A DNA stretch of 64,000 nucleotides from Pseudomonadota bacterium (GTDB lineage Bacteria > Pseudomonadota > Gammaproteobacteria > Burkholderiales > Sulfuriferulaceae), in assembly GCA_021845925.1 (NCBI GenBank), contig JAJZUW010000008.1:1-64000 (forward strand), in the 5' to 3' direction. Below the pieces are notes generated by a model. It had not been told where the DNA came from. It saw only the letters and a list, made by a program, of their open reading frames with translations, and searched no databases. Both the position numbers and the translations under genes were made by a program. Within the stretch, counting starts at the first letter, position 1. Every line of letters begins with the position of its first letter. This document shows, piece by piece, positions 1-64,000 of the stretch.

Positions 1-72
1 CAGAATTTCCATCACCAGCGCACTTTTGCGCTTGGCTGTCCAGCGTTTCACTTCTTCCATTATCGTGCTCAC
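1..72 (-). CDS. IS3-type transposase OrfA, N-terminal part (runs off window)
   Basis: The leftward frame begins with GTG at 72, has AAGGAG nine bases upstream, and reads VSTIMEEVKRWTAKRKSALV before leaving the window. This N-terminus is characteristic of the small helix-turn-helix OrfA proteins of one group of IS3 family elements, which bind the element ends and are frameshifted to OrfB. An ATG at 60 is an alternative start without a better ribosome site. It begins just beyond the point where another IS3-type OrfB is broken, so this element probably inserted into, or recombined with, the older one. Only 24 codons are visible, so the family call rests on a short match. Confidence 0.55.
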   Translation of the reverse strand, partial: MSTIMEEVKRWTAKRKSALVMEIL

Positions 73-102
73 GGTACCAATCTCCTTATAGATTATCACC
101 TG

Positions 103-112
103 AGCAGGTTTT
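103..112. repeat. 10-bp direct repeat flanking the IS remnant (second copy 591-600)
   Basis: AGCAGGTTTT occurs at 103-112 and again in the same orientation at 591-600, on either side of the orfA/orfB remnant. It is longer than the 3-5 bp target duplications usual for IS3 elements, so it may instead be shared terminal sequence of two related elements or a recombination scar. Confidence 0.4.
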
Positions 113-122
113 TACTGGGTCA

Positions 123-251
123 TTACAGATTGCGCATGAGGTTCAATTCATGCTGGCTAACAGGCCGTGGTGCATAATAAGCGCTGCCGCGGCTGATGCC
201 TGCCAACCGGGCCTGACGGCAAATCGACAGTTTGTGGGTTCGGTCTATCAT
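123..251 (-). pseudogene. IS3-type transposase OrfB, truncated after 42 codons
   Basis: This frame starts with ATG at 251, overlapping the TGA of the upstream orfA, and contains HKLSICRQARLAGISRGSAY and YYAPRPVS. That is the usual N-terminus of IS3 family OrfB, the DDE integrase that performs strand transfer. The frame stops at 123-125, just after a conserved LMR, whereas intact OrfB proteins run about 270-290 residues and carry the DDE triad, which is absent here. The poly-A run at 251-257 (read on the minus strand) is a plausible -1 slippery site for making OrfAB. The element cannot be autonomous in this state. Confidence 0.75.
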
Positions 252-550
252 TTTTTTGCGCTCAGCAATCCCACCCTGGTGAGCGCGCTTTCTAAAAAAT
301 CGTTTTCCAGCGTCAACTGCCCGATCTTGGCATGCAGCACCTTCAAATCAACCGCCGGTTCGCTGCCACCTTTTTTGTCAAACACATTCACCGCACCATC
401 GGCTAACTGGCGCTTCCATTCCGTAATCTGATTCGGATGCACCTCATATTGCTGTGCCAATTCCGCCAGTGTCCGGTCGCCTACCAATGCCGCCAATGCC
501 ACCTTCGCCTTGAATATCGCTGAATGCGTCCGCCTTGTCCTCTTTGCCAT
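248..550 (-). CDS. IS3 family transposase OrfA
   Basis: About 100 residues from ATG at 550 (MAKRTRRTHSAIFKAKVALA). It has the helix-turn-helix typical of IS3 OrfA (TLAELAQQYEVHPNQITEWK, about residues 26-45) and a C-terminal leucine-zipper-like segment (LKVLHAKIGQLTLENDFLES). OrfA binds the element ends and regulates transposition, and with OrfB makes the active transposase through frameshifting at the A-run next to its stop. The start at 550 is preferred because family members begin with a similar M-x-K-R motif and GGAG lies ten bases upstream; the frame is open to 604. Its partner orfB is truncated, so this copy is probably a relic. Confidence 0.85.
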   Translation of the reverse strand: MAKRTRRTHSAIFKAKVALAALVGDRTLAELAQQYEVHPNQITEWKRQLADGAVNVFDKKGGSEPAVDLKVLHAKIGQLTLENDFLESALTRVGLLSAKK

Positions 551-646
551 GTCCTGCTCCATTTCCACACCCTGCACGGGTACCAAAATTAGCAGGTTTT
601 CCACTTAGCCGCTTGTTCAAATTTCCGGGGCCAGCTCTTTCTCTCG

Positions 647-668
647 AAAACCCCCAGAAAACTGGGGG
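647..668 (-). terminator. Putative rho-independent terminator after the GT-C gene
   Basis: A perfect 7-bp stem (CCCCCAG at 651-657, CTGGGGG at 662-668) with a four-base loop is followed, reading leftward, by TTTT (647-650). It lies about 90 bases beyond the stop of the leftward membrane-protein gene ending at 759. The short T run makes this a weak terminator. Nothing else stands out between 605 and 758. Confidence 0.45.
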
Positions 669-758
669 GCGTATTAATCAAAATACTGCGAGAAATTGGC
701 CCAGAAAAATCATACAAAATGCATTATAAACAGCATGTTGCGAATAAATCAGGGGCGA

Positions 759-2168
759 CTAATTATGGTACTGCAATAAGATAATATTTTTAGTGCTTAA
801 AACGATTTTATAATGTCGCAAAAAATCACGGTAAACATTAACTGGAAACGGAGTGTCAGGACATCCCGGCTCTCCAAGCCAAGGTTTTTTGTGGAGTAGA
901 ACATATGTCGGTTTATTATAGTCACTATACCACCAATTCCAGCGATGTTTTTTAAGAGGACCAATGGATTCAAGATCAACAAGGCCCATCATATCCCTGA
1001 TTCTAAGCCCAGAGTAGTAACCAACATAACCTATTTCGTCTGCCGCAAGATAGTCATTATTGGCGGCATTATTATGCAACCAAACAGCTGCTGATATATA
1101 ATCTCTAGAGTCACGAAATAAAGGATAGCCATCTTTTGAAATTTTAAATTGCCAGTACATTAATGATGCAAAAAATATACCACCGACAAGAAGCCAACTG
1201 TTAAAATTATGCTTTGCAAGACGGCTTAACAATCGCGAAGCGCCATAGCTGGCTAATGTATAAATAACAAAGTCACCCGGGACATAATACCAAAAATAAC
1301 CGGCCGGCGCATGCAATAACGCATATCCAATTACCTGCATAATACAAAATATCAAAACAACAGAAAGAAAAACATCCCCACTTTTATAATCTTCGAGAGC
1401 GTAAAATACCCCCATAAGAAACAATGGAATTAATATTATCTGATGTGTGATGCTGTTATAAAAACCAGCAATCCAGCTTTCACGTGCAAGAAATTGGATT
1501 TGATCTTGAGTAGCTTTCACCTGCGCGGTATGGGATACAATGCTCCCAAAATCCCAGTAAGAAAAGAAGAGCCATGGCGCAATAACCAGCCCCCCTGTCA
1601 CAAATAATTTCCATGGCACCTTTCTTTCTCTGAGCGAATAGAATGCAGTCAACACCAATAAAATAAGAATTCCTTCTGGCCTTGAAAGTGCTGCAAGCCC
1701 AGAAAATAAACCGCTCCATCCATAATCTCGACGATTAAAAAAGAATGCAGCCAGCAAGATAACTGCGAGATATATCGCTGTTTCCATTCCAACTGATTGT
1801 ATTAAAAATGGCGGCATCAAGCTACTAATCGCCACAACAAATGCTGTTGATCTCCCCTTTTCCCGCAATGCAACATACAAGATAGTTGTTATTATAAACA
1901 AACCCACTCCGTAGGCCATCAACAGTGCTATATGTCCATTCTTGAATGCAAACAAAAATGGGATTAGATATATAACATAGAAGGGTGATGTTGCAATATC
2001 GCTAGGCGCGCCCGGATTGTAATCCCAACCGAGCCCATGAACAAGGTTGTTTGCCAATCTCAATGTAATAAATGCATCGTCTGGTATATCAAAACGAATA
2101 TAAAATATGCTTATCACTACGATAGCAAGCATAGCAAAAAAGATAAACCTATCTTGATAATTTCGCAT
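759..2168 (-). CDS. GT-C type membrane glycosyltransferase-like protein
   Basis: 469 residues with about ten or more hydrophobic segments through most of the length and a soluble C-terminal part. After the first membrane segment comes IPDDAFITLRLANNLVHG, resembling the acidic catalytic loop of the GT-C/ArnT/PMT superfamily, whose members use polyprenyl-phosphate sugars at the periplasmic face. Substrate unknown. Its base composition is visibly more AT-rich than the rest of the window, it sits alone between IS remnants, and it has its own probable terminator, all suggesting recent acquisition. A protein of the same general type, but not obviously a close copy, is encoded at 27683-29311. The start ATG at 2168 follows a membrane-protein-like N-terminus (MRNYQDRFIFF). 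Confidence 0.65.
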   Translation of the reverse strand: MRNYQDRFIFFAMLAIVVISIFYIRFDIPDDAFITLRLANNLVHGLGWDYNPGAPSDIATSPFYVIYLIPFLFAFKNGHIALLMAYGVGLFIITTILYVALREKGRSTAFVVAISSLMPPFLIQSVGMETAIYLAVILLAAFFFNRRDYGWSGLFSGLAALSRPEGILILLVLTAFYSLRERKVPWKLFVTGGLVIAPWLFFSYWDFGSIVSHTAQVKATQDQIQFLARESWIAGFYNSITHQIILIPLFLMGVFYALEDYKSGDVFLSVVLIFCIMQVIGYALLHAPAGYFWYYVPGDFVIYTLASYGASRLLSRLAKHNFNSWLLVGGIFFASLMYWQFKISKDGYPLFRDSRDYISAAVWLHNNAANNDYLAADEIGYVGYYSGLRIRDMMGLVDLESIGPLKKHRWNWWYSDYNKPTYVLLHKKPWLGEPGCPDTPFPVNVYRDFLRHYKIVLSTKNIILLQYHN

Positions 2169-2356
2169 TTTTCCTAAGTCTCTTACGCATTCTATCGAAT
2201 GTGGCTGTTGTACTTATTCTGATATTACGCGGTTATATTTTAATACTTGGCAGCCACCCTAGCATGAGCTTCATCATTTGCTAAATTCCCTCCATGAAAG
2301 TGCGCCATGGCTATGCACCATATAGTGTATAGGTGTCAAACGAGTTGTCCGATTTT

Positions 2357-2515
2357 TCATACTGCAAACTTCAAATTATCGGAATCAGCGTCACAGCTTT
2401 TTGACGGGTTTAGCCACACCCGGTCTACGTGGTTCCAGTTGCGAGTAGCCCGGCTTTTCCATCGCTCCGGCCTGGCCAGTTTCGCGGCTTCATAGGTGAC
2501 TTTGCGTTGCGCCTC
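2357..2515 (-). pseudogene. Transposase C-terminal remnant
   Basis: In one leftward frame the DNA reads RKVTYEAAKLARPERWKSR, then ATRNWNHVDRVWLNP, and ends at TGA 2357-2359. A run of this kind (pairs of basic residues, PERW, TRNW, then VWLNP) is typical of the extreme C-terminus of IS3-type OrfB transposases. The fragment overlaps in another frame the 3' end of the HAD pseudogene, so an insertion sequence probably broke that gene and was then itself lost. No upstream DDE domain is present. Confidence 0.6.
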
Positions 2516-3081
2516 AGATCCTTTGCAAGTTGCTGATTCTTCTCGCGCTCTTTGTTCAGCGCAGCCTTGTTGGCTTTTTCGGAATCATGACCCAGTCGCG
2601 CCGAATCGCTGACGGTCACCACGCCAGATGCAACCTGCCAGACAGTCAGGTCCGGTTTGTCGTTTCCAACATACACAAAGCCCCGGGAACCCAATTTTTC
2701 AACCAGCGCTTCGCGTTTGCGGGTGAGCTTCAGATTGATAGTGGCATTCGAAGCCAATACGTCATCGAAAATACCCAGATGGGCGGCAACCCGGCTTGCC
2801 AATAATTCGTTGGATGCAGTGGCCAGCACCAATCTGGCACCCTGTTCCTTTTCGGTTCGCAGCCAGTTTAGTAATGGTTCGTGGTACGGCAGCAGCGATG
2901 GATCAATATCGGTGGCTCTGGCCAGTTGTTCCCTCAGTGAAGCCCGCTCGGTAGCCAGCCAGCCAGCCAGTTGCAGAATTGCAACCGGCGAACGACCAGC
3001 CAATCGATTTGCTGTCTCCAGCAACATGTCACTGCGCAATAAGGTACCGTCAAGATCAACAACGATGGTTTTAAACACCAT
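2425..3081 (-). pseudogene. HAD hydrolase domain of a truncated HAD-UbiA type prenyltransferase
   Basis: The frame opens with a HAD motif I (TIVVDLDGTLLRSDML) and continues through LLPYHEPLLNWL, LVLATASNELLASRVAAHLG (motif II region) and FVYVGNDKPDLTVWQVA (motif IV region). This closely follows the N-terminal HAD domain of proteins in which a UbiA-family prenyltransferase (phosphoribosyl-decaprenol type) follows directly. Here the membrane domain is missing: after about residue 170 the frame becomes lysine-rich sequence and then overlaps a transposase C-terminus in another frame. The whole protein should exceed 450 residues. ATG at 3081 is chosen because it lies next to motif I; 3105 is also possible. 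The HAD domain may still be made, but the original function is probably lost. Confidence 0.6.
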
Positions 3082-3183
3082 GGAACACAACTCGAGCATA
3101 TTCACGAGTTTGAATTATACACACCTCTCAATGACAGTTACGTTGTGCAGTCTGAACACGCTCACTAAATAGCGATTAATCAT

Positions 3184-3214
3184 AAAAAAAGCGCAGCAAC
3201 TGCTGCGCTTTTTT
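3184..3214 (-). terminator. Rho-independent terminator of the leftward EPS operon
   Basis: GCGCAGCA (3191-3198) and TGCTGCGC (3201-3208) form an 8-bp stem flanked by A and T runs. Reading leftward it follows the stop at 3230 by about 20 bases and ends in T7; the A/T symmetry would allow it to work in both directions. Confidence 0.9.
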
Positions 3215-3229
3215 ACGTTCACTGAACAA

Positions 3230-5065
3230 TCATTGCCAACCACAATAATCGTACACCGCCTTCATCTTTGGCGCATTCTGCCAGGAATCACTCTGTGTCT
3301 GCAACATTCCCCAGTAACCAAATTTACTGTACGGACCAGTCAGGGCAAACATCATATAAGGCATACCCCCCAACTGAGTTTGCCAATCATACAGGAAAGT
3401 TTTGTACACCCCGTACATGCCATTGCTATCCGAACCGTTGGCCGGTGACATATCATTCATACCGGTCTGGTCCAGGTTGGCATTCAGGAACAAATTCAGA
3501 ATGGCATTATCATTCATCATGGATGTATGATCCGCTTCCATACCGGCCGCCACCAGATTCTGACCTCCTTCATAATACAGCAGTGGTTTACCATACTGCT
3601 TGGCCACAGTCATATTGCCACCAATGACCTTAAGCGTCACTGGCAGGGCAGACTTGACCAAATTGGCATCCACATCGGCAACGGTTGCGTTACGCCATTG
3701 GACAGCATTTCCAGCATTGATGCCTCCAAGATATCCGCCCACATAGTAGGCAACAGTCACTGCGTCTACCAAGTGACCGTTATCATTGTGCGCCATCTCC
3801 TGCAGTAACATCCATCCATTGGCTTCCTGCCCACCCATGAGCACAACCACCTTCGGCCCATTCGGATTATTAGCAAATGCCTGATGCCAGATATTGGCCA
3901 CTTTTGCGACCTGATCAGAATAAGCCCAAACAGTTGCGCGATTCAACGGATAGCCGCTGGCCAAACCCATTTTCTGCAATTGACCATAGGCAACAAACCC
4001 TGGATTCCAGGCTTCGTTGGAATATTCAACGTACACAGTCTGCCATGGCTGCAAATTCGCAGCGAACAATTTGGCCATTTGGGTGATGTAATCGTCACTG
4101 GCGAGCGTTGGTATATTGACCCACATATTGGCATGGGCAGCCTGTGCAATCTGGATCATGTATTCATAGGCAATCCCCTTGGCTGTGCCCTGTGTGTAAT
4201 CACCAGGCTTGGCCCTGTCAGCCCAGTTGACCAGGGGGTTGTTATTGGTTTCCCCCAGATCCATGAACCGGATCGTACTGAAATGTTTAAGAATGGAAAG
4301 GTATTGACTCGAAATCAAAGGAGTATTGTACTCCATCGACAATGGCACAATATGCACTGCGTGTACCGGATCCGTACGGTCAGTGGTGGCATAGATCCAG
4401 AGTTTTTTCCCGGTCAGATTGAACACCAGCCGGTGGGTATTGTTACTGATGATCTTCACCGAACCCGCGATGGTCACCAACCCATTGCCTTGCCAGGTGA
4501 GAACATACGGCGCACTTGGTTGCGTTGGGGTCCAGCTGAAGGTGGATATGTACGAAACTACGGAAGTTTCTGGAGATGCATCTACCGGATTACCCTGCGC
4601 GTCTACAGTAATCGGTATTTTGGCGTACTTGCTCCCCCAATTGCGATGCCATGGCTCGGCGGCCATGGCCAGATCATTAAATGGCATCGAATTGGAAAAA
4701 TAAGCCAACCCTTCGGCATTAATGCCCAAATTTTGACACCGATTGGCCGCCGGAGTCGCTCCCCCATTGCCAGATGGTGCAGACTGGGTATTGGTATTTG
4801 CATGGGATGGTGTCGTGGATGGAGAGGAAGGTGCCGAAGCGGAATTACCGTAATTGGGGGTACTGCTGGTCTGTGATGCCGATGGGCTGGTATAAACTGG
4901 CCGGCCACCGATGTAAGTCGTGCTTCCACCGATAACAGCACCGCCTCCTCCAGCAGCAGCGGCAGAATCAGCCGACATGGTCGGCAAGGAACCAGCGACT
5001 GCGTTTGTCTGCCACAACCACCCAGTGACACATAGTGCCAGGGTGGCCAGATTGATTGATCTCAT
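3230..5065 (-). CDS. Secreted glycoside hydrolase-like protein (clan GH-A like)
   Basis: 611 residues from ATG 5065, chosen because GGAGG lies about ten bases upstream and a signal peptide (MRSINLATLALCVTGWLWQT, cleavage near AVA-GS) follows at once; the frame is open to 5155. Residues about 25-108 are a low-complexity Ser/Ala/Gly/Pro/Thr linker. The rest resembles clan GH-A TIM-barrel glycosidases: VYVEYSNEAWNPG offers the Asn-Glu acid/base pair (near Glu351) and PLLYYEGGQ a nucleophile (near Glu499). It is the last gene of the leftward export operon, so it may trim, release or remodel the polysaccharide after secretion. The GH family cannot be named with certainty, and such proteins are sometimes annotated as cellulose-binding. 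Confidence 0.6.
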   Translation of the reverse strand: MRSINLATLALCVTGWLWQTNAVAGSLPTMSADSAAAAGGGGAVIGGSTTYIGGRPVYTSPSASQTSSTPNYGNSASAPSSPSTTPSHANTNTQSAPSGNGGATPAANRCQNLGINAEGLAYFSNSMPFNDLAMAAEPWHRNWGSKYAKIPITVDAQGNPVDASPETSVVSYISTFSWTPTQPSAPYVLTWQGNGLVTIAGSVKIISNNTHRLVFNLTGKKLWIYATTDRTDPVHAVHIVPLSMEYNTPLISSQYLSILKHFSTIRFMDLGETNNNPLVNWADRAKPGDYTQGTAKGIAYEYMIQIAQAAHANMWVNIPTLASDDYITQMAKLFAANLQPWQTVYVEYSNEAWNPGFVAYGQLQKMGLASGYPLNRATVWAYSDQVAKVANIWHQAFANNPNGPKVVVLMGGQEANGWMLLQEMAHNDNGHLVDAVTVAYYVGGYLGGINAGNAVQWRNATVADVDANLVKSALPVTLKVIGGNMTVAKQYGKPLLYYEGGQNLVAAGMEADHTSMMNDNAILNLFLNANLDQTGMNDMSPANGSDSNGMYGVYKTFLYDWQTQLGGMPYMMFALTGPYSKFGYWGMLQTQSDSWQNAPKMKAVYDYCGWQ

Positions 5066-5159
5066 GTTCGCCTCCAGCGAGAATGTAGGTAATGGTGAAT
5101 CAGCCATCAATCCTGATTGTATGCAAGAAAAAAAATTCTGCCAGTCCACGAACAACGGA

Positions 5160-7538
5160 TCATTTCGGTTTATTCAGCAGTGCCTCGATCCGGTCATGCA
5201 ATGCAGCGTCACTTCCAACCATTCTGAGTGCGTGGTTCGCCGACTGAACGGCTTCCTCGTGCCTGCCTGCCGCATCCAGAACCACAGCCAGGTGGTACAG
5301 CACATCTGGGTCATTCGGCAACTGTTGCGCGGCAAGACGTAAACTCTGTTCTGCATTGACCAGATTACCCACCTTGAAACTGGCCCAGCCAAACGTATCA
5401 TCCAGACTCGGCGACCCAGTCCCCTGCAACCGGTTTGCCAGCTTGGCAGCCTGCTCCCAGGAAGCGCGATCCGGCATTTGATCCAGCACACAAACCAGAT
5501 TGTTCAGCACCACCAGATCATTGGGAAATCTCGCCAGCAAATCATGGTATTCCTTCAATGCCACTTCCGGTCGGGTATCCTGATCAATCTCCGCCTGCAA
5601 CAGCAGCAAGTCACGATCACCGGGTGCCTGTTTGAGTCCGGCGGCGATGATTTCTTGCGCCCTGGCAAAATCATGGTTGCCAAAATACAGATCTGCCAGA
5701 TATCGATAGGCCTCCGGCGCAGCGGGATTGCTGGCCATGGAAGCCCGTAATGCACTGATTGCGCCAGGTGTATCGCCCGCAGTCTCACGCAGTCGCGCTT
5801 GCAGCAGATAGGCGGTGCCATCGTTCAGATGGCGTTTCAGCATCTCGTTGACGACCGTTTGTGCCCCCTGAAAATCACGCGCAGCTCCCAGAGCGTTAAC
5901 CAATTGTAGCACCACCCGCAAATCCGTCGGGTACTCTGCATATACCTTGCGCAACCGGTCAATCGCCTGGCTCAGACGTCCATTCATCGCATCGGATTCG
6001 GCACGAATCAGATCCGGTATCGGCGCGGTTCCCGGCAATGCAGCCAGCCGGTCTGCAGTTGCCAGTGCGCCGGCGTCATCATGCAGATCAAGCTGCGAAC
6101 GGGACAACAGAATCAGCCCTGGAACATAATCCGGCTGTTTTGCCAGCATCGATTTCAACACGTCTTCCGCGCGATTCACCTGATTGTGCTGCGCGAGAAA
6201 TTCATGATACATGAGCGCGTACTTGGGTTTCCGTCCGGAAACATCGTACGCTTTCTGCATGCTCTGTGCAGCCAGATCCGGCTTGACAAGACGACTGTAT
6301 ACCCGAGAGAGCAATACCCACGCCTGGCTCGAATTCGGCTGTTCCTGAGTCAGGGTCCGCAGATCCTGCACTGCCTGGTCATATTGACCGGCGTCAATTT
6401 CAAATCCGGCCCGCAACAGCAAGGCCTGGGGCTGACGGGGATCTTCGGCCAGCACTTCATTCATCAGTTTGCGGGCGGCATCCGGTTGCTGACGGTCCAT
6501 GTCCAGCGTTGCCAGCATCATCTTGGCCACGTGAACATCAATTTTGTCCGGAGCGTGACGGATGACCTGTAGCAAAACAGTGGCGGCATCCTCATTTTTT
6601 TTCTGTTCGCGCAACACGTTGTACAAGGCAAATTCCAGCGGCACATTCTCGCCCTGATGCGCCAGCGCAGCCCGGATCTCGCTCTCTGCCGCAGCAGCGC
6701 CGCGGTACTGGTCCAGCCAGCTGACCAGTTCCATTTCGCGTCGCATGTTGAATGCCTGACCGGCCACGAAGTCCCGCAGGATCTTTTCGGCGGGATCCAG
6801 CAACTGATCCTGCGACAGAAACTCGACCAGACGCGCAATCATCCCGCTATCCGTCGCATACATGGATGCAACGGATGATGCCAGCTGACTTTCCTGATCA
6901 CGATTTTTTGCGACGCGCAGCGTCTGCAGTTTGATCCACAGCAGATTGAGATCGCGCGGATGAAAGCCTAACCCCTTGTCTTCGTAAGCCAGCGCCATAT
7001 CCGGCCTGTTTGACTGCAGGCTGGATTCTGCCAGTACGGCGTAGGCTTCGGCGCGGGTTTGATCCAGCACCAGAACTTTCTGCGCAGTCGCTTCGGCAGC
7101 CGGAAGCAGACCCTGACGCATCTGGATGATCGCCTTCAGCACCAAAACATCTACCGTGTCGCCCACCTTCTTTTCGAGACGGGCAACCAGATCGGCCGCT
7201 TCGGTAATTCTGCCCCCCGCGACATACAGCTCGCCAAGCCTCACTTCAGCCGACGTATTATCCGGCTGCAACTCGACCAACGTGTGCAGATAACGATAGA
7301 GGTTCTGCCAGTCACCCTTGCGTTCAGCAATGGTGGCAAGCCCATCATATGCCTTGACCAGTTTGCCATTATTCCGGATGGCCGTCTGATATTCGACCTC
7401 GGCTTTGGCAACATTGCCTGCGGCAAGATAAGCATCTCCCTTCCGGAGATGCTCGATGGCGCGTTCCTGGTGTGACGAACAGCCTGCGAGTACAGACGCC
7501 ATAACTAGCGCAACAAAAACCTGCCTGACTTTCATCAT
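5160..7538 (-). CDS. prsT: PEP-CTERM system TPR-repeat lipoprotein (PrsT-like)
   Basis: 792 residues with a lipoprotein signal (VALVMASVLAGCSS; lipid-modified Cys about residue 20) followed by tetratricopeptide repeats over nearly all the rest (for example HLRKGDAYLAAGNVAKAEVE, AYRYLADLYFGNHDFARAQE). PrsT proteins occur with exosortase systems and EPS export genes and are thought to scaffold export or biofilm assembly in the envelope; the exact role is not settled. The gene lies between the tyrosine kinase (48-base gap) and the glycoside hydrolase in the same direction. Two adjacent ATGs (7538, 7535) can serve as start. The length is somewhat shorter than the roughly 900 residues common for the family. 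Confidence 0.8.
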   Translation of the reverse strand: MMKVRQVFVALVMASVLAGCSSHQERAIEHLRKGDAYLAAGNVAKAEVEYQTAIRNNGKLVKAYDGLATIAERKGDWQNLYRYLHTLVELQPDNTSAEVRLGELYVAGGRITEAADLVARLEKKVGDTVDVLVLKAIIQMRQGLLPAAEATAQKVLVLDQTRAEAYAVLAESSLQSNRPDMALAYEDKGLGFHPRDLNLLWIKLQTLRVAKNRDQESQLASSVASMYATDSGMIARLVEFLSQDQLLDPAEKILRDFVAGQAFNMRREMELVSWLDQYRGAAAAESEIRAALAHQGENVPLEFALYNVLREQKKNEDAATVLLQVIRHAPDKIDVHVAKMMLATLDMDRQQPDAARKLMNEVLAEDPRQPQALLLRAGFEIDAGQYDQAVQDLRTLTQEQPNSSQAWVLLSRVYSRLVKPDLAAQSMQKAYDVSGRKPKYALMYHEFLAQHNQVNRAEDVLKSMLAKQPDYVPGLILLSRSQLDLHDDAGALATADRLAALPGTAPIPDLIRAESDAMNGRLSQAIDRLRKVYAEYPTDLRVVLQLVNALGAARDFQGAQTVVNEMLKRHLNDGTAYLLQARLRETAGDTPGAISALRASMASNPAAPEAYRYLADLYFGNHDFARAQEIIAAGLKQAPGDRDLLLLQAEIDQDTRPEVALKEYHDLLARFPNDLVVLNNLVCVLDQMPDRASWEQAAKLANRLQGTGSPSLDDTFGWASFKVGNLVNAEQSLRLAAQQLPNDPDVLYHLAVVLDAAGRHEEAVQSANHALRMVGSDAALHDRIEALLNKPK

Positions 7539-7586
7539 TTCATTCCATTTCCTGTGTTGGCATGGCGCACGTGTCCCGACTCGCTA

Positions 7587-8420
7587 TCAATATCCCTCGA
7601 CTTTTTCAAACGCTCTGGAACGGTTAACCACCATGCCAACCAGATTCACGTCATGCAGCAATCGCAAACTGTCTTCGATTTCTGCCGCAGAATGCTCACC
7701 ATCTCCCAACACCAGCAGCGCGCAATCAACGTGGGGCAAGACCACCAGCGCATCATCGGCAAGCAACAATGGCGGCAAATCAAAAATGACGATCCGCGAT
7801 TCATAGCGTTCGCGCATCTCCTGAATCATTTTGACAACCTGGCGACTCGAAAGCAGTTCCGATGAATTGGCGATCGAATCAAACACGGGTGCGACCACCA
7901 GCCTTGGTACGCCTGGATTGACCAGCACATCGGACAGCTGTGCCGCGCCGGAAAGATAATCCAGCAATGACTGGCCGGCAGGCAAACCAAGCTTAGCCGC
8001 AATCTGCGGTCTACGCAGATCCAGATCAACCAACATCACACTCTTGTTTGGATTCTGCGCCAGACTGATGGCCAGGTTAGTGGCCACGAAGGATTTCCCG
8101 GCACCTGGTGTCGGCGAGATGACCGCCAGCGTTCGCCAGCCATTTGCCTCCATTTTTCGCACGATCTGTGTGCGCAAAATTTCCATCCGGCCATTGACAG
8201 GATGGGATTTATCCCAGGCAATAACTTTGTTGTCCAGTAACTCCTGCTTGTTGGCAGAGGTTTGGCGCGTCCGGGTATAACGCACTTCCAGCGTACGATC
8301 CTCGTTGGTTCTGGGGTAGACACGTACCGTCGTGCGATCTTCATAAGCTGCCGATTTTTTGCGCCGTTCAGGAACAAGAAACGAAAAAATGCGGCCAAAA
8401 ATGGAATCACGAGTTGCCAT
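7587..8420 (-). CDS. epsG: EpsG-type cytoplasmic tyrosine kinase / chain-length co-regulator
   Basis: 277 residues. A Walker A motif (PTPGAGKSFVATNLA, Gly106-Ser110), Walker A' (VMLVDLDLRRP, Asp132/Asp134) and Walker B (IVIFDLPPLLLADD) define a BY-kinase. Such kinases act with a Wzz/GumC-type membrane protein, here encoded immediately upstream with a 14-base overlap, and by cycling autophosphorylation tune EPS chain length. Unlike classical Wzc or CapB kinases there is no tyrosine-rich C-terminal tail; the only terminal tyrosine is the last residue (FEKVEGY). Compact kinases of this type are usual in exosortase-linked eps clusters. Confidence 0.85.
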   Translation of the reverse strand: MATRDSIFGRIFSFLVPERRKKSAAYEDRTTVRVYPRTNEDRTLEVRYTRTRQTSANKQELLDNKVIAWDKSHPVNGRMEILRTQIVRKMEANGWRTLAVISPTPGAGKSFVATNLAISLAQNPNKSVMLVDLDLRRPQIAAKLGLPAGQSLLDYLSGAAQLSDVLVNPGVPRLVVAPVFDSIANSSELLSSRQVVKMIQEMRERYESRIVIFDLPPLLLADDALVVLPHVDCALLVLGDGEHSAAEIEDSLRLLHDVNLVGMVVNRSRAFEKVEGY

Positions 8421-10032
8421 AAGTACCCCTTGCCGGCACTGTCGAATAGTTTTTTATCTTGCCTACCAGCGTGGACATTGGCATCACAAACAACTGAATG
8501 GAAACCAGAGCAACGATCAACCCCAGCAGCAATCCGGCAAAACCAAATCCGAAAACACGTCGGCGACGCACCACTTCTTCCGGTGTCTGGATCTCCGGAA
8601 TCACCACCAGCGGCACCATACCGGTGATGGCAACCAGGGCAGCCACACCGCGCACGCGGCCTCCAAGCGATTCCAGGAATATCACCGACCCGATGGCCAG
8701 CAGCACAGAACCGCCCAGCCCACCCAGCAGCAGTTTGATGCGATTGGGCTTGATCGGTTTGTCTGCCACCATCGACGGCTCGACCAGTTCAAAGTGTTCC
8801 GCCTTGTTTTCTTCCTGCAGACTGGCATCCAGCTGCGCACTGGCCTGTTTCTGACGCAGATCGTCATATTTCTTTTTCAACCCGTCATAACCCAGCTGCA
8901 ACTGATCCAGCTGTTGCGCAGTCTGTGGAATTGACAACAACTGGTGTTGCAACTGTTGCAGCCTGGCTTCGGTCTGGGTGCGCTGTTGCACCAGCTGAGC
9001 CAGATTCGCCTGCTCATGCCGGATCCGGTCCGAAATTCCGCCCGCCAGCGGAGATGCGCTGGCGGCAGACCCGCTGGCAGAAGATGACGTGGCATGGACT
9101 TCTTTTTCCAGCGCGGCAATACGAACCCGCAACTGTTGCATGGTGGGATGCTTGTCGCTGTATACCGCCTGCAGTTTGGCATATTGTGCCTTGAGCATGG
9201 CCAGTTCAACCGCTGGATCTGTCGATGCATCCGGCGTGTTGCCGTTGTCACCGGCAGCTTGCGCCGGTGCCAGCTGGGCCAGCTGCAACTGGGACTGCAG
9301 CATGCCGATCGCATCCTGGGTCTGTTGGTATTCATTACCAATTTGCCGCAAATTTGACTCCGCCGCCTGATAAGCGGACAGCAGGACATCTTTGTTCTCC
9401 GGCAAGGAGGCCGAATTCTGCGCCTTGAAATCGGCAATTTTGCGGCCTGCGTCATCCAGTTGCGCCAACAGGTCATTGGCCGCCTGGTTCAGAAAGCGCG
9501 TCGCTTCATTGGCTCTGGCAATGCCAACCCGTACGTTCTCGTTCAGAAACAGGGTTGCCAGATCATTGTCCACCTTGTTGACCACCCAGGAATTTCTGCC
9601 GCGGAAAGATACCGAAAATGCAATCACCGGATTGGTTTGCCAATTGCGCACAGTATCCTTGCTATTGATCAGGTCCACAGACACATCGCGGTTGAATGCA
9701 CTCACCACATCACTTGCCGTGGCATTGTGGTCCACGCCATACAGATGGTAGCGTTGTGCAATTTCAAGGATGTTATCCCGTGTCAGCACGCGCTGGCGGA
9801 TGCGTTCGATTTTTTGTCCGGCGTAGTCATTAAACGCCGACGGAACCAGATTCTGTGAAATATCCTGCGGCACCACCTGAATGATGGACGAGGATTCATA
9901 AATACCCGGCACCAGACTGGCCACCAGCACCGAAATCACGCTGCCGACCATGATGATTGCCGTGGCCAGCAGCGCATGCCGGCGCAACATGCCCAGATAA
10001 TCGCCTATTGTCAATCCTACCTGAGTTGCCAT
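8407..10032 (-). CDS. epsF: EpsF-type polysaccharide chain-length determinant (Wzz/GumC family)
   Basis: 541 residues. A membrane segment near residues 20-42 (LLATAIIMVGSVISVLVASL) is followed by a Wzz domain (IYESSSIIQVVPQDI), a long periplasmic coiled coil rich in Gln/Ala/Leu (about 165-400, for example QLVQQRTQTEARLQQLQHQL), and a C-terminal hairpin of two membrane segments (IKLLLGGLGGSVLLAIGSVI and GFGFAGLLLGLIVALVSIQL). It is an inner-membrane polysaccharide co-polymerase that sets chain length with the kinase encoded just downstream. The 14-base overlap with the kinase gene suggests translational coupling. Confidence 0.88.
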   Translation of the reverse strand: MATQVGLTIGDYLGMLRRHALLATAIIMVGSVISVLVASLVPGIYESSSIIQVVPQDISQNLVPSAFNDYAGQKIERIRQRVLTRDNILEIAQRYHLYGVDHNATASDVVSAFNRDVSVDLINSKDTVRNWQTNPVIAFSVSFRGRNSWVVNKVDNDLATLFLNENVRVGIARANEATRFLNQAANDLLAQLDDAGRKIADFKAQNSASLPENKDVLLSAYQAAESNLRQIGNEYQQTQDAIGMLQSQLQLAQLAPAQAAGDNGNTPDASTDPAVELAMLKAQYAKLQAVYSDKHPTMQQLRVRIAALEKEVHATSSSASGSAASASPLAGGISDRIRHEQANLAQLVQQRTQTEARLQQLQHQLLSIPQTAQQLDQLQLGYDGLKKKYDDLRQKQASAQLDASLQEENKAEHFELVEPSMVADKPIKPNRIKLLLGGLGGSVLLAIGSVIFLESLGGRVRGVAALVAITGMVPLVVIPEIQTPEEVVRRRRVFGFGFAGLLLGLIVALVSIQLFVMPMSTLVGKIKNYSTVPARGTYGNS

Positions 10033-10052
10033 CGTTTATCCGTTGTGGTTAT

Positions 10053-11231
10053 CTATTGACCAGAATACACCAGATACAATCCGACTACATTGTCACCCAC
10101 CGCACTCGCACCAGTCGGCATCCATTCCACGCGCTGAATCTGCAGTTTCAGATTCCATGCAGCCGTCAGGTCGCGCGAGATCCAGGCATCTGCCATCACC
10201 TGCCGGATCTGGTACACAGTCTTGCTTTGCAGATAAAAACCATCGGCACCCAGCTGATACAGATCGGTCAACGCTTTGCTCCAGTTGGCCGTCACCATGT
10301 CTGTCTGGACCACGCCACCATACGCGCTGCCCTGCTCTGTCTGACTGGCCAGCAACGACAGCAGGTTGCCTTCCAGTTGTCGCTGGAGCGACAGGGAGGC
10401 CGACAGTCCTGTGGTACTGGTAGCAGGCACCAACGTTGTCACCAGAGTGTTCTGCGTCCGGTTGACGCCGGCATAACCATTCAGACTCCAGGCATCGCTG
10501 AGATTCCACTGACTACCTGCATCCACTTCATACCAGGTATCCTGTCCACTTTCGGAGGGCACAGTCATGCTTCCTGCGTGCACCATGGCATAGGCGCTCA
10601 ACACGGGCGAAAGTGTCCGGGTCAGCTTTACCTGTAACTGGTTCTGTGCATAGGATGTCAACAGAAACCCACTCTGTTGCACCTGGTTCACACCCGGCTG
10701 ATTGAATCCGATGGAACTGCTGATCAGACTGGTGTTCAGCGACCACAGATCACTCAATTCCTGTTGCCAGGTCAACGTTGCAGTGCGACTGATGCGCGTG
10801 CCATCGGCGGCCGCGTAGGAATTCTGGCCAAGTTCAACCGGAGACACGCCCAGCGGCAAAGTGGTCATCTGGCTGTATGCAAACGCAGCACTCAACGTGG
10901 TTGTCTGCCCGGTATAGGCTGCGGTTACCGTCAGGCTTGGATCGGCCCGATTGACCATCACGGTCGGATCGCTGCTGCGCATCAGATTGGCGGACGCCAC
11001 CGCTTTCAACGAATATGCTTCGGATTGCCCGGTCAAGCCATAGGTTGGTGTCCAGTCGGCAACCGACACCGGCTTCGGATTCGGCAGGTACAAGGGATTA
11101 CTGAAAAACTGCAGGTAGTTCAGGCTGGAAAAGTTCTGTTGCCATTCAAAAGCGCAAGCCGGTCTGGCCAACAACACGAGCAGGCAGGGGATCACCAGCC
11201 TGAGATAATTGCCTGTCTTGCCTGCATTCAT
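10053..11231 (-). CDS. epsL: EpsL-like outer-membrane beta-barrel protein of the EPS locus
   Basis: 392 residues with a signal peptide (LRLVIPCLLVLLARPACA, cut before Phe) and a remainder made of alternating short aromatic/polar strands ending in an outer-membrane-like C-terminus (VGLYLVYSGQ). This matches the EpsL-type outer-membrane proteins of exosortase-associated eps clusters, thought to help the polymer cross the outer membrane. It lies between the Wza-like and Wzz-like genes, both close by on the same strand. Sequence identity in this family is low, so the call rests on architecture and position. Confidence 0.7.
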   Translation of the reverse strand: MNAGKTGNYLRLVIPCLLVLLARPACAFEWQQNFSSLNYLQFFSNPLYLPNPKPVSVADWTPTYGLTGQSEAYSLKAVASANLMRSSDPTVMVNRADPSLTVTAAYTGQTTTLSAAFAYSQMTTLPLGVSPVELGQNSYAAADGTRISRTATLTWQQELSDLWSLNTSLISSSIGFNQPGVNQVQQSGFLLTSYAQNQLQVKLTRTLSPVLSAYAMVHAGSMTVPSESGQDTWYEVDAGSQWNLSDAWSLNGYAGVNRTQNTLVTTLVPATSTTGLSASLSLQRQLEGNLLSLLASQTEQGSAYGGVVQTDMVTANWSKALTDLYQLGADGFYLQSKTVYQIRQVMADAWISRDLTAAWNLKLQIQRVEWMPTGASAVGDNVVGLYLVYSGQ

Positions 11232-11249
11232 TGGGTTGTCCAGGGTTTG

Positions 11250-11861
11250 TCAGGGAACCAGGATGGTGTCGCCAGGCTGTACCTGGACATTATTGGACAG
11301 ATCACGCCCCTTGGCCATCGCATCATAATTGATTGTGATTACCTGTTGTCCTTGCGGGGTCATGTGAAGCAAACGGATATTGGATGTATCGGCAAACTTG
11401 TCAAACGCGCCAGTCACGCTGAGCACCTGCAATACCGTCATCGGACGGGTAAGCGGCACAGGGCCTGGCTTGTCCACCTTACCCAGCACATATACCAGAC
11501 TGCCCGCCGGATCGCTGACCATCACTGTCACCTGTGGCGATTTCAGGAATTCGGTGAGTTTTCTGGTGAGAACAGCCGCAATCTGAGTTGAATTCAAACC
11601 GGCCACCACCACCCGGCCAGCCAGCGGAAAAGAAATGCTGCCATCTGGCAAAACACGCACATCCTTCAACTGCAGGGTGGATTCGCCCCACACCGAAATA
11701 TCCAGCGCATCACCCGGCAAAATCCGGTAGGCCGGGATCTCCGCTCCGCCTGCCGTTGCGGTTGCTTCCCCGCCGGCCGCCAGGACTGCTGAAGGCAATC
11801 CTGTTGCAAGCAACCACACCAATACCAGCCACCGCCTGCTGCCGAACCAACTGTTAAACAT
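11250..11861 (-). CDS. epsE: EpsE-type polysaccharide export protein (Wza-like, short)
   Basis: About 203 residues from ATG 11861, selected because AGGAGA lies nine bases upstream and a signal peptide follows (WLVLVWLLATGLPSAVLAAG); the frame is open to 11900. It contains a Poly_export domain (YRILPGDALDISVWGE) and one SLBB-like domain (VYVLGKVDKPGPVPLTRPMT), ending VQPGDTILVP. It forms a periplasmic or outer-membrane conduit for the polymer. It lacks the lipobox and C-terminal transmembrane helix of full Wza, as is usual in short EpsE forms, so the EpsL-like barrel next door may supply the outer-membrane pore. Confidence 0.85.
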   Translation of the reverse strand: MFNSWFGSRRWLVLVWLLATGLPSAVLAAGGEATATAGGAEIPAYRILPGDALDISVWGESTLQLKDVRVLPDGSISFPLAGRVVVAGLNSTQIAAVLTRKLTEFLKSPQVTVMVSDPAGSLVYVLGKVDKPGPVPLTRPMTVLQVLSVTGAFDKFADTSNIRLLHMTPQGQQVITINYDAMAKGRDLSNNVQVQPGDTILVP

Positions 11862-11942
11862 CCGATTTCTCCTCGCATACAGTGGTGCCACGCAATACAT
11901 CAGAAAAGCTGACCGATTGTGACATGATCCGAACAGGCATGT

Positions 11943-12971
11943 CTATGACCCAACCTTACCCATGGCGACAGCACTCACCGGCTTCCAGCCCAACGCACGC
12001 TGTTCGATCACATGCCAGCTGAGCCAGCCTGCGGCCACGCTAAGCAACCAGACTTCCAGCACTGTCAGTAGCAGCCCGTTCTGCGGACGATAGTGCAACA
12101 GGAGTTTTTCGATGGGCCAGGCATACAGGTAGATTCCGTATGACAGATCCGGCAGCCGGTTGTACCAACGCAGCCAGGGTGTCTTGTCCAGCGCTACTGC
12201 AAACAGAATAATACCGCCAGCCGTTGCACAAACCAGATCTGCCAGCCGATGGGAAAACAGCCCAGCCAGTAGCAGTACACCCGCCAGCAGCACAATCGGG
12301 GGCTTGCGCCACCAGCCGCTATCCGCCAGCGCAAAACAACCGCCGGCCGTAAACATCACCAGAAACCGCAACAGAAAAAACGCCGAATGGGTAGGCATAT
12401 CAAACCAGCCCATCCGATTGGCCAGGTAAGCCATAAAAACCAGCACCGCGGCGCCTATCCACACCCTGGCCAGATTCGGTCCGGACAACCAGCCAAGCAG
12501 CGCCACAAACAGATAACAGACAAATTCGTACTGGATGGTCCACATGGAATCATCGATATTCGGATAATGGGATCCCTGGAACACCGGCGGCAATTCCGGC
12601 ATATGCAGAGTCAGCATGTCACCGATCAGCCTCGGTGCGTTCAGTTCGAAAAGATAATTTGCGCCGCCACCCAGATAACCAAAAAAGAAGATGCACAACA
12701 GGCTGGCCAGAATAAAGCCTGGATAAATCCGCAGTATCCTTTTTTCAAGAAACACCAGCATGTTGGGGCGAGAACGCCAGCTTTGCAGAATCAGATAACC
12801 ACTGAGCAGAAAAAAGGCATTCACGGCAAATTCACCCGCTGACAACGTATGAAACAATTGCGTCATGGGTTCACGCGAACGGTTGCCATCCATGATTTCG
12901 GGACCATGAGACACGATGACCAAAGTTGCAAACAACGCCCGCAAAAAATTGAAGTTGTTTTCTCTCAGCAT
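11943..12971 (-). CDS. Acyltransferase 3 family membrane protein
   Basis: 342 residues, about ten transmembrane helices, with the family N-terminus NFNFLRALFATLVIVSHGPE (catalytic His) and the second signature AVNAFFLLSGYLILQSW. Acyltransferase 3 (OafA/NodX type) proteins transfer acetyl or other acyl groups to sugars on membrane-bound glycans. As the first gene of the leftward EPS block it probably O-acylates the exopolysaccharide repeat unit. It lacks the extra periplasmic SGNH domain found in OafA fusions. The substrate is inferred from context only. Confidence 0.85.
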   Translation of the reverse strand: MLRENNFNFLRALFATLVIVSHGPEIMDGNRSREPMTQLFHTLSAGEFAVNAFFLLSGYLILQSWRSRPNMLVFLEKRILRIYPGFILASLLCIFFFGYLGGGANYLFELNAPRLIGDMLTLHMPELPPVFQGSHYPNIDDSMWTIQYEFVCYLFVALLGWLSGPNLARVWIGAAVLVFMAYLANRMGWFDMPTHSAFFLLRFLVMFTAGGCFALADSGWWRKPPIVLLAGVLLLAGLFSHRLADLVCATAGGIILFAVALDKTPWLRWYNRLPDLSYGIYLYAWPIEKLLLHYRPQNGLLLTVLEVWLLSVAAGWLSWHVIEQRALGWKPVSAVAMGKVGS

Positions 12972-13010
12972 GATGCGGGCAAATTATCCACTGTTGCAAC
13001 CTTGTTTATA

Positions 13011-13086
13011 CAGTATACTTCACTACGAGTCACAGCCGCCGGTTTCATTCCATTGCAGATACAGGCCGCCACACTCCCAGTATACT
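13011..13086. promoter_or_regulatory. Divergent promoter region with two CAGTATACT repeats
   Basis: The 159-base gap between the leftward acyltransferase and the rightward serine acetyltransferase contains CAGTATACT twice (13011-13019 and 13078-13086). The inner AGTATACT is palindromic, and TATACT resembles a -10 box on either strand. No -35 hexamer with standard spacing stands out for either copy. The repeats could be -10 elements of opposing promoters or a pair of operator sites 67 bases apart. Confidence 0.35.
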
Positions 13087-13130
13087 AGAGCTGGATGTTT
13101 TTATTGATTGCAACATGATGTGAACCACCC

Positions 13131-13649
13131 ATGGCAACCACTCAACAATCGGCATCTTCACCAGCACATACCCCGGACTGGAGCCGTGAATACAAGCCCG
13201 CCCTTGCCTGGTCCCCCGGAAAATCCCTGCTTGCCAGCATTCGCTCCTGGCAGAAAAATCGCCATTCAGCCAACCCGCTGCGACGACTTCTGTTCAGCAA
13301 GATCGATGTCATCCGTTACCGTTTCTGGAGCATTATCACTGGCGCCGACATTCCGCTCGGCTGCCAGATCGGTGGCGGCCTTCTCATACCGCACCCCAAT
13401 GGCATTGTCATTCATGCGGATTGCACCATTGGACCGAACTGCATCATTTTCCAGCAAGTGACACTCGGTATCCGCAACACTGCCGTACCACCCCGACTCG
13501 GCGCGAATGTCGCGATTGGCGCCGGCGCTAAGATTCTGGGTGACATCACCTTGCATGACAACGTCCGTGTTGGTGCCAATTCGGTCGTCCTGCAAGATGT
13601 TCCGGCCGGCAAATCCGTTGCGGGTGTGCCAGCCAGAATTCTGGATTAG
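13131..13649 (+). CDS. epsC: Serine O-acetyltransferase-like hexapeptide protein (EpsC type)
   Basis: 172 residues. The C-terminal half has left-handed beta-helix repeats (IGGGLLIPHPNGIVIHADC, LGANVAIGAGAKILGDITLH, VRVGANSVVLQDVPAGKSVA), and the HPNG/H-A-D-C region matches the CysE active-site segment. It lacks most of the helical N-terminal domain of housekeeping CysE (about 270 residues). Similar short proteins in eps loci are annotated as serine acetyltransferases but may O-acetylate sugar precursors instead. First gene of the rightward EPS block; five bases separate it from the next gene. The ATG at 13131 has no strong ribosome site, so the start is uncertain. Confidence 0.75.
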   Translation: MATTQQSASSPAHTPDWSREYKPALAWSPGKSLLASIRSWQKNRHSANPLRRLLFSKIDVIRYRFWSIITGADIPLGCQIGGGLLIPHPNGIVIHADCTIGPNCIIFQQVTLGIRNTAVPPRLGANVAIGAGAKILGDITLHDNVRVGANSVVLQDVPAGKSVAGVPARILD

Positions 13650-13654
13650 CACCA

Positions 13655-14863
13655 ATGCAGATTGCCTATTTCATTAATCAGTATCCGAAAGTAAGCCACA
13701 GCTTCATCCGCCGGGAAATTCTCGCTCTTGAACAGCAAGGCTTCCGGATTGAGCGGTTTGCCCTGCGCGGCTGGAATGATGTACTGGCCGACCCAGTCGA
13801 TCTGCAGGAACGGGAAAAAACCCGTTATATCCTCCAGGGTGGATTGTTGCGTCTGCTCATGGCAACAGTACGGGTTGGTCTGGGATCACCATTCCGGTTT
13901 CTGAAAGCCCTGCGGATCGCGTTTCAACAGTCCGTGCATTCCGACCGCGCCTTGCCCTACCATCTGATCTATCTGGCTGAAGCCTGTCAGGTTGTGCTGT
14001 GGTCACGCCAGATGAAAATTCGCCACATCCACGCCCATTTTGGCTCAAACCCCGCAGAAATCGCCATGCTGGCACAGGCCCTTGGCGGCCCTGGTTACAG
14101 TTTCACCGTACACGGCCCGGAAGAATTCGATAAACCGATGGCTCTTGGACTGGGACGCAAGATCACCCAGGCCGCTTTTGTGATCGGCATCAGTTCGTTT
14201 GGCCGCAGCCAGCTGTTCCGCTGGATTTCCTCTGACCAGTGGCACAAGGTTCATGTGGTTCATTGTGGAATCGAACCCGAATTCCACAATCTGCCGGCAA
14301 TGCCGGTTCCAGATGTGCCCCGACTTGTCTGCGTAGGCCGTCTGTGCGAACAGAAAGGGCAGTTATTGTTACTGGAAGCTGCACGCCAGCTTCACGCCAG
14401 CCAGATCGATTTTTCGCTGGTCCTTGCCGGTGACGGAGAAATGAGGGCTGAGATTGAAGCCCGTATCCGCGACTATGGTCTGACCCATCACGTCACCATC
14501 ACCGGATGGATCAGCAGCGATGAAGTCAGAAACCAGATGCTGACGGCGCGAGCGCTGGTGTTGCCCAGCTTCGCCGAAGGTCTGCCAGTGGTCATCATGG
14601 AGGCCATGGCTTTGCGGCGTCCGGTGATTACCACGTATGTGGCAGGCATACCCGAGCTGGTTCAGCATGGAGAATCCGGTTGGCTGGTGCCTGCCGGCGA
14701 TGTGGACAGTCTGTACCAAGCCATGCGCGAAGCACTGGACCCGCGCAACAATGAACGGCTCGACAGGATGGGCAGCCATGCCCGGGATCGCGTCCTGCAC
14801 CGACATGACATTCACGTCGAGGCGGGCAAACTGGCTGCACAGCTGCGAAAGGTGACTGCATGA
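13655..14863 (+). CDS. Glycosyltransferase family 4 (EPS)
   Basis: 402 residues with a two-domain GT-B fold: an N-terminal acceptor half beginning IAYFINQYPKVSHSFIRREI and a C-terminal nucleotide-sugar half with RLVCVGRLCEQKGQLLLLEA and the GT4 signature SFAEGLPVVIMEAMALRRPV (E-x7-E motif). It resembles the colanic-acid WcaL-like branch. It transfers a sugar to the lipid-linked EPS repeat at the cytoplasmic membrane face; donor and linkage cannot be read from sequence. Its stop overlaps the start of the next GT gene (ATGA), implying coupled translation. Confidence 0.85.
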   Translation: MQIAYFINQYPKVSHSFIRREILALEQQGFRIERFALRGWNDVLADPVDLQEREKTRYILQGGLLRLLMATVRVGLGSPFRFLKALRIAFQQSVHSDRALPYHLIYLAEACQVVLWSRQMKIRHIHAHFGSNPAEIAMLAQALGGPGYSFTVHGPEEFDKPMALGLGRKITQAAFVIGISSFGRSQLFRWISSDQWHKVHVVHCGIEPEFHNLPAMPVPDVPRLVCVGRLCEQKGQLLLLEAARQLHASQIDFSLVLAGDGEMRAEIEARIRDYGLTHHVTITGWISSDEVRNQMLTARALVLPSFAEGLPVVIMEAMALRRPVITTYVAGIPELVQHGESGWLVPAGDVDSLYQAMREALDPRNNERLDRMGSHARDRVLHRHDIHVEAGKLAAQLRKVTA

Positions 14864-16059
14864 TCGCAACCATGCTCTGGCTGATCGCTGCTGTGCTGGC
14901 TTTGCCGGTGATGGTACTGACGATCGAAGTGCTCGCTGCTTTTTTTCTGCCCGACCAGGACACAAACAACCCGACCGCCAGTCATCCACCGTCAAAGATC
15001 CGAACCACGGTACTGGTTCCCGCCCACAATGAAGCCAGCGGGATCGGACATACCCTGCAGCAGATCATGGCTGACTTGCCAGACAATGCCCGGGTACTGG
15101 TCATCGCTGACAATTGCACAGACCAGACAGCAGACATTGCCAGACAAAACGGCGCGGACGTGATCGAGCGAAGCCATGCAGAATTGCGCGGAAAGGGATA
15201 TGCACTGGACCACGGCATTCGACATCTGGCAGCAACCCCGCCGGATGTGGTCATCATCATCGATGCAGATTGCGAAGTTCAAACCGGCTCCCTGAAGCAA
15301 CTTGTCAGCACCTGCCAGGCAAGCGGGCGGCCTGTGCAAGCCACCTATCTCATGCATTCACCTCCTGGAGCTGCCACCGGCCTCAAGGTGGCAGAATTCG
15401 CCTGGCTTCTCAAGAACCGTATTCGTCCCGATGGTCTGGCCAGGCTTGGCCTGCCCTGTCAGCTGACCGGAACTGGTATGGCTTTCCCCTGGTCTTTGCT
15501 GGCCAACTGCCAGTTGGCTACGGGTGAACTGGTTGAAGACATGCAACTCGGTATCGATCTGGCCGAAGCCGGCTTCCCTCCCGTTTTTGAATCACGCGCT
15601 CTGGTATCCAGCACATTTCCGACACAAGCCACTGCCCAGGAAACGCAGAGAACCCGGTGGGAACACGGCCACTTGGGCATGATCGTCCGACGGTTCCCAG
15701 GACTTCTGTTCAGCAGTCTGCGTCAGACAGACATCCGTTTGCTGGCCATGGCTCTCGATCTCGGCATTCCCCCTCTGGCTTTGCTGGTGACCTTGCAAAT
15801 GGCCGATCTTGCTGCCAATCTGCTTGCCATGCTTGTCGGGGTGTCCGGCATGGAGCCGATCACGGTCAACCTGACTGCCCTGCTCAGTCTGGTACTGAGC
15901 ATCCTGCTCTGCCAGTACAAATGGGCTAAACACATCCTGCCCATTTCGACACTGTTCTACGTTCCGCTGTATGTTCTGAAACGGATACCCAGGCATTTCC
16001 GGTTTTTGACGCACCGCGAAAAAAACTGGATTCGTACCAACCGGGGGAACGATCAATGA
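14860..16059 (+). CDS. Membrane-bound glycosyltransferase family 2 (processive-like)
   Basis: 399 residues. A membrane helix near the start (LIAAVLALPVMVLTIEVLAA) precedes a GT-A domain with TVLVPAHNEASGIGHTL, the DxD-like VIIIDADCEV, a substrate loop (VEDMQLGIDLAEAGF) and a Q-x-x-R-W motif (QRTRWEHGH). Further helices follow near the C-terminus. The QxxRW motif is typical of processive or membrane GT2 enzymes such as cellulose, hyaluronan or NodC-type synthases, but this enzyme may add only one residue. Overlaps the preceding and following genes by four bases. Confidence 0.85.
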   Translation: MIATMLWLIAAVLALPVMVLTIEVLAAFFLPDQDTNNPTASHPPSKIRTTVLVPAHNEASGIGHTLQQIMADLPDNARVLVIADNCTDQTADIARQNGADVIERSHAELRGKGYALDHGIRHLAATPPDVVIIIDADCEVQTGSLKQLVSTCQASGRPVQATYLMHSPPGAATGLKVAEFAWLLKNRIRPDGLARLGLPCQLTGTGMAFPWSLLANCQLATGELVEDMQLGIDLAEAGFPPVFESRALVSSTFPTQATAQETQRTRWEHGHLGMIVRRFPGLLFSSLRQTDIRLLAMALDLGIPPLALLVTLQMADLAANLLAMLVGVSGMEPITVNLTALLSLVLSILLCQYKWAKHILPISTLFYVPLYVLKRIPRHFRFLTHREKNWIRTNRGNDQ

Positions 16060-17147
16060 CATCTGTTTTCGATCGCGATGTTCACTGTCTGTTCGGGCTT
16101 CCGATAGATGCCATCACGCTCGATCAGGCGTGCCTTCGTATCATCGACCATATGCGCGAGCAGAAAAAATGCCTGCTCACAACGCCCAACCTGAACTTTC
16201 TGATCACCAGTTTCCAGGATGCCGCTTTTCGAAAATCCGTCATTTGCAGCCATCTCGTCATTGCGGATGGCATGCCGTTGGTCTGGCTTTCGCGGTTACT
16301 GGGGATTCCGGTCAAAGAGCGGGTGGCCGGTTCTGATTTGTTCAACGTTCTGCGCGACATGCCCGCCAATCCGAAAATACGTGTCTATTTTTTTGGTGGT
16401 CCGCCCGGAGCTGCCGATCTGGCAGCGAAGAACATCAATCAGTACGCCGCCGGCATGACTTGCACTGGTCAACAGAGCCCGGGATACTTACCAGTACACG
16501 AAATCAGTTCTCCGGACCATCTGGATCCGATCAATCAGGCCGATCCCGATTTTCTGGTCATCGCGCTGGGCGCCCGCAAAGGTCAGGAATGGATCATGCG
16601 CAATGCCGATAACCTCAATGCAAGGGTCATCAGCCATCTCGGGGCGGTTGTCAACTTTGAAGCCGGCACGGTATTGCGCGCACCAGACTGGATGCAGCAA
16701 ACCGGGCTCGAATGGCTGTGGCGAATCCGCCAGGAACCTGCCTTGTGGCGGCGTTATATGCAGGATGGAGCCGGATTTGTGCGTCTGTTTTTTTTCAGGG
16801 CATTGCCCTTGCTGTACCTCCGGTACCGGCATCGCCAACATCCCGGCCAGGACAATGCATCACATCCAATCCATATCCAGCAACCTGCTCTATTCACCGG
16901 TACACTGCGCAATCCGGTGCCACAGTCATTCAGAGACTGGTTACAGCAGGCTGCGCAATCCGGACAAGATGTCACCATCGACTGCCACGACTGCCATTTC
17001 ATCGACAGTGGCTACCTTGGCCAATTACTCGTACTGGAACAACAACTCGCAGCCAATGGCCATCGCTTGAAGCTGACAGGGTGTTCGCCCCGGCTAAAAA
17101 AGCTGCTGACACTCAACCGTTGCGACCACTGGACAACCCATGCATAA
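16056..17147 (+). CDS. WecG/TagA/CpsF glycosyltransferase fused to a STAS domain
   Basis: 363 residues. Residues about 12-245 form a GT26 domain (CLLTTPNLNFLITSFQD, VIADGMPLVWLSRLLGIPVK, VYFFGGPPGAADLAAKN, LVIALGARKGQEWIMRN), as in WecG or TagA, which add a sugar such as ManNAcA, ManNAc or Glc to lipid-linked intermediates. From about 275 the protein continues into a STAS domain, the anti-sigma-antagonist fold, with VTIDCHDCHFIDSGYLGQLL placing Asp317-Ser318 at the site phosphorylated in SpoIIAA-type proteins. The STAS part could make transferase activity or docking respond to phosphorylation or partner binding; that is inference. Coupled to its upstream neighbour by a four-base overlap. Confidence 0.85.
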   Translation: MTSVFDRDVHCLFGLPIDAITLDQACLRIIDHMREQKKCLLTTPNLNFLITSFQDAAFRKSVICSHLVIADGMPLVWLSRLLGIPVKERVAGSDLFNVLRDMPANPKIRVYFFGGPPGAADLAAKNINQYAAGMTCTGQQSPGYLPVHEISSPDHLDPINQADPDFLVIALGARKGQEWIMRNADNLNARVISHLGAVVNFEAGTVLRAPDWMQQTGLEWLWRIRQEPALWRRYMQDGAGFVRLFFFRALPLLYLRYRHRQHPGQDNASHPIHIQQPALFTGTLRNPVPQSFRDWLQQAAQSGQDVTIDCHDCHFIDSGYLGQLLVLEQQLAANGHRLKLTGCSPRLKKLLTLNRCDHWTTHA

Positions 17148-17215
17148 GCGGCAAGCCGTCTTTTATTCACCCCGATCCGGCCACTGGCCGGACCATTGAT
17201 GGCATCACGACAATC

Positions 17216-18271
17216 ATGAAATACCTGGTCATCAGCAACCGCAACATACAGCCTTCGCCAGCGCAAAACTGCATCAATGAATTTGAAGATGTCATGGAAA
17301 CGGCGCTGCAAGCGCAACTCTACGCCCCATTCCAATACCAGGACGTTCCGGAAGCAATCCTGCCTTCCACCAACGAACCAGTTACCCTGTTTCTGGTGTG
17401 CATTTATTCGCTTCAATCGGTGCAATGGCTGAAACAGATCAGGCACTGGCGCAAACGGTTTGACAAAGTGGCGCTGTATATTTTCGATGCCTACGAAGCA
17501 TTCGAACCCAGACCGGCCTGGCGAGACCGGATTTCTTCGTTTCACCGCACGATCAACCAGATCGATCACATTTTCATCGGGTTGCGTGGCGGCATCGACA
17601 GTTACACCAACCGGTTCAAGCCACCGGTCACATTCGTGCCACTGGCGGCCGATGTGCTCCAGTTCGGCTCGTGCAGCGGTTCACGCTGCATCACTGTCAA
17701 CGGTTATGGTCGCCAGCAGGCGAGCCGTGAACTGGCACTATCGCAATCTTTCAATACCGCAGGGTCTGGACGCCTGTTCTACCATACCAGCCATACCGAA
17801 TTCGGCCGGATTCGTGATTATCGTGCGCACCGGCGGCTGTTCTGGCAGCTTCTCGCCAGCAGTCAGATTTTACTGGCCGAGGATCCACTGGTCGCAAACA
17901 AACCTGCCGGCAAGACTCCCTTTCCGTTTTCATTTGTCGGACAACGCTGGTTTGAAGGTCTGGCGGCTGGCTGTGTGATCGTTGGTAGTCGCCCGAGCTG
18001 TAGCGAAGCCAGCCATCTGCTGGACTGGGAAGATGCCACCATCACGCCGCCAGCAGATGAAGCGGAGTTCATCCCGTTTCTGGATACGTTACTGGCCGAC
18101 CACCAGCGTATGCAATCCATCCGTTTACGCAACCATATGGAGGCATTGAGCCGTCACGACTGGCGACACCGACTGCACACCATGCTCGATATTCTTGAAC
18201 ACTCCCTGCCAGAATCGCTGCTGACAGGTCTGGCACAACTCGAAATCCGGAAATCTGGTTTGCGCGGTTGA
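17216..18271 (+). CDS. Glycosyltransferase-like protein (GT1/CgeB-like)
   Basis: 351 residues from ATG 17216 (MKYLVISNRNIQPSPAQNC); the frame is open further upstream but there overlaps the preceding gene, so this start is preferred, although no strong ribosome site precedes it. The C-terminal half has a GT-B donor-domain look (FPFSFVGQRWFEGLAAGCVI, then LLDWEDATITPP), similar to proteins with a Glyco_trans_1_2/CgeB-like domain. The N-terminal half is not recognisable. Last gene of the rightward block, 68 bases after the WecG-STAS gene and followed by a terminator. Function in EPS assembly is inferred from position. Confidence 0.6.
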   Translation: MKYLVISNRNIQPSPAQNCINEFEDVMETALQAQLYAPFQYQDVPEAILPSTNEPVTLFLVCIYSLQSVQWLKQIRHWRKRFDKVALYIFDAYEAFEPRPAWRDRISSFHRTINQIDHIFIGLRGGIDSYTNRFKPPVTFVPLAADVLQFGSCSGSRCITVNGYGRQQASRELALSQSFNTAGSGRLFYHTSHTEFGRIRDYRAHRRLFWQLLASSQILLAEDPLVANKPAGKTPFPFSFVGQRWFEGLAAGCVIVGSRPSCSEASHLLDWEDATITPPADEAEFIPFLDTLLADHQRMQSIRLRNHMEALSRHDWRHRLHTMLDILEHSLPESLLTGLAQLEIRKSGLRG

Positions 18272-18319
18272 GAGTTCACTCCAGTCGGGAGCGTGAAACA
18301 AAGTGCGGATGACCCAAAC

Positions 18320-18347
18320 AAAAAAGGGGACTTACGCCCCCTTTTTT
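18320..18347. terminator. Bidirectional terminator between convergent EPS genes
   Basis: AAAAAAGGGG (18320-18329) pairs with CCCCTTTTTT (18338-18347) to make a 10-bp stem with an eight-base loop. It lies between the stop of the rightward glycosyltransferase (18271) and the stop of the leftward sorting-tail protein (18363) and can serve both. Confidence 0.88.
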
Positions 18348-18362
18348 GTTGACACGTCTGTC

Positions 18363-19136
18363 TTACACAGCGACGCTGTTTACCGAAGAGTTCCGGCCAC
18401 GCTTGCGGCCAAAAACGGCCAGAGCGCCCATGGCGGAGACAAACAACAGGGCAGAAGCAGGAACCGGTGCAGGAATCACGTTGCTGCTCAGGAAATCAAC
18501 GTTGATACCGGTGGGGTTAGCAACTGGCTGACCCACGTTGAACACGTGGAAAACCAGCTGGTTTTTGCCCAGAACCAGAGCGCTGCTGCCGCTATCAGTC
18601 AGATCACTGAAGCCGGTGAACTGCTGAAATGCGGGGTAACCATCATAGATGGTCGAACCGGTCAGGGTCTGGCCGTTCAGAGTGACATAGCCTTCGTTGT
18701 CGGATGCCCACTGCGCAGTGAAAGCAGCGTTCTTGAAGTTGTAGAGGTTGAAATCGAGGGTCCAGGTATAGGAGCCGGTGGCCTGACCATCATAAGTTTG
18801 ACCAGTTTCAGCGGTAGGAGCCAGCCAGAGCGAAGCTGGAGCAGCGCTGGCAGTCCACGCCTTGTAGGTACCAGCCACACCATAACAGTTTGCACCACCA
18901 GTGCAACCAACCACGCCGCTGGAGCTGGTGCCGCGGGCAGTGCCAGCATTGTAGGTCACTGGGGATGTCGCGCCTTGCGGAATGAATGTGCCCGATGTGG
19001 CGGCAAAGTGGTAGTTGGTGTCCACGTTACCCAGTCCGGCGGAACCGGTGTCGACCAGACCGACGATCGGACTGGCAAATACTGGTGCGGAGAAAACGGC
19101 TGCCAAGGCAGCAACGGTTAGAGCAGTACGGCGCAT
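18363..19136 (-). CDS. Secreted protein with exosortase (PEP-CTERM/VPxPA-type) sorting tail
   Basis: 257 residues. A signal peptide (RRTALTVAALAAVFSAPVFA) leads into a Gly/Ser/Thr-rich extracellular domain, and the C-terminus has the tripartite exosortase signal: VIPAPVPASA motif, hydrophobic span (LLFVSAMGALAVFG) and basic end (RKRGRN). The motif lacks the classical Pro-Glu-Pro and looks like the VPxPA variant. It should be exported, recognised by the exosortase encoded at 20333, and processed or attached at the cell surface. GGGAG upstream of ATG 19136 supports the start. Two cysteines (GCTGGANCYG) may form a disulfide. The physiological role is unknown; it may be an EPS-matrix or surface protein. 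Confidence 0.85.
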   Translation of the reverse strand: MRRTALTVAALAAVFSAPVFASPIVGLVDTGSAGLGNVDTNYHFAATSGTFIPQGATSPVTYNAGTARGTSSSGVVGCTGGANCYGVAGTYKAWTASAAPASLWLAPTAETGQTYDGQATGSYTWTLDFNLYNFKNAAFTAQWASDNEGYVTLNGQTLTGSTIYDGYPAFQQFTGFSDLTDSGSSALVLGKNQLVFHVFNVGQPVANPTGINVDFLSSNVIPAPVPASALLFVSAMGALAVFGRKRGRNSSVNSVAV

Positions 19137-19231
19137 GATGAAACTCCCATAAATGGTTAAGGCTTTAGTCGAGTTGCCAATCTGTTAGCGACGCCCCGAG
19201 ACCACCCGCTTCCCCAGACATCTTGAGTGCT

Positions 19232-19260
19232 ATTCTACGCAGCGCATTCACCACCAACAA
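19232..19260 (-). promoter_or_regulatory. Putative sigma-70 promoter of the sorting-tail protein gene
   Basis: Reading leftward, TTGTTG (19260-19255) and TAGAAT (19237-19232) are 17 bases apart, followed by a leader of about 90 bases to ATG 19136. The -10 matches consensus at five of six positions and the -35 at only three. Confidence 0.35.
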
Positions 19261-19292
19261 TAGCCCTTTCGGGTAGTTCAAACCATCAGAAC

Positions 19293-19308
19293 TGTCATAA
19301 TCATGACA
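19293..19308. promoter_or_regulatory. Inverted repeat in the divergent epsA / sorting-protein region
   Basis: TGTCAT-AATC-ATGACA is a perfect 6-bp inverted repeat in the 378-base gap between the sorting-tail protein and epsA. TGTCAT recurs singly at 19368-19373 and 19461-19466, the latter closer to epsA. It has the size expected for a LuxR-type dimer half-site pair and could be bound by EpsA, whose gene is next to it. Apart from these repeats and the promoter-like hexamers, no gene is seen between 19137 and 19514. Confidence 0.35.
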
Positions 19309-19514
19309 ACTAACAAATGCACGCCAACCGGTGGCATCATCGAAAAATCAGCCCGAGCTGCAGACACTGTCATGTTTCCACGTCACAATTGGCCAAATTC
19401 AGGACACGAACAATTCGATTGCAATATTTTGCGTTAGAATTCATCAAGTGCCGAATGCTTTGTCATCAAATTTCTTGTTACAATGTCCGTCAAGCGTTGT
19501 ATGCATTCAACTTC

Positions 19515-20336
19515 ATGACCGATTCCCAGACGACAGACCAGGCCATGCTGATCCAGGAGCTGGTCAAGCAATCTACTGCCATAGTCCGGCACGTAGACCT
19601 ATTTCTGTGGATGCAAGGCAGTGTCAGGCAGATTTTCCCGCACGATGTCATGATTGCCGCCTGGGGGGACTTCCACCGTCTGAGCCTGCACTACGACGTT
19701 ATTTCTTCCATCCCGGCGGTTCGCACCCGCCATCTGATCGAAGCCAGGGATAATGTCGATGCACTGATGAGACTGCTCTACACGCGCTGGAAGCAGAATG
19801 GATCCAAATGGTTTACCATCAACCGGTCGCTCGACGAGCAAAGCCTGTTTTCGCTGCCAGAAACCAACAAGATCTGTTTTCTGAAAAATCTGCAGCACAT
19901 GCGTTCACTGCTGGTCTACGGCATGCGGGATCTGCGTGGCGGCGTCGACAGCCTGTATGTGTTTTTCAGCACCACCGAGCTGTTTCCCCTCAACCGGACA
20001 GCCATGGACATGCTGGTTCCTCACATCGATTCCGTACTGCGCAGAATCGAATCCCTGGCCGAAGCAGACCCGCCACCGGATTACAGCACCATTCTGGAAC
20101 AGATTCCGGACAACACCTCACGGGCCGATTCGCAAAAACTGTTGCTGGGCATCCTGACCGACAGGGAAATCGAGATTCTCCAGTGGGTCAAGTCCGGCAA
20201 GAGCAATCAGGAAATCGGTATGATTCTCGAAATCAGTCACAACACTGTCAAAAACCATCTGAAACGGATTTATGACAAGCTGGGCGTGTCAACCCGCCTT
20301 CAGGCTCTCAATCGCTATGCGGAGCTTCTGAAATGA
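19515..20336 (+). CDS. epsA: EpsA-type LuxR-family transcriptional regulator
   Basis: 273 residues from ATG 19515 (MTDSQTTDQAML); the frame is open 66 codons further upstream, but that part has no family likeness. The C-terminal LuxR helix-turn-helix (LTDREIEILQWVKSGKSNQE, then HNTVKNHLKRIYDKLGVSTR) follows a roughly 200-residue N-terminal domain seen in EpsA regulators of exosortase-linked EPS clusters. It probably activates the eps and exosortase genes; the signal it senses is unknown. Its stop overlaps the exosortase start (ATGA), so regulator and exosortase are co-expressed. It is divergent from the sorting-tail protein gene. Confidence 0.85.
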   Translation: MTDSQTTDQAMLIQELVKQSTAIVRHVDLFLWMQGSVRQIFPHDVMIAAWGDFHRLSLHYDVISSIPAVRTRHLIEARDNVDALMRLLYTRWKQNGSKWFTINRSLDEQSLFSLPETNKICFLKNLQHMRSLLVYGMRDLRGGVDSLYVFFSTTELFPLNRTAMDMLVPHIDSVLRRIESLAEADPPPDYSTILEQIPDNTSRADSQKLLLGILTDREIEILQWVKSGKSNQEIGMILEISHNTVKNHLKRIYDKLGVSTRLQALNRYAELLK

Positions 20337-21943
20337 AATCCGTGCCGATGTCCAGACCAGACACCGGCGCAGCGGGCTCATTCCATCACTCCAGACGCTG
20401 GCTGGCATTGCTGGCCGTCATCACGCTGGCCCTGCTGACAGTCGCATTTTTTGGCGGACTCGAACAACTGGTACAGCGCTGGTCTTCGTATGAAGAATAC
20501 AGCCACGGTTTTTTTGTACCGCCGATCGTTCTCTGGCTACTGTGGCGCCAGCGCAGATCCATCGTTCCGATATTCGGCGATGCAAGCTGGCTGGCTGTTC
20601 CGGCGATTCTTCTGGCGATACTGTTTTTGCTGACCGGGGAATATTCGGCCTTGTTCATCCTGATTCAGGCGGGTTTTGTGCTTGGTCTCATGGCCATCGT
20701 GCTGGCCACCGGCGGCCTGAATTTCATGAAAATCGCCGCCGTGCCGATGTTCATGCTCATTCTGACCATTCCATTGCCTTATTTTCTCGAAGCCGAGCTG
20801 TCGGCACGCCTGCAACTGTTGTCTACCACCCTCGGTTCCGCCGTACTGGACCTGCTCAACATCCCGGTCTACACACAGGGAAACCTGATTGATCTCGGCG
20901 ACTTCCGCCTGCAGATACAAGACGCGTGCAGCGGGTTGCGCTACCTGTACCCGTTGCTGAGCATCGGTTTTATTTTTGCCTACCTGTACCAGGCGTCATT
21001 CTGGCGACGCGGCGTGCTTTTTCTGTCTGCCATTCCGATCAGCATCCTGATGAATGTCATCCGCATTGCCGGCACCGGCATTCTGGTCAATCTGTGGGGG
21101 CCCGCCATGGCGGAAGGGTTTCTGCATGAATTTGCCGGCTGGCTGATCTTCATGCTGTGTCTGCTGATCATGGCCGGCGAAATCAAACTGCTTGAACAGA
21201 CCGGCCGCAAGCGCAGTCTCGGCGAAAGTCTCTCCCTGCCGGAACCGGCCCATCATCCGGATAAAGCCGGACTGGTACGTTACCGGCCGTTGCTGGTTGT
21301 GGCGTTCATGACCGCATTTGCCATCCTGGCCGACCATCACATGACTCACCGGCAGGAGTATGTGCCGCCGCACCTGCCGCTGGACAGCTTTCCGTTGCAA
21401 CTGGGCAACTGGCAAGCACAACACCCGGATGACATCAACCATGCCAGCGAACTGATTGGCACCGGCGACTACCTGATGGCGAATTACCGGGAAAACAATG
21501 GCACACCGGTCAATCTGTTTCTGTCCTACTACCCGTCACAGAGCAAAGGGGTATCCCCCCATTCACCAGAAGTCTGCATGCCCGGCAATGGCTGGATCAT
21601 GTCGTCTCCAACCGTCATGCATCTGGCGATGCCAGATGGCCATACACTCAGCCTGTTACGTGCCACCATCTCGCGCAGCAACGAACAGCAGCTGATGTAT
21701 TACTGGTTTGATGAACGCGGCCGCGACCTTACCAACGCCTATCTGATGAAATGGTATCTGATCCGTGATGCCATCCTGACGCATCGCTCGGATGGCGGCA
21801 TGGTTCGTCTGATCACCCCGATCCTGAACACAGAATTGCCTGACAAGGCTGACCAGCGCCTGCAGTCTTTCCTGCACACGATCTATCCTGTCCTTGGCGC
21901 CTACATCCCGGACAGTTCAGCCACCGCCTCCGACAACCAGTGA
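20333..21943 (+). CDS. xrt: Exosortase fused to EpsI domain
   Basis: 536 residues. The N-terminal membrane part (about 280 residues, several helices) carries the exosortase active site: Cys199 in QDACSGLRYLYPLLS, Arg244 in MNVIRIAGTG and His265 in FLHEFAGW. A linker and one helix lead into an EpsI domain (from about 350) with the conserved SPHSPEVCMPGNGW. Exosortases recognise PEP-CTERM-like tails at the periplasmic face and cleave or transfer the protein; EpsI partners them. The fused form is known in some exosortase subfamilies (XrtA- and XrtD-like), while the adjacent EpsA regulator is more often seen with EpsH/XrtB, so the subfamily is left open. Confidence 0.9.
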   Translation: MKSVPMSRPDTGAAGSFHHSRRWLALLAVITLALLTVAFFGGLEQLVQRWSSYEEYSHGFFVPPIVLWLLWRQRRSIVPIFGDASWLAVPAILLAILFLLTGEYSALFILIQAGFVLGLMAIVLATGGLNFMKIAAVPMFMLILTIPLPYFLEAELSARLQLLSTTLGSAVLDLLNIPVYTQGNLIDLGDFRLQIQDACSGLRYLYPLLSIGFIFAYLYQASFWRRGVLFLSAIPISILMNVIRIAGTGILVNLWGPAMAEGFLHEFAGWLIFMLCLLIMAGEIKLLEQTGRKRSLGESLSLPEPAHHPDKAGLVRYRPLLVVAFMTAFAILADHHMTHRQEYVPPHLPLDSFPLQLGNWQAQHPDDINHASELIGTGDYLMANYRENNGTPVNLFLSYYPSQSKGVSPHSPEVCMPGNGWIMSSPTVMHLAMPDGHTLSLLRATISRSNEQQLMYYWFDERGRDLTNAYLMKWYLIRDAILTHRSDGGMVRLITPILNTELPDKADQRLQSFLHTIYPVLGAYIPDSSATASDNQ

Positions 21944-21947
21944 CGCC

Positions 21948-23294
21948 ATGACCTCATCTCTCAAAGCACGCAGCATACATGCAGGCATCTGGACCATGGC
22001 AGGGTTCGGCGGCAGCCAGATACTCCGGCTCGCCAACAACATGATCACCACCAGGCTGCTCGACCCGTCCATGTTTGGCGTGATGGCCATCGTGATGGCC
22101 ATCATGATGGGCATTTTCATGTTTACCGAAATGGGATTGCGGCAAAACATCATCCAGAGCAGACGGGGGGAAGATCCCGTTTTCCAGAACACCACCTGGA
22201 CCGTCCAGATTCTGCGCGGCGTCTTCATCTGGCTGGTTTCCATCCTGATCAGCCTGGGATTGTACTTCAGCAATCAGGCCGGCTGGATTCCATCAGCCAC
22301 AGTGTACGCAGATCCTCGCCTGCCATGGCTGATTCCGTTGACCAACTTCGGCATTGTGCTGTCGGCGATCGAACCCATCTGGCTGTATACCGCCAACCGC
22401 AACATGAAAATCGCCAAGGTCACCATGATCGATCTGACTGGCCAGATGGCCGGCATGATCATCACTCTGGCCTGGATCTATTTCGACCGTTCCATCTGGG
22501 CGCTGGCGTTCAGCAACGTGGGGGTGGGCCTGTTCAGGCTGCTGGTCATCTATCTGATCGTTCCGGAAACCAGCAACCGCTGGCAACTGGAGCCCCAGGC
22601 CCTGCGCGAAATCATCCATTTTGGCAAATGGCTGTTCCTCTCTTCGATCCTCACTTTTTTGTTTCTGAATGGCGACCGTCTGCTGCTGGGCGGCATGATC
22701 ACGCCTCACGAACTCGGTATCTATTCCATCGCGTTCTTCCTGGTGAATGCATTCAGCCAGGCTGCCGGCCGTCTGATGGGGAATGTCGTGTTCCCGGCAA
22801 TCAGCGAAACCCTGCGCAACCAACCGGAGCGTATGCCGCACACCTATTACCGCTACCGGTTCTATTTCGATGCAGGACTGTTTTTTGTCAGTGGATTTCT
22901 GTTTGAAGCAGGGCACGTCATCATCAAGGCGATTTACGATGTCCGTTACACTGCGGCCGGACACGAGCTGGAAATCCTTGCGCTGTCACTGATGGCATTC
23001 CGGTATGACATGGCAGGTCAATGTTTCATCGCGCTCGGGCAACCGAAAATCCTGTCTTACAATCTGGTTCTGCGCAGCCTGAGTTTGTTCATCGGCGTGC
23101 CACTGGCTTACCACCACTTTGGCCTGAATGGCGCCATCTGGGCAATCACCGCCAGTTACTACATGGGTATTCCTGTCACCCTGTATTACAAACACAAACT
23201 GGGATTTCTGCATCCCATGAAAGAAATCCACAGCATGCCGCTCTTTCTGGTCGGCGGACTGATCGGCTGGGCCCTCAGCGAGATAACCAGATGA
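21948..23294 (+). CDS. Wzx-like polysaccharide flippase (MOP superfamily)
   Basis: 448 residues from ATG 21948, four bases after the exosortase stop. About 12-14 hydrophobic helices. The N-terminus (SLKARSIHAGIWTMAGFGGS) and following GVMAIVMAIMMGIFMFTEMG match the polysaccharide-transporter (RfbX/WzxC-like) branch, which moves lipid-linked repeat units across the inner membrane. Its position between the exosortase and glycosyltransferases and upstream of a Wzy-like gene indicates Wzx/Wzy-dependent assembly of the EPS. Overlaps the next gene by four bases. Confidence 0.88.
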   Translation: MTSSLKARSIHAGIWTMAGFGGSQILRLANNMITTRLLDPSMFGVMAIVMAIMMGIFMFTEMGLRQNIIQSRRGEDPVFQNTTWTVQILRGVFIWLVSILISLGLYFSNQAGWIPSATVYADPRLPWLIPLTNFGIVLSAIEPIWLYTANRNMKIAKVTMIDLTGQMAGMIITLAWIYFDRSIWALAFSNVGVGLFRLLVIYLIVPETSNRWQLEPQALREIIHFGKWLFLSSILTFLFLNGDRLLLGGMITPHELGIYSIAFFLVNAFSQAAGRLMGNVVFPAISETLRNQPERMPHTYYRYRFYFDAGLFFVSGFLFEAGHVIIKAIYDVRYTAAGHELEILALSLMAFRYDMAGQCFIALGQPKILSYNLVLRSLSLFIGVPLAYHHFGLNGAIWAITASYYMGIPVTLYYKHKLGFLHPMKEIHSMPLFLVGGLIGWALSEITR

Positions 23295-24283
23295 ACGATC
23301 AGACACATCGATCATCCGTCGTTCTGTCCTGCGTGATTGTCAACTATCGCACGCCCGGATTTCTCATCGATTGCCTGCCCGGGCTGCTGGCAGAACTGTC
23401 CGGTCTTTCCGCGCGCATCGTCATTGTTGACAACCATTCCGCAGACCAGTCCGTCACCATTCTGCGCGACTGGATCCGACAACACGACACCGAAGCCCGG
23501 ATTGATCTGATCGAATCGCCGCATAACCATGGCTTTGCCTCCGGCAACAACATTGGCATCCGCTACCAGCCGGCTGAACTGTACCTGTTGCTGAACAGCG
23601 ATACGCTGATCAGACCTGGTGCAATCCGCACATTGCTGGACAGCGCAAAGCAGCATCCGCAAGCCGGTTTGTTCAGTCCACGTCTGGAATGGCCGGATGG
23701 CAAAGGCCAGGAAAGCTGTTTCCGTTATCACTCGCCTGTCAGCGAGTTTACCGACGCGGCGCGCACCGGTTTTCTGAGCCGGCTATTTGCCGGCTGGCAG
23801 GTTCCACTGCCGGTACAAACCGCACCTTGCGCGCCGCAGTGGACCAGTTTTGCCTGCGTCATGATCCGCGACCAGGTGATCCGCGAAGCCGGACTGCTGG
23901 ACGAGGGCTATTTCATGTATTTCGAAGATGTCGAATTTTGCCATCGTGCACGGCGCCATGGCTGGCCAGTTCGACATGAGCCAACCGCGCGGGTCGTACA
24001 CCTGCGTGGCGGCAGCTCCCCAGTCAAGACCGATCTGGCGCAAAAAAAGCGTCCTCCCCGTTACTACTACGAATCACGTGCCCGATATTTTTTCCAGGTT
24101 CATGGTCGAACAGGGCCGTTACTGGCCAATCTCGCCTGGACTGCAGGCCGGCTGGTGTCCTGGCTTCGTCAGTTGGCCGGCCGTGCGGACATGTCCGCAC
24201 CAGACAGACAATGGGCCGATATCTGGATTCACTGGCATACCCCGATGAAATCCTATACCCATCCAGCGAAAGCACGTCCATGA
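23291..24283 (+). CDS. Glycosyltransferase family 2 (rhamnosyltransferase-like)
   Basis: 330 residues. The GT-A domain starts LSCVIVNYRTPGFLIDCLP, has YLLLNSDTLIRPGAIRTLLD (DxD-like NSD), a C-terminal acceptor segment with GLLDEGYFMYFEDVEFCHRA, and a family-typical ARVVHLRGGSS. These features fit WbbL/rhamnosyltransferase-like GT2 enzymes, soluble or peripheral at the cytoplasmic membrane. The donor is likely but not certainly dTDP-rhamnose. ATGA overlaps on both sides place it within a tightly coupled series. Confidence 0.85.
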   Translation: MNDQTHRSSVVLSCVIVNYRTPGFLIDCLPGLLAELSGLSARIVIVDNHSADQSVTILRDWIRQHDTEARIDLIESPHNHGFASGNNIGIRYQPAELYLLLNSDTLIRPGAIRTLLDSAKQHPQAGLFSPRLEWPDGKGQESCFRYHSPVSEFTDAARTGFLSRLFAGWQVPLPVQTAPCAPQWTSFACVMIRDQVIREAGLLDEGYFMYFEDVEFCHRARRHGWPVRHEPTARVVHLRGGSSPVKTDLAQKKRPPRYYYESRARYFFQVHGRTGPLLANLAWTAGRLVSWLRQLAGRADMSAPDRQWADIWIHWHTPMKSYTHPAKARP

Positions 24284-25158
24284 GCCTGCGCAAACCTCCC
24301 CATTTTGTCATCATTGGCGCCATGAAATCCGCCACATCAACCCTCTACAAACAACTGGAGGCACAGCCCGGCATTTTTTTCTGCACGCCCAAGGAACCCA
24401 ATTTTTTCAGCAACGACGAAATCCATGACCATGGACTGGCATGGTACGACGCTCTGTTCGAGGCGGCCACGCCAACAGACCTGCGCGGGGAAGCGAGTAC
24501 GCATTACACCAAATTACCCACCTATCCCCACACTGTGGAGCGCATGAAAGCCGTATTGCCCGATGTCAAACTGATTTATGTCATGCGGCATCCCATTGAC
24601 CGGCTGATTTCGCACTACATCCATGAATGGAGCATGGGTATTTACCAGTGCGATATTGAAGCAGCGGTACAGCGCTATCCCGAACTAAAAGCCTACGGCT
24701 GTTATGCAGAACAACTGAAACCGTTCATTGACCATTGGGGCATGGACAACATCCTGCCAGTCTTTTTTGATCGCCTGCTCAAGCATCCCCAGTCCGAACT
24801 GGACATTATCGCCAGGTTCATCGGTTATCCAGGACCGGTAACGTGGCAACATGACATGAAAGCAGAAAACGTGTCCAGTGAGCGCATCCGACGTTTTCCA
24901 GGTGATCAGCTGCTGCTGCGCAATCCGGTGGCCACCTGGCTCAGACGGCATCTGGTGCCCCAGACACTGCGTGACAGAATCAAGAACCGCTTTCGCATGA
25001 ATCAAAGACCGCAGCTCAGCGCCGCCACCAGAAGCATTCTTGCCAGCGAATTTGATCGCGATCTTGTCCAGCTGGGCAACTGGCTCGATACCTCGCTGAC
25101 ATGCGAGAATTTCCGGCAAGTCACAGCGGATAACCGTCTGCACTGGAACAGGCGATGA
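24280..25158 (+). CDS. PAPS-dependent sulfotransferase
   Basis: 292 residues from ATG 24280 (ATGA overlap with the upstream stop). FVIIGAMKSATSTLYKQLEA supplies the 5'-phosphosulfate-binding loop, and LIYVMRHPIDRLISHYIHEW the 3'-phosphate-binding segment (Arg-His-Pro, Ser) of PAPS-using sulfotransferases. These transfer sulfate to a hydroxyl or amino group of carbohydrates; the family resembles heparan/NodH-type enzymes. Inside an EPS gene series it implies that a sugar of the repeat unit is sulfated. No PAPS synthesis genes (cysD/N/C) are in the window, so PAPS must come from elsewhere. Confidence 0.85.
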   Translation: MSLRKPPHFVIIGAMKSATSTLYKQLEAQPGIFFCTPKEPNFFSNDEIHDHGLAWYDALFEAATPTDLRGEASTHYTKLPTYPHTVERMKAVLPDVKLIYVMRHPIDRLISHYIHEWSMGIYQCDIEAAVQRYPELKAYGCYAEQLKPFIDHWGMDNILPVFFDRLLKHPQSELDIIARFIGYPGPVTWQHDMKAENVSSERIRRFPGDQLLLRNPVATWLRRHLVPQTLRDRIKNRFRMNQRPQLSAATRSILASEFDRDLVQLGNWLDTSLTCENFRQVTADNRLHWNRR

Positions 25159-26150
25159 TGGACACAGATGCCGCGGTGACAAAACCAGGTATCGTCGTGA
25201 TTGGTCGCAACGAGGGTGATCGACTCCGACGCTGTCTGCAATCGGTCATCCACCACGTAGACCACGTGGTCTATGTCGATTCCGGCTCGACAGACCAATC
25301 CGTGACTCTGGCGAGGCAACTGGGTGCCCAGGTAGTCGAACTGGATCTGTCAGTTCCATTCACTGCGGCGAGAGCACGCAACCAGGGCTTCTACGAACTG
25401 ATGCGCGTCGCACCGGATCTGGAATATGTTCAATTTATCGATGGCGATTGCGAGATCCAGCCTGGCTGGCTGAATGCAGCCAGTTCATTCCTGTCCGGCA
25501 ATGCCGATTTTGCCGTGGTGGCCGGCCGCAGACGCGAACGCTTCCCGGAACGGTCAATCTTCAACCGCATGTGCGACGAAGAATGGAATACGCCCGTTGG
25601 CGAAACCCTGGCCTGCGGAGGGGACGCCATGATGCGAACCCAGGCCTTACAACTGGTCAGGGGTTATCGCGACAACCTGATTGCAGGCGAAGAACCCGAA
25701 CTCTGTCTGCGTCTGCGCGAACAAGGATTCCGGATCATGCGACTGGACGTGGAAATGACAGCACACGACGCGAATATGCTGCATTTCTCCCAATGGTGGA
25801 AGCGCACGCAACGTGCCGGTCATGCCTATGCCGAAGGCACATCGCTGCATGGCTGGAAACCGGAACGACATTATGCCAGGGAAACCCTGCGCGGCATCGG
25901 CTGGGGTATTGTGCTTCCGCTGCTGATTCTCGTTCTGTCGATTGCCATCTCGCCCTGGCTTGGACTGATGCTGGCCCTGATCTATCCGCTCCAGATAGTC
26001 AGACTTGCCCTGCGCAATCAACCATCCGGACAGCGCTGGTCACACGCGACCTATCTCATGCTGGGCAAATTTGCCGAAGCGCAAGGTATTCTGCAGTTTC
26101 TGTTGCGCAAACTGCTCAATCGCTCGTCCACACTCATCGAATACAAATGA
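25155..26150 (+). CDS. Glycosyltransferase family 2 with C-terminal membrane helices
   Basis: 331 residues. GT-A core: GIVVIGRNEGDRLRRCLQSV, VVYVDSGSTDQSVTLA, YVQFIDGDCEIQPGWL (catalytic DGD) and LIAGEEPELCLRLREQGF. A hydrophobic region (about 255-290, GWGIVLPLLILVLSIAISPW) suggests two membrane helices near the C-terminus. This layout is common in GT2 enzymes of EPS loci. Two adjacent ATGs (25155 and 25158) overlap the stop of the sulfotransferase gene. A 51-base gap separates it from the Wzy-like gene. Confidence 0.85.
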   Translation: MMDTDAAVTKPGIVVIGRNEGDRLRRCLQSVIHHVDHVVYVDSGSTDQSVTLARQLGAQVVELDLSVPFTAARARNQGFYELMRVAPDLEYVQFIDGDCEIQPGWLNAASSFLSGNADFAVVAGRRRERFPERSIFNRMCDEEWNTPVGETLACGGDAMMRTQALQLVRGYRDNLIAGEEPELCLRLREQGFRIMRLDVEMTAHDANMLHFSQWWKRTQRAGHAYAEGTSLHGWKPERHYARETLRGIGWGIVLPLLILVLSIAISPWLGLMLALIYPLQIVRLALRNQPSGQRWSHATYLMLGKFAEAQGILQFLLRKLLNRSSTLIEYK

Positions 26151-26201
26151 TGCAATGCCAGCCAGCCAGCCGCCAACATTGCTTCCTGCGAGCACGCCGC
26201 G

Positions 26202-27686
26202 ATGACTGAGCTCATCAAATCCGATCTGATTGTCAGTTTTCTGATTCTGGTTGTCTTCCGGCTGGCTGGCCCATGGCTTCTGACGGAAATTCCACCCTAT
26301 CGGATCAACACATGGCGCAACGCATTGCTGGTGTTGACCAGTCTTGAATTCCTGTCACCCAGCTTCTGGATATTTGCCATTCTCGCATCTATCCAGCTGA
26401 TGGCCTTGCGCGCGCGCGAAACGGAACCCTCCGTGCGTTATGCGCTGTTACTCTGTGCGGTGCCGGTTGTGGGCATCGCCATTCCCGGATTCGGCCTGGT
26501 CAACTATCTGTTCGAATTCAACTATCCCCGTCTGTTATCACTTGTGGTCCTGCTGCCTGTTTATTTCAGTAGCGAATTCAAGAAAAACCGGCCGGCCATG
26601 ACCACCACAGACAAGCTGCTGGTTGCATTTGTCAGCATCTGCATCGTGCTGAATTTTCGCGGCACCACGATCAGCAACGGAATCCGGGAGATTGTCGATA
26701 TTTCGCTGGATACTTTGCTGCCTTACTGGATCATCAGCCGTTCCATTCGCAACATTGATCAAATACGTCTGGTGATGCTGGCGCTGACAACAACCAGTCT
26801 GGTGCTGGCACTGGCGGGCGGCTTTGAATATGTCAAACACTGGTTGCTGTATTTTTCCATCGCTCCGCACTGGGACATTCCGCTGCGCCACCTGTACCTG
26901 TCCCGGGCCAATAGCCTGCGCGCCAACGCCAGCATGCAAAGCCCGATCAGCCTCGGTTACCTGATGGTGATTGCGTTAGGCTGCTGGCATTATCTCACTG
27001 GCAGCCGCAGCAACCCACCGCGCAAACGCATCATCCCGCTGATTCTGGCAGGCGGCCTGTTTGTCACTCTCTCACGCGGACCATGGGTAGGCATGCTGGT
27101 GTACATTGTCATTTATACCTTGGCCGGCAAAGGCGGGGTCGGAAAACTGATCAAGCTGGGAATGATCACTCTGGCGCTGTTTCCCCTGATATTTCTGGTA
27201 CCCGGCGGTGAAAAAGTGGTCAATCTGCTGCCATTCATTGGCCATGCTGAGCAGGAAGACATCGCTTACCGCCAGCAGCTGGTCAGTAACGCCTGGATCG
27301 TCATTCAACGCAATTTCCTGCTTGGTTCGATCGACTTTCTGTCTGCTCCGGAACTGCAGGCCATGGTTCAGGGGCAGGGCATCATTGATATCGTCAACAC
27401 CTACCTGGGCATGATGCTACACTACGGGCTGGTTGGGGTGACCTTGTTTGTCGGCGTATTTCTGTCTGCCATACTGGAACTCATCCGCATCGGCAAGCTG
27501 ACTGCTGACGATCAGAACATGGAGGCACTGCGCGGCCATCTGCTGGCCACCCTGACAGCCATCATGGTCATGATCGTGACTGTCAGTCCGGTCGACATGA
27601 TCCAGCCTCTGTATCTGATCATCACCGCACTATCCGTTGCATTTGCAAGGCTCATACGCAACTCTCAACCACCGAGGCGTGCATGA
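26202..27686 (+). CDS. O-antigen ligase / Wzy-like polymerase
   Basis: 494 residues, about 12 hydrophobic segments with a large periplasmic loop. LILAGGLFVTLSRGPWVGML is the Wzy_C/WaaL-type core motif, and LLPFIGHAEQEDIAYRQQLV belongs to the loop. These proteins polymerise repeat units or ligate polymers at the periplasmic face. With a Wzx-like flippase upstream and a Wzz-like protein in the locus, a polymerase role is the simplest reading. ATG overlap of four bases with the next gene. Confidence 0.82.
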   Translation: MTELIKSDLIVSFLILVVFRLAGPWLLTEIPPYRINTWRNALLVLTSLEFLSPSFWIFAILASIQLMALRARETEPSVRYALLLCAVPVVGIAIPGFGLVNYLFEFNYPRLLSLVVLLPVYFSSEFKKNRPAMTTTDKLLVAFVSICIVLNFRGTTISNGIREIVDISLDTLLPYWIISRSIRNIDQIRLVMLALTTTSLVLALAGGFEYVKHWLLYFSIAPHWDIPLRHLYLSRANSLRANASMQSPISLGYLMVIALGCWHYLTGSRSNPPRKRIIPLILAGGLFVTLSRGPWVGMLVYIVIYTLAGKGGVGKLIKLGMITLALFPLIFLVPGGEKVVNLLPFIGHAEQEDIAYRQQLVSNAWIVIQRNFLLGSIDFLSAPELQAMVQGQGIIDIVNTYLGMMLHYGLVGVTLFVGVFLSAILELIRIGKLTADDQNMEALRGHLLATLTAIMVMIVTVSPVDMIQPLYLIITALSVAFARLIRNSQPPRRA

Positions 27687-29311
27687 AAACACCATTCCGC
27701 TCCAACCGCGCCGAAAATTGGCTGCTGGCCATCACCGCATATGCTTTCCTGCTAGGACTGGCAGCCCGCCTCTTTCCATTGACAGACCTTCAGCACAGGC
27801 TATTCTGGCAATACATGACAGAGGACGGTTACCTGCTGCAAACCGTGGCGCGCAACCTTGCCGGCGGCTTGGGCATGAGCGTGTCTGCCGGCACGATACC
27901 CACCAATGGCGTACAGCCATTGTTCACCTTTGTCAGTGCATTGCTGTTCAAGCTGGTGAGTGGCGACAAAGCAGATGGCATCATCCTGGTCACGCTGGTT
28001 TCATTGCTGATCGCACTGCTCAGCACATGGCTCCTGCAGCGCATTGCCCGCCGTCTGTTTGACGAACTAGGGCTCCCATCCCAGCTGACGTGGCTTGCCG
28101 CCGCTTTGTGGTTCGCCGCGCCGCACATCATCCGCCACAGCATGAATGGCCTGGAGACCGGGCTGTACTGGCTGATGATGCTGCTCACGGTCAACTATTG
28201 GCTGGCGGCCAGCCGCGAATCTGCATCCCCGCTCACGCTTGCGGAACAACTCTCGCTGGGCGTTTTGCTTGGCCTGACCTTTCTGGCACGCAATGATGCC
28301 GTGTTTTTCATCGCTGCGCTATTGCTGTCCCATCTGCTGGTCCGTCCAGCATCCAGTGCGCTGAAACAGCGCGTGATCGAGGCGCTGGTGGCGGGTGCCA
28401 CCAGCGTGGTAGTGGCCAGCCCGTGGCTCATCAACAACTACCGCCTGTTTGGCTCTATCGTGCCGATCAGCGGCAAGGCAGAATCCTATGGCGCGCATTT
28501 TGGCCACAACCTGTTGCACGTTCCGGCAACTTTCATCGATTCCGCGCTGTTATATGCGCCGATCCCCAGCAGCCTGGAAAGCAACACCACAATTGCCCTG
28601 ATCATGTTGCTGGCCACACTGGGTATTGCAGCCGGTGTCCGCACGCTCGCAGCCTATGGTCATGCAATCACCCGCCAGATACTGCTGCTGACACTGATCC
28701 TGTCACTGGAAATTTCGGCATATTACGGCTTGATGTTTGGCGCGACGCATTTCATGCAGCGCTATTTTTCAGTGTTGACACCCTTGTTGTGGATCAGCGT
28801 TTTCGCCTGGGCGGCGCGCCTGGCGCTGCGTTCGCAGACGGTTTGGCTATTGCCACTGTTTGCGCTGCTGGCTACAGGCATCGCCAGCGGTTTTGCCGTG
28901 CGTGACTGGCAGCGCGGTTATGCACTGGGAACCGCACAGGAACACGAAAATGTGGTCCAATGGGTGCAGGCCAACGTTCCTGATTCTGACTGGGTTGGCG
29001 CCGTCCAGTCTGGCACGCTGGGCTATTTTCATGACCGGACAATCAACCTGGATGGAAAAGTAAATCCCGCCGCTTTGCAGGCCAAAATCCAGCACGGCAA
29101 CGTACTGGATTATGTCATTCACTCACCGATTGTCTATATTGCAGATTGGTCATCCAACGGATTTGCTGCCTGGACCGATCCAACCCGACATCCGGATTTT
29201 GCCCGGCAGTTTCAGGTGATTTACCGGAATGATCGCGACAACGTGATGGTCATGCAGCGGATCACCAAACCGGATGCCACGTCGCTGGCATTGACAGGCC
29301 CGACGCTTTGA
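27683..29311 (+). CDS. GT-C type membrane glycosyltransferase-like protein
   Basis: 542 residues with about 10-12 helices and a soluble periplasmic C-terminus (from about 410). An acidic segment after the first helix (MTEDGYLLQTVARNLAGGLG) and FLARNDAVFFIAALLLSHL fit the GT-C fold (mannosyltransferase/ArnT-like enzymes using lipid-phosphate sugars). It may add a side-chain sugar to EPS or to a surface protein after export. Overlaps the Wzy-like gene by four bases and is convergent with galE six bases away with no terminator between them. General layout is shared with the protein at 759-2168. Confidence 0.68.
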   Translation: MKTPFRSNRAENWLLAITAYAFLLGLAARLFPLTDLQHRLFWQYMTEDGYLLQTVARNLAGGLGMSVSAGTIPTNGVQPLFTFVSALLFKLVSGDKADGIILVTLVSLLIALLSTWLLQRIARRLFDELGLPSQLTWLAAALWFAAPHIIRHSMNGLETGLYWLMMLLTVNYWLAASRESASPLTLAEQLSLGVLLGLTFLARNDAVFFIAALLLSHLLVRPASSALKQRVIEALVAGATSVVVASPWLINNYRLFGSIVPISGKAESYGAHFGHNLLHVPATFIDSALLYAPIPSSLESNTTIALIMLLATLGIAAGVRTLAAYGHAITRQILLLTLILSLEISAYYGLMFGATHFMQRYFSVLTPLLWISVFAWAARLALRSQTVWLLPLFALLATGIASGFAVRDWQRGYALGTAQEHENVVQWVQANVPDSDWVGAVQSGTLGYFHDRTINLDGKVNPAALQAKIQHGNVLDYVIHSPIVYIADWSSNGFAAWTDPTRHPDFARQFQVIYRNDRDNVMVMQRITKPDATSLALTGPTL

Positions 29312-29316
29312 CGGCA

Positions 29317-30309
29317 TCAGGCTCCTGTTCTGACGCTCCAGTCGTGACGACACTCCCAGCGCCAGGCATCGGCGATGATATCTTCCAGCCGGTCATGCTC
29401 AGGCTGCCAGCCCAGTTCCCGGCGGGCCAGTGTCGAATCGGCAATCAGACGAGCCGGATCGCCAGCCCGACGTTCACCTTCGACCACCTGGATGGAGCGC
29501 CCGGTCACGCGTTCAACAGCTGAAATCACTTCCTGAACCGAAAACCCGGTACCATTGCCCAGGTTGAAACGACCACTTGCGTCTCGTTCGCGCATCCAGT
29601 TCAACGCAAGAATATGCGCACGACACAGGTCCTGGATGTGAATGTAATCGCGAATGCAACTGCCGTCCGGTGTGTCATAATCACGGCCGAAGACGGTAAT
29701 GGCATCACGCCGGCCAGACGCTGCCTGCAGAATCAGTGGAATCAGGTGTGTTTCCGGATCGTGACGCTCGCCCAACTCCCCTTCCGGATCGGCTCCGGCT
29801 GCATTGAAATAACGCAAACAGACCGAACGTATGCCGTAAGCGCGCTCATAGTCTTCCAGCACCTGTTCCACCATCAGCTTGGAGCGCCCATACGGATTCA
29901 CGGGTTCACGCAGATGCGATTCATCGATCGGCACATACCGAGGCTCGCCAAAAATGGCCGCCGTGGATGAAAACACAAACCACTTTACATCATGTCGAAC
30001 CATGGTATCCAACAAATTGAGCGTATTGGCCAGGTTGTTGCGATAGTACTTGTCCGGGTGCCGCACCGATTCACCCACCTGAATAAAAGATGCGAAATGC
30101 AGGACTGCTTGCGGACGATAGCGTGCAAACACCTGATCCAGCGCATCGGTATCCGCCAGATCCACCTGTGCCAATTCACCCATCGTGACCGCTTCACGGT
30201 ATCCACTGGACAAATTGTCCACCGTCACCACCTGATAACCGGCGCGACCAAGCATCTTGACCATGTGCGAACCGATATATCCCGCACCACCAACCACCAG
30301 CACAACCAT
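29317..30309 (-). CDS. galE: UDP-glucose 4-epimerase
   Basis: 330 residues. An N-terminal Rossmann motif (VLVVGGAGYIGSHMVKMLG) binds NAD; Ser-Tyr-Lys catalysis is seen in FSSTAAIFGEP and PYGRSKLMVEQVLEDYE (Tyr-x3-Lys). RDYIHIQDLCRAHILAL and LGNGTGFSVQEVI are typical GalE blocks. It interconverts UDP-glucose and UDP-galactose (possibly also the N-acetyl forms) and so provides Gal donors for the EPS. It is the only leftward gene between two rightward EPS units and has its own start region facing that of the EpsB/WcaJ-like gene. Confidence 0.93.
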   Translation of the reverse strand: MVVLVVGGAGYIGSHMVKMLGRAGYQVVTVDNLSSGYREAVTMGELAQVDLADTDALDQVFARYRPQAVLHFASFIQVGESVRHPDKYYRNNLANTLNLLDTMVRHDVKWFVFSSTAAIFGEPRYVPIDESHLREPVNPYGRSKLMVEQVLEDYERAYGIRSVCLRYFNAAGADPEGELGERHDPETHLIPLILQAASGRRDAITVFGRDYDTPDGSCIRDYIHIQDLCRAHILALNWMRERDASGRFNLGNGTGFSVQEVISAVERVTGRSIQVVEGERRAGDPARLIADSTLARRELGWQPEHDRLEDIIADAWRWECRHDWSVRTGA

Positions 30310-30407
30310 TGTTTCGCCTTTACCTAGCCAATCGATACTTCATACTATAACATTCATCGCGAATAATTCTTATCTGGTAGAATCACTCCCACGTAGTTGC
30401 GTAGGAA

Positions 30408-30429
30408 TTCTGAACAAAACGGTTCAGAA
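30408..30429 (+). promoter_or_regulatory. Inverted repeat in the leader of the EpsB/WcaJ-like gene
   Basis: TTCTGAAC (30408-30415) and GTTCAGAA (30422-30429) form a perfect 8-bp inverted repeat with a six-base loop, ending 16 bases before the ATG at 30446. As RNA it would fold next to the ribosome site (AGGAC); as DNA it could be an operator in the gap shared with galE. A TAGAAT hexamer at 30379-30384 could be a -10 box. Confidence 0.4.
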
Positions 30430-30445
30430 ACATCAGGACACACCC

Positions 30446-31840
30446 ATGTCATACAGCAGCTTTGACCACCCGGCGCTCAATCTGGCCCGCCGTCTGGTAA
30501 ATCCGATGATTGTGTTTACCAGCCTGTTTCTGGCGGTCGAGATCACCCATCCGCCATTTACCAATTTCCATCTGATTCTTGGCACGCTGGCATTTTTGTT
30601 GTCGACCGAAGTGTTCGACAGTTTCGAATTTTTTGAAATGTCCACGCAAGGAACTGCGAACCAGATCCGCTACATGACGGATCTGGTCACCGCCTGGGCT
30701 ATCGTACTTGGTCTGCTGGCCTTGCTCGGGATGACCACCAATACATTGCACCTGTTTCCACCTATCATGCTGGTGACATGGGCGATGACGACACCAGTTC
30801 TGTTATTCCTGACCCATGCGTATATCCGCTCTCGGGTGGAATCGATGTACCACAGCGGTAGCGTGCGGCGTGCGGTTATCGTCGGCGCCAATGCACTGGG
30901 TTACAAACTGGCGACCCATATCCACAAACAACGCAATCTGATGGTGCGGGTTGAAGCCTTTTTTGATGACCGTCAGGACGACCGCAGCGATCCATCGCTG
31001 TTACCGATTGTCGCCGGAGGACTGAATGAAGTCGCTGCCTACGTCGAAAAATTCGGCATCGATCTGGTGTACATTTCTTTTCCAATCATCGACAATCCAC
31101 GCATCGTCAGTCTGGTCAACTCATTGCGCGACACCACCGCTTCGGTTTATTTTGTGCCGAACATCTTCATCTTCGATCTGGTACAGGCACGCCTTGATTA
31201 TGTAAACGGCATTCCTGTCATTGGCGTGTTTGAATCACCTCTGGTTGGCATCAATGCCATCCACAAACGAATTTTTGATGTGGTCGTCTCATCCCTGATT
31301 CTGCTGATGATCAGTCCATTGATGATTCTGCTGGCCATCGGTGTCAAATTGTCGTCCCCCGGGCCGGTTTTTTTCAAGCAGCGTCGTTATGGCATGGATG
31401 GTGAAGAAATACTGGTCTACAAATTCCGTTCAATGAGAACCATGGACAATGGTGACAAGGTGGAGCAAGCCAAACGCAACGATGCCCGCGTCACTCCATT
31501 CGGCGCTTTCATCCGTAAAACATCACTGGACGAACTGCCGCAGATGATCAATGTCCTGCAGGGAAAAATGAGCATCGTTGGCCCACGCCCTCATGCAGTC
31601 GCGCACAATGAACATTACCGGAAGCTGATTCATGGTTACATGTGGCGCCACAAAGTCAAACCTGGCATCACAGGACTGGCACAAGTCAGCGGATTCCGTG
31701 GTGAAACCGACACCATCGAAAAGATGGAAGGTCGCGTACTGCATGACATTATTTATCTGAAAAACTGGTCTATCTGGCTGGACATCCTGATCATTCTCAA
31801 AACCATCAAACTGGTGTTCAGCGATTCACAGGCCTACTAG
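30446..31840 (+). CDS. epsB: Undecaprenyl-phosphate sugar-1-phosphate transferase (EpsB/WcaJ type)
   Basis: 464 residues from ATG 30446, preceded by AGGAC. Four N-terminal helices, a central CoA-binding-like Rossmann domain ([20 protein letters not shown]) and a further membrane segment lead into the bacterial sugar transferase domain (from about 270): [58 protein letters not shown] and [11 protein letters not shown]. This is the full polyisoprenylphosphate hexose-1-phosphate transferase architecture. It starts EPS repeat synthesis, most often with glucose-1-phosphate. Transcribed alone, divergent from galE, with a tiny gene 112 bases downstream. Confidence 0.92.
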
Positions 31841-31952
31841 GGCACGCTCGCCCATATCTGGCATGAAACCTGCTTTTGATCATATACATTTCTTTTCAGG
31901 AAATGTGCGAACAAAAACATGCCGGTGACAAAACCGGAAGCAAGGAGGTTAT

Positions 31953-32132
31953 ATGCTGAAACCCATGCTCATCGTAACAACTACTCTGTTGGGCGCGTTA
32001 CCGGGTCCAATGACTGCCGACAAGGCGCCAGCCGCTGTCGAGCAACCGTCCAGCCAGAATGCCGGCACCGCTGCGCTGCTGATCACCGGCGCAGCCTTGA
32101 CCGGGCTTCGCATGCGCAGAAAATCCCACTAA
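31953..32132 (+). CDS. 59-residue protein with signal peptide and sorting-signal-like tail
   Basis: A small gene beginning MLKPMLIVTTTLLGAL, preceded by a near-perfect ribosome site (AAGGAGG, four bases before the ATG) and followed 22 bases later by a strong terminator. The protein has an N-terminal hydrophobic stretch like a signal peptide, a short Ala/Pro/Ser/Gln stretch, a second hydrophobic span (AALLITGAALTG) and a basic end (LRMRRKSH). The C-terminal order (Pro/Ser-containing motif, hydrophobic span, basic cluster) is that of PEP-CTERM-like exosortase substrates, though the motif (EQPSSQNAG) is not canonical. Mature length would be about 35 residues. Alternatives are a small double-membrane-span protein. 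No homologue is recognised. Confidence 0.65.
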   Translation: MLKPMLIVTTTLLGALPGPMTADKAPAAVEQPSSQNAGTAALLITGAALTGLRMRRKSH

Positions 32133-32154
32133 GCCAAACCACGCTACTAACGCA

Positions 32155-32178
32155 GGGCGGCAAATGCCGCCCTTTTTT
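32155..32178 (+). terminator. Rho-independent terminator after the small gene
   Basis: GGGCGGC (32155-32161) and GCCGCCC (32166-32172) form a perfect 7-bp GC stem with an AAAT loop, followed by T6. Confidence 0.92.
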
Positions 32179-32237
32179 GTCACCCCGGCCAACTTGACGT
32201 AAACTGGTTGCTTCGTTCGTGCCTCTGCCCCACCATC

Positions 32238-32894
32238 ATGTCTGTCTGGCGAGAATTGTCGTTCACGGGAAGCTTTAATGTGACAGTGTCGGCTGCTGTC
32301 GTCATTACGCTGTGGCTTGCATGGCAGCCCGACAAGTCCCCGCTCATCCGCTGGCTTGGGCTGATGTCCATCGCCACTTTGCTGGTGGTGGCCAGCAAAC
32401 TCGTCTTTCTTGGCTGGGGAATAGGCATCCGCAGCATCGATTTCACAGGTTTCAGCGGTCACGCCATGCGATCTGCCGCCATTTACCCAGTGCTGTTTTT
32501 CCTGCTGGTCGCCTGGCTGCATACCGGCAGCCGGAGCCTGGCTGCCATTTTCGGTCTGCTGCTTGCCGCCATGGTGGCCTGGTCGAGAATCATGGTGCAT
32601 GCACATTCGCTCTCGGAAGCAGCGAGCGGTTTTCTGCTCGGTGGTCTGACCAGCCTGACTTTTCTGTACACCATCCGCAACCGTACCGAACTGAAAATTC
32701 ATCCTGTGCTTGGCATCCTCAGCCTGGCTACCCTGCTGTTTCCTCCACAGATGACACCTGTACCGACCCAAAGCATCCTGATCCGAACAGCCCTGTTCAT
32801 CTCCGGTCACCCAGCCCCTTACATCCGCGCAACCTGGCGCATGGCACCACTGCCATCATCGATCAGCAACCACCCACCGCACACGACCCAGTGA
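32238..32894 (+). CDS. PAP2-like membrane phosphatase, degenerate motifs
   Basis: 218 residues from ATG 32238 (MSVWRELSF); no good ribosome site is visible, so the start is tentative. Five or six helices. FSGHAMRSAAIYP resembles PAP2 motif 2 (PSGH, but Phe replaces Pro), and SRIMVHAHSLSEA resembles motif 3 (SR-x5-H-x3-D, with Glu in place of Asp). The KxxxxxxRP motif 1 is not clear. PAP2 enzymes dephosphorylate undecaprenyl pyrophosphate or similar lipids, which would recycle the EPS carrier lipid, but the changed residues leave activity uncertain. The C-terminal 60 residues are Pro-rich and poorly conserved in appearance. Convergent with the EpsD-like gene. Confidence 0.55.
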   Translation: MSVWRELSFTGSFNVTVSAAVVITLWLAWQPDKSPLIRWLGLMSIATLLVVASKLVFLGWGIGIRSIDFTGFSGHAMRSAAIYPVLFFLLVAWLHTGSRSLAAIFGLLLAAMVAWSRIMVHAHSLSEAASGFLLGGLTSLTFLYTIRNRTELKIHPVLGILSLATLLFPPQMTPVPTQSILIRTALFISGHPAPYIRATWRMAPLPSSISNHPPHTTQ

Positions 32895-32904
32895 TAACGC
32901 ACAT

Positions 32905-33729
32905 TCAGCGCTGCTGATAGGCGATCCTGGCCGTCTTGCGCAAAGCCGCTTCGCGTTTTTGCAACGCTCTCATGCCAGCATCTCTGAGCATGTCCTGCGC
33001 CACCAGCACACGGGCTGCCGCAAAATCCAGGGGTTGCGCATCCGTGGATTCGAGCACCCAGATTTCCAGAAACCGGGCATCCTGGCTGGCCACGAACGCC
33101 GACCAGGGACGGCTGGCCGCCAGTCTTGCCAGCCGGTCGGCAGACAGGGATTCCGGCTCCATGATTTCGCTCACGCGTGAAAAGTCTGCATGCTGCACAG
33201 CAAGCCAGCTGGCCGCTGCATCATCCAGCACCGAATAGCGTGACAACCCCTGCAACCAGAGCTGCTGATGATAGGCATCGCCCTGCAGAATCCAGCGCGA
33301 GACATGATAGGCACGCCGGTCGGCATACAATAGGGGATGACTCTGGTACCAGCCCTGCAGCGCCGTCAGATCGGGGGGCGGGGCAGCTGCTGCCAGCTGG
33401 CGGCCATAATCTTCGAGCAGAGTTGTTTTGCGGGCATCCATCAAATCCAGCATGACCGAAGGCAGGCGATCAACACCGGCTTCGCGTGCGGCATCCTGCC
33501 CGAGGTGCTGATCGATGACTGCATCGACGGCAGCCCGCTCGGCGTCTGTGGCCGGACTGTCCGTCAGTTCCGGATGCCGGTGCAGGTATTGATCGACCTC
33601 GGCAAAAGTGATTTCTTCACCATTCACGGTTGCCAGCACCTGGCTGTGACCGGTTTCGTTTTTCGGCTGGCAACCAGACACCATCACCAGCAGACCGACC
33701 ATTCCGACAAGCTGACGCAGCTTCACCAT
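32905..33729 (-). CDS. epsD: EpsD-type peptidyl-prolyl isomerase lipoprotein
   Basis: 274 residues from ATG 33729, chosen because GAGGGGG precedes it and a lipoprotein signal follows (LVGMVGLLVMVSGCQPK); the frame is open upstream to 33846 but with no family features. The body (VLATVNGEEITFAEVDQYLH) is like SurA/PpiC-type foldases, with a parvulin-like C-terminal half that lacks obvious active-site motifs. EpsD proteins are periplasmic foldases specific to exosortase/EPS clusters. It lies at the far right of the EPS locus, convergent with the PAP2-like gene, away from the export operon. Confidence 0.8.
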   Translation of the reverse strand: MVKLRQLVGMVGLLVMVSGCQPKNETGHSQVLATVNGEEITFAEVDQYLHRHPELTDSPATDAERAAVDAVIDQHLGQDAAREAGVDRLPSVMLDLMDARKTTLLEDYGRQLAAAAPPPDLTALQGWYQSHPLLYADRRAYHVSRWILQGDAYHQQLWLQGLSRYSVLDDAAASWLAVQHADFSRVSEIMEPESLSADRLARLAASRPWSAFVASQDARFLEIWVLESTDAQPLDFAAARVLVAQDMLRDAGMRALQKREAALRKTARIAYQQR

Positions 33730-33814
33730 TGCCCCCTCGAACGACCGGACAAACCGGCAGGAATACACTCCGGCAGAGGCCACCCTGCCGTCACAGGGGG
33801 CAGTGTAGCAGCAT

Positions 33815-35221
33815 TCAGGCGTGTGGCAATCCGGACGCACTGGCAAACACCACGCGTACCAGCAGCCCCCGGCCGGATGCCGGCGTCAGAATCTGCAAAC
33901 GGGCATGGTGACTGCGGGCAATTTCGGCCACGATCGACAATCCCAGGCCACAACCGTTGCCTGGACTGCCTTCAATCCGGTAAAAGCGTTCGAGCACTTT
34001 TTCGCGTTGCGCCTCCGGAATACCGGGGCCATTGTCCTCGACTTCCAGTATGCCAGCGCCATCGTAACGGCTGCGTACCGTAATCACCCCACCTTCCTGG
34101 GTATAACGCAGTGCGTTATCAACCAGATTGCCCAGCATTTCGCCCAGTTGCAGCATGTCGGCTTCGACCATCACCGGTTCCAGCTCGAATCCGAGATCAA
34201 TGTTCCGCGCCTGGGCGCGTGCCAGCCACATGGCCATGTCAAGTTCGACCAGATCGGCCAGATTGATGTACTGCATGTTGAGCAGATGGCTGCCACCGGG
34301 CTCGGCGCGCGCCAGCGCCAGCAACTGGTTGGCCAGGTGGGTGACGCGACGCGTGGTGTCCAGCACCACACGCAATGCATCGCGCGTTTCGTCAGAACGG
34401 CTGTCGCGCAGCAGCAGCTCAACCTGTGTCTGCAAGCCGGCCAGAGGCGTTCTGAGCTGATGCGCCGCATTGGCCAGAAACCGTTGCTGGGTATCCAGCA
34501 CGTGGGCCAGATCGGCCAGCAACTGGTTCAGGGCCACGATCACTGGCCGGATTTCCAGCGGTGCCGACATTTCATTGACCGGATGCAGATCGTGCCAGGA
34601 GCGGTTGGCGATTTCCTGCCTCAGGGCATCCAGTGGTTTCAGACCATGCCCGATGCCAAACGACACCATGGCAATCGCGGTCAGCACAACCAGCAAGGCC
34701 GGCGTGATCATCAGCGCCATCAGTTCGTACAGGTTGCGATCGCGCCTGATCAGCGTTTCGGCCACCTGGATGATCACCTCCGGCGCCTCGTTGCCTACCA
34801 GCGGATCACTGTCCAGTCGAACGCGGACGACCCCGACCCGGACATTGGCGCCGCGGATCACGGCATCGTAAAAGCGTGGCTTGCTGGACAGCCTGTCCGG
34901 AACAGGCAGGTTCATGTTGCCGGCAATCTGCTGATGTCGGGCATCCAGAATCTGGAACCAGGCCACATCATAGACATGCGTGAACAACGTGTGCAGGGTT
35001 TCCGGCGACATCTGCAGCACCAGTTTTCCGTTCTGCACCACCACCCGTTGCGACAGGGCCTGTACCGGATCCATCAGCACCCGGTCAAAGGCATGAGTTG
35101 CCGCCAGACGGGCGCCATAAAACGATACGCCGGTCGCCACCACCAGCAATCCGAGCAAGGGACCGAGAAGGGAACCGAGCAGCAACCCCCGCAGGGTGGT
35201 TTCACGCCGGCTGTCTGACAT
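33815..35221 (-). CDS. Sensor histidine kinase (TctE/QseC type)
   Basis: 468 residues. Two membrane segments (about 12-38 and 168-195) enclose a periplasmic sensor domain of the 2CSK/TctE kind. A HAMP-like linker is followed by HisKA with the phosphoacceptor in FLANAAHQLRTPLAGL and an HATPase domain with N box NLVDNALRY, G1 DNGPGIPEAQ and G2 GCGLGLSIVAEI. TctE-like kinases often sense tricarboxylates; the ligand here is unknown. Its start overlaps the response regulator's end by 20 bases, so the two form a coupled pair. Confidence 0.88.
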   Translation of the reverse strand: MSDSRRETTLRGLLLGSLLGPLLGLLVVATGVSFYGARLAATHAFDRVLMDPVQALSQRVVVQNGKLVLQMSPETLHTLFTHVYDVAWFQILDARHQQIAGNMNLPVPDRLSSKPRFYDAVIRGANVRVGVVRVRLDSDPLVGNEAPEVIIQVAETLIRRDRNLYELMALMITPALLVVLTAIAMVSFGIGHGLKPLDALRQEIANRSWHDLHPVNEMSAPLEIRPVIVALNQLLADLAHVLDTQQRFLANAAHQLRTPLAGLQTQVELLLRDSRSDETRDALRVVLDTTRRVTHLANQLLALARAEPGGSHLLNMQYINLADLVELDMAMWLARAQARNIDLGFELEPVMVEADMLQLGEMLGNLVDNALRYTQEGGVITVRSRYDGAGILEVEDNGPGIPEAQREKVLERFYRIEGSPGNGCGLGLSIVAEIARSHHARLQILTPASGRGLLVRVVFASASGLPHA

Positions 35222-35885
35222 CCCCGGATTCCAGCAGATAACCGAAACCCCGAATGGTACGGATATTGACGCCTGCAGGCTCCAGTTTCACACGCAGGCG
35301 TGACATGTAGACTTCAATCGCATTCGGACTGATGTTTTCATCCCAGTTGCAGACCGCCTGCAGGATTTTCTCTTTGCTGAGCACCTGTCCCTGGCGCAAC
35401 AGCAGGTATTCCAGAACCGACCACTCGCGCGCGGTCAGCGACAGTTCGGCATCGCCCACCCAGGCACGCCTTGCCACCGTATCCAGCATCAGGTCGCCGC
35501 AGGCAAGCTGGGACGTGTTGACCAGGCTGCTACGCCGCACCAGCGCACGCAGCCGTGCCTCGAATTCATTCAGCGCAAAGGGTTTGACCAGATAATCGTC
35601 CGCACCCGAATCCAGTCCGCGCACTTTGTCGGCCACATCATCACGTGCAGTCAGAATCATCACCGGACAGGACTGATTGCGCGAACGCAAACGTTTGAGC
35701 ACGGCAAATCCGTCAATGCCCGGCAATCCGATATCCAGCACGACCAGGTCATAGTTGTCCACGCTCAGCATGGCATCGGCCTGTTCACCGTTACCAGCCC
35801 TGTCCACGGCATAGCCGGACTGCTCCAGCACCCGCATCAGGCCCGCGGCCAGCAGTTCATCATCTTCAACGATCAGTACACGCAT
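35202..35885 (-). CDS. OmpR-family response regulator (TctD-like)
   Basis: 227 residues. The receiver domain (MRVLIVEDDELLAAGLMRVL) carries the acidic pocket (Glu-Asp-Asp) and phospho-acceptor Asp51 in YDLVVLDIGLPG, with Thr (ILTAR) and Lys (YLVKPF) conserved. The C-terminal winged helix (EWSVLEYLLLRQGQVLSKEK, then NAIEVYMSRLRVKLEPAGVN) binds DNA. Partner of the kinase encoded downstream. Preceded by a 100-base gap to rnpB, which is transcribed in the same direction. Confidence 0.92.
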   Translation of the reverse strand: MRVLIVEDDELLAAGLMRVLEQSGYAVDRAGNGEQADAMLSVDNYDLVVLDIGLPGIDGFAVLKRLRSRNQSCPVMILTARDDVADKVRGLDSGADDYLVKPFALNEFEARLRALVRRSSLVNTSQLACGDLMLDTVARRAWVGDAELSLTAREWSVLEYLLLRQGQVLSKEKILQAVCNWDENISPNAIEVYMSRLRVKLEPAGVNIRTIRGFGYLLESGDVRQPA

Positions 35886-35988
35886 TCCCGATTCTCCGTT
35901 TCAACCAGACCACAATATCGTGGCAGACACACACAGCGGCAAATGGTTGCATTTCGCACGCACGTCAGGAGAAAAAATCATTCGCAAG

Positions 35989-36280
35989 GGAAGCTGGCCG
36001 ATAAGCCGGGTTCTGTCGTGGGCAATCATTCCTCTAGGCCAGCGGTTGCCCGCTGGCTCAAGCAGCCTACCCGCAGGCTCGGCGAGCAACGTCACAGCCT
36101 GCCTATTTGGCCTTGCTCCGGATGGAGGTTACCGCGTTTCACGTCCGCCTTGCGGCATACTCGTCTCTGTGGCCCTGTTCCTCACCTCACGGTGGCCGGT
36201 CATTAACCGGCATCCTGCTCTGTGGAGCCCGGACTTTCCTCTCCTCCGCAACGCGGAGCAGCGATTGCCTGGCCAGCTTC
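35989..36280 (-). ncRNA. rnpB: RNase P RNA (type A)
   Basis: Read leftward the RNA begins GAAGCTGGCCAGGCAATCGC at 36280 and contains the diagnostic GGAAAGTCCGGGCTCC with the following ACAGAGCAGGATGCCGG, the AGAGACGAGTATGCC block and the 3' end ACCCGGCTTATCGGCCAGCTT. The first and last segments pair to close helix P1, as in all type A RNAs. At about 292 bases it is shorter than the E. coli RNA (377), so some peripheral stems are reduced. It is the catalytic subunit that removes 5' leaders from pre-tRNAs. Protein-like frames crossing it are meaningless. Confidence 0.95.
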
Positions 36281-36287
36281 GCCGCCC

Positions 36288-36293
36288 ATTGTA
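36288..36293 (-). promoter_or_regulatory. -10 box of the rnpB promoter
   Basis: TACAAT (leftward) lies seven bases before the first base of the RNase P RNA at 36280, the right distance for a sigma-70 start. No clear -35 is seen 17 bases further up. It falls between the stop of the TonB-like gene and rnpB. Confidence 0.6.
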
Positions 36294-36310
36294 CCCCAGT
36301 TCTGCCCTGT

Positions 36311-36976
36311 TCACTGGAAAGTCATCTTGACTTCGAACTGCGCATTGACCGGTTCTCCGCCCCGCTGGCCAGCCTGAAAAACCGATTGCAGGAATACCTG
36401 TCTGGCCGCTTCATCAAAAGTGCCAGGCGGACTGGACTCGACAACCTTGACCGACTCAACACGACCATCGGCACGCAGGCGAACATTCAGCAATACCCAG
36501 CCGCTCAGGTGATGTTCAACCGCAAACCGTGGAAGATCAGGCGAAACCGACTGCACGACGCGCGGCAGGACATCGAGTTCTCTTGCGCTGTAATACACCG
36601 GTGTCGCTGCAGAGGGAGGTGACACCACCGGAAGCGGTGCTGCTGCCGGTGGCGGAACATCGTCTTCCGACTGATGCCTGGCGGGCGTTACCGGCCGGGC
36701 TGGCGGTTCTACCGACGCATGCGGCCTGGCATGTCCGGCGACAACCGGTCCGGCCTGCCCGCCTGCCAGAACAGGCGGAGCGCCAGCATCAACCGGTTTG
36801 TGCGTTTGCCAGAGAAAACTGACCTGGATCGGCGGCGACAGAACGCGCCTGTCCGGCCGGCCGGGAGCGCCCAGCAGACCAAGAATGGCGGCATGCAGGG
36901 CCAGCGAGAGCAGCAAGGCACCCAGCACGCGCCGTTGCACTTGCGACAGGCTGGGTTCTTCGTAGCGTTCGCTCAC
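36311..36976 (-). CDS. TonB C-terminal domain protein (energy transducer-like)
   Basis: 221 residues, starting with GTG at 36976 (GGAG ten bases upstream). A single N-terminal membrane helix (VLGALLLSLALHAAILGLLG), a Pro/Ala-rich periplasmic stretch (about 65-125) and a C-terminal TonB-like domain with LPRFAVEHHLSGWVLLNVRL and a final FQAGQRGGEPVNAQFEVKMT. TonB-type proteins couple the inner-membrane proton gradient to outer-membrane receptors, but no exbB/exbD or receptor gene is next to it. Downstream of apaG with a 36-base gap, same strand. Confidence 0.8.
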   Translation of the reverse strand: MSERYEEPSLSQVQRRVLGALLLSLALHAAILGLLGAPGRPDRRVLSPPIQVSFLWQTHKPVDAGAPPVLAGGQAGPVVAGHARPHASVEPPARPVTPARHQSEDDVPPPAAAPLPVVSPPSAATPVYYSARELDVLPRVVQSVSPDLPRFAVEHHLSGWVLLNVRLRADGRVESVKVVESSPPGTFDEAARQVFLQSVFQAGQRGGEPVNAQFEVKMTFQ

Positions 36977-37012
36977 CCGTCCGCTCCGGCAGGGTGGCCG
37001 GAGACACGCCCG

Positions 37013-37396
37013 TCAATGCAGCGTTCGCGGCATGGACAGGACAAATGCGGCGATTTCGGCATCGAAATGCACACCATCTTCAGCAACCATCTGATAGGTT
37101 CCGCGCATGGTTCCCACCGGTGTATTCAGGGCGGTTCCGCTGGTGTATTCAAAGGACTCTCCCGGTCGCAGGAACGGCTGTTCGCCGACCACGCCCAGAC
37201 CGCGGACTTCCTGGACACGGTTTTCGGCATCCGTGATGATCCAGTGCCGCGAGATCAGCTGGGCCGCAATCGTTCCGGTATTGGTAATGGTAATGGTATA
37301 GGCAAACACGTAACGTTCAACCAGCGGATCGGACTGGTCTTCCAGGTACGCGGTCTGTACCGCAATGGTAATCTGATGTTTCCGGGTTTCAGCCAT
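37013..37396 (-). CDS. apaG: ApaG protein
   Basis: 127 residues from ATG 37396 (MAETRKHQITIAVQTAYLED); the frame is open to 37420, but this start fits family length. A beta-sandwich FN3-like fold with YVFAYTITITNTGTIAAQLI, the characteristic SRHWIITDAENRVQEVRGLG and the LRPGESFEYTSGTALNTPVG, GTMRGTYQMVAEDG blocks. ApaG is linked genetically to Mg/Co sensitivity; its biochemical role is not settled. Divergent from rpe across about 86 bases. Confidence 0.95.
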   Translation of the reverse strand: MAETRKHQITIAVQTAYLEDQSDPLVERYVFAYTITITNTGTIAAQLISRHWIITDAENRVQEVRGLGVVGEQPFLRPGESFEYTSGTALNTPVGTMRGTYQMVAEDGVHFDAEIAAFVLSMPRTLH

Positions 37397-37482
37397 CTTT
37401 CTCACGAGTCCTGTCATCAAGACACAAATACAGGTAGAATCACAGGCTCACATCTTACACTGAAGCATTGCAAGGAGCCGCC

Positions 37483-38172
37483 GTGTCCAGAACATTCCGT
37501 ATCGCCCCCAGTATTCTATCTGCAAACTTCGCCAAATTGGGCCAGGAAGTCACAGATGTCATCGCCTCCGGTGCGGATATCATCCATTTCGATGTGATGG
37601 ACAACCATTATGTCCCCAATCTGACCATCGGTCCTCTGGTTTGTGAATCCCTGCGTCCGGTCACGGATGCCATCATCGACGTCCACCTGATGGTCAAGCC
37701 GGTGGACCGCATCATTCCCGATTTTGCCAAGGCCGGCGCCAACATGATCACCTTCCACCCGGAAGCCTCCGAGCACATCGACCGTTCGCTGGCGCTGATC
37801 CGCGATTCCGGCTGCAAGGCTGGTCTGGTGTTCAACCCGGCCACACCGCTGCATTATCTGGACCACGTGATGGACAAACTGGACATGATCCTGCTGATGT
37901 CGGTCAACCCCGGTTTCGGCGGCCAGAAATTCATTCCGGAAACCCTCAACAAAATCCGCGAAGTGCGTCGTCGTATCGATGCATCCGGCCGTGACATCTG
38001 GCTGGAAGTCGATGGTGGCGTCAAGGTAGACAACATTGCCGAAGTGGCCCGTGCCGGTGCCGATGTGTTTGTGGCAGGATCAGCCGTGTTCAGCGCCGGT
38101 CGCGATACCGATGCGCATCGCTACGACAGCGTGATCCAGGCCCTGCGTGATGAACTGGCCAAGGTGAACTGA
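37483..38172 (+). CDS. rpe: Ribulose-phosphate 3-epimerase
   Basis: 229 residues. The start is GTG 37483: AAGGAG lies six bases before it, while an in-frame TTG at 37468 would place the start ahead of that ribosome site. TIM-barrel motifs: [37 protein letters not shown] (metal and catalytic Asp), [34 protein letters not shown] and [12 protein letters not shown] (second catalytic Asp). Interconverts ribulose-5-P and xylulose-5-P in the pentose phosphate or Calvin cycle. Its stop overlaps the gph start, as in many proteobacteria. Confidence 0.96.
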
Positions 38173-38855
38173 TGGATTTCCCTGTCCCTGTCCGGGTAGT
38201 GGTCATCGATCTGGATGGCACGCTGCTCAACACAGCGCCCGATCTGGCCTATGCTGCAGAACAAATGATGCTGGAACTGGGCCGGCCGGTGCCCGATCTC
38301 GACACCATCCGCTCCTACATCGGTAACGGTGTCTCCCGACTGGTCAAGCGTGTACTGACCGGCGACATGGACGCCGATCCGGATCCGGAAGAATTCCGCC
38401 ACGCCTACAGCATCTACGAAAAACACTACAGCGCCAATGTGTCGCGCGAATCGCGTCCATTTCCCGGTGTGGTGGAAGGCCTGCAAAAAATGCGCGCCAT
38501 GGGTTTGCACGTCGCCTGCATCACCAACAAGGCGGAAAAATTCACCATTCCGTTATTGCGTGACACCGGTCTGCTGGATTATTTCGAACTGGTGCTCTCC
38601 GGCGACAGCCTGCCCAGACGCAAACCGGATCCGCTACCCCTGCAGCATGCCTGCCAGCACTTTGGCATTGCGCCACAGCAACTCCTGCTGATTGGCGATT
38701 CGCTGAACGACACGCAGGCAGCCCGTGCTGCCGGTACACATGTGTTCTGCGTTCCTTACGGTTATAATCGCGGCAGGCCCGTCCAGGAACTCGACCTGGA
38801 TGCCGTTGTTCCGAGTCTGGCTGACGCTTGCGAAAAGATTGCCCTGGCATCATGA
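38172..38855 (+). CDS. gph: Phosphoglycolate phosphatase
   Basis: 227 residues, HAD superfamily. Motif I VVIDLDGTLLNTAPDL, motif II ACITNKAEKF, Lys/Asp motifs PRRKPDPLPLQHA and LLIGDSLNDTQAARAAG. The cap domain inserted after motif I is of the Gph type. It hydrolyses 2-phosphoglycolate, for example from DNA repair. The gene order rpe-gph-trpE is widespread in beta- and gammaproteobacteria. ATG at 38172 overlaps the rpe stop by one base. Confidence 0.92.
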   Translation: MDFPVPVRVVVIDLDGTLLNTAPDLAYAAEQMMLELGRPVPDLDTIRSYIGNGVSRLVKRVLTGDMDADPDPEEFRHAYSIYEKHYSANVSRESRPFPGVVEGLQKMRAMGLHVACITNKAEKFTIPLLRDTGLLDYFELVLSGDSLPRRKPDPLPLQHACQHFGIAPQQLLLIGDSLNDTQAARAAGTHVFCVPYGYNRGRPVQELDLDAVVPSLADACEKIALAS

Positions 38856-38914
38856 ACCTGTTCTCCTGCATCCTGCTCCGGCGATGGCGATCCCGTCGTT
38901 GAAAACCTGACCAA

Positions 38915-38936
38915 CCTGGCCGGCATCCCGGCCAGG
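38915..38936 (+). promoter_or_regulatory. Stable hairpin in the trpE leader
   Basis: CCTGGCCGG (38915-38923) and CCGGCCAGG (38928-38936) form a perfect 9-bp stem in the 112-base gap between gph and trpE, ending 16 bases before the trpE ribosome site. A pyrimidine-rich stretch, not a T run, follows. It could be part of an attenuator or a weak terminator separating gph from the trp genes; no Trp-rich leader peptide is convincing. Confidence 0.4.
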
Positions 38937-38964
38937 CACGATCTTCCCTTGCAGGAGCAAAACC

Positions 38965-40446
38965 GTGATGACGCCGCAACAATTCGAAGCCTGCCGCCAG
39001 GCGGGCTACAACCGTATTCCGCTGGAAAGCCACCAGCCCGCTGATCTCGACACACCGCTGTCGGTCTACCTGAAACTGGCCAACGCGCCATATTCCTGCC
39101 TGCTCGAATCCGTACAGGGAGGCGAGCGTTTTGGCCGCTACTCGATTGTTTGCCTGCCTGCACATACCGTCCTGCGTATCAATGACCATCGGGTGCAGAT
39201 CGAAACCGACGGACAGATCACCGAAGCCGTCGAGACCATCGACCCGCTCGGGTTCATTTCGGGTTTTCTGGCGCGTTACCGCGTGGCAAAACTGTCGGAT
39301 GCCCCTCGCTTTGCCGGCGGACTGACAGGCTACTTCGGTTATGACACCGTGCGCTGGATTGAAAAACGTCTTGCCTGCCAGCCACATCCCGATGACATCG
39401 GCACCCCGGACTGTCTTTTGCTGCTGACCGAAGAACTGGTGGTGATCGACAACCTGAGCGGTCGCCTCAGCCTGATCGTGTACGTGGACCCCGAGCAGCC
39501 GGATGCCTATGCAAAGGGCCAGACCAGATTGCAGCAACTGGCCGCTCAATTGCGGACGGCGTTGCCCGCGCCCGCCATCGCGACATCGACAGGCGCGGAA
39601 GTCCGCCATGCCATGAGCGAAGATCAGTTCAAGCAGGCTGTCCTGCAGGCGCAGGAATACATACGCAATGGCGATATCATGCAGGTGGTGCTGAGCCAGC
39701 GCATGTCCCGCGAATTCTCGGCCCATCCGCTCACTCTCTACCGGGCCCTGCGCACACTGAATCCATCGCCATACATGTTCTACTACGACATGAAAGATTT
39801 CCATATCGTAGGCGCATCGCCGGAAATTCTGGTCCGGCTGGAAGATGACACCATTACCTTGCGGCCCATTGCCGGCACCCGGCCTCGCGGCCGCACCAGA
39901 GCAGATGACGAAGCCCTGGCCAGCGAACTGCTCGCCGACCCGAAAGAATGTGCCGAACATCTGCAACTGCTCGACCTGGGACGCAACGACACCGGCCGGG
40001 TCAGCGTCACCGGCACTGTCAGAGTCACCGACCAGATGCAGATCGAACGCTATTCACATGTCATGCATATTGTCTCCAGCGTGGAAGGCAAACTGAAACC
40101 GGGCCTCTCGGCAATGGACGTGCTGCGCGCGACATTTCCGGCTGGCACCATTTCCGGCGCGCCAAAAATCCGTGCCATGGAAATCATCGATGAACTGGAA
40201 TCGGTCAAGCGCGGCATCTATTCCGGCGCAGTCGGCTACCTGGGTTTTGACGGCAACATGGACCTGGCCATTGCCATCCGCACTGCCGTGATCAAGGACC
40301 AGACACTCTATGTGCAGGCAGGCGCCGGCATTGTGGCCGATTCGGTGCCGGACAGCGAATGGACCGAAACCCGTAACAAGGCACGCGCCATTCTGCGTGC
40401 TGCCGAACTGGCCGACAGCGGATTGACGGATAGCGAGGGGGCATGA
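38965..40446 (+). CDS. trpE: Anthranilate synthase component I
   Basis: 493 residues from GTG 38965 or ATG 38968; AGGAG lies seven or ten bases upstream respectively. The N-terminal part carries the Trp-feedback element [16 protein letters not shown]. The chorismate-binding domain has [80 protein letters not shown] and a final [20 protein letters not shown]. Converts chorismate to anthranilate with the TrpG glutaminase encoded immediately downstream. First gene of trpEGDC. Confidence 0.97.
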
Positions 40447-40447
40447 C

Positions 40448-41053
40448 ATGTTGCTCATGATCGACAATTACGACTCATTCACCTACAACCTGGTGCAATA
40501 CTTCGGCGAACTGGGCGAAACCGTCGAAGTGCACCGCAATGACGAAATCAGCGTGGAACAGGCCATCGCGCTCGCACCGCAGCACATTGTCATTTCGCCA
40601 GGTCCGTGCACGCCATCGGAAGCCGGCATTTCGGTTGACCTGATCCGTGCCTGCGCGGGCCGGATTCCCATCCTCGGCGTGTGTCTTGGCCACCAGAGCA
40701 TCGGCCAGGCATTTGGCGGCCATATCATCCGCGCAAAACAGATGATGCATGGCAAAACATCACCGGTCTTTCACCACAATACCGGCGTCTTTCGTGGCCT
40801 GCCAAACCCGTTTCGCGCCACCCGCTACCATTCCCTGGTCATCGAACGCGAAACCTTGCCGGACTGTCTTGAAATCACGGCCTGGACCGAAGATGGTGAA
40901 ATCATGGGCGTGCGCCACCGGACACTGGCTGTCGAAGGCGTTCAGTTCCATCCGGAATCGATCCTGACCGAACATGGTCACGACATGCTGGCCAACTTCC
41001 TGCGACCAGAAAACAGCCAGCGGCCTGCTGATGCCAACGGAGAGGCTGCATGA
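40448..41053 (+). CDS. trpG: Anthranilate synthase component II (glutamine amidotransferase)
   Basis: 201 residues. Class I glutaminase: [32 protein letters not shown], nucleophile Cys in [15 protein letters not shown], and the His/Glu pair in [16 protein letters not shown]. It delivers ammonia from glutamine to TrpE; related PabA proteins can serve both enzymes. One base after the trpE stop, and overlapping trpD by four bases. Confidence 0.97.
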
Positions 41054-42072
41054 CCAGTTACCCCACCATTCTGAACCGGTTGCTGGACCGGCACGATCTC
41101 GAACACGAACAGATGCTGGCACTGATGCACGCCATGATGGTGGGGGAGCTCACGCCAGCGCAGACCGGAGCGGCCCTGGCCGCTTTGCGCTGCAAGGGCG
41201 AGACCGTCACCGAAATTGCAGCGGCGGCAGAAGTCATGCGTGCCCTGTCCACCCGGGTGGACTTGCCAGACCTGCCCGATCTCGTCGATACCTGCGGCAC
41301 TGGCGGTGATGGTGCCCATACCTTCAACATTTCCACGGCATCCGCCATTACCGCTGCCGCCGCCGGCGTTCGGGTTGCCAAGCACGGCGGACGTTCGGTC
41401 TCCAGCATTTCTGGCAGTGCGGACGTACTGGAAGCCCTGGGCGTGAATGTCAACCTGACCGCTGCACAAGTGGCTGCCTCGGTACGCGAAACAGGCATCG
41501 GATTCATGTTTGCCCCCAACCACCACAGTGCGATGAAGCACGCCGCACCGGTCCGCCGCGAACTGGGCGTACGCACCCTGTTCAACCTGCTGGGACCGCT
41601 GACCAACCCGGCAGGCGCCGCCAATCAGGTGATTGGTGTGTATTCCGGCCACCTGCCGGCGCGCATTGCACATGCCTTGAACCAGTTGGGCAGTCGTCAT
41701 GTTCTGGTGGTCCATGGCGCCGGCGGCATGGATGAACTCAGCCTGGCCGGCGAAAGCCGGATTGCCGAGCTCAAAGCAGGCGAGGTTGTCGAATACAGCA
41801 TCCAGCCTGAACAATTCGGCCTGGAACGTGCAGAAACAGCAAGCCTGCAGGTGGACAGCCTGGAATCGGCTACCCGTCTGCTGCGCGCAGCACTGGCCAA
41901 TCAGCATCGCGCGGCTGCAGACATTGTTGCCCTCAATGCCGGCGCAGCCATTTATGTCAGTGGCAAGGTATCGTCGCTTGCCGAGGGCGTCCACCTGGCG
42001 GCCCGCCAGATCGATTCCGGCGCTGCCACTGCCAAACTCGAACAACTGATCGACTTTACCCGCCATGTCTGA
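41050..42072 (+). CDS. trpD: Anthranilate phosphoribosyltransferase
   Basis: 340 residues. [20 protein letters not shown] (PRPP-binding glycine loop), [40 protein letters not shown] and [16 protein letters not shown] are all present. Transfers phosphoribose to anthranilate. Overlaps trpG by four bases and trpC by eight, so the four trp genes are translated as one coupled unit. Confidence 0.97.
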
Positions 42073-42853
42073 CATTCTTGCCCGCATCCTTGCCACCAAA
42101 CGCGACGAAATTTCAGCGGCCATCACCCGCCAGCCGCTGGCCGCGCTGCGCGACCGTGTGCGCGACATGCCGGTGCCGCGTGACTTCAGCGGTGCCATCC
42201 ACAACCGCATATCCGCAGGCAAACCTGCCGTCATTGCCGAAATCAAGCGTGCCAGCCCATCCAAAGGACTGCTGCGCGAAAATTTCCAGCCCGCTGCGAT
42301 CGCGGAAACCTATGCCAGTCACGGCGCAACCTGTCTGTCGGTGCTCACCGACCGGGATTATTTTCAGGGCGATGCAACTTACCTGCAACAGGCACGCGCC
42401 GCTTGCACCCTGCCGGTGCTGCGCAAGGATTTCATGATCGATGCGTATCAGGTCTGGGAGGCGCGCGCCATGGGGGCAGACTGCATCCTGCTGATCGTCG
42501 CGGCACTGGATCTGCCGCACATGCAGGATCTGGAAGCCCTCGCACTGGAGCTGGGCATGTCGGTTCTGGTGGAATCGCACGATGCCACGGAACTTGAACA
42601 GGCACTACACCTGCAAACGCCACTGATGGGCATCAACAATCGCAACCTGCGCAGTTTTGCAACCAGCATCGAAACCACCATCGATCTGTTGCCGATGATT
42701 GACGAGCGGCGCGTGGTAGTGAGCGAAAGCGGCATCCATTCGACCAGCGATGTGCGGCGTCTGCGCGAAGCGCGGGTTGGTGCATTTCTGGTCGGCGAAG
42801 CGTTCATGCGGGCGCCGGATCCCGGCGAAGCGCTGGCGCAACTGTTTGACTGA
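42065..42853 (+). CDS. trpC: Indole-3-glycerol phosphate synthase
   Basis: 262 residues. TIM barrel with [94 protein letters not shown] and [18 protein letters not shown]. Monofunctional: no TrpF domain is attached. trpF, trpB and trpA are not in this window. Last gene of the operon; a 6-bp hairpin at 42860-42876 follows but has no T run. Confidence 0.97.
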
Positions 42854-42906
42854 GAACAATGCCGGTTTATCCGGCAAACGCTTTACCAGCTTCCGGCAAT
42901 CGCCAA

Positions 42907-43980
42907 TCAAAAGCTTTCCAGCAACTCGGCCAGCGTGCGTGCGGTTTTCTCGTCAGACAGGTCGTGTTTCACATAACGCATGGCTGCCTTGCCCATGCCG
43001 CTGCGCAGTTCAGTGTCGTTCCACAGCGTCTCGATCGCTTCGATCAGGGCGGAGACCGAGCCGGGCGGAACCAGCAACCCGTTGACGGCATGCTCGATAT
43101 AATCACGCGTTCCCACGCAATCTGTGGCAATCGGCGCGTGACCGAACATCATGGCATCAATCACTGTCACCTGCCCGGACGCAGTCCGGTCATTGTCCAC
43201 CGGCGTGACACTCAGTCTTGCTTCCTGCAACAGCCGGTGGCACGCATCCAGGTCAAGGTTGGACAGCACGGTGACATTGGCCGGCAGATCCAGTCCCGCA
43301 ACTGCATGCGGACCACACACAATGACTGTCCGGTGTCCAGTCAGACGCACGGCTTCAACCAGTGTCCGATAGTCACGATGCGCACTGCCCAGAGCCACGA
43401 TGAAAGGATCTGCGCGATTTTCCTCATGGCTACGTTCGACAAATGCCCGCTGTAGCGGAACAAAACGGAAACGGCTTTCCGGCAGACCGAGCCACTCGCT
43501 GTAAGCCCGTATTTCATGCCGTGAATGCACCACAAAACAGTCCACCCGTCGCAATGCCAGTCGCGCCAGCTTGCCCTTGGTACCAGAGTAGATCTCGCCC
43601 AGATTGAACAGCCAGGCAACGAGCGTGCACTCGCAACCCGTAATCTGCTTCAGCAAACCGGCCGTTACCGCCAGCTGGGGAAAACTGGTGATGATTCCTG
43701 TCCGGTCGGGGTTGCCATGCCGCCACATGCAGGAAAACAGCCGGACACTGTGCTGTAAATAGTCCAGCCACTGGCGTCCACCGGTTGTCCTGCGCGAGCG
43801 GTCATGATCATACGGCGCCGGCACGACGCGGAATGCCAGCCATGGCGAACGAACGAACGAATGCAGCCAGCGGTCGTCAGAAGCCCTGATGAATGGCGCA
43901 GCAATGTACCAGGTCCTGTTTTGCGGATTGCCAGCCACAGGCGCCTCCGTTGTCAGCGGTTTATGCAGGCTTGCGCACAA
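42907..43980 (-). CDS. Glycosyltransferase family 4-like protein
   Basis: 357 residues. GT-B fold with a donor-domain sequence FIVALGSAHRDYRTLVEAVR, VIVCGPHAVAGLDLP, and a loop SGQVTVIDAMMFGHAPIATD in place of the classical E-x7-E. An EH-VNGLLVPPGSVSALIEAIE segment is typical of GT4. Target unknown; it lies outside the EPS locus as the last gene of the leftward amgK-to-GT series, overlapping the methyltransferase gene by 20 bases. Convergent with trpC. Confidence 0.7.
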   Translation of the reverse strand: MCASLHKPLTTEAPVAGNPQNRTWYIAAPFIRASDDRWLHSFVRSPWLAFRVVPAPYDHDRSRRTTGGRQWLDYLQHSVRLFSCMWRHGNPDRTGIITSFPQLAVTAGLLKQITGCECTLVAWLFNLGEIYSGTKGKLARLALRRVDCFVVHSRHEIRAYSEWLGLPESRFRFVPLQRAFVERSHEENRADPFIVALGSAHRDYRTLVEAVRLTGHRTVIVCGPHAVAGLDLPANVTVLSNLDLDACHRLLQEARLSVTPVDNDRTASGQVTVIDAMMFGHAPIATDCVGTRDYIEHAVNGLLVPPGSVSALIEAIETLWNDTELRSGMGKAAMRYVKHDLSDEKTARTLAELLESF

Positions 43981-44563
43981 TCAGGTCTATCAGCGCGGAC
44001 ATGCCATGATGACCATGTCCTTCGGCGATATGGCTGTCATGTTCGCGCAGGTGGATGACTTCCCAGCCACTGAAGGTGGCACGTAACCAGGCTTCGGTGT
44101 ACATGTTGTCCGGATGTCCGGGACCACCCGTGCGGTAGTCCAGCTGACGGGGGGTATAACCCTGCAGCAGGACCAGACCACCCGGTCGCGTAGTGCGCCG
44201 GATACCTTCAAACAGCCGTTCACGATCTTCACCAGCAACAAACTGGATGAAAACGCAGACCACGGCATCAAATGCTTCTTGCGGCCAATCCCAGGTCAGC
44301 AGATCCACACAGGCAAAATCCAGTTGCACGCCGCGTTCCGCGGCCAACTGTTTCGCTTTAGTCTGTGCCACACAGGACGCATCCACCGACAGTACCGACA
44401 GGCGCTGTTCTGCCAGCCAGACGCCATTGCGCCCTTCACCGTCCGCAACGGCCAGCACCCGGCCGCCTGACGGAATGACGCTGGCATGTTCGCTGAGAAA
44501 CTGGTTGGGCAATTTGCCATAAAAATATTCACTGATGCTGTAACGCTGATCCCACATGCTCAT
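43961..44563 (-). CDS. Class I SAM-dependent methyltransferase (TehB-like)
   Basis: About 200 residues from ATG 44563 (MSMWDQRYSISEYFYGKLPN); 44557 is an equally possible start. The SAM site appears as GRVLAVADGEGRNGVWLAE followed by VLSVDASCVAQTKAKQLA and FDAVVCVFIQFV; PGGLVLLQGYTP is the post-core strand. The N-terminus matches small TehB/thiopurine-like methyltransferases. The acceptor is unknown. Starts one base after the dsbC stop and overlaps the GT4 gene, so it belongs to that transcription unit. Confidence 0.82.
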   Translation of the reverse strand: MSMWDQRYSISEYFYGKLPNQFLSEHASVIPSGGRVLAVADGEGRNGVWLAEQRLSVLSVDASCVAQTKAKQLAAERGVQLDFACVDLLTWDWPQEAFDAVVCVFIQFVAGEDRERLFEGIRRTTRPGGLVLLQGYTPRQLDYRTGGPGHPDNMYTEAWLRATFSGWEVIHLREHDSHIAEGHGHHGMSALIDLIVRKPA

Positions 44564-44564
44564 C

Positions 44565-45323
44565 TCACTGTTTTTTGGCCGGTGCGGAGGAGGATGCAGG
44601 CGCATGCAGAGCGGCAGCCACCTGGTTCAGCATGTCTTCCAGCTTGTCTGCCGGCATTACGCCTGCAACCCGTTCGCCATTGGCAAACACCACAGTTGGC
44701 GTACCGGTCACATGCAACCGATGTCCCAATGCCACATCGTCGGCCACCGGGTTCTTGCAACTGCCATCGTTGGCGGGCGCTTTTCCGGACAGCAGGGCAT
44801 CGCGCCAGGCCTGGTTACGGTCCTTGGCGCACCAGATCTGTTTTGCCAGACGGGTGGTGCCTGGGTGCAGCGACTCGATCGGAAACGGAAAATCATAAAT
44901 GGTGACATTGGTGATTTTACTCAGTTCCTGCTCCAGCTGCTTGCAATACGGGCACTTGGGATCCGTAAACACATACAGCGTACGGCTGCCATCCCCTTTG
45001 ACAAACTTGATGGCCTGATCAAGAGGCAGACTGGCCGGATTCACCTGGTTGATCTGCGCACGCCGTTCTTCGGTCAGATTTTTCCGTTGGCGGGTGTCCA
45101 GCACACTCCCCATGAACAGGTAGTCCGCATTGTCATCGGCGTACACAATCTGATCATCAATGACCATTTCATACAAACCAGCATATGGTGTTTTGGTCAC
45201 GCTGGTGATTTGCGAACCCGGAAAGCGGGCAGCCATGTTCTTGCGAATGGCCGCTTCATCGGCATGGGTTTGCAGGGCGGCCAGCAAACCGGCAGTCACA
45301 AGCATCCACTGGATCAGTTTCAT
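44565..45323 (-). CDS. dsbC: Thiol:disulfide interchange protein DsbC
   Basis: 252 residues from ATG 45323, supported by GGAG eight to nine bases upstream; an in-frame ATG at 45335 lacks a ribosome site. Signal peptide (LIQWMLVTAGLLAALQTHA), an N-terminal dimerisation domain (AAIRKNMAARFPGSQITSVT) and a thioredoxin domain with the CPYC active site (VFTDPKCPYCKQLEQEL), then the cis-Pro region TGTPTVVFANGERVAG. Periplasmic isomerase that corrects wrong disulfides. The C-terminal 10-15 residues are Ala/Ser/Pro-rich. Confidence 0.93.
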   Translation of the reverse strand: MKLIQWMLVTAGLLAALQTHADEAAIRKNMAARFPGSQITSVTKTPYAGLYEMVIDDQIVYADDNADYLFMGSVLDTRQRKNLTEERRAQINQVNPASLPLDQAIKFVKGDGSRTLYVFTDPKCPYCKQLEQELSKITNVTIYDFPFPIESLHPGTTRLAKQIWCAKDRNQAWRDALLSGKAPANDGSCKNPVADDVALGHRLHVTGTPTVVFANGERVAGVMPADKLEDMLNQVAAALHAPASSSAPAKKQ

Positions 45324-45372
45324 CAGAGACTCCATCTAACTGCCGGCAACCTGCCGGCGCGGTAAAAAAGCT

Positions 45373-46536
45373 TCAGGACAAGGCCTGGCGGATCAGCACA
45401 GATTTCAGGGGTTCGATGCGCTGCAGGACATCCATACCGGCATTGCGCAGTGCGGCCACCAGTGGATTGCGGGTGCGGAACAGCCGGTGCAGGCCGTCGG
45501 TCACTCCCTGCATGGCCAGGATATCGCCACGACGAGCCCGTTCGTAGCGCCTGAGCAAGGCCAGTTCACCGCAACCGGCATCGCCTCGTGCCAGCAGGAT
45601 GGATGCCAGCGCGGCCACATCGCGCAAGCCAAGATTCACCCCCTGACCTGACAATGGATGCACGCCGTGCGCAGCATCGCCAATCAGCGCAAGCCCCGGC
45701 GCCACCAGCGAAGGCACGCGCAGGATACTGAGTGGAAATACCGCCGGCGGCGTGACCAGATGCATGTCGCCCAGTACCCGGCCACCGGCATCGGCCACCC
45801 TGGCAGCCAGCTGATCCGGCGACAGGCCAGCCAGTTCTGCCGCATGAACAGGATCTGTTGACCAGACCATTGAAACCACATCATCGGGCAAAGGCAGCCA
45901 GGCCAGAATGCCGTCTGCGCGGAACCATTGTCGGGCAATCTGACGGTGGGAGTGTTCGCAGGCAAAATTGGCCACCACGCCAGACTGGTGATAATCCTCA
46001 CGGCGCGCCTCCAGACGCGCCTGCTGACGCACCCAGGATGGCCTGCCATCGGCCGCCACCACCAGTCCGGCCGACACGACGCTGCCATCACTCAGTTCCA
46101 GGCGGGAACGCTCTCCGGTCCAGGCCAACGTAACGCCACTGACACCCGTCAGCAGGTACAGATTATCCTGTTGCTGCAATGATTGCCAGAGCGCATGCTG
46201 AATCCGGCCACTTTCGACGATCCAGGCCAGTTCCGCCACACCGGCTTCATAGGCATCCAGCACCAGCCGCGCCCCATGGTCTCCGCGCACATCCATGGCA
46301 TGCACCGGCCCCAGACGATGGGGGTCGATCTGCTGCCAGACGCCAGCTTCCGACAACAGCCGGGCACTGCCCGGGCTGATGGCATACACACGGCTGTCCC
46401 ATGTGTCTGCCGGAGCAGCCGGTGGAACAGGCTCCACCACGGCGAGGCGCAATCCGCTTTTCGCCAGACGGACGGCCAGCGCAGCGCCAACGATGCCGGC
46501 ACCAACAATGACCACATCCACTTCGGTATTTACCAT
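45373..46536 (-). CDS. ubiI: UbiH/UbiF/VisC-family FAD-dependent hydroxylase (UbiI-like)
   Basis: 387 residues. FAD-binding DVVIVGAGIVGAALAVRLAK, middle motif GLVVAADGRPSWVRQQA and the C-terminal ALIGDAAHGVHPLSGQGVNL, then GLRDVAALASIL. Members hydroxylate the ubiquinone ring at C5, C6 or C1. The order pepP-ubiH-(this gene) equals E. coli pepP-ubiH-ubiI, so it is probably the C5 hydroxylase, though regioselectivity cannot be read from sequence and some betaproteobacterial enzymes act at two positions. Overlaps ubiH by seven bases. Confidence 0.85.
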   Translation of the reverse strand: MVNTEVDVVIVGAGIVGAALAVRLAKSGLRLAVVEPVPPAAPADTWDSRVYAISPGSARLLSEAGVWQQIDPHRLGPVHAMDVRGDHGARLVLDAYEAGVAELAWIVESGRIQHALWQSLQQQDNLYLLTGVSGVTLAWTGERSRLELSDGSVVSAGLVVAADGRPSWVRQQARLEARREDYHQSGVVANFACEHSHRQIARQWFRADGILAWLPLPDDVVSMVWSTDPVHAAELAGLSPDQLAARVADAGGRVLGDMHLVTPPAVFPLSILRVPSLVAPGLALIGDAAHGVHPLSGQGVNLGLRDVAALASILLARGDAGCGELALLRRYERARRGDILAMQGVTDGLHRLFRTRNPLVAALRNAGMDVLQRIEPLKSVLIRQALS

Positions 46537-47675
46537 GCCCGTGCCCCGAACATCATCCGGCGAGCAACAAAATGCCGCACCGCGGGCAATTGCTGCAGCG
46601 CCATCAGACCAGCGCCGCGCGCATGGCGCAGCAGCGGATCGTCACGGCTGAACAGCCTGACCAGTCCGTCAGTAAACCACATGCTGGCCCGAACATCCAC
46701 GGCGCGGCGCTTTGCATAACGGGCCAGCATGGCCGGACTGCCCAGATCATCGCGCGCGCATTCGCTGGCCAGTTGCGCCAGTTCCCAGGCATCGCGCAAC
46801 CCCAGGTTGAATCCCTGTCCGGCAACCGGATGCAGCACGTGGGCGGCATTGCCGATCATCACCCGGTGTGGCTGGACCGTCTCGGCGCTGTCGCTGAGCT
46901 GCAGAGGAAAATGGTGACGCTCACGCACCTGCACAAAACCGCCGGTGCGATCGCCAAAATGAGCATGCAGGGCAGACAGGAATTCCGCATCGGACAAACG
47001 CAACAATTCCTGCACGCGTTCGGGAGTGCCGGTCCATACCAGTGCATTGCCATCACCCTGAGGCAACAGCGCCACGGGGCCCTGTCCGGTGAACCGTTCA
47101 AACGCCCAGTCCTGCCGCAGTTCAGCCGGCCTGACCCAGGCCAGCAGCGCATGCTGACCATAATCGCGCAACACCCGCCTGCCGCCACCACTGCCACCAT
47201 CGGCAATTGCCAGCAATCGCGCGGTCACCAGTGTCTGGTCATCGCCAACATGCGCCCAGCCATAACCGGCCATGCTACCGGAACCGGTCACCCGCGCACC
47301 GGTCACCACCCGAACCGGACCATCCTGCAAGGCCGCATGCAGAACGGCGTCGAGTTCTCCGTAATCCACCACATAACCCAGTTCGGGTACCTGTTCTTCT
47401 TCAGCGTGCAGCACGGTCTGACCAAGGCTGTCGCGCTGCGAAACATGAATATGACGGATCGGCGAAACGTCTTGCAGCTTCTGCCAGACACCCAGACGAT
47501 CCAGAATCAGACGGCTGCCATAAGACAGCGCCAGCGTTCGCGTCCAGGCCGGACGCGCAAGATCCGTACGTGCTTCCAGCACCTGCACCGACAACCCGCT
47601 ATCGGCCAGCGCCAGCGCCAGCGCAGCGCCAACCGGCCCGCCTCCCGCAATCACCACATCCGAATGTCCATGCAT
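46530..47675 (-). CDS. ubiH: UbiH-family ubiquinone hydroxylase
   Basis: 381 residues. DVVIAGGGPVGAALALALAD at the N-terminus binds FAD; GLLAIADGGSGGG-like middle motif and MIGNAAHVLHPVAGQGFNLG at the C-terminus complete the flavin site (Asp of the usual GDAAH replaced by Asn, as is usual in UbiH). It hydroxylates the aromatic ring of a polyprenyl-phenol during aerobic ubiquinone synthesis, in the membrane-associated Ubi complex. One base separates it from pepP upstream. Confidence 0.88.
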   Translation of the reverse strand: MHGHSDVVIAGGGPVGAALALALADSGLSVQVLEARTDLARPAWTRTLALSYGSRLILDRLGVWQKLQDVSPIRHIHVSQRDSLGQTVLHAEEEQVPELGYVVDYGELDAVLHAALQDGPVRVVTGARVTGSGSMAGYGWAHVGDDQTLVTARLLAIADGGSGGGRRVLRDYGQHALLAWVRPAELRQDWAFERFTGQGPVALLPQGDGNALVWTGTPERVQELLRLSDAEFLSALHAHFGDRTGGFVQVRERHHFPLQLSDSAETVQPHRVMIGNAAHVLHPVAGQGFNLGLRDAWELAQLASECARDDLGSPAMLARYAKRRAVDVRASMWFTDGLVRLFSRDDPLLRHARGAGLMALQQLPAVRHFVARRMMFGARAW

Positions 47676-47676
47676 A

Positions 47677-48993
47677 TCAGCCTCCCTGTCCGGTCATCAG
47701 CTGTTCAATGTCCACAATCTGTTTTGGTGTGCCGGCAGTCAGGACATGATGCCCGTCCGCAGTAACGACCACATCATCTTCAATCCGGATGCCGATGTTG
47801 CGGAATGCTGGCGGCACATCGTCGGCAGCCTGGATATAACAGCCCGGTTCCACGGTCAGCACCATGCCGGGCACCAGATTTTGCCATTGTCCGCCACTGC
47901 GGTAATCGCCCACATCGTGTACATCCATACCCAGCCAGTGGCCAGTGCGGTGCATGTAAAACCGTTTGTAGGCACCCGACTCGATCACGCCATCCAGCGA
48001 TCCCTGCACCAGCCCCCAGTCCAGCATGCCCTGCGCGAGTACCCGCACGGCTGCGTCGTGAGGGTCTGGCCAGCTGGCGCCTGGTTTTACACAGGCCAGA
48101 GCGGCCGCCTGGGCAGCCAGCACACAGGCATACACATCGCGTTGTGCCGCGTCGAATCGCCCGTTCACCGGAAATGTGCGCGTGATGTCAGAAGCATAGC
48201 CCGCCAGCTCGCAACCGGCATCGATCAGCAGCAGATCGCCATCATTGAGCCGGGCATTGTTGTCCACATAATGCAGGATGCAGGCATTCGCACCACCCGC
48301 CACAATCGAATTGTATGCCACCGAACGTGCGCCGTGGCGACAGAATTCATACAGCAATTCTGCCTCGATTTCATATTCGTGCATGCCAGGCCGGGTTGCT
48401 CGCATGGCCCGCTGGTGAGCCAGCGCCGAAATGTCGGCTGCCTTTTGCATGACGTCGAGTTCGCTGGCATCCTTGACCAGCCTCATGGCGTCCAGCCGTT
48501 TGCGCAAATCATGCAGCGCTGACGGCGCACTCACGCCATTGCGCACCTGCGCGCGCACCGCTTCCAGCCAGCCCAGCACACGGCGATCCCACACCGGATC
48601 GTCACCCAGAATCACGTGCAGCGCAGACTGGTCTGCCAGCAGATCCGGCATGCGCCGATCCAGCTCCGCAATCGGCCAGGCTTCGTCAAAACCGAATGCC
48701 TCGCGGGCTGCATCGGGCCCATAACGACGACCATCCCAGATTTCGCGTTCCGGGTCTTTCTCGCGGCAGAACAAGATACTGCGTCCACTCTGTCCGTGCA
48801 GCACCAGGACCGCTTCCGGTTCGGCAAAGCCAGACAGGTAATGAAAATGGCTATCGAAACGATACGGATAATGGCTGTCGCGATTGCGCACCACTTCGGC
48901 AGACGTGGCCAGCACAGCCACACCGTCACCGATGCCGGCCAGCACGGCTTGACGTCTTGCACGCCGCTGCGCCAGATCATTCGTCTGCGTCAT
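47677..48993 (-). CDS. pepP: Xaa-Pro aminopeptidase P
   Basis: 438 residues from ATG 48993, close to the 441 of E. coli PepP; GGGGAC precedes it. The frame is open further upstream, but that region encodes the preceding gene. N-terminal domain with RNRDSHYPYRFDSHFHYLSG. C-terminal pita-bread metallopeptidase: metal ligands in LLLIDAGCELAGYASDITRT, RTGHWLGMDVHDVGDY, VPGMVLTVEPGCYI and NIGIRIEDDVVV. Removes N-terminal residues before proline, using two Mn ions. Overlaps the end of the upstream hypothetical gene by 17 bases. Confidence 0.94.
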   Translation of the reverse strand: MTQTNDLAQRRARRQAVLAGIGDGVAVLATSAEVVRNRDSHYPYRFDSHFHYLSGFAEPEAVLVLHGQSGRSILFCREKDPEREIWDGRRYGPDAAREAFGFDEAWPIAELDRRMPDLLADQSALHVILGDDPVWDRRVLGWLEAVRAQVRNGVSAPSALHDLRKRLDAMRLVKDASELDVMQKAADISALAHQRAMRATRPGMHEYEIEAELLYEFCRHGARSVAYNSIVAGGANACILHYVDNNARLNDGDLLLIDAGCELAGYASDITRTFPVNGRFDAAQRDVYACVLAAQAAALACVKPGASWPDPHDAAVRVLAQGMLDWGLVQGSLDGVIESGAYKRFYMHRTGHWLGMDVHDVGDYRSGGQWQNLVPGMVLTVEPGCYIQAADDVPPAFRNIGIRIEDDVVVTADGHHVLTAGTPKQIVDIEQLMTGQGG

Positions 48994-49417
48994 CGTCGTC
49001 CCCATACTGGCTGTCCAGCAATGCAGCCCAGCGGTTTTCCAGTTCGGGCAGGCGTTCGTCCAGACGCGCCTCCAGTGCTGCCAGCGCGGCAACAAACGCC
49101 TCGAGATCGGCACCACCATCGACATCCTGCATCGCGCGTTGCAACTGCTGCAGGGCATCCCGCAATGCCAGCGAAGAACCGAGCGCATTTTTCAGCTGTT
49201 CACGCGGATGGGGAATCCAGTCCCGCGATGCGCACAGCGAATCCAGTTTTTCGCCCACTTCCAGCACACGCCGGCGCATCCGCCCCATGGCACCCAACCG
49301 GCCCGATTTGACCTCGCCCCAGACCGCCAGCGAGATCAGCTGCAACCAGCTCTCCTGCAAGGCATGCCGCCATGCTCCGTCCACCGTCACGGCCTGTCTG
49401 ACTTCTTCAGCATTCAT
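48977..49417 (-). CDS. Conserved hypothetical protein upstream of pepP
   Basis: 146 residues, acidic, mostly helical, with a coiled-coil-like C-terminal half (ALQQLQRAMQDVDGGADLEA, LEARLDERLPELENRW) ending in an Asp-rich tail (YGDDDDADE). It occupies the position held by ygfB in enterobacteria but does not look like YgfB. No catalytic motif, signal peptide or membrane segment is seen. Overlaps murU by 11 bases and pepP by 17, which supports real translation and co-expression. Function unknown. Confidence 0.75.
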   Translation of the reverse strand: MNAEEVRQAVTVDGAWRHALQESWLQLISLAVWGEVKSGRLGAMGRMRRRVLEVGEKLDSLCASRDWIPHPREQLKNALGSSLALRDALQQLQRAMQDVDGGADLEAFVAALAALEARLDERLPELENRWAALLDSQYGDDDDADE

Positions 49418-50111
49418 ATGGGTTCCTGTCTGATTTCAACCAGTCGTCCAGTTGCGAAAGACGTTCCGGCGTGCCGATATCATGCCAGATACCAGCATAA
49501 AATTCTCCGCTGACCCGGCCATTTTGCATGGCCTCACGCAAAAGGGGTGCCAGTGGCGCCGGCTGCCCGTCGGCAAGATTCTCGAACAGTCGCCGGTCAT
49601 AGCAGCCAATTCCACTGAAGGTTCGCCGGTCTGCGCCAGCAGCATGCAACCGCTGATCTGTTGCGTCCAGCGCAAAATCACCCCGTGGATGCTGGGACGG
49701 ATTGCTGACCAGCACCAGATGGGCCAGGTCGTCGCCAGCCGGTTTGTGGCTGCGCAGACTGGCAAAATCGAACGTCGTCCAGATATCTCCGTTGACCACC
49801 AGAAACGACGGCGCATCGATCAATGGCAAGGCATGCGCAATACCACCAGCGGTTTCCAGTGCAGTCATTTCCGCCGAATAACGTATCTGCAACCCCCACC
49901 GCTCGCCATGCCCCAACTGATCGGGCAGCAGGTGGCCCAAATGGGCCGTATTGATCACCACCTTGCTGAATCCGGCACGCGCCAGCGCTTCGAGATGCCA
50001 GACAATGAGCGGCTTGCCACCGGCCGGCAACAGCGGTTTGGGCAAGCGGTCGGTCAGTGGCCGCATCCGCTCACCACGACCGGCAGCCAGGATCATCGCG
50101 GTATCCAGCAT
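49407..50111 (-). CDS. murU: N-acetylmuramate-1-phosphate uridylyltransferase
   Basis: 234 residues. A nucleotidyltransferase fold with AMILAAGRGERMRPLTDRLP (phosphate loop), PKPLLPAGGKPLIVWHLEAL and FLVVNGDIWTTFDFASL. MurU makes UDP-MurNAc from MurNAc-1-P in the anabolic recycling route that bypasses MurA and gives intrinsic fosfomycin resistance in Pseudomonas. The kinase gene (amgK) lies immediately upstream, five bases away, as in Pseudomonas. Mannose-1-P guanylyltransferase-like enzymes look similar, but the neighbour decides the call. Confidence 0.9.
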   Translation of the reverse strand: MLDTAMILAAGRGERMRPLTDRLPKPLLPAGGKPLIVWHLEALARAGFSKVVINTAHLGHLLPDQLGHGERWGLQIRYSAEMTALETAGGIAHALPLIDAPSFLVVNGDIWTTFDFASLRSHKPAGDDLAHLVLVSNPSQHPRGDFALDATDQRLHAAGADRRTFSGIGCYDRRLFENLADGQPAPLAPLLREAMQNGRVSGEFYAGIWHDIGTPERLSQLDDWLKSDRNPYEC

Positions 50112-50116
50112 GCCGT

Positions 50117-51112
50117 TCAGAACGAATACTGCTCACGTGGCACGGTGCCGTGCCAGCGGTCCAGCAGGTGGTTGACCGGCGCTAGCTCGGGGTAACGTCC
50201 GGCCGTCGCGCGTACATAATCGAGCACCAGCGGCATGTCATCAAGATAACCGGACTTGCCGTCGCGGTAATGAAGCCGGGCAAAAATGCCCAGCACCTTG
50301 AGATGCCGCTGCAGCCCCATCCACTCGAAATCGCGGTAAAACACGGCAAAGTCACGGTCTACCGGCAGGCCGGCACGGCGCGCCCTTTCCCAGTACCGGA
50401 TGGTCCAGTCGAGCACCTGCTCTTCATCCCAGCGAATATAGGCGTCACGCAACAGGGAAACCAGATCGTAGGTCAGCGGGCCATACACGGCATCCTGAAA
50501 ATCGAGGATTCCAGGCCCATTGTCGATGACCATCAGATTACGGCTGTGGAAATCCCGGTGCACCCACACTTTGGGTTGTGTCAGATTGTTGTCAAGCAGG
50601 CGGGCAAACACCTGCTCCAGTAACGATCGTTCATGCGGGCTGATATCAATCCCCAGATGGCGGCTGGCATACCAGTCCGGAAACAGCTGCAGCTCACGCA
50701 GCAACAGCTCGCGATCATATTCCGGCAGGCTGCCGGGCTGACTGGCCTGTTGCAGGCGCAACAAGGCATCGGTGGCAGCGCCATACAGTTCGGCGGCATT
50801 GTTCTGGTCAAGCCGGACAAGATAGGTGGTGTCGCCAAAATCATCCAGCAACAGGAAGCCCTGCGTCAGATCCTGATGGATGATTTTTGGCACCCGCACC
50901 CCGGCGGCGGTAAACAATTGCGCAACATGGACAAACGGACGGCAATCTTCATGCTGCGGCGGCGCATCCATCACGATATAATGTCTGCCATCTGTCAGCT
51001 GGGCACGAAAATATCTTCGGAAACTGGCATCCGCGCCAACCGGCGCGATCTGCGGTTCCTGCCCAGGGAACAAGCGAACCAACCAGGAGAGGACGAGTTC
51101 TTGACGTTGCAT
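50117..51112 (-). CDS. amgK: N-acetylmuramate/N-acetylglucosamine kinase
   Basis: 331 residues from ATG 51112 (MQRQELVLSWLVRLFPGQEP), with CAGGAA upstream; the frame is open to 51157. Aminoglycoside-phosphotransferase fold: IAPVGADASFRRYFRA, FLLLDDFGDTTYLVRL, the catalytic HRDFHSRNLMVIDNGPGILD and the metal-binding DFQDAVYGPLTYDLVSL. AmgK phosphorylates C1 of MurNAc and GlcNAc, feeding MurU next door. First gene of the leftward series; divergent from lptD across about 120 bases, an arrangement common in proteobacteria. Confidence 0.9.
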   Translation of the reverse strand: MQRQELVLSWLVRLFPGQEPQIAPVGADASFRRYFRAQLTDGRHYIVMDAPPQHEDCRPFVHVAQLFTAAGVRVPKIIHQDLTQGFLLLDDFGDTTYLVRLDQNNAAELYGAATDALLRLQQASQPGSLPEYDRELLLRELQLFPDWYASRHLGIDISPHERSLLEQVFARLLDNNLTQPKVWVHRDFHSRNLMVIDNGPGILDFQDAVYGPLTYDLVSLLRDAYIRWDEEQVLDWTIRYWERARRAGLPVDRDFAVFYRDFEWMGLQRHLKVLGIFARLHYRDGKSGYLDDMPLVLDYVRATAGRYPELAPVNHLLDRWHGTVPREQYSF

Positions 51113-51233
51113 GAAGTTCCTGCCAGATGCGTAGTATTTCTCGCATTCTAGCACCAACAGCCTGTTCGCAGGCCGTTGAAATGTTCATGTGCACGAGCGC
51201 ACCAGTCCAGCCAAGTCCCCGGCTTCGCCGACA

Positions 51234-53516
51234 ATGACAAGAAAATTTCTGACTACCCTTCCCTTGCTGTTGGCTGGTCTGCCGGTGGCAGCCGACACGC
51301 TGGGCATGCCACCTCCGGCTGACGCCATGAATCTGGCGCCGCCGGCCGGCCCGATCGATCTCCTGCCATCCGGCGAGCTGACCTTTCCGACCACCGCTGT
51401 CAAGAATCCGCCCATGTTTTTTCGCGCGGACAGCGTGACCGGCGTTGAAAACGTCTGGATGGATGCCGACGGCCAGGTCGAGCTGCGCCGCGGCCCCGGC
51501 GTGATGACCGCAGACCACATGCACTACACGTTTGCAGATGACACGGTCAAGGCAAACGGCAATGTCTGCCTGACCCAGCAGGGACTCAACCTGACCGGTC
51601 CCGACCTGTTGATGCATCTGCAGCCGCAAACCGGCACCATGAACGATGCCACTTACACCTACCACAGCCCTGCGCCGGTTACTTACTCCGACGAAGGCAA
51701 GCGTTCGATCAGTTTTGCCCGCGGCAGTGCGTCCGCCATCAACTTTACCGGTCAGAACCAGTACCAGCTGGACAACGCAACCTATACCACCTGCCAGCCG
51801 GGCGACAACGACTGGTACCTGCGCCTGCGCGACCTGACGCTCGACACCAACAGCCAGATCGGCACGGCGCATGGCGCAACCCTGCAATTCAAGGACACAC
51901 CGATCCTGTGGACACCCTGGATCAATTTTCCGCTCAACGATGCGCGTCGCAGCGGATTCCTGTCGCCAGTCATTGGCACCACCGGCAACAGTGGCGCCAG
52001 CATTTCCCTGCCCTGGTACTGGAATATTGCACCGAATTACGATGCAACCTTCAATCCGACCATCATCAGTAAACGCGGCCTGGAACTGGGTGGTGAATTC
52101 CGTTACCTGACGCCGACCATGAGCGGGACAATCGACGGGGACATCCTGCCAGACAAACTGACCGGCACCACGCGCTGGGACAGTTTCATCCAGCACAATG
52201 AAACCTTTGCCGATGGTGTCAGTGGACATATCACCTACCAGGCCACATCGGACAACAACTTCTTCCGCGACCTGTCGAACCAGCTTTCGTTTACCTCGCT
52301 GGTCACGCTGGACCAGGAAGCCGGCGCCAGCTGGACCACCCCGTTCGGAACCGGCAGTGTCCTGGTCCAGCAATTCCAGACCCTGCAGGACCCCAATGCG
52401 CCGATCATTCCGCCTTATGCACGGATGCCGGAACTGACCTGGGTCACCGACAAGCCCATTGCCGGCGGCGCCGAATTCAACCTGTATACCGACATGACGC
52501 GTTTTGTTCATCCCACTCTGGTGAATGGCGATCGTTTTGTGTTCAACCCGAGTGTTTCGTTGCCGATGATGACCGATTTCGGCTACATCACACCGAAAGT
52601 AGGCATTGACTACACCGCCTACCAGCTGGGCGCAAACAATACATCCAGTCAGTCACGTTACACGCGCACACTACCTGTGGTCAGTGTCGATAGTGGAATG
52701 TATTTTGACCGCAACACGAACTTTTTCGGTCATGACTACACCCAGTCGCTCGAGCCCCGGCTGTACTACGTCTACATTCCGTATCAGAACCAGAACCAGC
52801 TGCCCAATTTTGATACCGCCCTGCTCGACCCGATCAACTACGCCACCCTGTTCACCGAAAACCGCTTTGTCGGTTACGACCGGATCAACGATGCCAATGA
52901 ACTGACCATGGCAGTCACCTCGCGATTCACTGACAACGCAACCGGTCTGGAACGGCTGCGGGTTTCGCTGGGCCAGCGTTTCTATTTTTCGCCCGAACAG
53001 GTCACACTGCCCGGAATCGCCCCCATCACGTCCAGTTCGAGCGACATCCTGGCCGACATCGGTGGCCAGATCAACGAACACTGGCGTGCCGAAACGGCCA
53101 TCAGCTACAACACCAGTTCCGGGCAGACGGATGACGAGAGCTTCATCATCAATTACCAGCCCGCCCGCGGCACGGTCGTCAACATCAGCTACCGGTCTCT
53201 TGCCGGCCAGCTCAACCAGTTCGACATCTCGACGGAATGGCCGCTCAGTTCGCGCTGGTACGCCCTGTTAGGGTATGATTACTCCCTGCTCGACAGCAGT
53301 CTGGTCGAAGGGCTGGCCGGAGTGGAATACAATGCGGGCTGCTGGGCGATCCGCGCGGTATTCCAGACCATCGCCATTGCGCTCAACACCACCAGCACAT
53401 CATTTTTTATTCAGCTGGAGCTGAACGGATTGGGTAATCTGGGTTCCAATCCGCTCGAAGCACTAAACCTCAGCATACCGGGATATGTCAACAGCAATGA
53501 ACTCACTCCTCCGTAA
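51234..53516 (+). CDS. lptD: LPS-assembly protein LptD
   Basis: 760 residues from ATG 51234, start of a signal peptide (MTRKFLTTLPLLLAGLPVAA); no ribosome site is obvious. An OstA-like N-terminal jellyroll (MFFRADSVTGVENVWMDADG, DDTVKANGNVCLTQQGLNL) precedes the TTCQPGDNDWYLRLRDLTLD block and a large beta-barrel ending in a Gly/Leu-rich C-terminal strand region. With LptE it inserts LPS in the outer leaflet. Only three cysteines are visible (NVC, TTC, AGC) rather than the four with an adjacent pair that E. coli uses, so the disulfide pattern must differ. SurA, needed for its folding, is encoded next with a 32-base overlap. Confidence 0.93.
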   Translation: MTRKFLTTLPLLLAGLPVAADTLGMPPPADAMNLAPPAGPIDLLPSGELTFPTTAVKNPPMFFRADSVTGVENVWMDADGQVELRRGPGVMTADHMHYTFADDTVKANGNVCLTQQGLNLTGPDLLMHLQPQTGTMNDATYTYHSPAPVTYSDEGKRSISFARGSASAINFTGQNQYQLDNATYTTCQPGDNDWYLRLRDLTLDTNSQIGTAHGATLQFKDTPILWTPWINFPLNDARRSGFLSPVIGTTGNSGASISLPWYWNIAPNYDATFNPTIISKRGLELGGEFRYLTPTMSGTIDGDILPDKLTGTTRWDSFIQHNETFADGVSGHITYQATSDNNFFRDLSNQLSFTSLVTLDQEAGASWTTPFGTGSVLVQQFQTLQDPNAPIIPPYARMPELTWVTDKPIAGGAEFNLYTDMTRFVHPTLVNGDRFVFNPSVSLPMMTDFGYITPKVGIDYTAYQLGANNTSSQSRYTRTLPVVSVDSGMYFDRNTNFFGHDYTQSLEPRLYYVYIPYQNQNQLPNFDTALLDPINYATLFTENRFVGYDRINDANELTMAVTSRFTDNATGLERLRVSLGQRFYFSPEQVTLPGIAPITSSSSDILADIGGQINEHWRAETAISYNTSSGQTDDESFIINYQPARGTVVNISYRSLAGQLNQFDISTEWPLSSRWYALLGYDYSLLDSSLVEGLAGVEYNAGCWAIRAVFQTIAIALNTTSTSFFIQLELNGLGNLGSNPLEALNLSIPGYVNSNELTPP

Positions 53517-54813
53517 TCTGCATACTTTTCTGCTGGCACTGCTCCTGCTGCCAGCGCTCGCCCTGGCCGCCGGCAGCCCCAAAGCGCCGGTCACGCCAAT
53601 CGACGACATCGTGGCGGTGGTCAACAGCGATGTGATCACCCAGCACGAACTGGACGAACGTTACGACCGCGCCGTCGCACAGCTGAAACAGCGCGGCATC
53701 CAGGTACCTCCGCGCGATGTTCTCAAACGTCAGCTGCTCGATCGCATGATCAATGACAAGATCCAGCTGCAGTACGCCCAGCAGAGCGGCATTCGTGTCG
53801 ATGCACCAACCCTGGACCGCGCCATCGAAAAAATCGCCGAACAGAACAACATGACCATGGAACAGTTCCGCGCCACCCTGGCCAAACAGGGTGTTCCGTT
53901 CGAAAAATTCAGCTCCGACATCCGCAACGAAATCATCATGACCAGACTGCGCGAGCGCGACGTCAACAACAAGGTTTCGGTGAGCGAATCCGAGGTCGAC
54001 AATTTCCTGGCCACCCGCGCCAAACTGGGCATGGACGAGGAATACCATCTGGCGCACATTGGCATCAACATCCCGGACAATGCCACGCCGCAACAGATTG
54101 CCGCTGCTGCGCAGAAAGCCCAATCCGCCAAACATGAACTGGATCAGGGCGCCGATTTCCGTCAGGTATCGGCCGCCTATTCCGACAGCCCGAACGCGCT
54201 GGAAGGCGGCGACCTTGGCTGGCGAAGTGCTGCGCAGATCCCACCCCAGTACCTCGAACTGATTTCGCACATGAAGCCGGGCGATACCAGCGATGTGCTG
54301 CGCGACAACACAGCTTTCCACATCCTCCGGCTGATCGACAGGCGCGATGCGAGCCAGTCTTCCATCATCCAGCAGACGCATGCCCGGCATATCCTGATCA
54401 AGACCAATGCCATCGTCACCGATGACGATGCCAAAAAGCATCTGGAACAGATCCGCCAGGACATCCTGTCCGGCAAAGCCAAATTTTCCGACATGGCCAA
54501 AAAATACTCTGACGACGGCAGCGCCAGCAAAGGCGGCGACCTCGGCTGGCTGTCTCCGGGCGACACCGTACCGGAATTCGAGAAAGCCATGGATGCGCTC
54601 AAGGTCGGTGAAATCAGCGAGCCGATCAAGTCTCCCTTCGGATATCACCTGATCCAGGTCATCGAACGGCGCCAGAAGGATGTCACCCAGGAAAAAAGAC
54701 GCATCATGGCACGCGACGCCATTTTCCAGCGCAAGCTGGAGCAGGCCACGGAAGACTGGATGCGCGAACTGCGTGACCGTGCCTACGTGGAAATCCGCAC
54801 CCCCGGCAAATGA
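53485..54813 (+). CDS. surA: Periplasmic chaperone / peptidyl-prolyl isomerase SurA
   Basis: 442 residues (ATG 53485; a second in-frame ATG at 53497 begins [20 protein letters not shown] and is equally likely). Signal peptide, SurA N-terminal domain ([40 protein letters not shown]), and two parvulin domains ([20 protein letters not shown] with [40 protein letters not shown] with [20 protein letters not shown]). Guides outer-membrane proteins, including LptD, through the periplasm. Followed by pdxA with a four-base overlap. Confidence 0.95.
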
Positions 54814-55793
54814 CACGCCCGCTGGCCCTGACCGCCGGCGAACCGGCCGGCATTGGTCCTGACCTCTGTATCCAGTGGGCGCAGAGCCGCCGCGACACGC
54901 CGGTGGTGGTACTGGCAGACCGCACCACGCTGCTGGACCGCGCCGGTCTGCTGGGACTGTCCCTGATTCCGGACGCTTACCAGCCCGGCAGGCCACCCAC
55001 CACCGAAGCCGGCCACCTGACGCTGCTCGACCTGCCCCAGGCCAGCCGGACCATTGCCGGCCGGCTTGATCCGGCCAATGCGCGTTTTGTCCTCAACACG
55101 CTCGATCGCGCCATTGACGGCTGTCTTGCCGGCGAGTTTTCTGCCATGGTCACCGCGCCAGTACACAAGGGCATCATCAACGATGCCGGCATCCCTTTCA
55201 CCGGACACACCGAATACCTGGCCGAACGCACGCACACCCCGCATGTGGTGATGATGCTGACCGGGGCCGGCATGCGGGTCGCGCTGGCCAGCACCCATCT
55301 GCCGCTCCGCGCGGTTGCCGACGCGATCACGCCGGACAGTCTGCGTGCAACTCTGCGCATCCTGCATCAGGACCTGGTCAGCCGCTTCCGCATCGCGGAC
55401 CCGCACATCCTGGTTGCCGGACTCAATCCGCATGCCGGCGAGGATGGTCATCTGGGCGACGAAGAAATCCGTGTCATCACCCCGGTACTCGACGAATTGC
55501 GCGCCAGCGGCATGCACCTGACCGGCCCCTTGCCAGCCGACACCCTGTTTCATCCCGCCCGCCTGGCAACAGCCGATGCGGTGCTGGCCATGTACCATGA
55601 CCAGGGGCTGCCGGTGCTCAAGCACGCCAGTTTTGGCGAAGGCATCAACATCACACTGGGCCTGCCAGTCATCCGCACATCAGTTGACCACGGCACGGCA
55701 GTCGATCTGGCCGGCACTGGCCGCGCGGATACCGGCAGCCTGCAGGCAGCCCTGTCTCTGGCGGCAAGACTGGCTTCGGAGGCTGACGCATGA
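54810..55793 (+). CDS. pdxA: 4-hydroxythreonine-4-phosphate dehydrogenase
   Basis: 327 residues. [40 protein letters not shown] (metal His), [19 protein letters not shown] and [20 protein letters not shown] (metal His and substrate residues), and [23 protein letters not shown]-dependent step in the DXP-dependent pyridoxal phosphate pathway. The surA-pdxA-rsmA order is that of E. coli. Overlaps surA and rsmA by four bases each. Confidence 0.96.
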
Positions 55794-56563
55794 GCCGGCA
55801 CATTCCCCGAAAACGCTTTGGCCAGCATTTCCTGACCGATCCGGACATCATCTCGGCCATCGTGCACGCCATCAGGCCACGCAGTGGCGAGCATCTGGTC
55901 GAAATCGGCCCGGGTCTTGGTGCACTCACCGTTCCTCTGCTGGAACAGGCCGGCCATCTGACCGTGATCGAACTGGACCGCGACATCGTCGCCCGTCTGC
56001 AAAAACGTTTCCCGCCAGACCGGCTGACCATCCACGCCGGCGACGCACTGACATTCGATTTTGCCAGTCTGCCAGCGCCCCTGCGTCTGGTCGGCAACCT
56101 GCCATACAACATCTCGACCCCGTTGCTGTTCCATCTGGCCGCATTCGCCAGCCGCATCACCGATATCCACGTCATGCTGCAAAAGGAAGTGGTCGATCGC
56201 ATGACTGCTCGCAGCGGAACCGCCGACTATGGCCGGCTGTCCGTCATGCTGCAATACCGGTTCGACATGGAACTGTTGTTTGACGTACCACCCGATGCGT
56301 TCGACCCACCACCCAAAGTGGATTCGGCTGTTGTACGCATGATCCCGCGCAGCCAGGACGAGCAGTCCCGCTGCGATATTGCGGAACTGGAAAAACTGGT
56401 CACCAGCGCTTTTTCACAACGTCGCAAGACCCTGCGCAACACGCTTGGACACCTGATCAGTCCGGATGGCTTCGCCAGTCTCGGCATTGATCCCGGACGC
56501 CGCGCCGAGACGCTGGAACTGGCGGATTTCATCCGCATGACCAATCATCTCGGCAACCATTGA
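55790..56563 (+). CDS. rsmA: 16S rRNA dimethyladenosine transferase RsmA/KsgA
   Basis: 257 residues. [20 protein letters not shown], the SAM loop [20 protein letters not shown], catalytic [18 protein letters not shown] (N-L-P-Y) and [20 protein letters not shown]. Dimethylates two adjacent adenines near the 3' end of 16S rRNA, a late assembly checkpoint; loss gives kasugamycin resistance. Overlaps pdxA by four bases; 22 bases before the YbjN-like gene. Confidence 0.97.
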
Positions 56564-56585
56564 ACCCGTACACGAGGAAATTCCG

Positions 56586-57056
56586 ATGAACCTGACCGAT
56601 ATCGCAGTGGAATGCCTGCAAACCATGGGCCTGCCGCACACCCGGGTGCCCGGCATGCCGGTGATCAACCTGCCGGTGGACAGCCCGGCCGGCAAACTGA
56701 ACATGTACATTCACAGCCACGAAGCAGCAAGCCGGCTGTTCGTCTATTCGCGTCCGCAGGATCTGCTGGTCCCGCCAGAACGCATCGAAGAAGTGGCCCT
56801 GTTTCTGTGCCGGGCAAATTATGGCCTGCCGCTGGGCAATTTCGAAATCGATCTCAACGATGGCGAATTCAACTTCAAGAACAGTGTAGACGTCAACCAG
56901 GGAGCACTGACTGCCGGCATGGTACAGACACTGATCGTGTTTTCGCTGGAATGCTATGCCCGCTACCTGCCAGGCATCCAGGCAGTGATCGATGGCCAGG
57001 ATGCCAAATCCGCCATCGAAACCATTGATGGCCCGACACGCATCCAGATCCGCTGA
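56586..57056 (+). CDS. YbjN domain protein
   Basis: 156 residues. A small alpha/beta domain with LFVYSRPQDLLVPPERIEEV, the LCRANYGLPLGNFEIDLNDG block, FNFKNSVDVNQGALTAGMVQ and CYARYLPGIQAVIDGQDAK, as in YbjN-domain proteins (type III secretion chaperone-like fold). The family is linked to regulation and stress in E. coli, but no activity is defined. No signal peptide. GAGGAAATTCCG precedes the ATG. Seven bases before the AddA-like gene. Confidence 0.75.
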   Translation: MNLTDIAVECLQTMGLPHTRVPGMPVINLPVDSPAGKLNMYIHSHEAASRLFVYSRPQDLLVPPERIEEVALFLCRANYGLPLGNFEIDLNDGEFNFKNSVDVNQGALTAGMVQTLIVFSLECYARYLPGIQAVIDGQDAKSAIETIDGPTRIQIR

Positions 57057-57062
57057 GCATTC

Positions 57063-60000
57063 ATGCCTGGAAACACGCAGGACGACTCCCTGCGACAGAT
57101 CACCCTGACTGCTCTCGATCCGGCGCGTCCGGTGATTGTGGAAGCCTGTGCCGGCAGTGGCAAAACCTGGCTGCTGGTGTCGCGCATGGTCAGGCTGTTG
57201 CTGGAGGGTGCAGACCCTTCGTCGATTCTGGCCATTACGTTCACCCGCAAGGCCGCCGGCGAAATGCGGCAACGCCTGCACGGCTGGCTTGAATGGTGTG
57301 CCATGGCCAGCACGGCGGATCTGACCAGCTTTCTGACCGAACGCGGCATCAGCGAAGCAGCCATGCCCGCCGCGCTGGCCCGGGCACCCAGACTGTTTGA
57401 ACAGCTGATCAACGCCCACCCGGGCATCCGCATCCAGACGTTTCATGCCTGGTTCCAGGAACTGGTCCAGCGTGCGCCGGTGTCGAGCGGATACGCCGGT
57501 TTCACGCTCACCGAACAGACCTCCGCCCTGCGCGAACGCGCCTGGCAGACGTTCATCCGTCAACCGGATAGCCCGGCCATCCAGGCATTCAACAGACTGC
57601 TGCGCACGATCGGCAACCACAATACCCGTCAGTTGCTGGATCAGTTTCTGGCCGCCCGCAACAACTGGCTGGCCTGGACCGAAGGCATGGCCGATCCACT
57701 GGCGTACGCGCGCCAGTATTTTGGCCAGCTCGGCCAGATCACAGGCGTCGACCCCAGGCAGAAACTGGTCGATCAGCCAGCATTTCTCGCTGAAGCCAGC
57801 ACTTACATTCAACTTCTGGACCAGGGCACAGACGCACGCAGGCAGATCGCAGCCCGGCTGTCATCCGGCATCGACAGTTCGCAACCCTGGCAGAACCGCT
57901 TTGAGCAGTTGCGCCAGGCCGTCCTCAAGGAAAACGGCGAAATCCGGGCCAACGTGATCAAGGAAACCGCCAAACCGGCCGGCCTGCATGCACTGCATGT
58001 CCAGATCGGCGAACAGCTACGCCAGGCTCTGGTCGCCTGGCAGGACCAGCAGACTGCTTCCATGAACCTGGATGTGATCGAAGCCGGGCAGGGTTATCTG
58101 CAAGTGTGGCAGGATATCAAGCGCCAGCAGCGGGTACTGGATTTTGACGACATCGAGTGGCTGACCCATCGCATGCTTGCCGACGACAGTCTGGCCGGCT
58201 ACCTGCTGGTACGTCTGGATGCGCGCTACCGCCATTTGCTGCTAGACGAGTTTCAGGACACCAATCCCCTGCAATGGCGTATCCTGCAGGCATGGCTGCA
58301 CGCCAGCGGCAGCCATGAAACCGGTCCTGGCCTGTTTGTCGTGGGTGATCCCAAGCAATCGATTTACCGTTTCCGTGGCGCGCAAAGTGGCCTGTTCGAA
58401 CAGGCCGCCCACAGTCTGCACCACAGCGGCGCCAGCTGGCTCAGGTTCAACCACAGCCGCCGCCTGAGCCAGTCGGTGCTGAAAGCGGTGAATCTCACCC
58501 TGGCCGGCAGCATGGTTCATTTTGAGCCGCACACCGGCGAAGACAGCCGTGGCACCGGTCTGGTCAAGGTGCTGCCGCTGGCCGTGCTGTCAGCCCGACC
58601 GGAAAGCAACCGTACACATTGCCGCAACCCGCTCGACAGCCCAGCGCCGGAAAACGAACGCACCAATGCCAGAATTGCCGAAGCAGACCAGCTGGTCACC
58701 GGCATTCGCCAGATGACCGGCCACTGGTTGATACCCGATTCGCACGGCACCCGACCGGTCGAATACCGGGACATTCTGTTGCTGGTGCGCAACCGGACCC
58801 ATCTCGAAACATACGAAACCGCCTTGCGCGAGGCCGGTCTGCCGTTCCGCCGCTCCAGTCGTGGCGGTTTGCTGTCCACACTGGAAGCGCAGGACATGCT
58901 TGCCATCCTGCGTGCGCTGTCCAATCCGGCAGATGACCTGGCCGTTGCCCATGCCTTGCGTTGTCCGGTGTTCGGCTGCACGGACGATGACCTGCAACGC
59001 GTGCGCCGGCATCTGACCAGCAGCCAGACAACCGGCTGGCTGGCGGCTATGGACACACTCGACAATCCCGGTGCGCAACTGGCCCGCGCCAGGCAGCTGT
59101 TACAAAGCTGGCGCATGGCTGCGCGGCAGTTGCCAGTGCATGACCTGATCGACCGCATCCAGTCCGAGGGCAATCTGCCGGAGTGCTATGCCAGCCAGAC
59201 TCCTGTCACGCTGATGCCGGGTGTGCGCGCCAATCTGGCCGGCATAGCTGGCCTGGCCCTGGAATGGGAGGGTGGTCGCTATCCCAGTCTGCCTGCGTTT
59301 CTCAGGCACCTGCGCCGTCTCGCCCTGCACAACGACGACAGCCAGGAAGACGATGACGGACTATCCGACAGCATCCGCATCCACACAGTGCATGGCGCAA
59401 AAGGACTGGAAGCGCCAGTGGTCTGGCTACTGGACAGCGGACGGCACAAACCGTCTGACAATAGCTGGCAAACCCTGGTTGACTGGCCGGCACAGGCAGA
59501 ACGGCCGCTGCATTTTTCCATGACCGGCAACAAGGACTGGCGAGCCAGCTGGCAACGCAGCATCCAGGAACGCCAGGCCACGCTGAATGAGATTGAACAG
59601 CGCAACCTGTTGTACGTGGCCATGACCCGTGCGCGCGATATTCTCATCGTATCGGCGCCGCCACAATCCACACCGGGTGGCTGGCACGCGGAAATTGCCG
59701 TTGCGCTCGGAGGTAGCAGTGAAACCGGGGCGCAACTGGGTGCGCCAATAATCAGCGAATTCCAGGCCGATTCAGGCCCTGACGTTCCCGTCCTGCCTGT
59801 CGTCGGGCAGCTGCCAGTTCGGTACCCAGCTACCGGAAACCGGCGTGACAGCGATAATCCGGCCAGCCGTTTTGGCAGTTTCGTGCATGAACTGCTGGAA
59901 CACGCAGTCCCGCCGGCGCCCCAGACCGACAGTCTGGCAAGACGTTACGGCCACCATCCCGACTGGCACCGGGCCTGGGCTATCTGTCAGCGCATCCTGC

Positions 60001-60299
60001 AAGCAGAACACCTGCGTCATTTTTTTGATCCAAACGCTTATGTGCGTGCCGACAACGAACTGAGCTGGGTGCGCGCCGATGGCAAAATTGGCCGCATCGA
60101 CCGACTGGTCGAGTTTTCCACCGAAATATGGATTCTGGATTACAAAACTGGGCACGTTGAAACAGCAGAAAGCCGTTATGCAGAACAGCTGCTGGAATAC
60201 CGGGACGTAATACAGCACTGCCTGGCAGGCAAACCGGTGCGTTGCGCACTGATCACCCACCAGGCGGAATTGGTGGAAATGACGCCGAAAACCACCTGA
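57063..60299 (+). CDS. addA: UvrD/Rep-type helicase-nuclease (AddA/RecB-like)
   Basis: 1078 residues. Superfamily 1 motifs in order: Walker A VIVEACAGSGKTWLLVSRMV (Lys34), Ia ITFTRKAAGEMRQRL, II HLLLDEFQDTNPLQWRILQ, III GDPKQSIYRFRGAQSGLFEQ, V HTVHGAKGLEAPVVWLLDS and VI LLYVAMTRARDILIVSAPP. The C-terminus holds a PD-(D/E)XK nuclease (FGSFVHELLEHA and WILDYKTGHVETAESRYAEQ with QLLEY). AddA acts with AddB in recombinational repair of double-strand breaks. No AddB, RecC or RecD gene is adjacent; next to it are YbjN-like and convergent glyS. The start ATG at 57063 is the first in-frame Met. Confidence 0.88.
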   Translation: MPGNTQDDSLRQITLTALDPARPVIVEACAGSGKTWLLVSRMVRLLLEGADPSSILAITFTRKAAGEMRQRLHGWLEWCAMASTADLTSFLTERGISEAAMPAALARAPRLFEQLINAHPGIRIQTFHAWFQELVQRAPVSSGYAGFTLTEQTSALRERAWQTFIRQPDSPAIQAFNRLLRTIGNHNTRQLLDQFLAARNNWLAWTEGMADPLAYARQYFGQLGQITGVDPRQKLVDQPAFLAEASTYIQLLDQGTDARRQIAARLSSGIDSSQPWQNRFEQLRQAVLKENGEIRANVIKETAKPAGLHALHVQIGEQLRQALVAWQDQQTASMNLDVIEAGQGYLQVWQDIKRQQRVLDFDDIEWLTHRMLADDSLAGYLLVRLDARYRHLLLDEFQDTNPLQWRILQAWLHASGSHETGPGLFVVGDPKQSIYRFRGAQSGLFEQAAHSLHHSGASWLRFNHSRRLSQSVLKAVNLTLAGSMVHFEPHTGEDSRGTGLVKVLPLAVLSARPESNRTHCRNPLDSPAPENERTNARIAEADQLVTGIRQMTGHWLIPDSHGTRPVEYRDILLLVRNRTHLETYETALREAGLPFRRSSRGGLLSTLEAQDMLAILRALSNPADDLAVAHALRCPVFGCTDDDLQRVRRHLTSSQTTGWLAAMDTLDNPGAQLARARQLLQSWRMAARQLPVHDLIDRIQSEGNLPECYASQTPVTLMPGVRANLAGIAGLALEWEGGRYPSLPAFLRHLRRLALHNDDSQEDDDGLSDSIRIHTVHGAKGLEAPVVWLLDSGRHKPSDNSWQTLVDWPAQAERPLHFSMTGNKDWRASWQRSIQERQATLNEIEQRNLLYVAMTRARDILIVSAPPQSTPGGWHAEIAVALGGSSETGAQLGAPIISEFQADSGPDVPVLPVVGQLPVRYPATGNRRDSDNPASRFGSFVHELLEHAVPPAPQTDSLARRYGHHPDWHRAWAICQRILQAEHLRHFFDPNAYVRADNELSWVRADGKIGRIDRLVEFSTEIWILDYKTGHVETAESRYAEQLLEYRDVIQHCLAGKPVRCALITHQAELVEMTPKTT

Positions 60300-60341
60300 A
60301 ACGGCGACGCGCGCCTCGCCCGCACCGCCATTGGCATCGAC

Positions 60342-62411
60342 TCAGAGCATGCCGATGTCCGCCACAGAATTCAGCAGATTGCCAAGTTCGTGCAGCAAGG
60401 CCAGTCGATTGTTGCGGACGGGCACATCGTCCACCATGACCATTACCTGATCAAAAAAATCATCCACCACCGAGCGCAATCCGGCCATCGCCGTCAGTGC
60501 ATCGGCATAGCTGGCATCAGCCACCCAGACCTGCAGGCGTGGTCGCAATTCAATGATACTGGCAAACAGCGCCTGCTCCGCCGGCAGGGCAAACAAACTC
60601 TCGTTGACACCAGGCAGACTGGCATCCGTCTTTTTCAACAGATTTTGCACCCGCTTGTTGGCAGCCGCCAGGGCCGGCGCTTCCGGCAGCTGACGGAAAC
60701 GATCCAGCGCGTCCAGACGGCGCATCGCATCGTCCATCCGGTCAGACTGACGCGCCAGCACGGCTTCAATGGCCTGGATGTCATGGCCCCGTTCGCGCAG
60801 GTAGTTGCGCAAACGATCGAGCAGGAATTCATGCACCGATGCCTTCACTGCTTCATCCAGCCGACCGGATGGAAACGCAGCGAACGCCTGTGCCACCAGC
60901 TGGCGCAGCGACAGCGATAACGGTGTTTCCAGCACGATGCGCAACACGCCCAGTGCCGCGCGTCGCAGACCAAACGGATCCTTGTCGCCGGTTGGCAACT
61001 GCCCGATGCCAAAAATACCGACCAGGGTATCCAGCTTGTCTGCCAGCGCCACCGCGATGGCAATCGGGCCTTGTGGCAGACCGTCTCCGGCAAAGCGTGG
61101 CAGGTAATGGGCGGCAATGGCATCGGCCACTTCTGCCGGTTCGCCGTCAAAACCGGCGTAATACCGCCCCATGATGCCCTGCAGCTCTGGAAATTCGCCG
61201 ACCATGTCAGTCAGCAGATCAGCCTTGGCCAGACGGGCCGCACGCGCGGCCAGCCCTTCATCGGACCCCAGACTGATGGCAATGGCCGCCGCGCAGGCGG
61301 TCAACCGTTCAACCCGGTCCAGCTGGCTGCCCAGCTGGTTGTGGTACACCACACTGGCCAGCCGGTCCACCCGGCTGGCCAAGGTTTGACGCCTGTCCTG
61401 CTCAAAGAAAAATCGCGCATCCGACAACCGCGCACGCAGTACCCGCTCGTTGCCATGCACAATGTGTTGCGGATCATCAATGCGCAGATTGGAGACCACC
61501 AAAAATGCCGCCTGCAAACGGCCAGCCGCGTCAGTCAGCGGAAAATACTTCTGGTGCTGCTTCATCGACAGGATCAGACACTCTTGCGGCACAGCCAGAA
61601 AATCGGCACTGAATTCGCCACGATACACTGCCGGCCATTCCACCAATGCAGTCACTTCATCCAGCAGCGCATCGTCCTGCAAGACCTGCAGGCTGCCGGC
61701 TTTTTCCTGCAATTGCTGGCGAATGAAGGTTTTTCTTTCGTCAAAGCTGGCGATCACCCTGCCTTGTTCGCGCAATGTCGCGGCGTAGCTGTCTGCATCG
61801 GTCAGCGCAATGTCGCCGGCAGACTGGAAACGGTGACCACGCGTGTGGCGGCTGCTGGTCAGCCCAAGCACCTGGCCAGGCACCACTGTCTCGCCATGCA
61901 GCATGACCAGACCATGCAGCGGACGCACAAACTCGACGTCCAGACTGCCCCAGCGCATGCGTTTGGGCACCGGCAAGGCTGCCAGCGCTTCGTGCACCAT
62001 AGCCGGCAGACGGTCGGCCAGCGGCTCTCCCGGTCGGACAGACCGCCAGACAAAGCATTCCTGCTTGCCATCGTGCATGGTCTGCAGGTCAGCCACTTCC
62101 ACCGCACAGGAGCGGGCGAAGCCAAGCAAGGCCTGGGTTGGTTGGCCGTCCTTCATGCCGGCAGCCACCGACGGGCCCTTGCGCTCGATCGCACGCTCGG
62201 CCGAAACCGATTGCACGCCGGCGATGCTCACAGCCAGCCGGCGTGGTGTTGCATACACCGTCGTCTTTATTTCGCCACCGGGCAGATAATGCTCAGCCAC
62301 CAGATGGTCCGACAGAAACATGGCAAACGCATCGGCAAGCCGTGCCAAAGCCCTGGGCGGCAACTCTTCGGTGAGGATTTCCACCAGCAGGGTGGCGCTG
62401 ATCTCAGACAT
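60342..62411 (-). CDS. glyS: Glycyl-tRNA synthetase beta subunit
   Basis: 689 residues from ATG 62411 ([20 protein letters not shown]), with AGGGG nine bases upstream; another ATG at 62417 sits inside that site's spacing. [12 protein letters not shown]-like N-terminal block, [60 protein letters not shown] and [20 protein letters not shown] are all typical, and the C-terminal DALRD-like anticodon region is present. Works as alpha2beta2 with GlyQ. Overlaps glyQ by eight bases. Confidence 0.96.
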
Positions 62412-63291
62412 GGTCATTCCCCTGTTTCAGCATCGGGAAACCCAGTGCTTCGCGTGAATCGTAATACGCCTTGGCCACTTTGCGGGCCAGCGTACGCACC
62501 CTGGCAATGTAGGCCGCGCGTTCGGTCACCGAAATGGCGCCACGCGCGTCGAGCAGGTTGAAAGTGTGCGAACACTTCATGACCATTTCGAAGCCAGGCA
62601 GGGCCAGGCCGGCATCCATCAGGCGGGCGGCTTCGCGTTCGTAATCGTTGAACTGGCGCAACAGCCAGGCCGGGTCGGACAGCTCGAAATTGTAACGCGA
62701 CTGTTCCACCTCGTTCTGGTGATAGACATCGCCATAACTGACGCCATCGGTCCACACCAGGTCATACACGTTTTCAACGCCCTGCAGGTACATCGCCAGC
62801 CGTTCCAGGCCGTAGGTAATCTCGCCCAGCACCGGCTTGCAGGCCAAACCACCCACTTCCTGAAAATAGGTGAACTGGGTCACTTCCATGCCATTCAGCC
62901 AGACTTCCCAGCCCAGACCCCAGGCACCCAGCGAGGGCGATTCCCAGTCATCTTCGACAAAGCGGATGTCATGCACCGCCGGATCAACGCCAAGCTCGCG
63001 CAGGCTGTCCAGATAGAGGTCCTGGATATTGTTCGGACTGGGCTTCAGCACCACCTGAAACTGGTAATAATGCTGCAGGCGATTCGGATTTTCACCATAG
63101 CGACCATCCTTTGGACGGCGCGATGGCTGCACGAAAGCCGCCTGCCACGGTTCCGGACCGAGCGCACGCAGGAAGGTGGCAGTATGGAAGGTGCCGGCAC
63201 CCATTTCCATGTCGTAAGGTTGCAGCAGCACGCAACCTTGTCTGCCCCAGAATTGTTGCAACCGCAGGATGATGTCCTGAAACCCTTGCAT
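62404..63291 (-). CDS. glyQ: Glycyl-tRNA synthetase alpha subunit
   Basis: 295 residues from ATG 63291 ([20 protein letters not shown]); the frame remains open upstream, but family members start here. [60 protein letters not shown] and [20 protein letters not shown] are class II catalytic-domain hallmarks. Charges tRNA-Gly together with GlyS. Only a weak ribosome site precedes it. Confidence 0.97.
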
Positions 63292-63377
63292 GATGACCAC
63301 TTGAAGGCAAAAGCGTGATTTTACCGCAGTTCGGCAGGATTTTGACATTCCGCCGCCAGCATTCTGCAGCTGGCCGG

Positions 63378-64000
63378 TCAGAGCTGCAGGGTTGCCACCA
63401 TGCCGCCACCCGGCCGTAAAGACAGGCCGAGCTGCCAGCCATTGGCCTGCGCCAGCTGGCGGGCGATGGCCAGACCAAGACCGCTGCCGCCGGTCGCCAG
63501 GTTGCGTGATTGTTCCAGCCGATAGAATGGCCGGAACACAGCCTGCATCTGATCTGGCGGAATCCCGGGTCCCCGGTCCATGATCTCGACCAGACATCCT
63601 CCGCCACTCTGCCGGCAGCTCACTTCAACTCTGGCCTGCTCTCCCGGCGCATGTCCGTAGCGGATGGCATTTTCGATCAGGTTGCTCACGATGCGTTGCA
63701 TGGCCTGGACGGCAACCTCATTCGAGCAGGCATCTCCGGGCAACAACCGCACATCTGCGCCACTACGCCGCGCATCTTCCACCCATTGTGCCAGCAGAGG
63801 CCGGATATCCTGGCGGACCAGTTGCTCCTGCTGCATGCCGCGTGCCAGCTCCAGAAACCCGCCAATCAGCTGATTCATCTGTTCCAGATCCCGTTCGATG
63901 CGGGACACCAGATCCGGATCGGTGAGTTCCGGCAACATGGCCACTGCCAGCCGCATGCGGGCAATCGGCGTGCGCAGGTCATGCGAGATGCCCGCCAGCA
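63378..64000 (-). CDS. Sensor histidine kinase (EnvZ-like), 3' part only
   Basis: About 207 codons, entering from the right edge of the window; the frame is open to base 64000, so the gene begins outside. It starts within HisKA ([20 protein letters not shown], phospho-acceptor His), then [14 protein letters not shown] and the HATPase domain with N box [18 protein letters not shown]1 [12 protein letters not shown] and G2 [15 protein letters not shown]. The HAMP-HisKA style resembles EnvZ. The sensor domain and partner regulator are not visible. 86 bases downstream of its stop begins glyQ. Confidence 0.9.

Follow-up and report, generated by a model that had tools for sequence, protein, structure and literature searches.

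A 59-residue gene behind wcaJ probably encodes a diverged representative of a miniature PEP-CTERM-like protein family

The PEP-CTERM/exosortase-EpsH system described by Haft et al. (TIGR02595; PMC1569441) unites, in the sections of that paper used here, an exopolysaccharide locus with proteins that start with a hydrophobic leader and end in a hydrophobic span and a basic cluster. Of 167 proteobacterial PEP-CTERM genes, 99 were reported there to have a -24(GG)/-12(GC) motif upstream, which ends at a mean distance of 71 nt from the start codon. Cutting and attachment by bacterial exosortases are proposed, and not chemically demonstrated, in the consulted portions of the cited exosortase papers. 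For PepA of Aquincola tertiaricarbonis, the available part of the study (PMC9850573) gives a mapped promoter (TGGCAC and CTGCTT), a terminator before the next gene and an EPS context, and overexpression in an rpoN1 mutant resulted in less released soluble and more bound polymer. Lipid anchoring has been described for an archaeosortase, an archaeal system, in the part of the source used here (PMC7157517).

In a 64,000-nt stretch of genomic DNA from a sulfur-oxidising bacterium of the genus Sulfuriferula, hereafter the window, we examined a very short ORF that shares the locus type, the span with its basic cluster and the -24/-12 motif with the system of Haft et al. and has a leader that looks hydrophobic by eye. 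Unlike that system, as presented in the sections used (PMC1569441), the product has 59 aa with almost no body and no Pro-Glu-Pro, the genome has no detected PrsK, and the stretch read upstream of the promoter-like site does not contain the TTTACA core of motif 1. The two elements of this site (TGGCAT and CTGCTT) are one base apart from the PepA promoter, and a terminator before the next gene and an EPS context are likewise present. PepA, whose model spans 261 positions, is larger than the window protein, and its role in polysaccharide retention serves only as an analogy. The window exosortase shares the exosortase/archaeosortase signature TIGR04178 with the archaeal system.

The ORF runs on the forward strand, as do the features below unless stated otherwise, from an ATG at 31953 to a TAA stop ending at 32132, and encodes the 59-aa product MLKPMLIVTTTLLGALPGPMTADKAPAAVEQPSSQNAGTAALLITGAALTGLRMRRKSH. 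The Shine-Dalgarno sequence AAGGAGG (31942 to 31948) lies 4 nt upstream of the ATG and is the sole AAGGAGG on either strand of the 64 kb with a start codon 3 to 9 nt behind it. Hairpin search and folding revealed an intrinsic terminator (32154 to 32178), in which a hairpin of 8 pairs (32154 to 32173) is followed by a T run; a 50-nt piece with this terminator folds at -17.5 kcal/mol (z -2.9), and 2 of 200 shuffles were equally good. An earlier reading of the sequence alone (the sequence-only reading) had described a very short gene with a near-perfect ribosome site, a stop and its own terminator, placed between an EPS initiating transferase and a PAP2 gene, and both the gene structure and the location were confirmed. 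The upstream neighbour (30449 to 31840, in the longest ORF from 30257) is a wcaJ/EpsB-type initiating sugar phosphotransferase (TIGR03023, 491 bits over a cut-off of 411). Downstream lie a PAP2-family gene (32208 to 32894; PF01569, 38.5 over 27.2), whose true start is probably further in, and, on the reverse strand, an EpsD-like peptidyl-prolyl isomerase gene (32905 to 33846; 97.7 bits, below the 108.9 cut-off).

The codon log-likelihood of the ORF is 5.0, the highest among the six frames at this place (others -15.9 to 1.1). Among 186 true in-frame segments, 9.7% score below this value and 90% above it, and it is reached by 9.4% of 930 out-of-frame segments and by none of 3000 random sequences. 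On their own, these coding statistics are intermediate and not decisive, and the case for the gene therefore rests on comparison with other genomes.

For this comparison, 17 Sulfuriferula genomes beside the window's own were sampled. Counting at least 60% identity to wcaJ gave 18 loci, 11 from Sulfuriferula (window included) and 7 from the Thiobacillus group (L100 to L106; G, L and C numbers denote genomes, loci and contigs). At 17 of these a PEP-CTERM-like gene is found behind wcaJ (10/11 in Sulfuriferula, the exception being G005, and 7/7 in the Thiobacillus group). The product has at most 113 aa at 16 of the 17; at the remaining one, in G016, it has 164 to 187 aa depending on the start codon. 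These small proteins are here called minis, and the 59-aa gene shares their position directly downstream of a wcaJ ortholog. The sequence-only reading had proposed a search for short ORFs of the same layout downstream of wcaJ in related genomes; they do occur, directly behind it, and exosortases were found in all 11 Sulfuriferula genomes with wcaJ at this identity as well as in six of the seven Thiobacillus-group genomes, not in that of L101.

Six genomes carry minis in tandem, each with a hydrophobic leader, a passenger and a near-constant tail like VPEADTWAMMAVGLGLVGLRLRRK: five in G013, four each in G012 and G014, and two each in G007, G010 and G011, with one further mini on another contig of G007 (C48). 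Single-copy minis are present at G001, L100 to L106 and L111. In G007 the order wcaJ-mini-mini-PAP2-EpsD is that of the window except for one extra mini, and its PAP2 and EpsD-like products are identical to those of the window in 90 of 206 and 86 of 258 aligned columns, respectively. For nine Thiobacillus-group and Sulfuriferula members of 104 to 113 aa (alignment A3), omega was 0.21 to 0.62 in the 34 of 36 pairs that gave finite values. These nine are under purifying selection; the window gene, which has no close ortholog, is outside this set. Within the arrays of four to five minis (L065 in G013, L059 in G014, L062 in G012), mean tail identity within a genome is 0.93 to 0.96, and the passengers differ and are often His- or Gly-rich. 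Tail DNA likeness was 0.86 within and 0.76 between genomes (24 and 129 pairs from 18 minis). Between the two minis of G011 (L061) there is a third, broken-looking tail, a 34-aa ORF ending VCEADTRVMKGAGLGLVAL in a frame of 56 aa (profile E 2.9e-4), which is probably a relic.

More distant wcaJ loci gave a mixed picture. Below 60% identity in Sulfuriferula, in a survey of loci other than C41 and C46 of G007, a 225-aa PEP-CTERM protein lies behind the wcaJ on C5 of G008 (53%), and behind the split wcaJ of G003 come another ORF and then a 164-aa PEP-CTERM-like protein at +1079; no PEP-CTERM-like gene was seen behind wcaJ in G002, G004, G006 and G015 (38-39%). Of 39 wcaJ loci, 37 (all except L133 and L134) were examined with a tail filter. 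This filter missed the known minis at L096 and at L100 to L103, L105 and L111, the last six of which were seen in an unfiltered reading, so the apparent absence in distant loci has weak support. The unfiltered reading also showed a 234-aa PEP-CTERM protein at +432 of L109 (55%), and no PEP-CTERM-like gene at L108, L110 and L112. Across 399 genomes of the order, with at most 14 candidates scored in each, there was no strong short-frame match outside Sulfuriferula; the other matches at E ≤ 1e-9 were frames of 180 aa or more.

The link between the 59-aa protein and the minis lies in the tail. As a lone query against 61 genomes, the protein gave only weak matches outside its own genome (best E 0.003), and the weak tail matches in G010, G012, G013 and G014 were found to stand in tandem behind wcaJ, which revealed the arrays. 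A profile was built from 20 minis (67 to 95 aa from their likely starts), none of them from the window. Searched against the 2.34-Mb genome at E ≤ 1, it matched a PEP-CTERM protein on C3 and, as the second and last match, the tail of the 59-aa gene (32031 to 32132, E 0.0035). Residues 36 to 59 align with a best score of 58. None of 2000 shuffles in which the hydrophobic block and the basic block were preserved scored as high; 2 of 2000 did when the basic end was kept and only the span was shuffled. Judged from these alignments, the tail is homologous to mini tails. It comprises a hydrophobic span and a basic end (residues 37 to 59, 32061 to 32129), and its end GLRMRRKSH corresponds to mini ends such as GLRLRRKNK.

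The remainder of the protein is less typical. The C terminus has the hydrophobic span and subsequent basic cluster that characterize PEP-CTERM proteins (AGTAALLITGAALTGL-RMRRKSH), and the Pro-Glu-Pro that is near-invariant in them (TIGR02595) is absent. Residues 29 to 36 (32037 to 32060) read VEQPSSQN where most other family members have VPEA or VPEV, and the register at the motif place is ambiguous: SQN can be set against the VPE of the minis, or EQP against the AEP or PEP of the longer sorted proteins of the same genome. In the latter register, the step from Pro to the first Arg is 21 residues by hand count, as in the protein ending VAEPSSGAMLLAGLGVLGLIGGFGRKSSRC. Four longer PEP-CTERM-like proteins of this genome (G000:C3:45080, C13:212098, C13:203302 and C12:57251) have PEP in two cases and AEP in two. 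Among the 17 members that stand first behind wcaJ, 13 keep Pro-Glu or Pro-Asp, as do 19 of the 20 minis of alignment A2 in the case of Pro-Glu; it is replaced, by eye, in the window protein, the first G007 mini (FSG) and the members at L104 and L106 (VSEV). The leader is hydrophobic by eye, with an ambiguous signal peptidase site, and its similarity to mini leaders is not above that of shuffles (338 of 2000 as good). The passenger has only about a dozen residues.

None of the curated sorting-domain models reached its cut-off with the 59-aa protein, and known sorting families were accordingly rejected as its identity. For TIGR02595 it stays short of the curated cut-off and is not listed at E ≤ 10, nor is the locus among the TIGR02595 matches of the genome at E ≤ 1. 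Few minis pass this model: a score of 16 bits is attained by one of eight relatives scanned and, in the genome-wide search, by three array members. With NF035944, the PEPxxWA-CTERM tail, four of the eight relatives score 31 to 34 bits and all eight stay below the cut-off of 35, as does the window protein with 12.1 bits, which does not have the P, E and W of that tail. Of the exosortase-substrate layout suggested by the sequence-only reading, the span, the basic end and, through homology, the tail as a whole hold. The supposed Pro/Ser sorting motif is not a recognised one, and the view of the product as a normal exosortase substrate is not supported, as Pro-Glu-Pro is replaced and the curated cut-offs are not reached; nor did the suggested part as carrier or anchor of the polymer gain support.

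Upstream of the gene lies a candidate sigma-54-type -24/-12 site, TGGCATGAAACCTGCT (GG-N10-GC; 31859 to 31874), which starts 94 nt and ends 78 nt before the ATG. With a weight matrix from nine distinct sites of other species, none from the window, position 31859 ranks third of about 128,000 positions; two other places outrank it, and the strict pattern alone occurs 27 times on both strands of the window. This pattern (TGG, C/T/A, A/T, N7, TGC, A/T, at 60 to 220 nt before the start) was found in 10 of 19 mini upstream regions, a set that leaves out the C48 mini of G007, against a mean of 0.4 and a maximum of 3 in 300 rounds of first-order Markov shuffling. It was absent from the other nine, and five of seven Thiobacillus-group members have no -24/-12 site within 200 nt upstream. 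Two sigma-70-like sites were found in the region 31700 to 32400, neither of them upstream of the 59-aa gene. Searches for the regulators PrsK and PrsR gave no PrsK in the genome at E ≤ 1e-30 and, for PrsR, at best 381 bits, below the cut-off of 502.6.

Counted from the -24 element, the transcript should start near 31885, and the first of two leader hairpins begins there (31885 to 31907; the second at 31922 to 31937). The leader (31884 to 31960) folds into both at -18 kcal/mol (z -2.0), and 6 of 200 shuffles were as good. Of 12 leaders that have a site, 10, the window included, are predicted to form a stem-loop that starts within the first three bases; 60 rounds of shuffling gave 1.8 on average and 6 at most. 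The array paralogs in this count do not represent independent cases. The first G007 mini has a site and no 5' stem-loop, giving 10 of 13 leaders overall. An alignment of 11 leader starts showed no shared sequence core, so that only the position of the stem-loop recurs. The suggestion that hairpins at 31886 to 31906 and 31922 to 31937 favour regulated expression thereby gained support from the -24/-12 site and the recurrent 5' stem-loop, as far as sequence can indicate regulation. Several array leaders (L059, L061, L062 and L065) begin GGGGC near the predicted start, and five have GCTCC about 20 nt later. A RAGATH-21 match on the minus strand (31849 to 31909; 23.4 bits against 70.3) was taken as chance, and Rfam families in five array loci gave only a 5S rRNA and no match to the leaders.

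The genome has two exosortases, both over their type cut-offs. The one in the window (20333 to 21943) is of XrtD type with a fused EpsI domain (TIGR04152, 481 bits over 400) and has the Cys, Arg and His motifs by eye; the other is an XrtB on C7 (294 over 275). G011, G012, G013 and G014 have one exosortase match each, within about 10 kb of wcaJ, and those of G013 and G014 as well as the near-wcaJ exosortase of G007 were typed as XrtB. Minis account for 5/5 of the TIGR02595 matches at E ≤ 1 in G013, 3/3 in G012, 1/1 in G014 and 1/2 in G011 (the other below the cut-off), where divergent substrates could escape the model. In G010 (64% complete), a single exosortase match stands beside two minis and three further TIGR02595 matches, of which two exceed the cut-off.

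The 59-aa ORF is very probably a real gene. Because of its intact frame, ribosome site, terminator, -24/-12 site, homologous tail and conserved gene order, we take it to be a minimal, diverged member of the wcaJ-linked mini PEP-CTERM-like family, a reading to which we give a probability of about two in three. The leader would send the peptide through Sec, and the tail would hold it in the inner membrane with the basic end on the cytoplasmic side. In normal members, the exosortase (XrtB in the typed array genomes) is expected to cut near Pro-Glu, and the passenger of roughly 20 to 60 residues may then be handed to a carrier and reach the surface or exopolysaccharide layer, in line with proposals for PEP-CTERM proteins, among them PepA in flocs; by analogy with PepA, the family may supply surface or matrix peptides. 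The 59-aa product is most likely exported, its tail keeping it in the membrane, and then either cut by XrtD or XrtB at a relaxed motif (EQP, similar to VAEPSS in a different tail of the genome) or left uncut in the membrane.

Other origins and fates have to be weighed against this. A chance ORF in the gap between wcaJ and PAP2 would be consistent with a codon score that overlaps those of out-of-frame segments, yet tail homology at a syntenic place, a ribosome site and a promoter-like site would then have to coincide, which makes this account very hard to credit. Decay of a former mini gene, perhaps still transcribed and without function, is easier to imagine: the gene is the shortest member, it stands alone where arrays have two to five copies, its motif is lost, its codon score is intermediate, and decay does occur in the family, as in the broken-looking tail of G011. 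Such a relic is nevertheless improbable, as the AAGGAGG-start pair is unique in the window, the -24/-12 site, leader stem-loop and terminator are intact, and single copies exist elsewhere too (at the G001, L100 to L106 and L111 loci).

In a further reading, a former mini substrate may no longer be processed and persist uncut in the membrane as a small protein next to WcaJ or PAP2, for example, if functional, as a regulator or assembly factor. The four first-behind-wcaJ members in which Pro-Glu is replaced by eye while the span and basic end stay would fit such a loss of cutting; its retention, as Pro-Glu or Pro-Asp, in the other 13 and in nearly all of the A2 minis speaks against it, and we regard this fate as unlikely. 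A diverged member of the mini family thus remains the preferred reading of the 59-aa gene, with its processing as set out above.

A wider and more tentative idea, on the doubtful side of possible, is that XrtB in this lineage is devoted mainly to cassette-like minis with a near-constant tail, a variable 20-60-residue passenger and often their own -24/-12 promoters, encoded beside the enzyme that initiates the glycan. The 59-aa gene would be their extreme case, a tail with hardly any passenger that works without Pro-Glu-Pro. If true, the cell would make an assortment of tiny peptides for its surface, or lipids or glycans capped with peptides. The 59-aa gene is best seen as a very short, diverged form of a known PEP-CTERM-like type, and the wider pattern of miniature substrates behind wcaJ is more interesting; no description of it was found in the PEP-CTERM and exosortase literature consulted, mostly titles and abstracts, and one may exist in print. 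In genomes where a single exosortase was detected and hardly any further PEP-CTERM protein is detectable, substrates so small would lend themselves to analysis of the processed end by mass spectrometry. As some members have Pro-Glu and others lack it at the same chromosomal position, they could also reveal what the sorting tail requires.

Two further observations were made in the window. Its polysaccharide cluster also carries an EpsA regulator, of a family named for XrtB systems, together with the XrtD exosortase, and the XrtB of the genome lies at G000:C7:9294-10007; with XrtB near wcaJ in G007, G013 and G014, an exosortase swap in the window cluster is possible. At 2425 to 3105, a 226-aa ORF looks by eye like the beginning of a HAD-like gene of 483 aa on C7, of which it may be a truncated copy.
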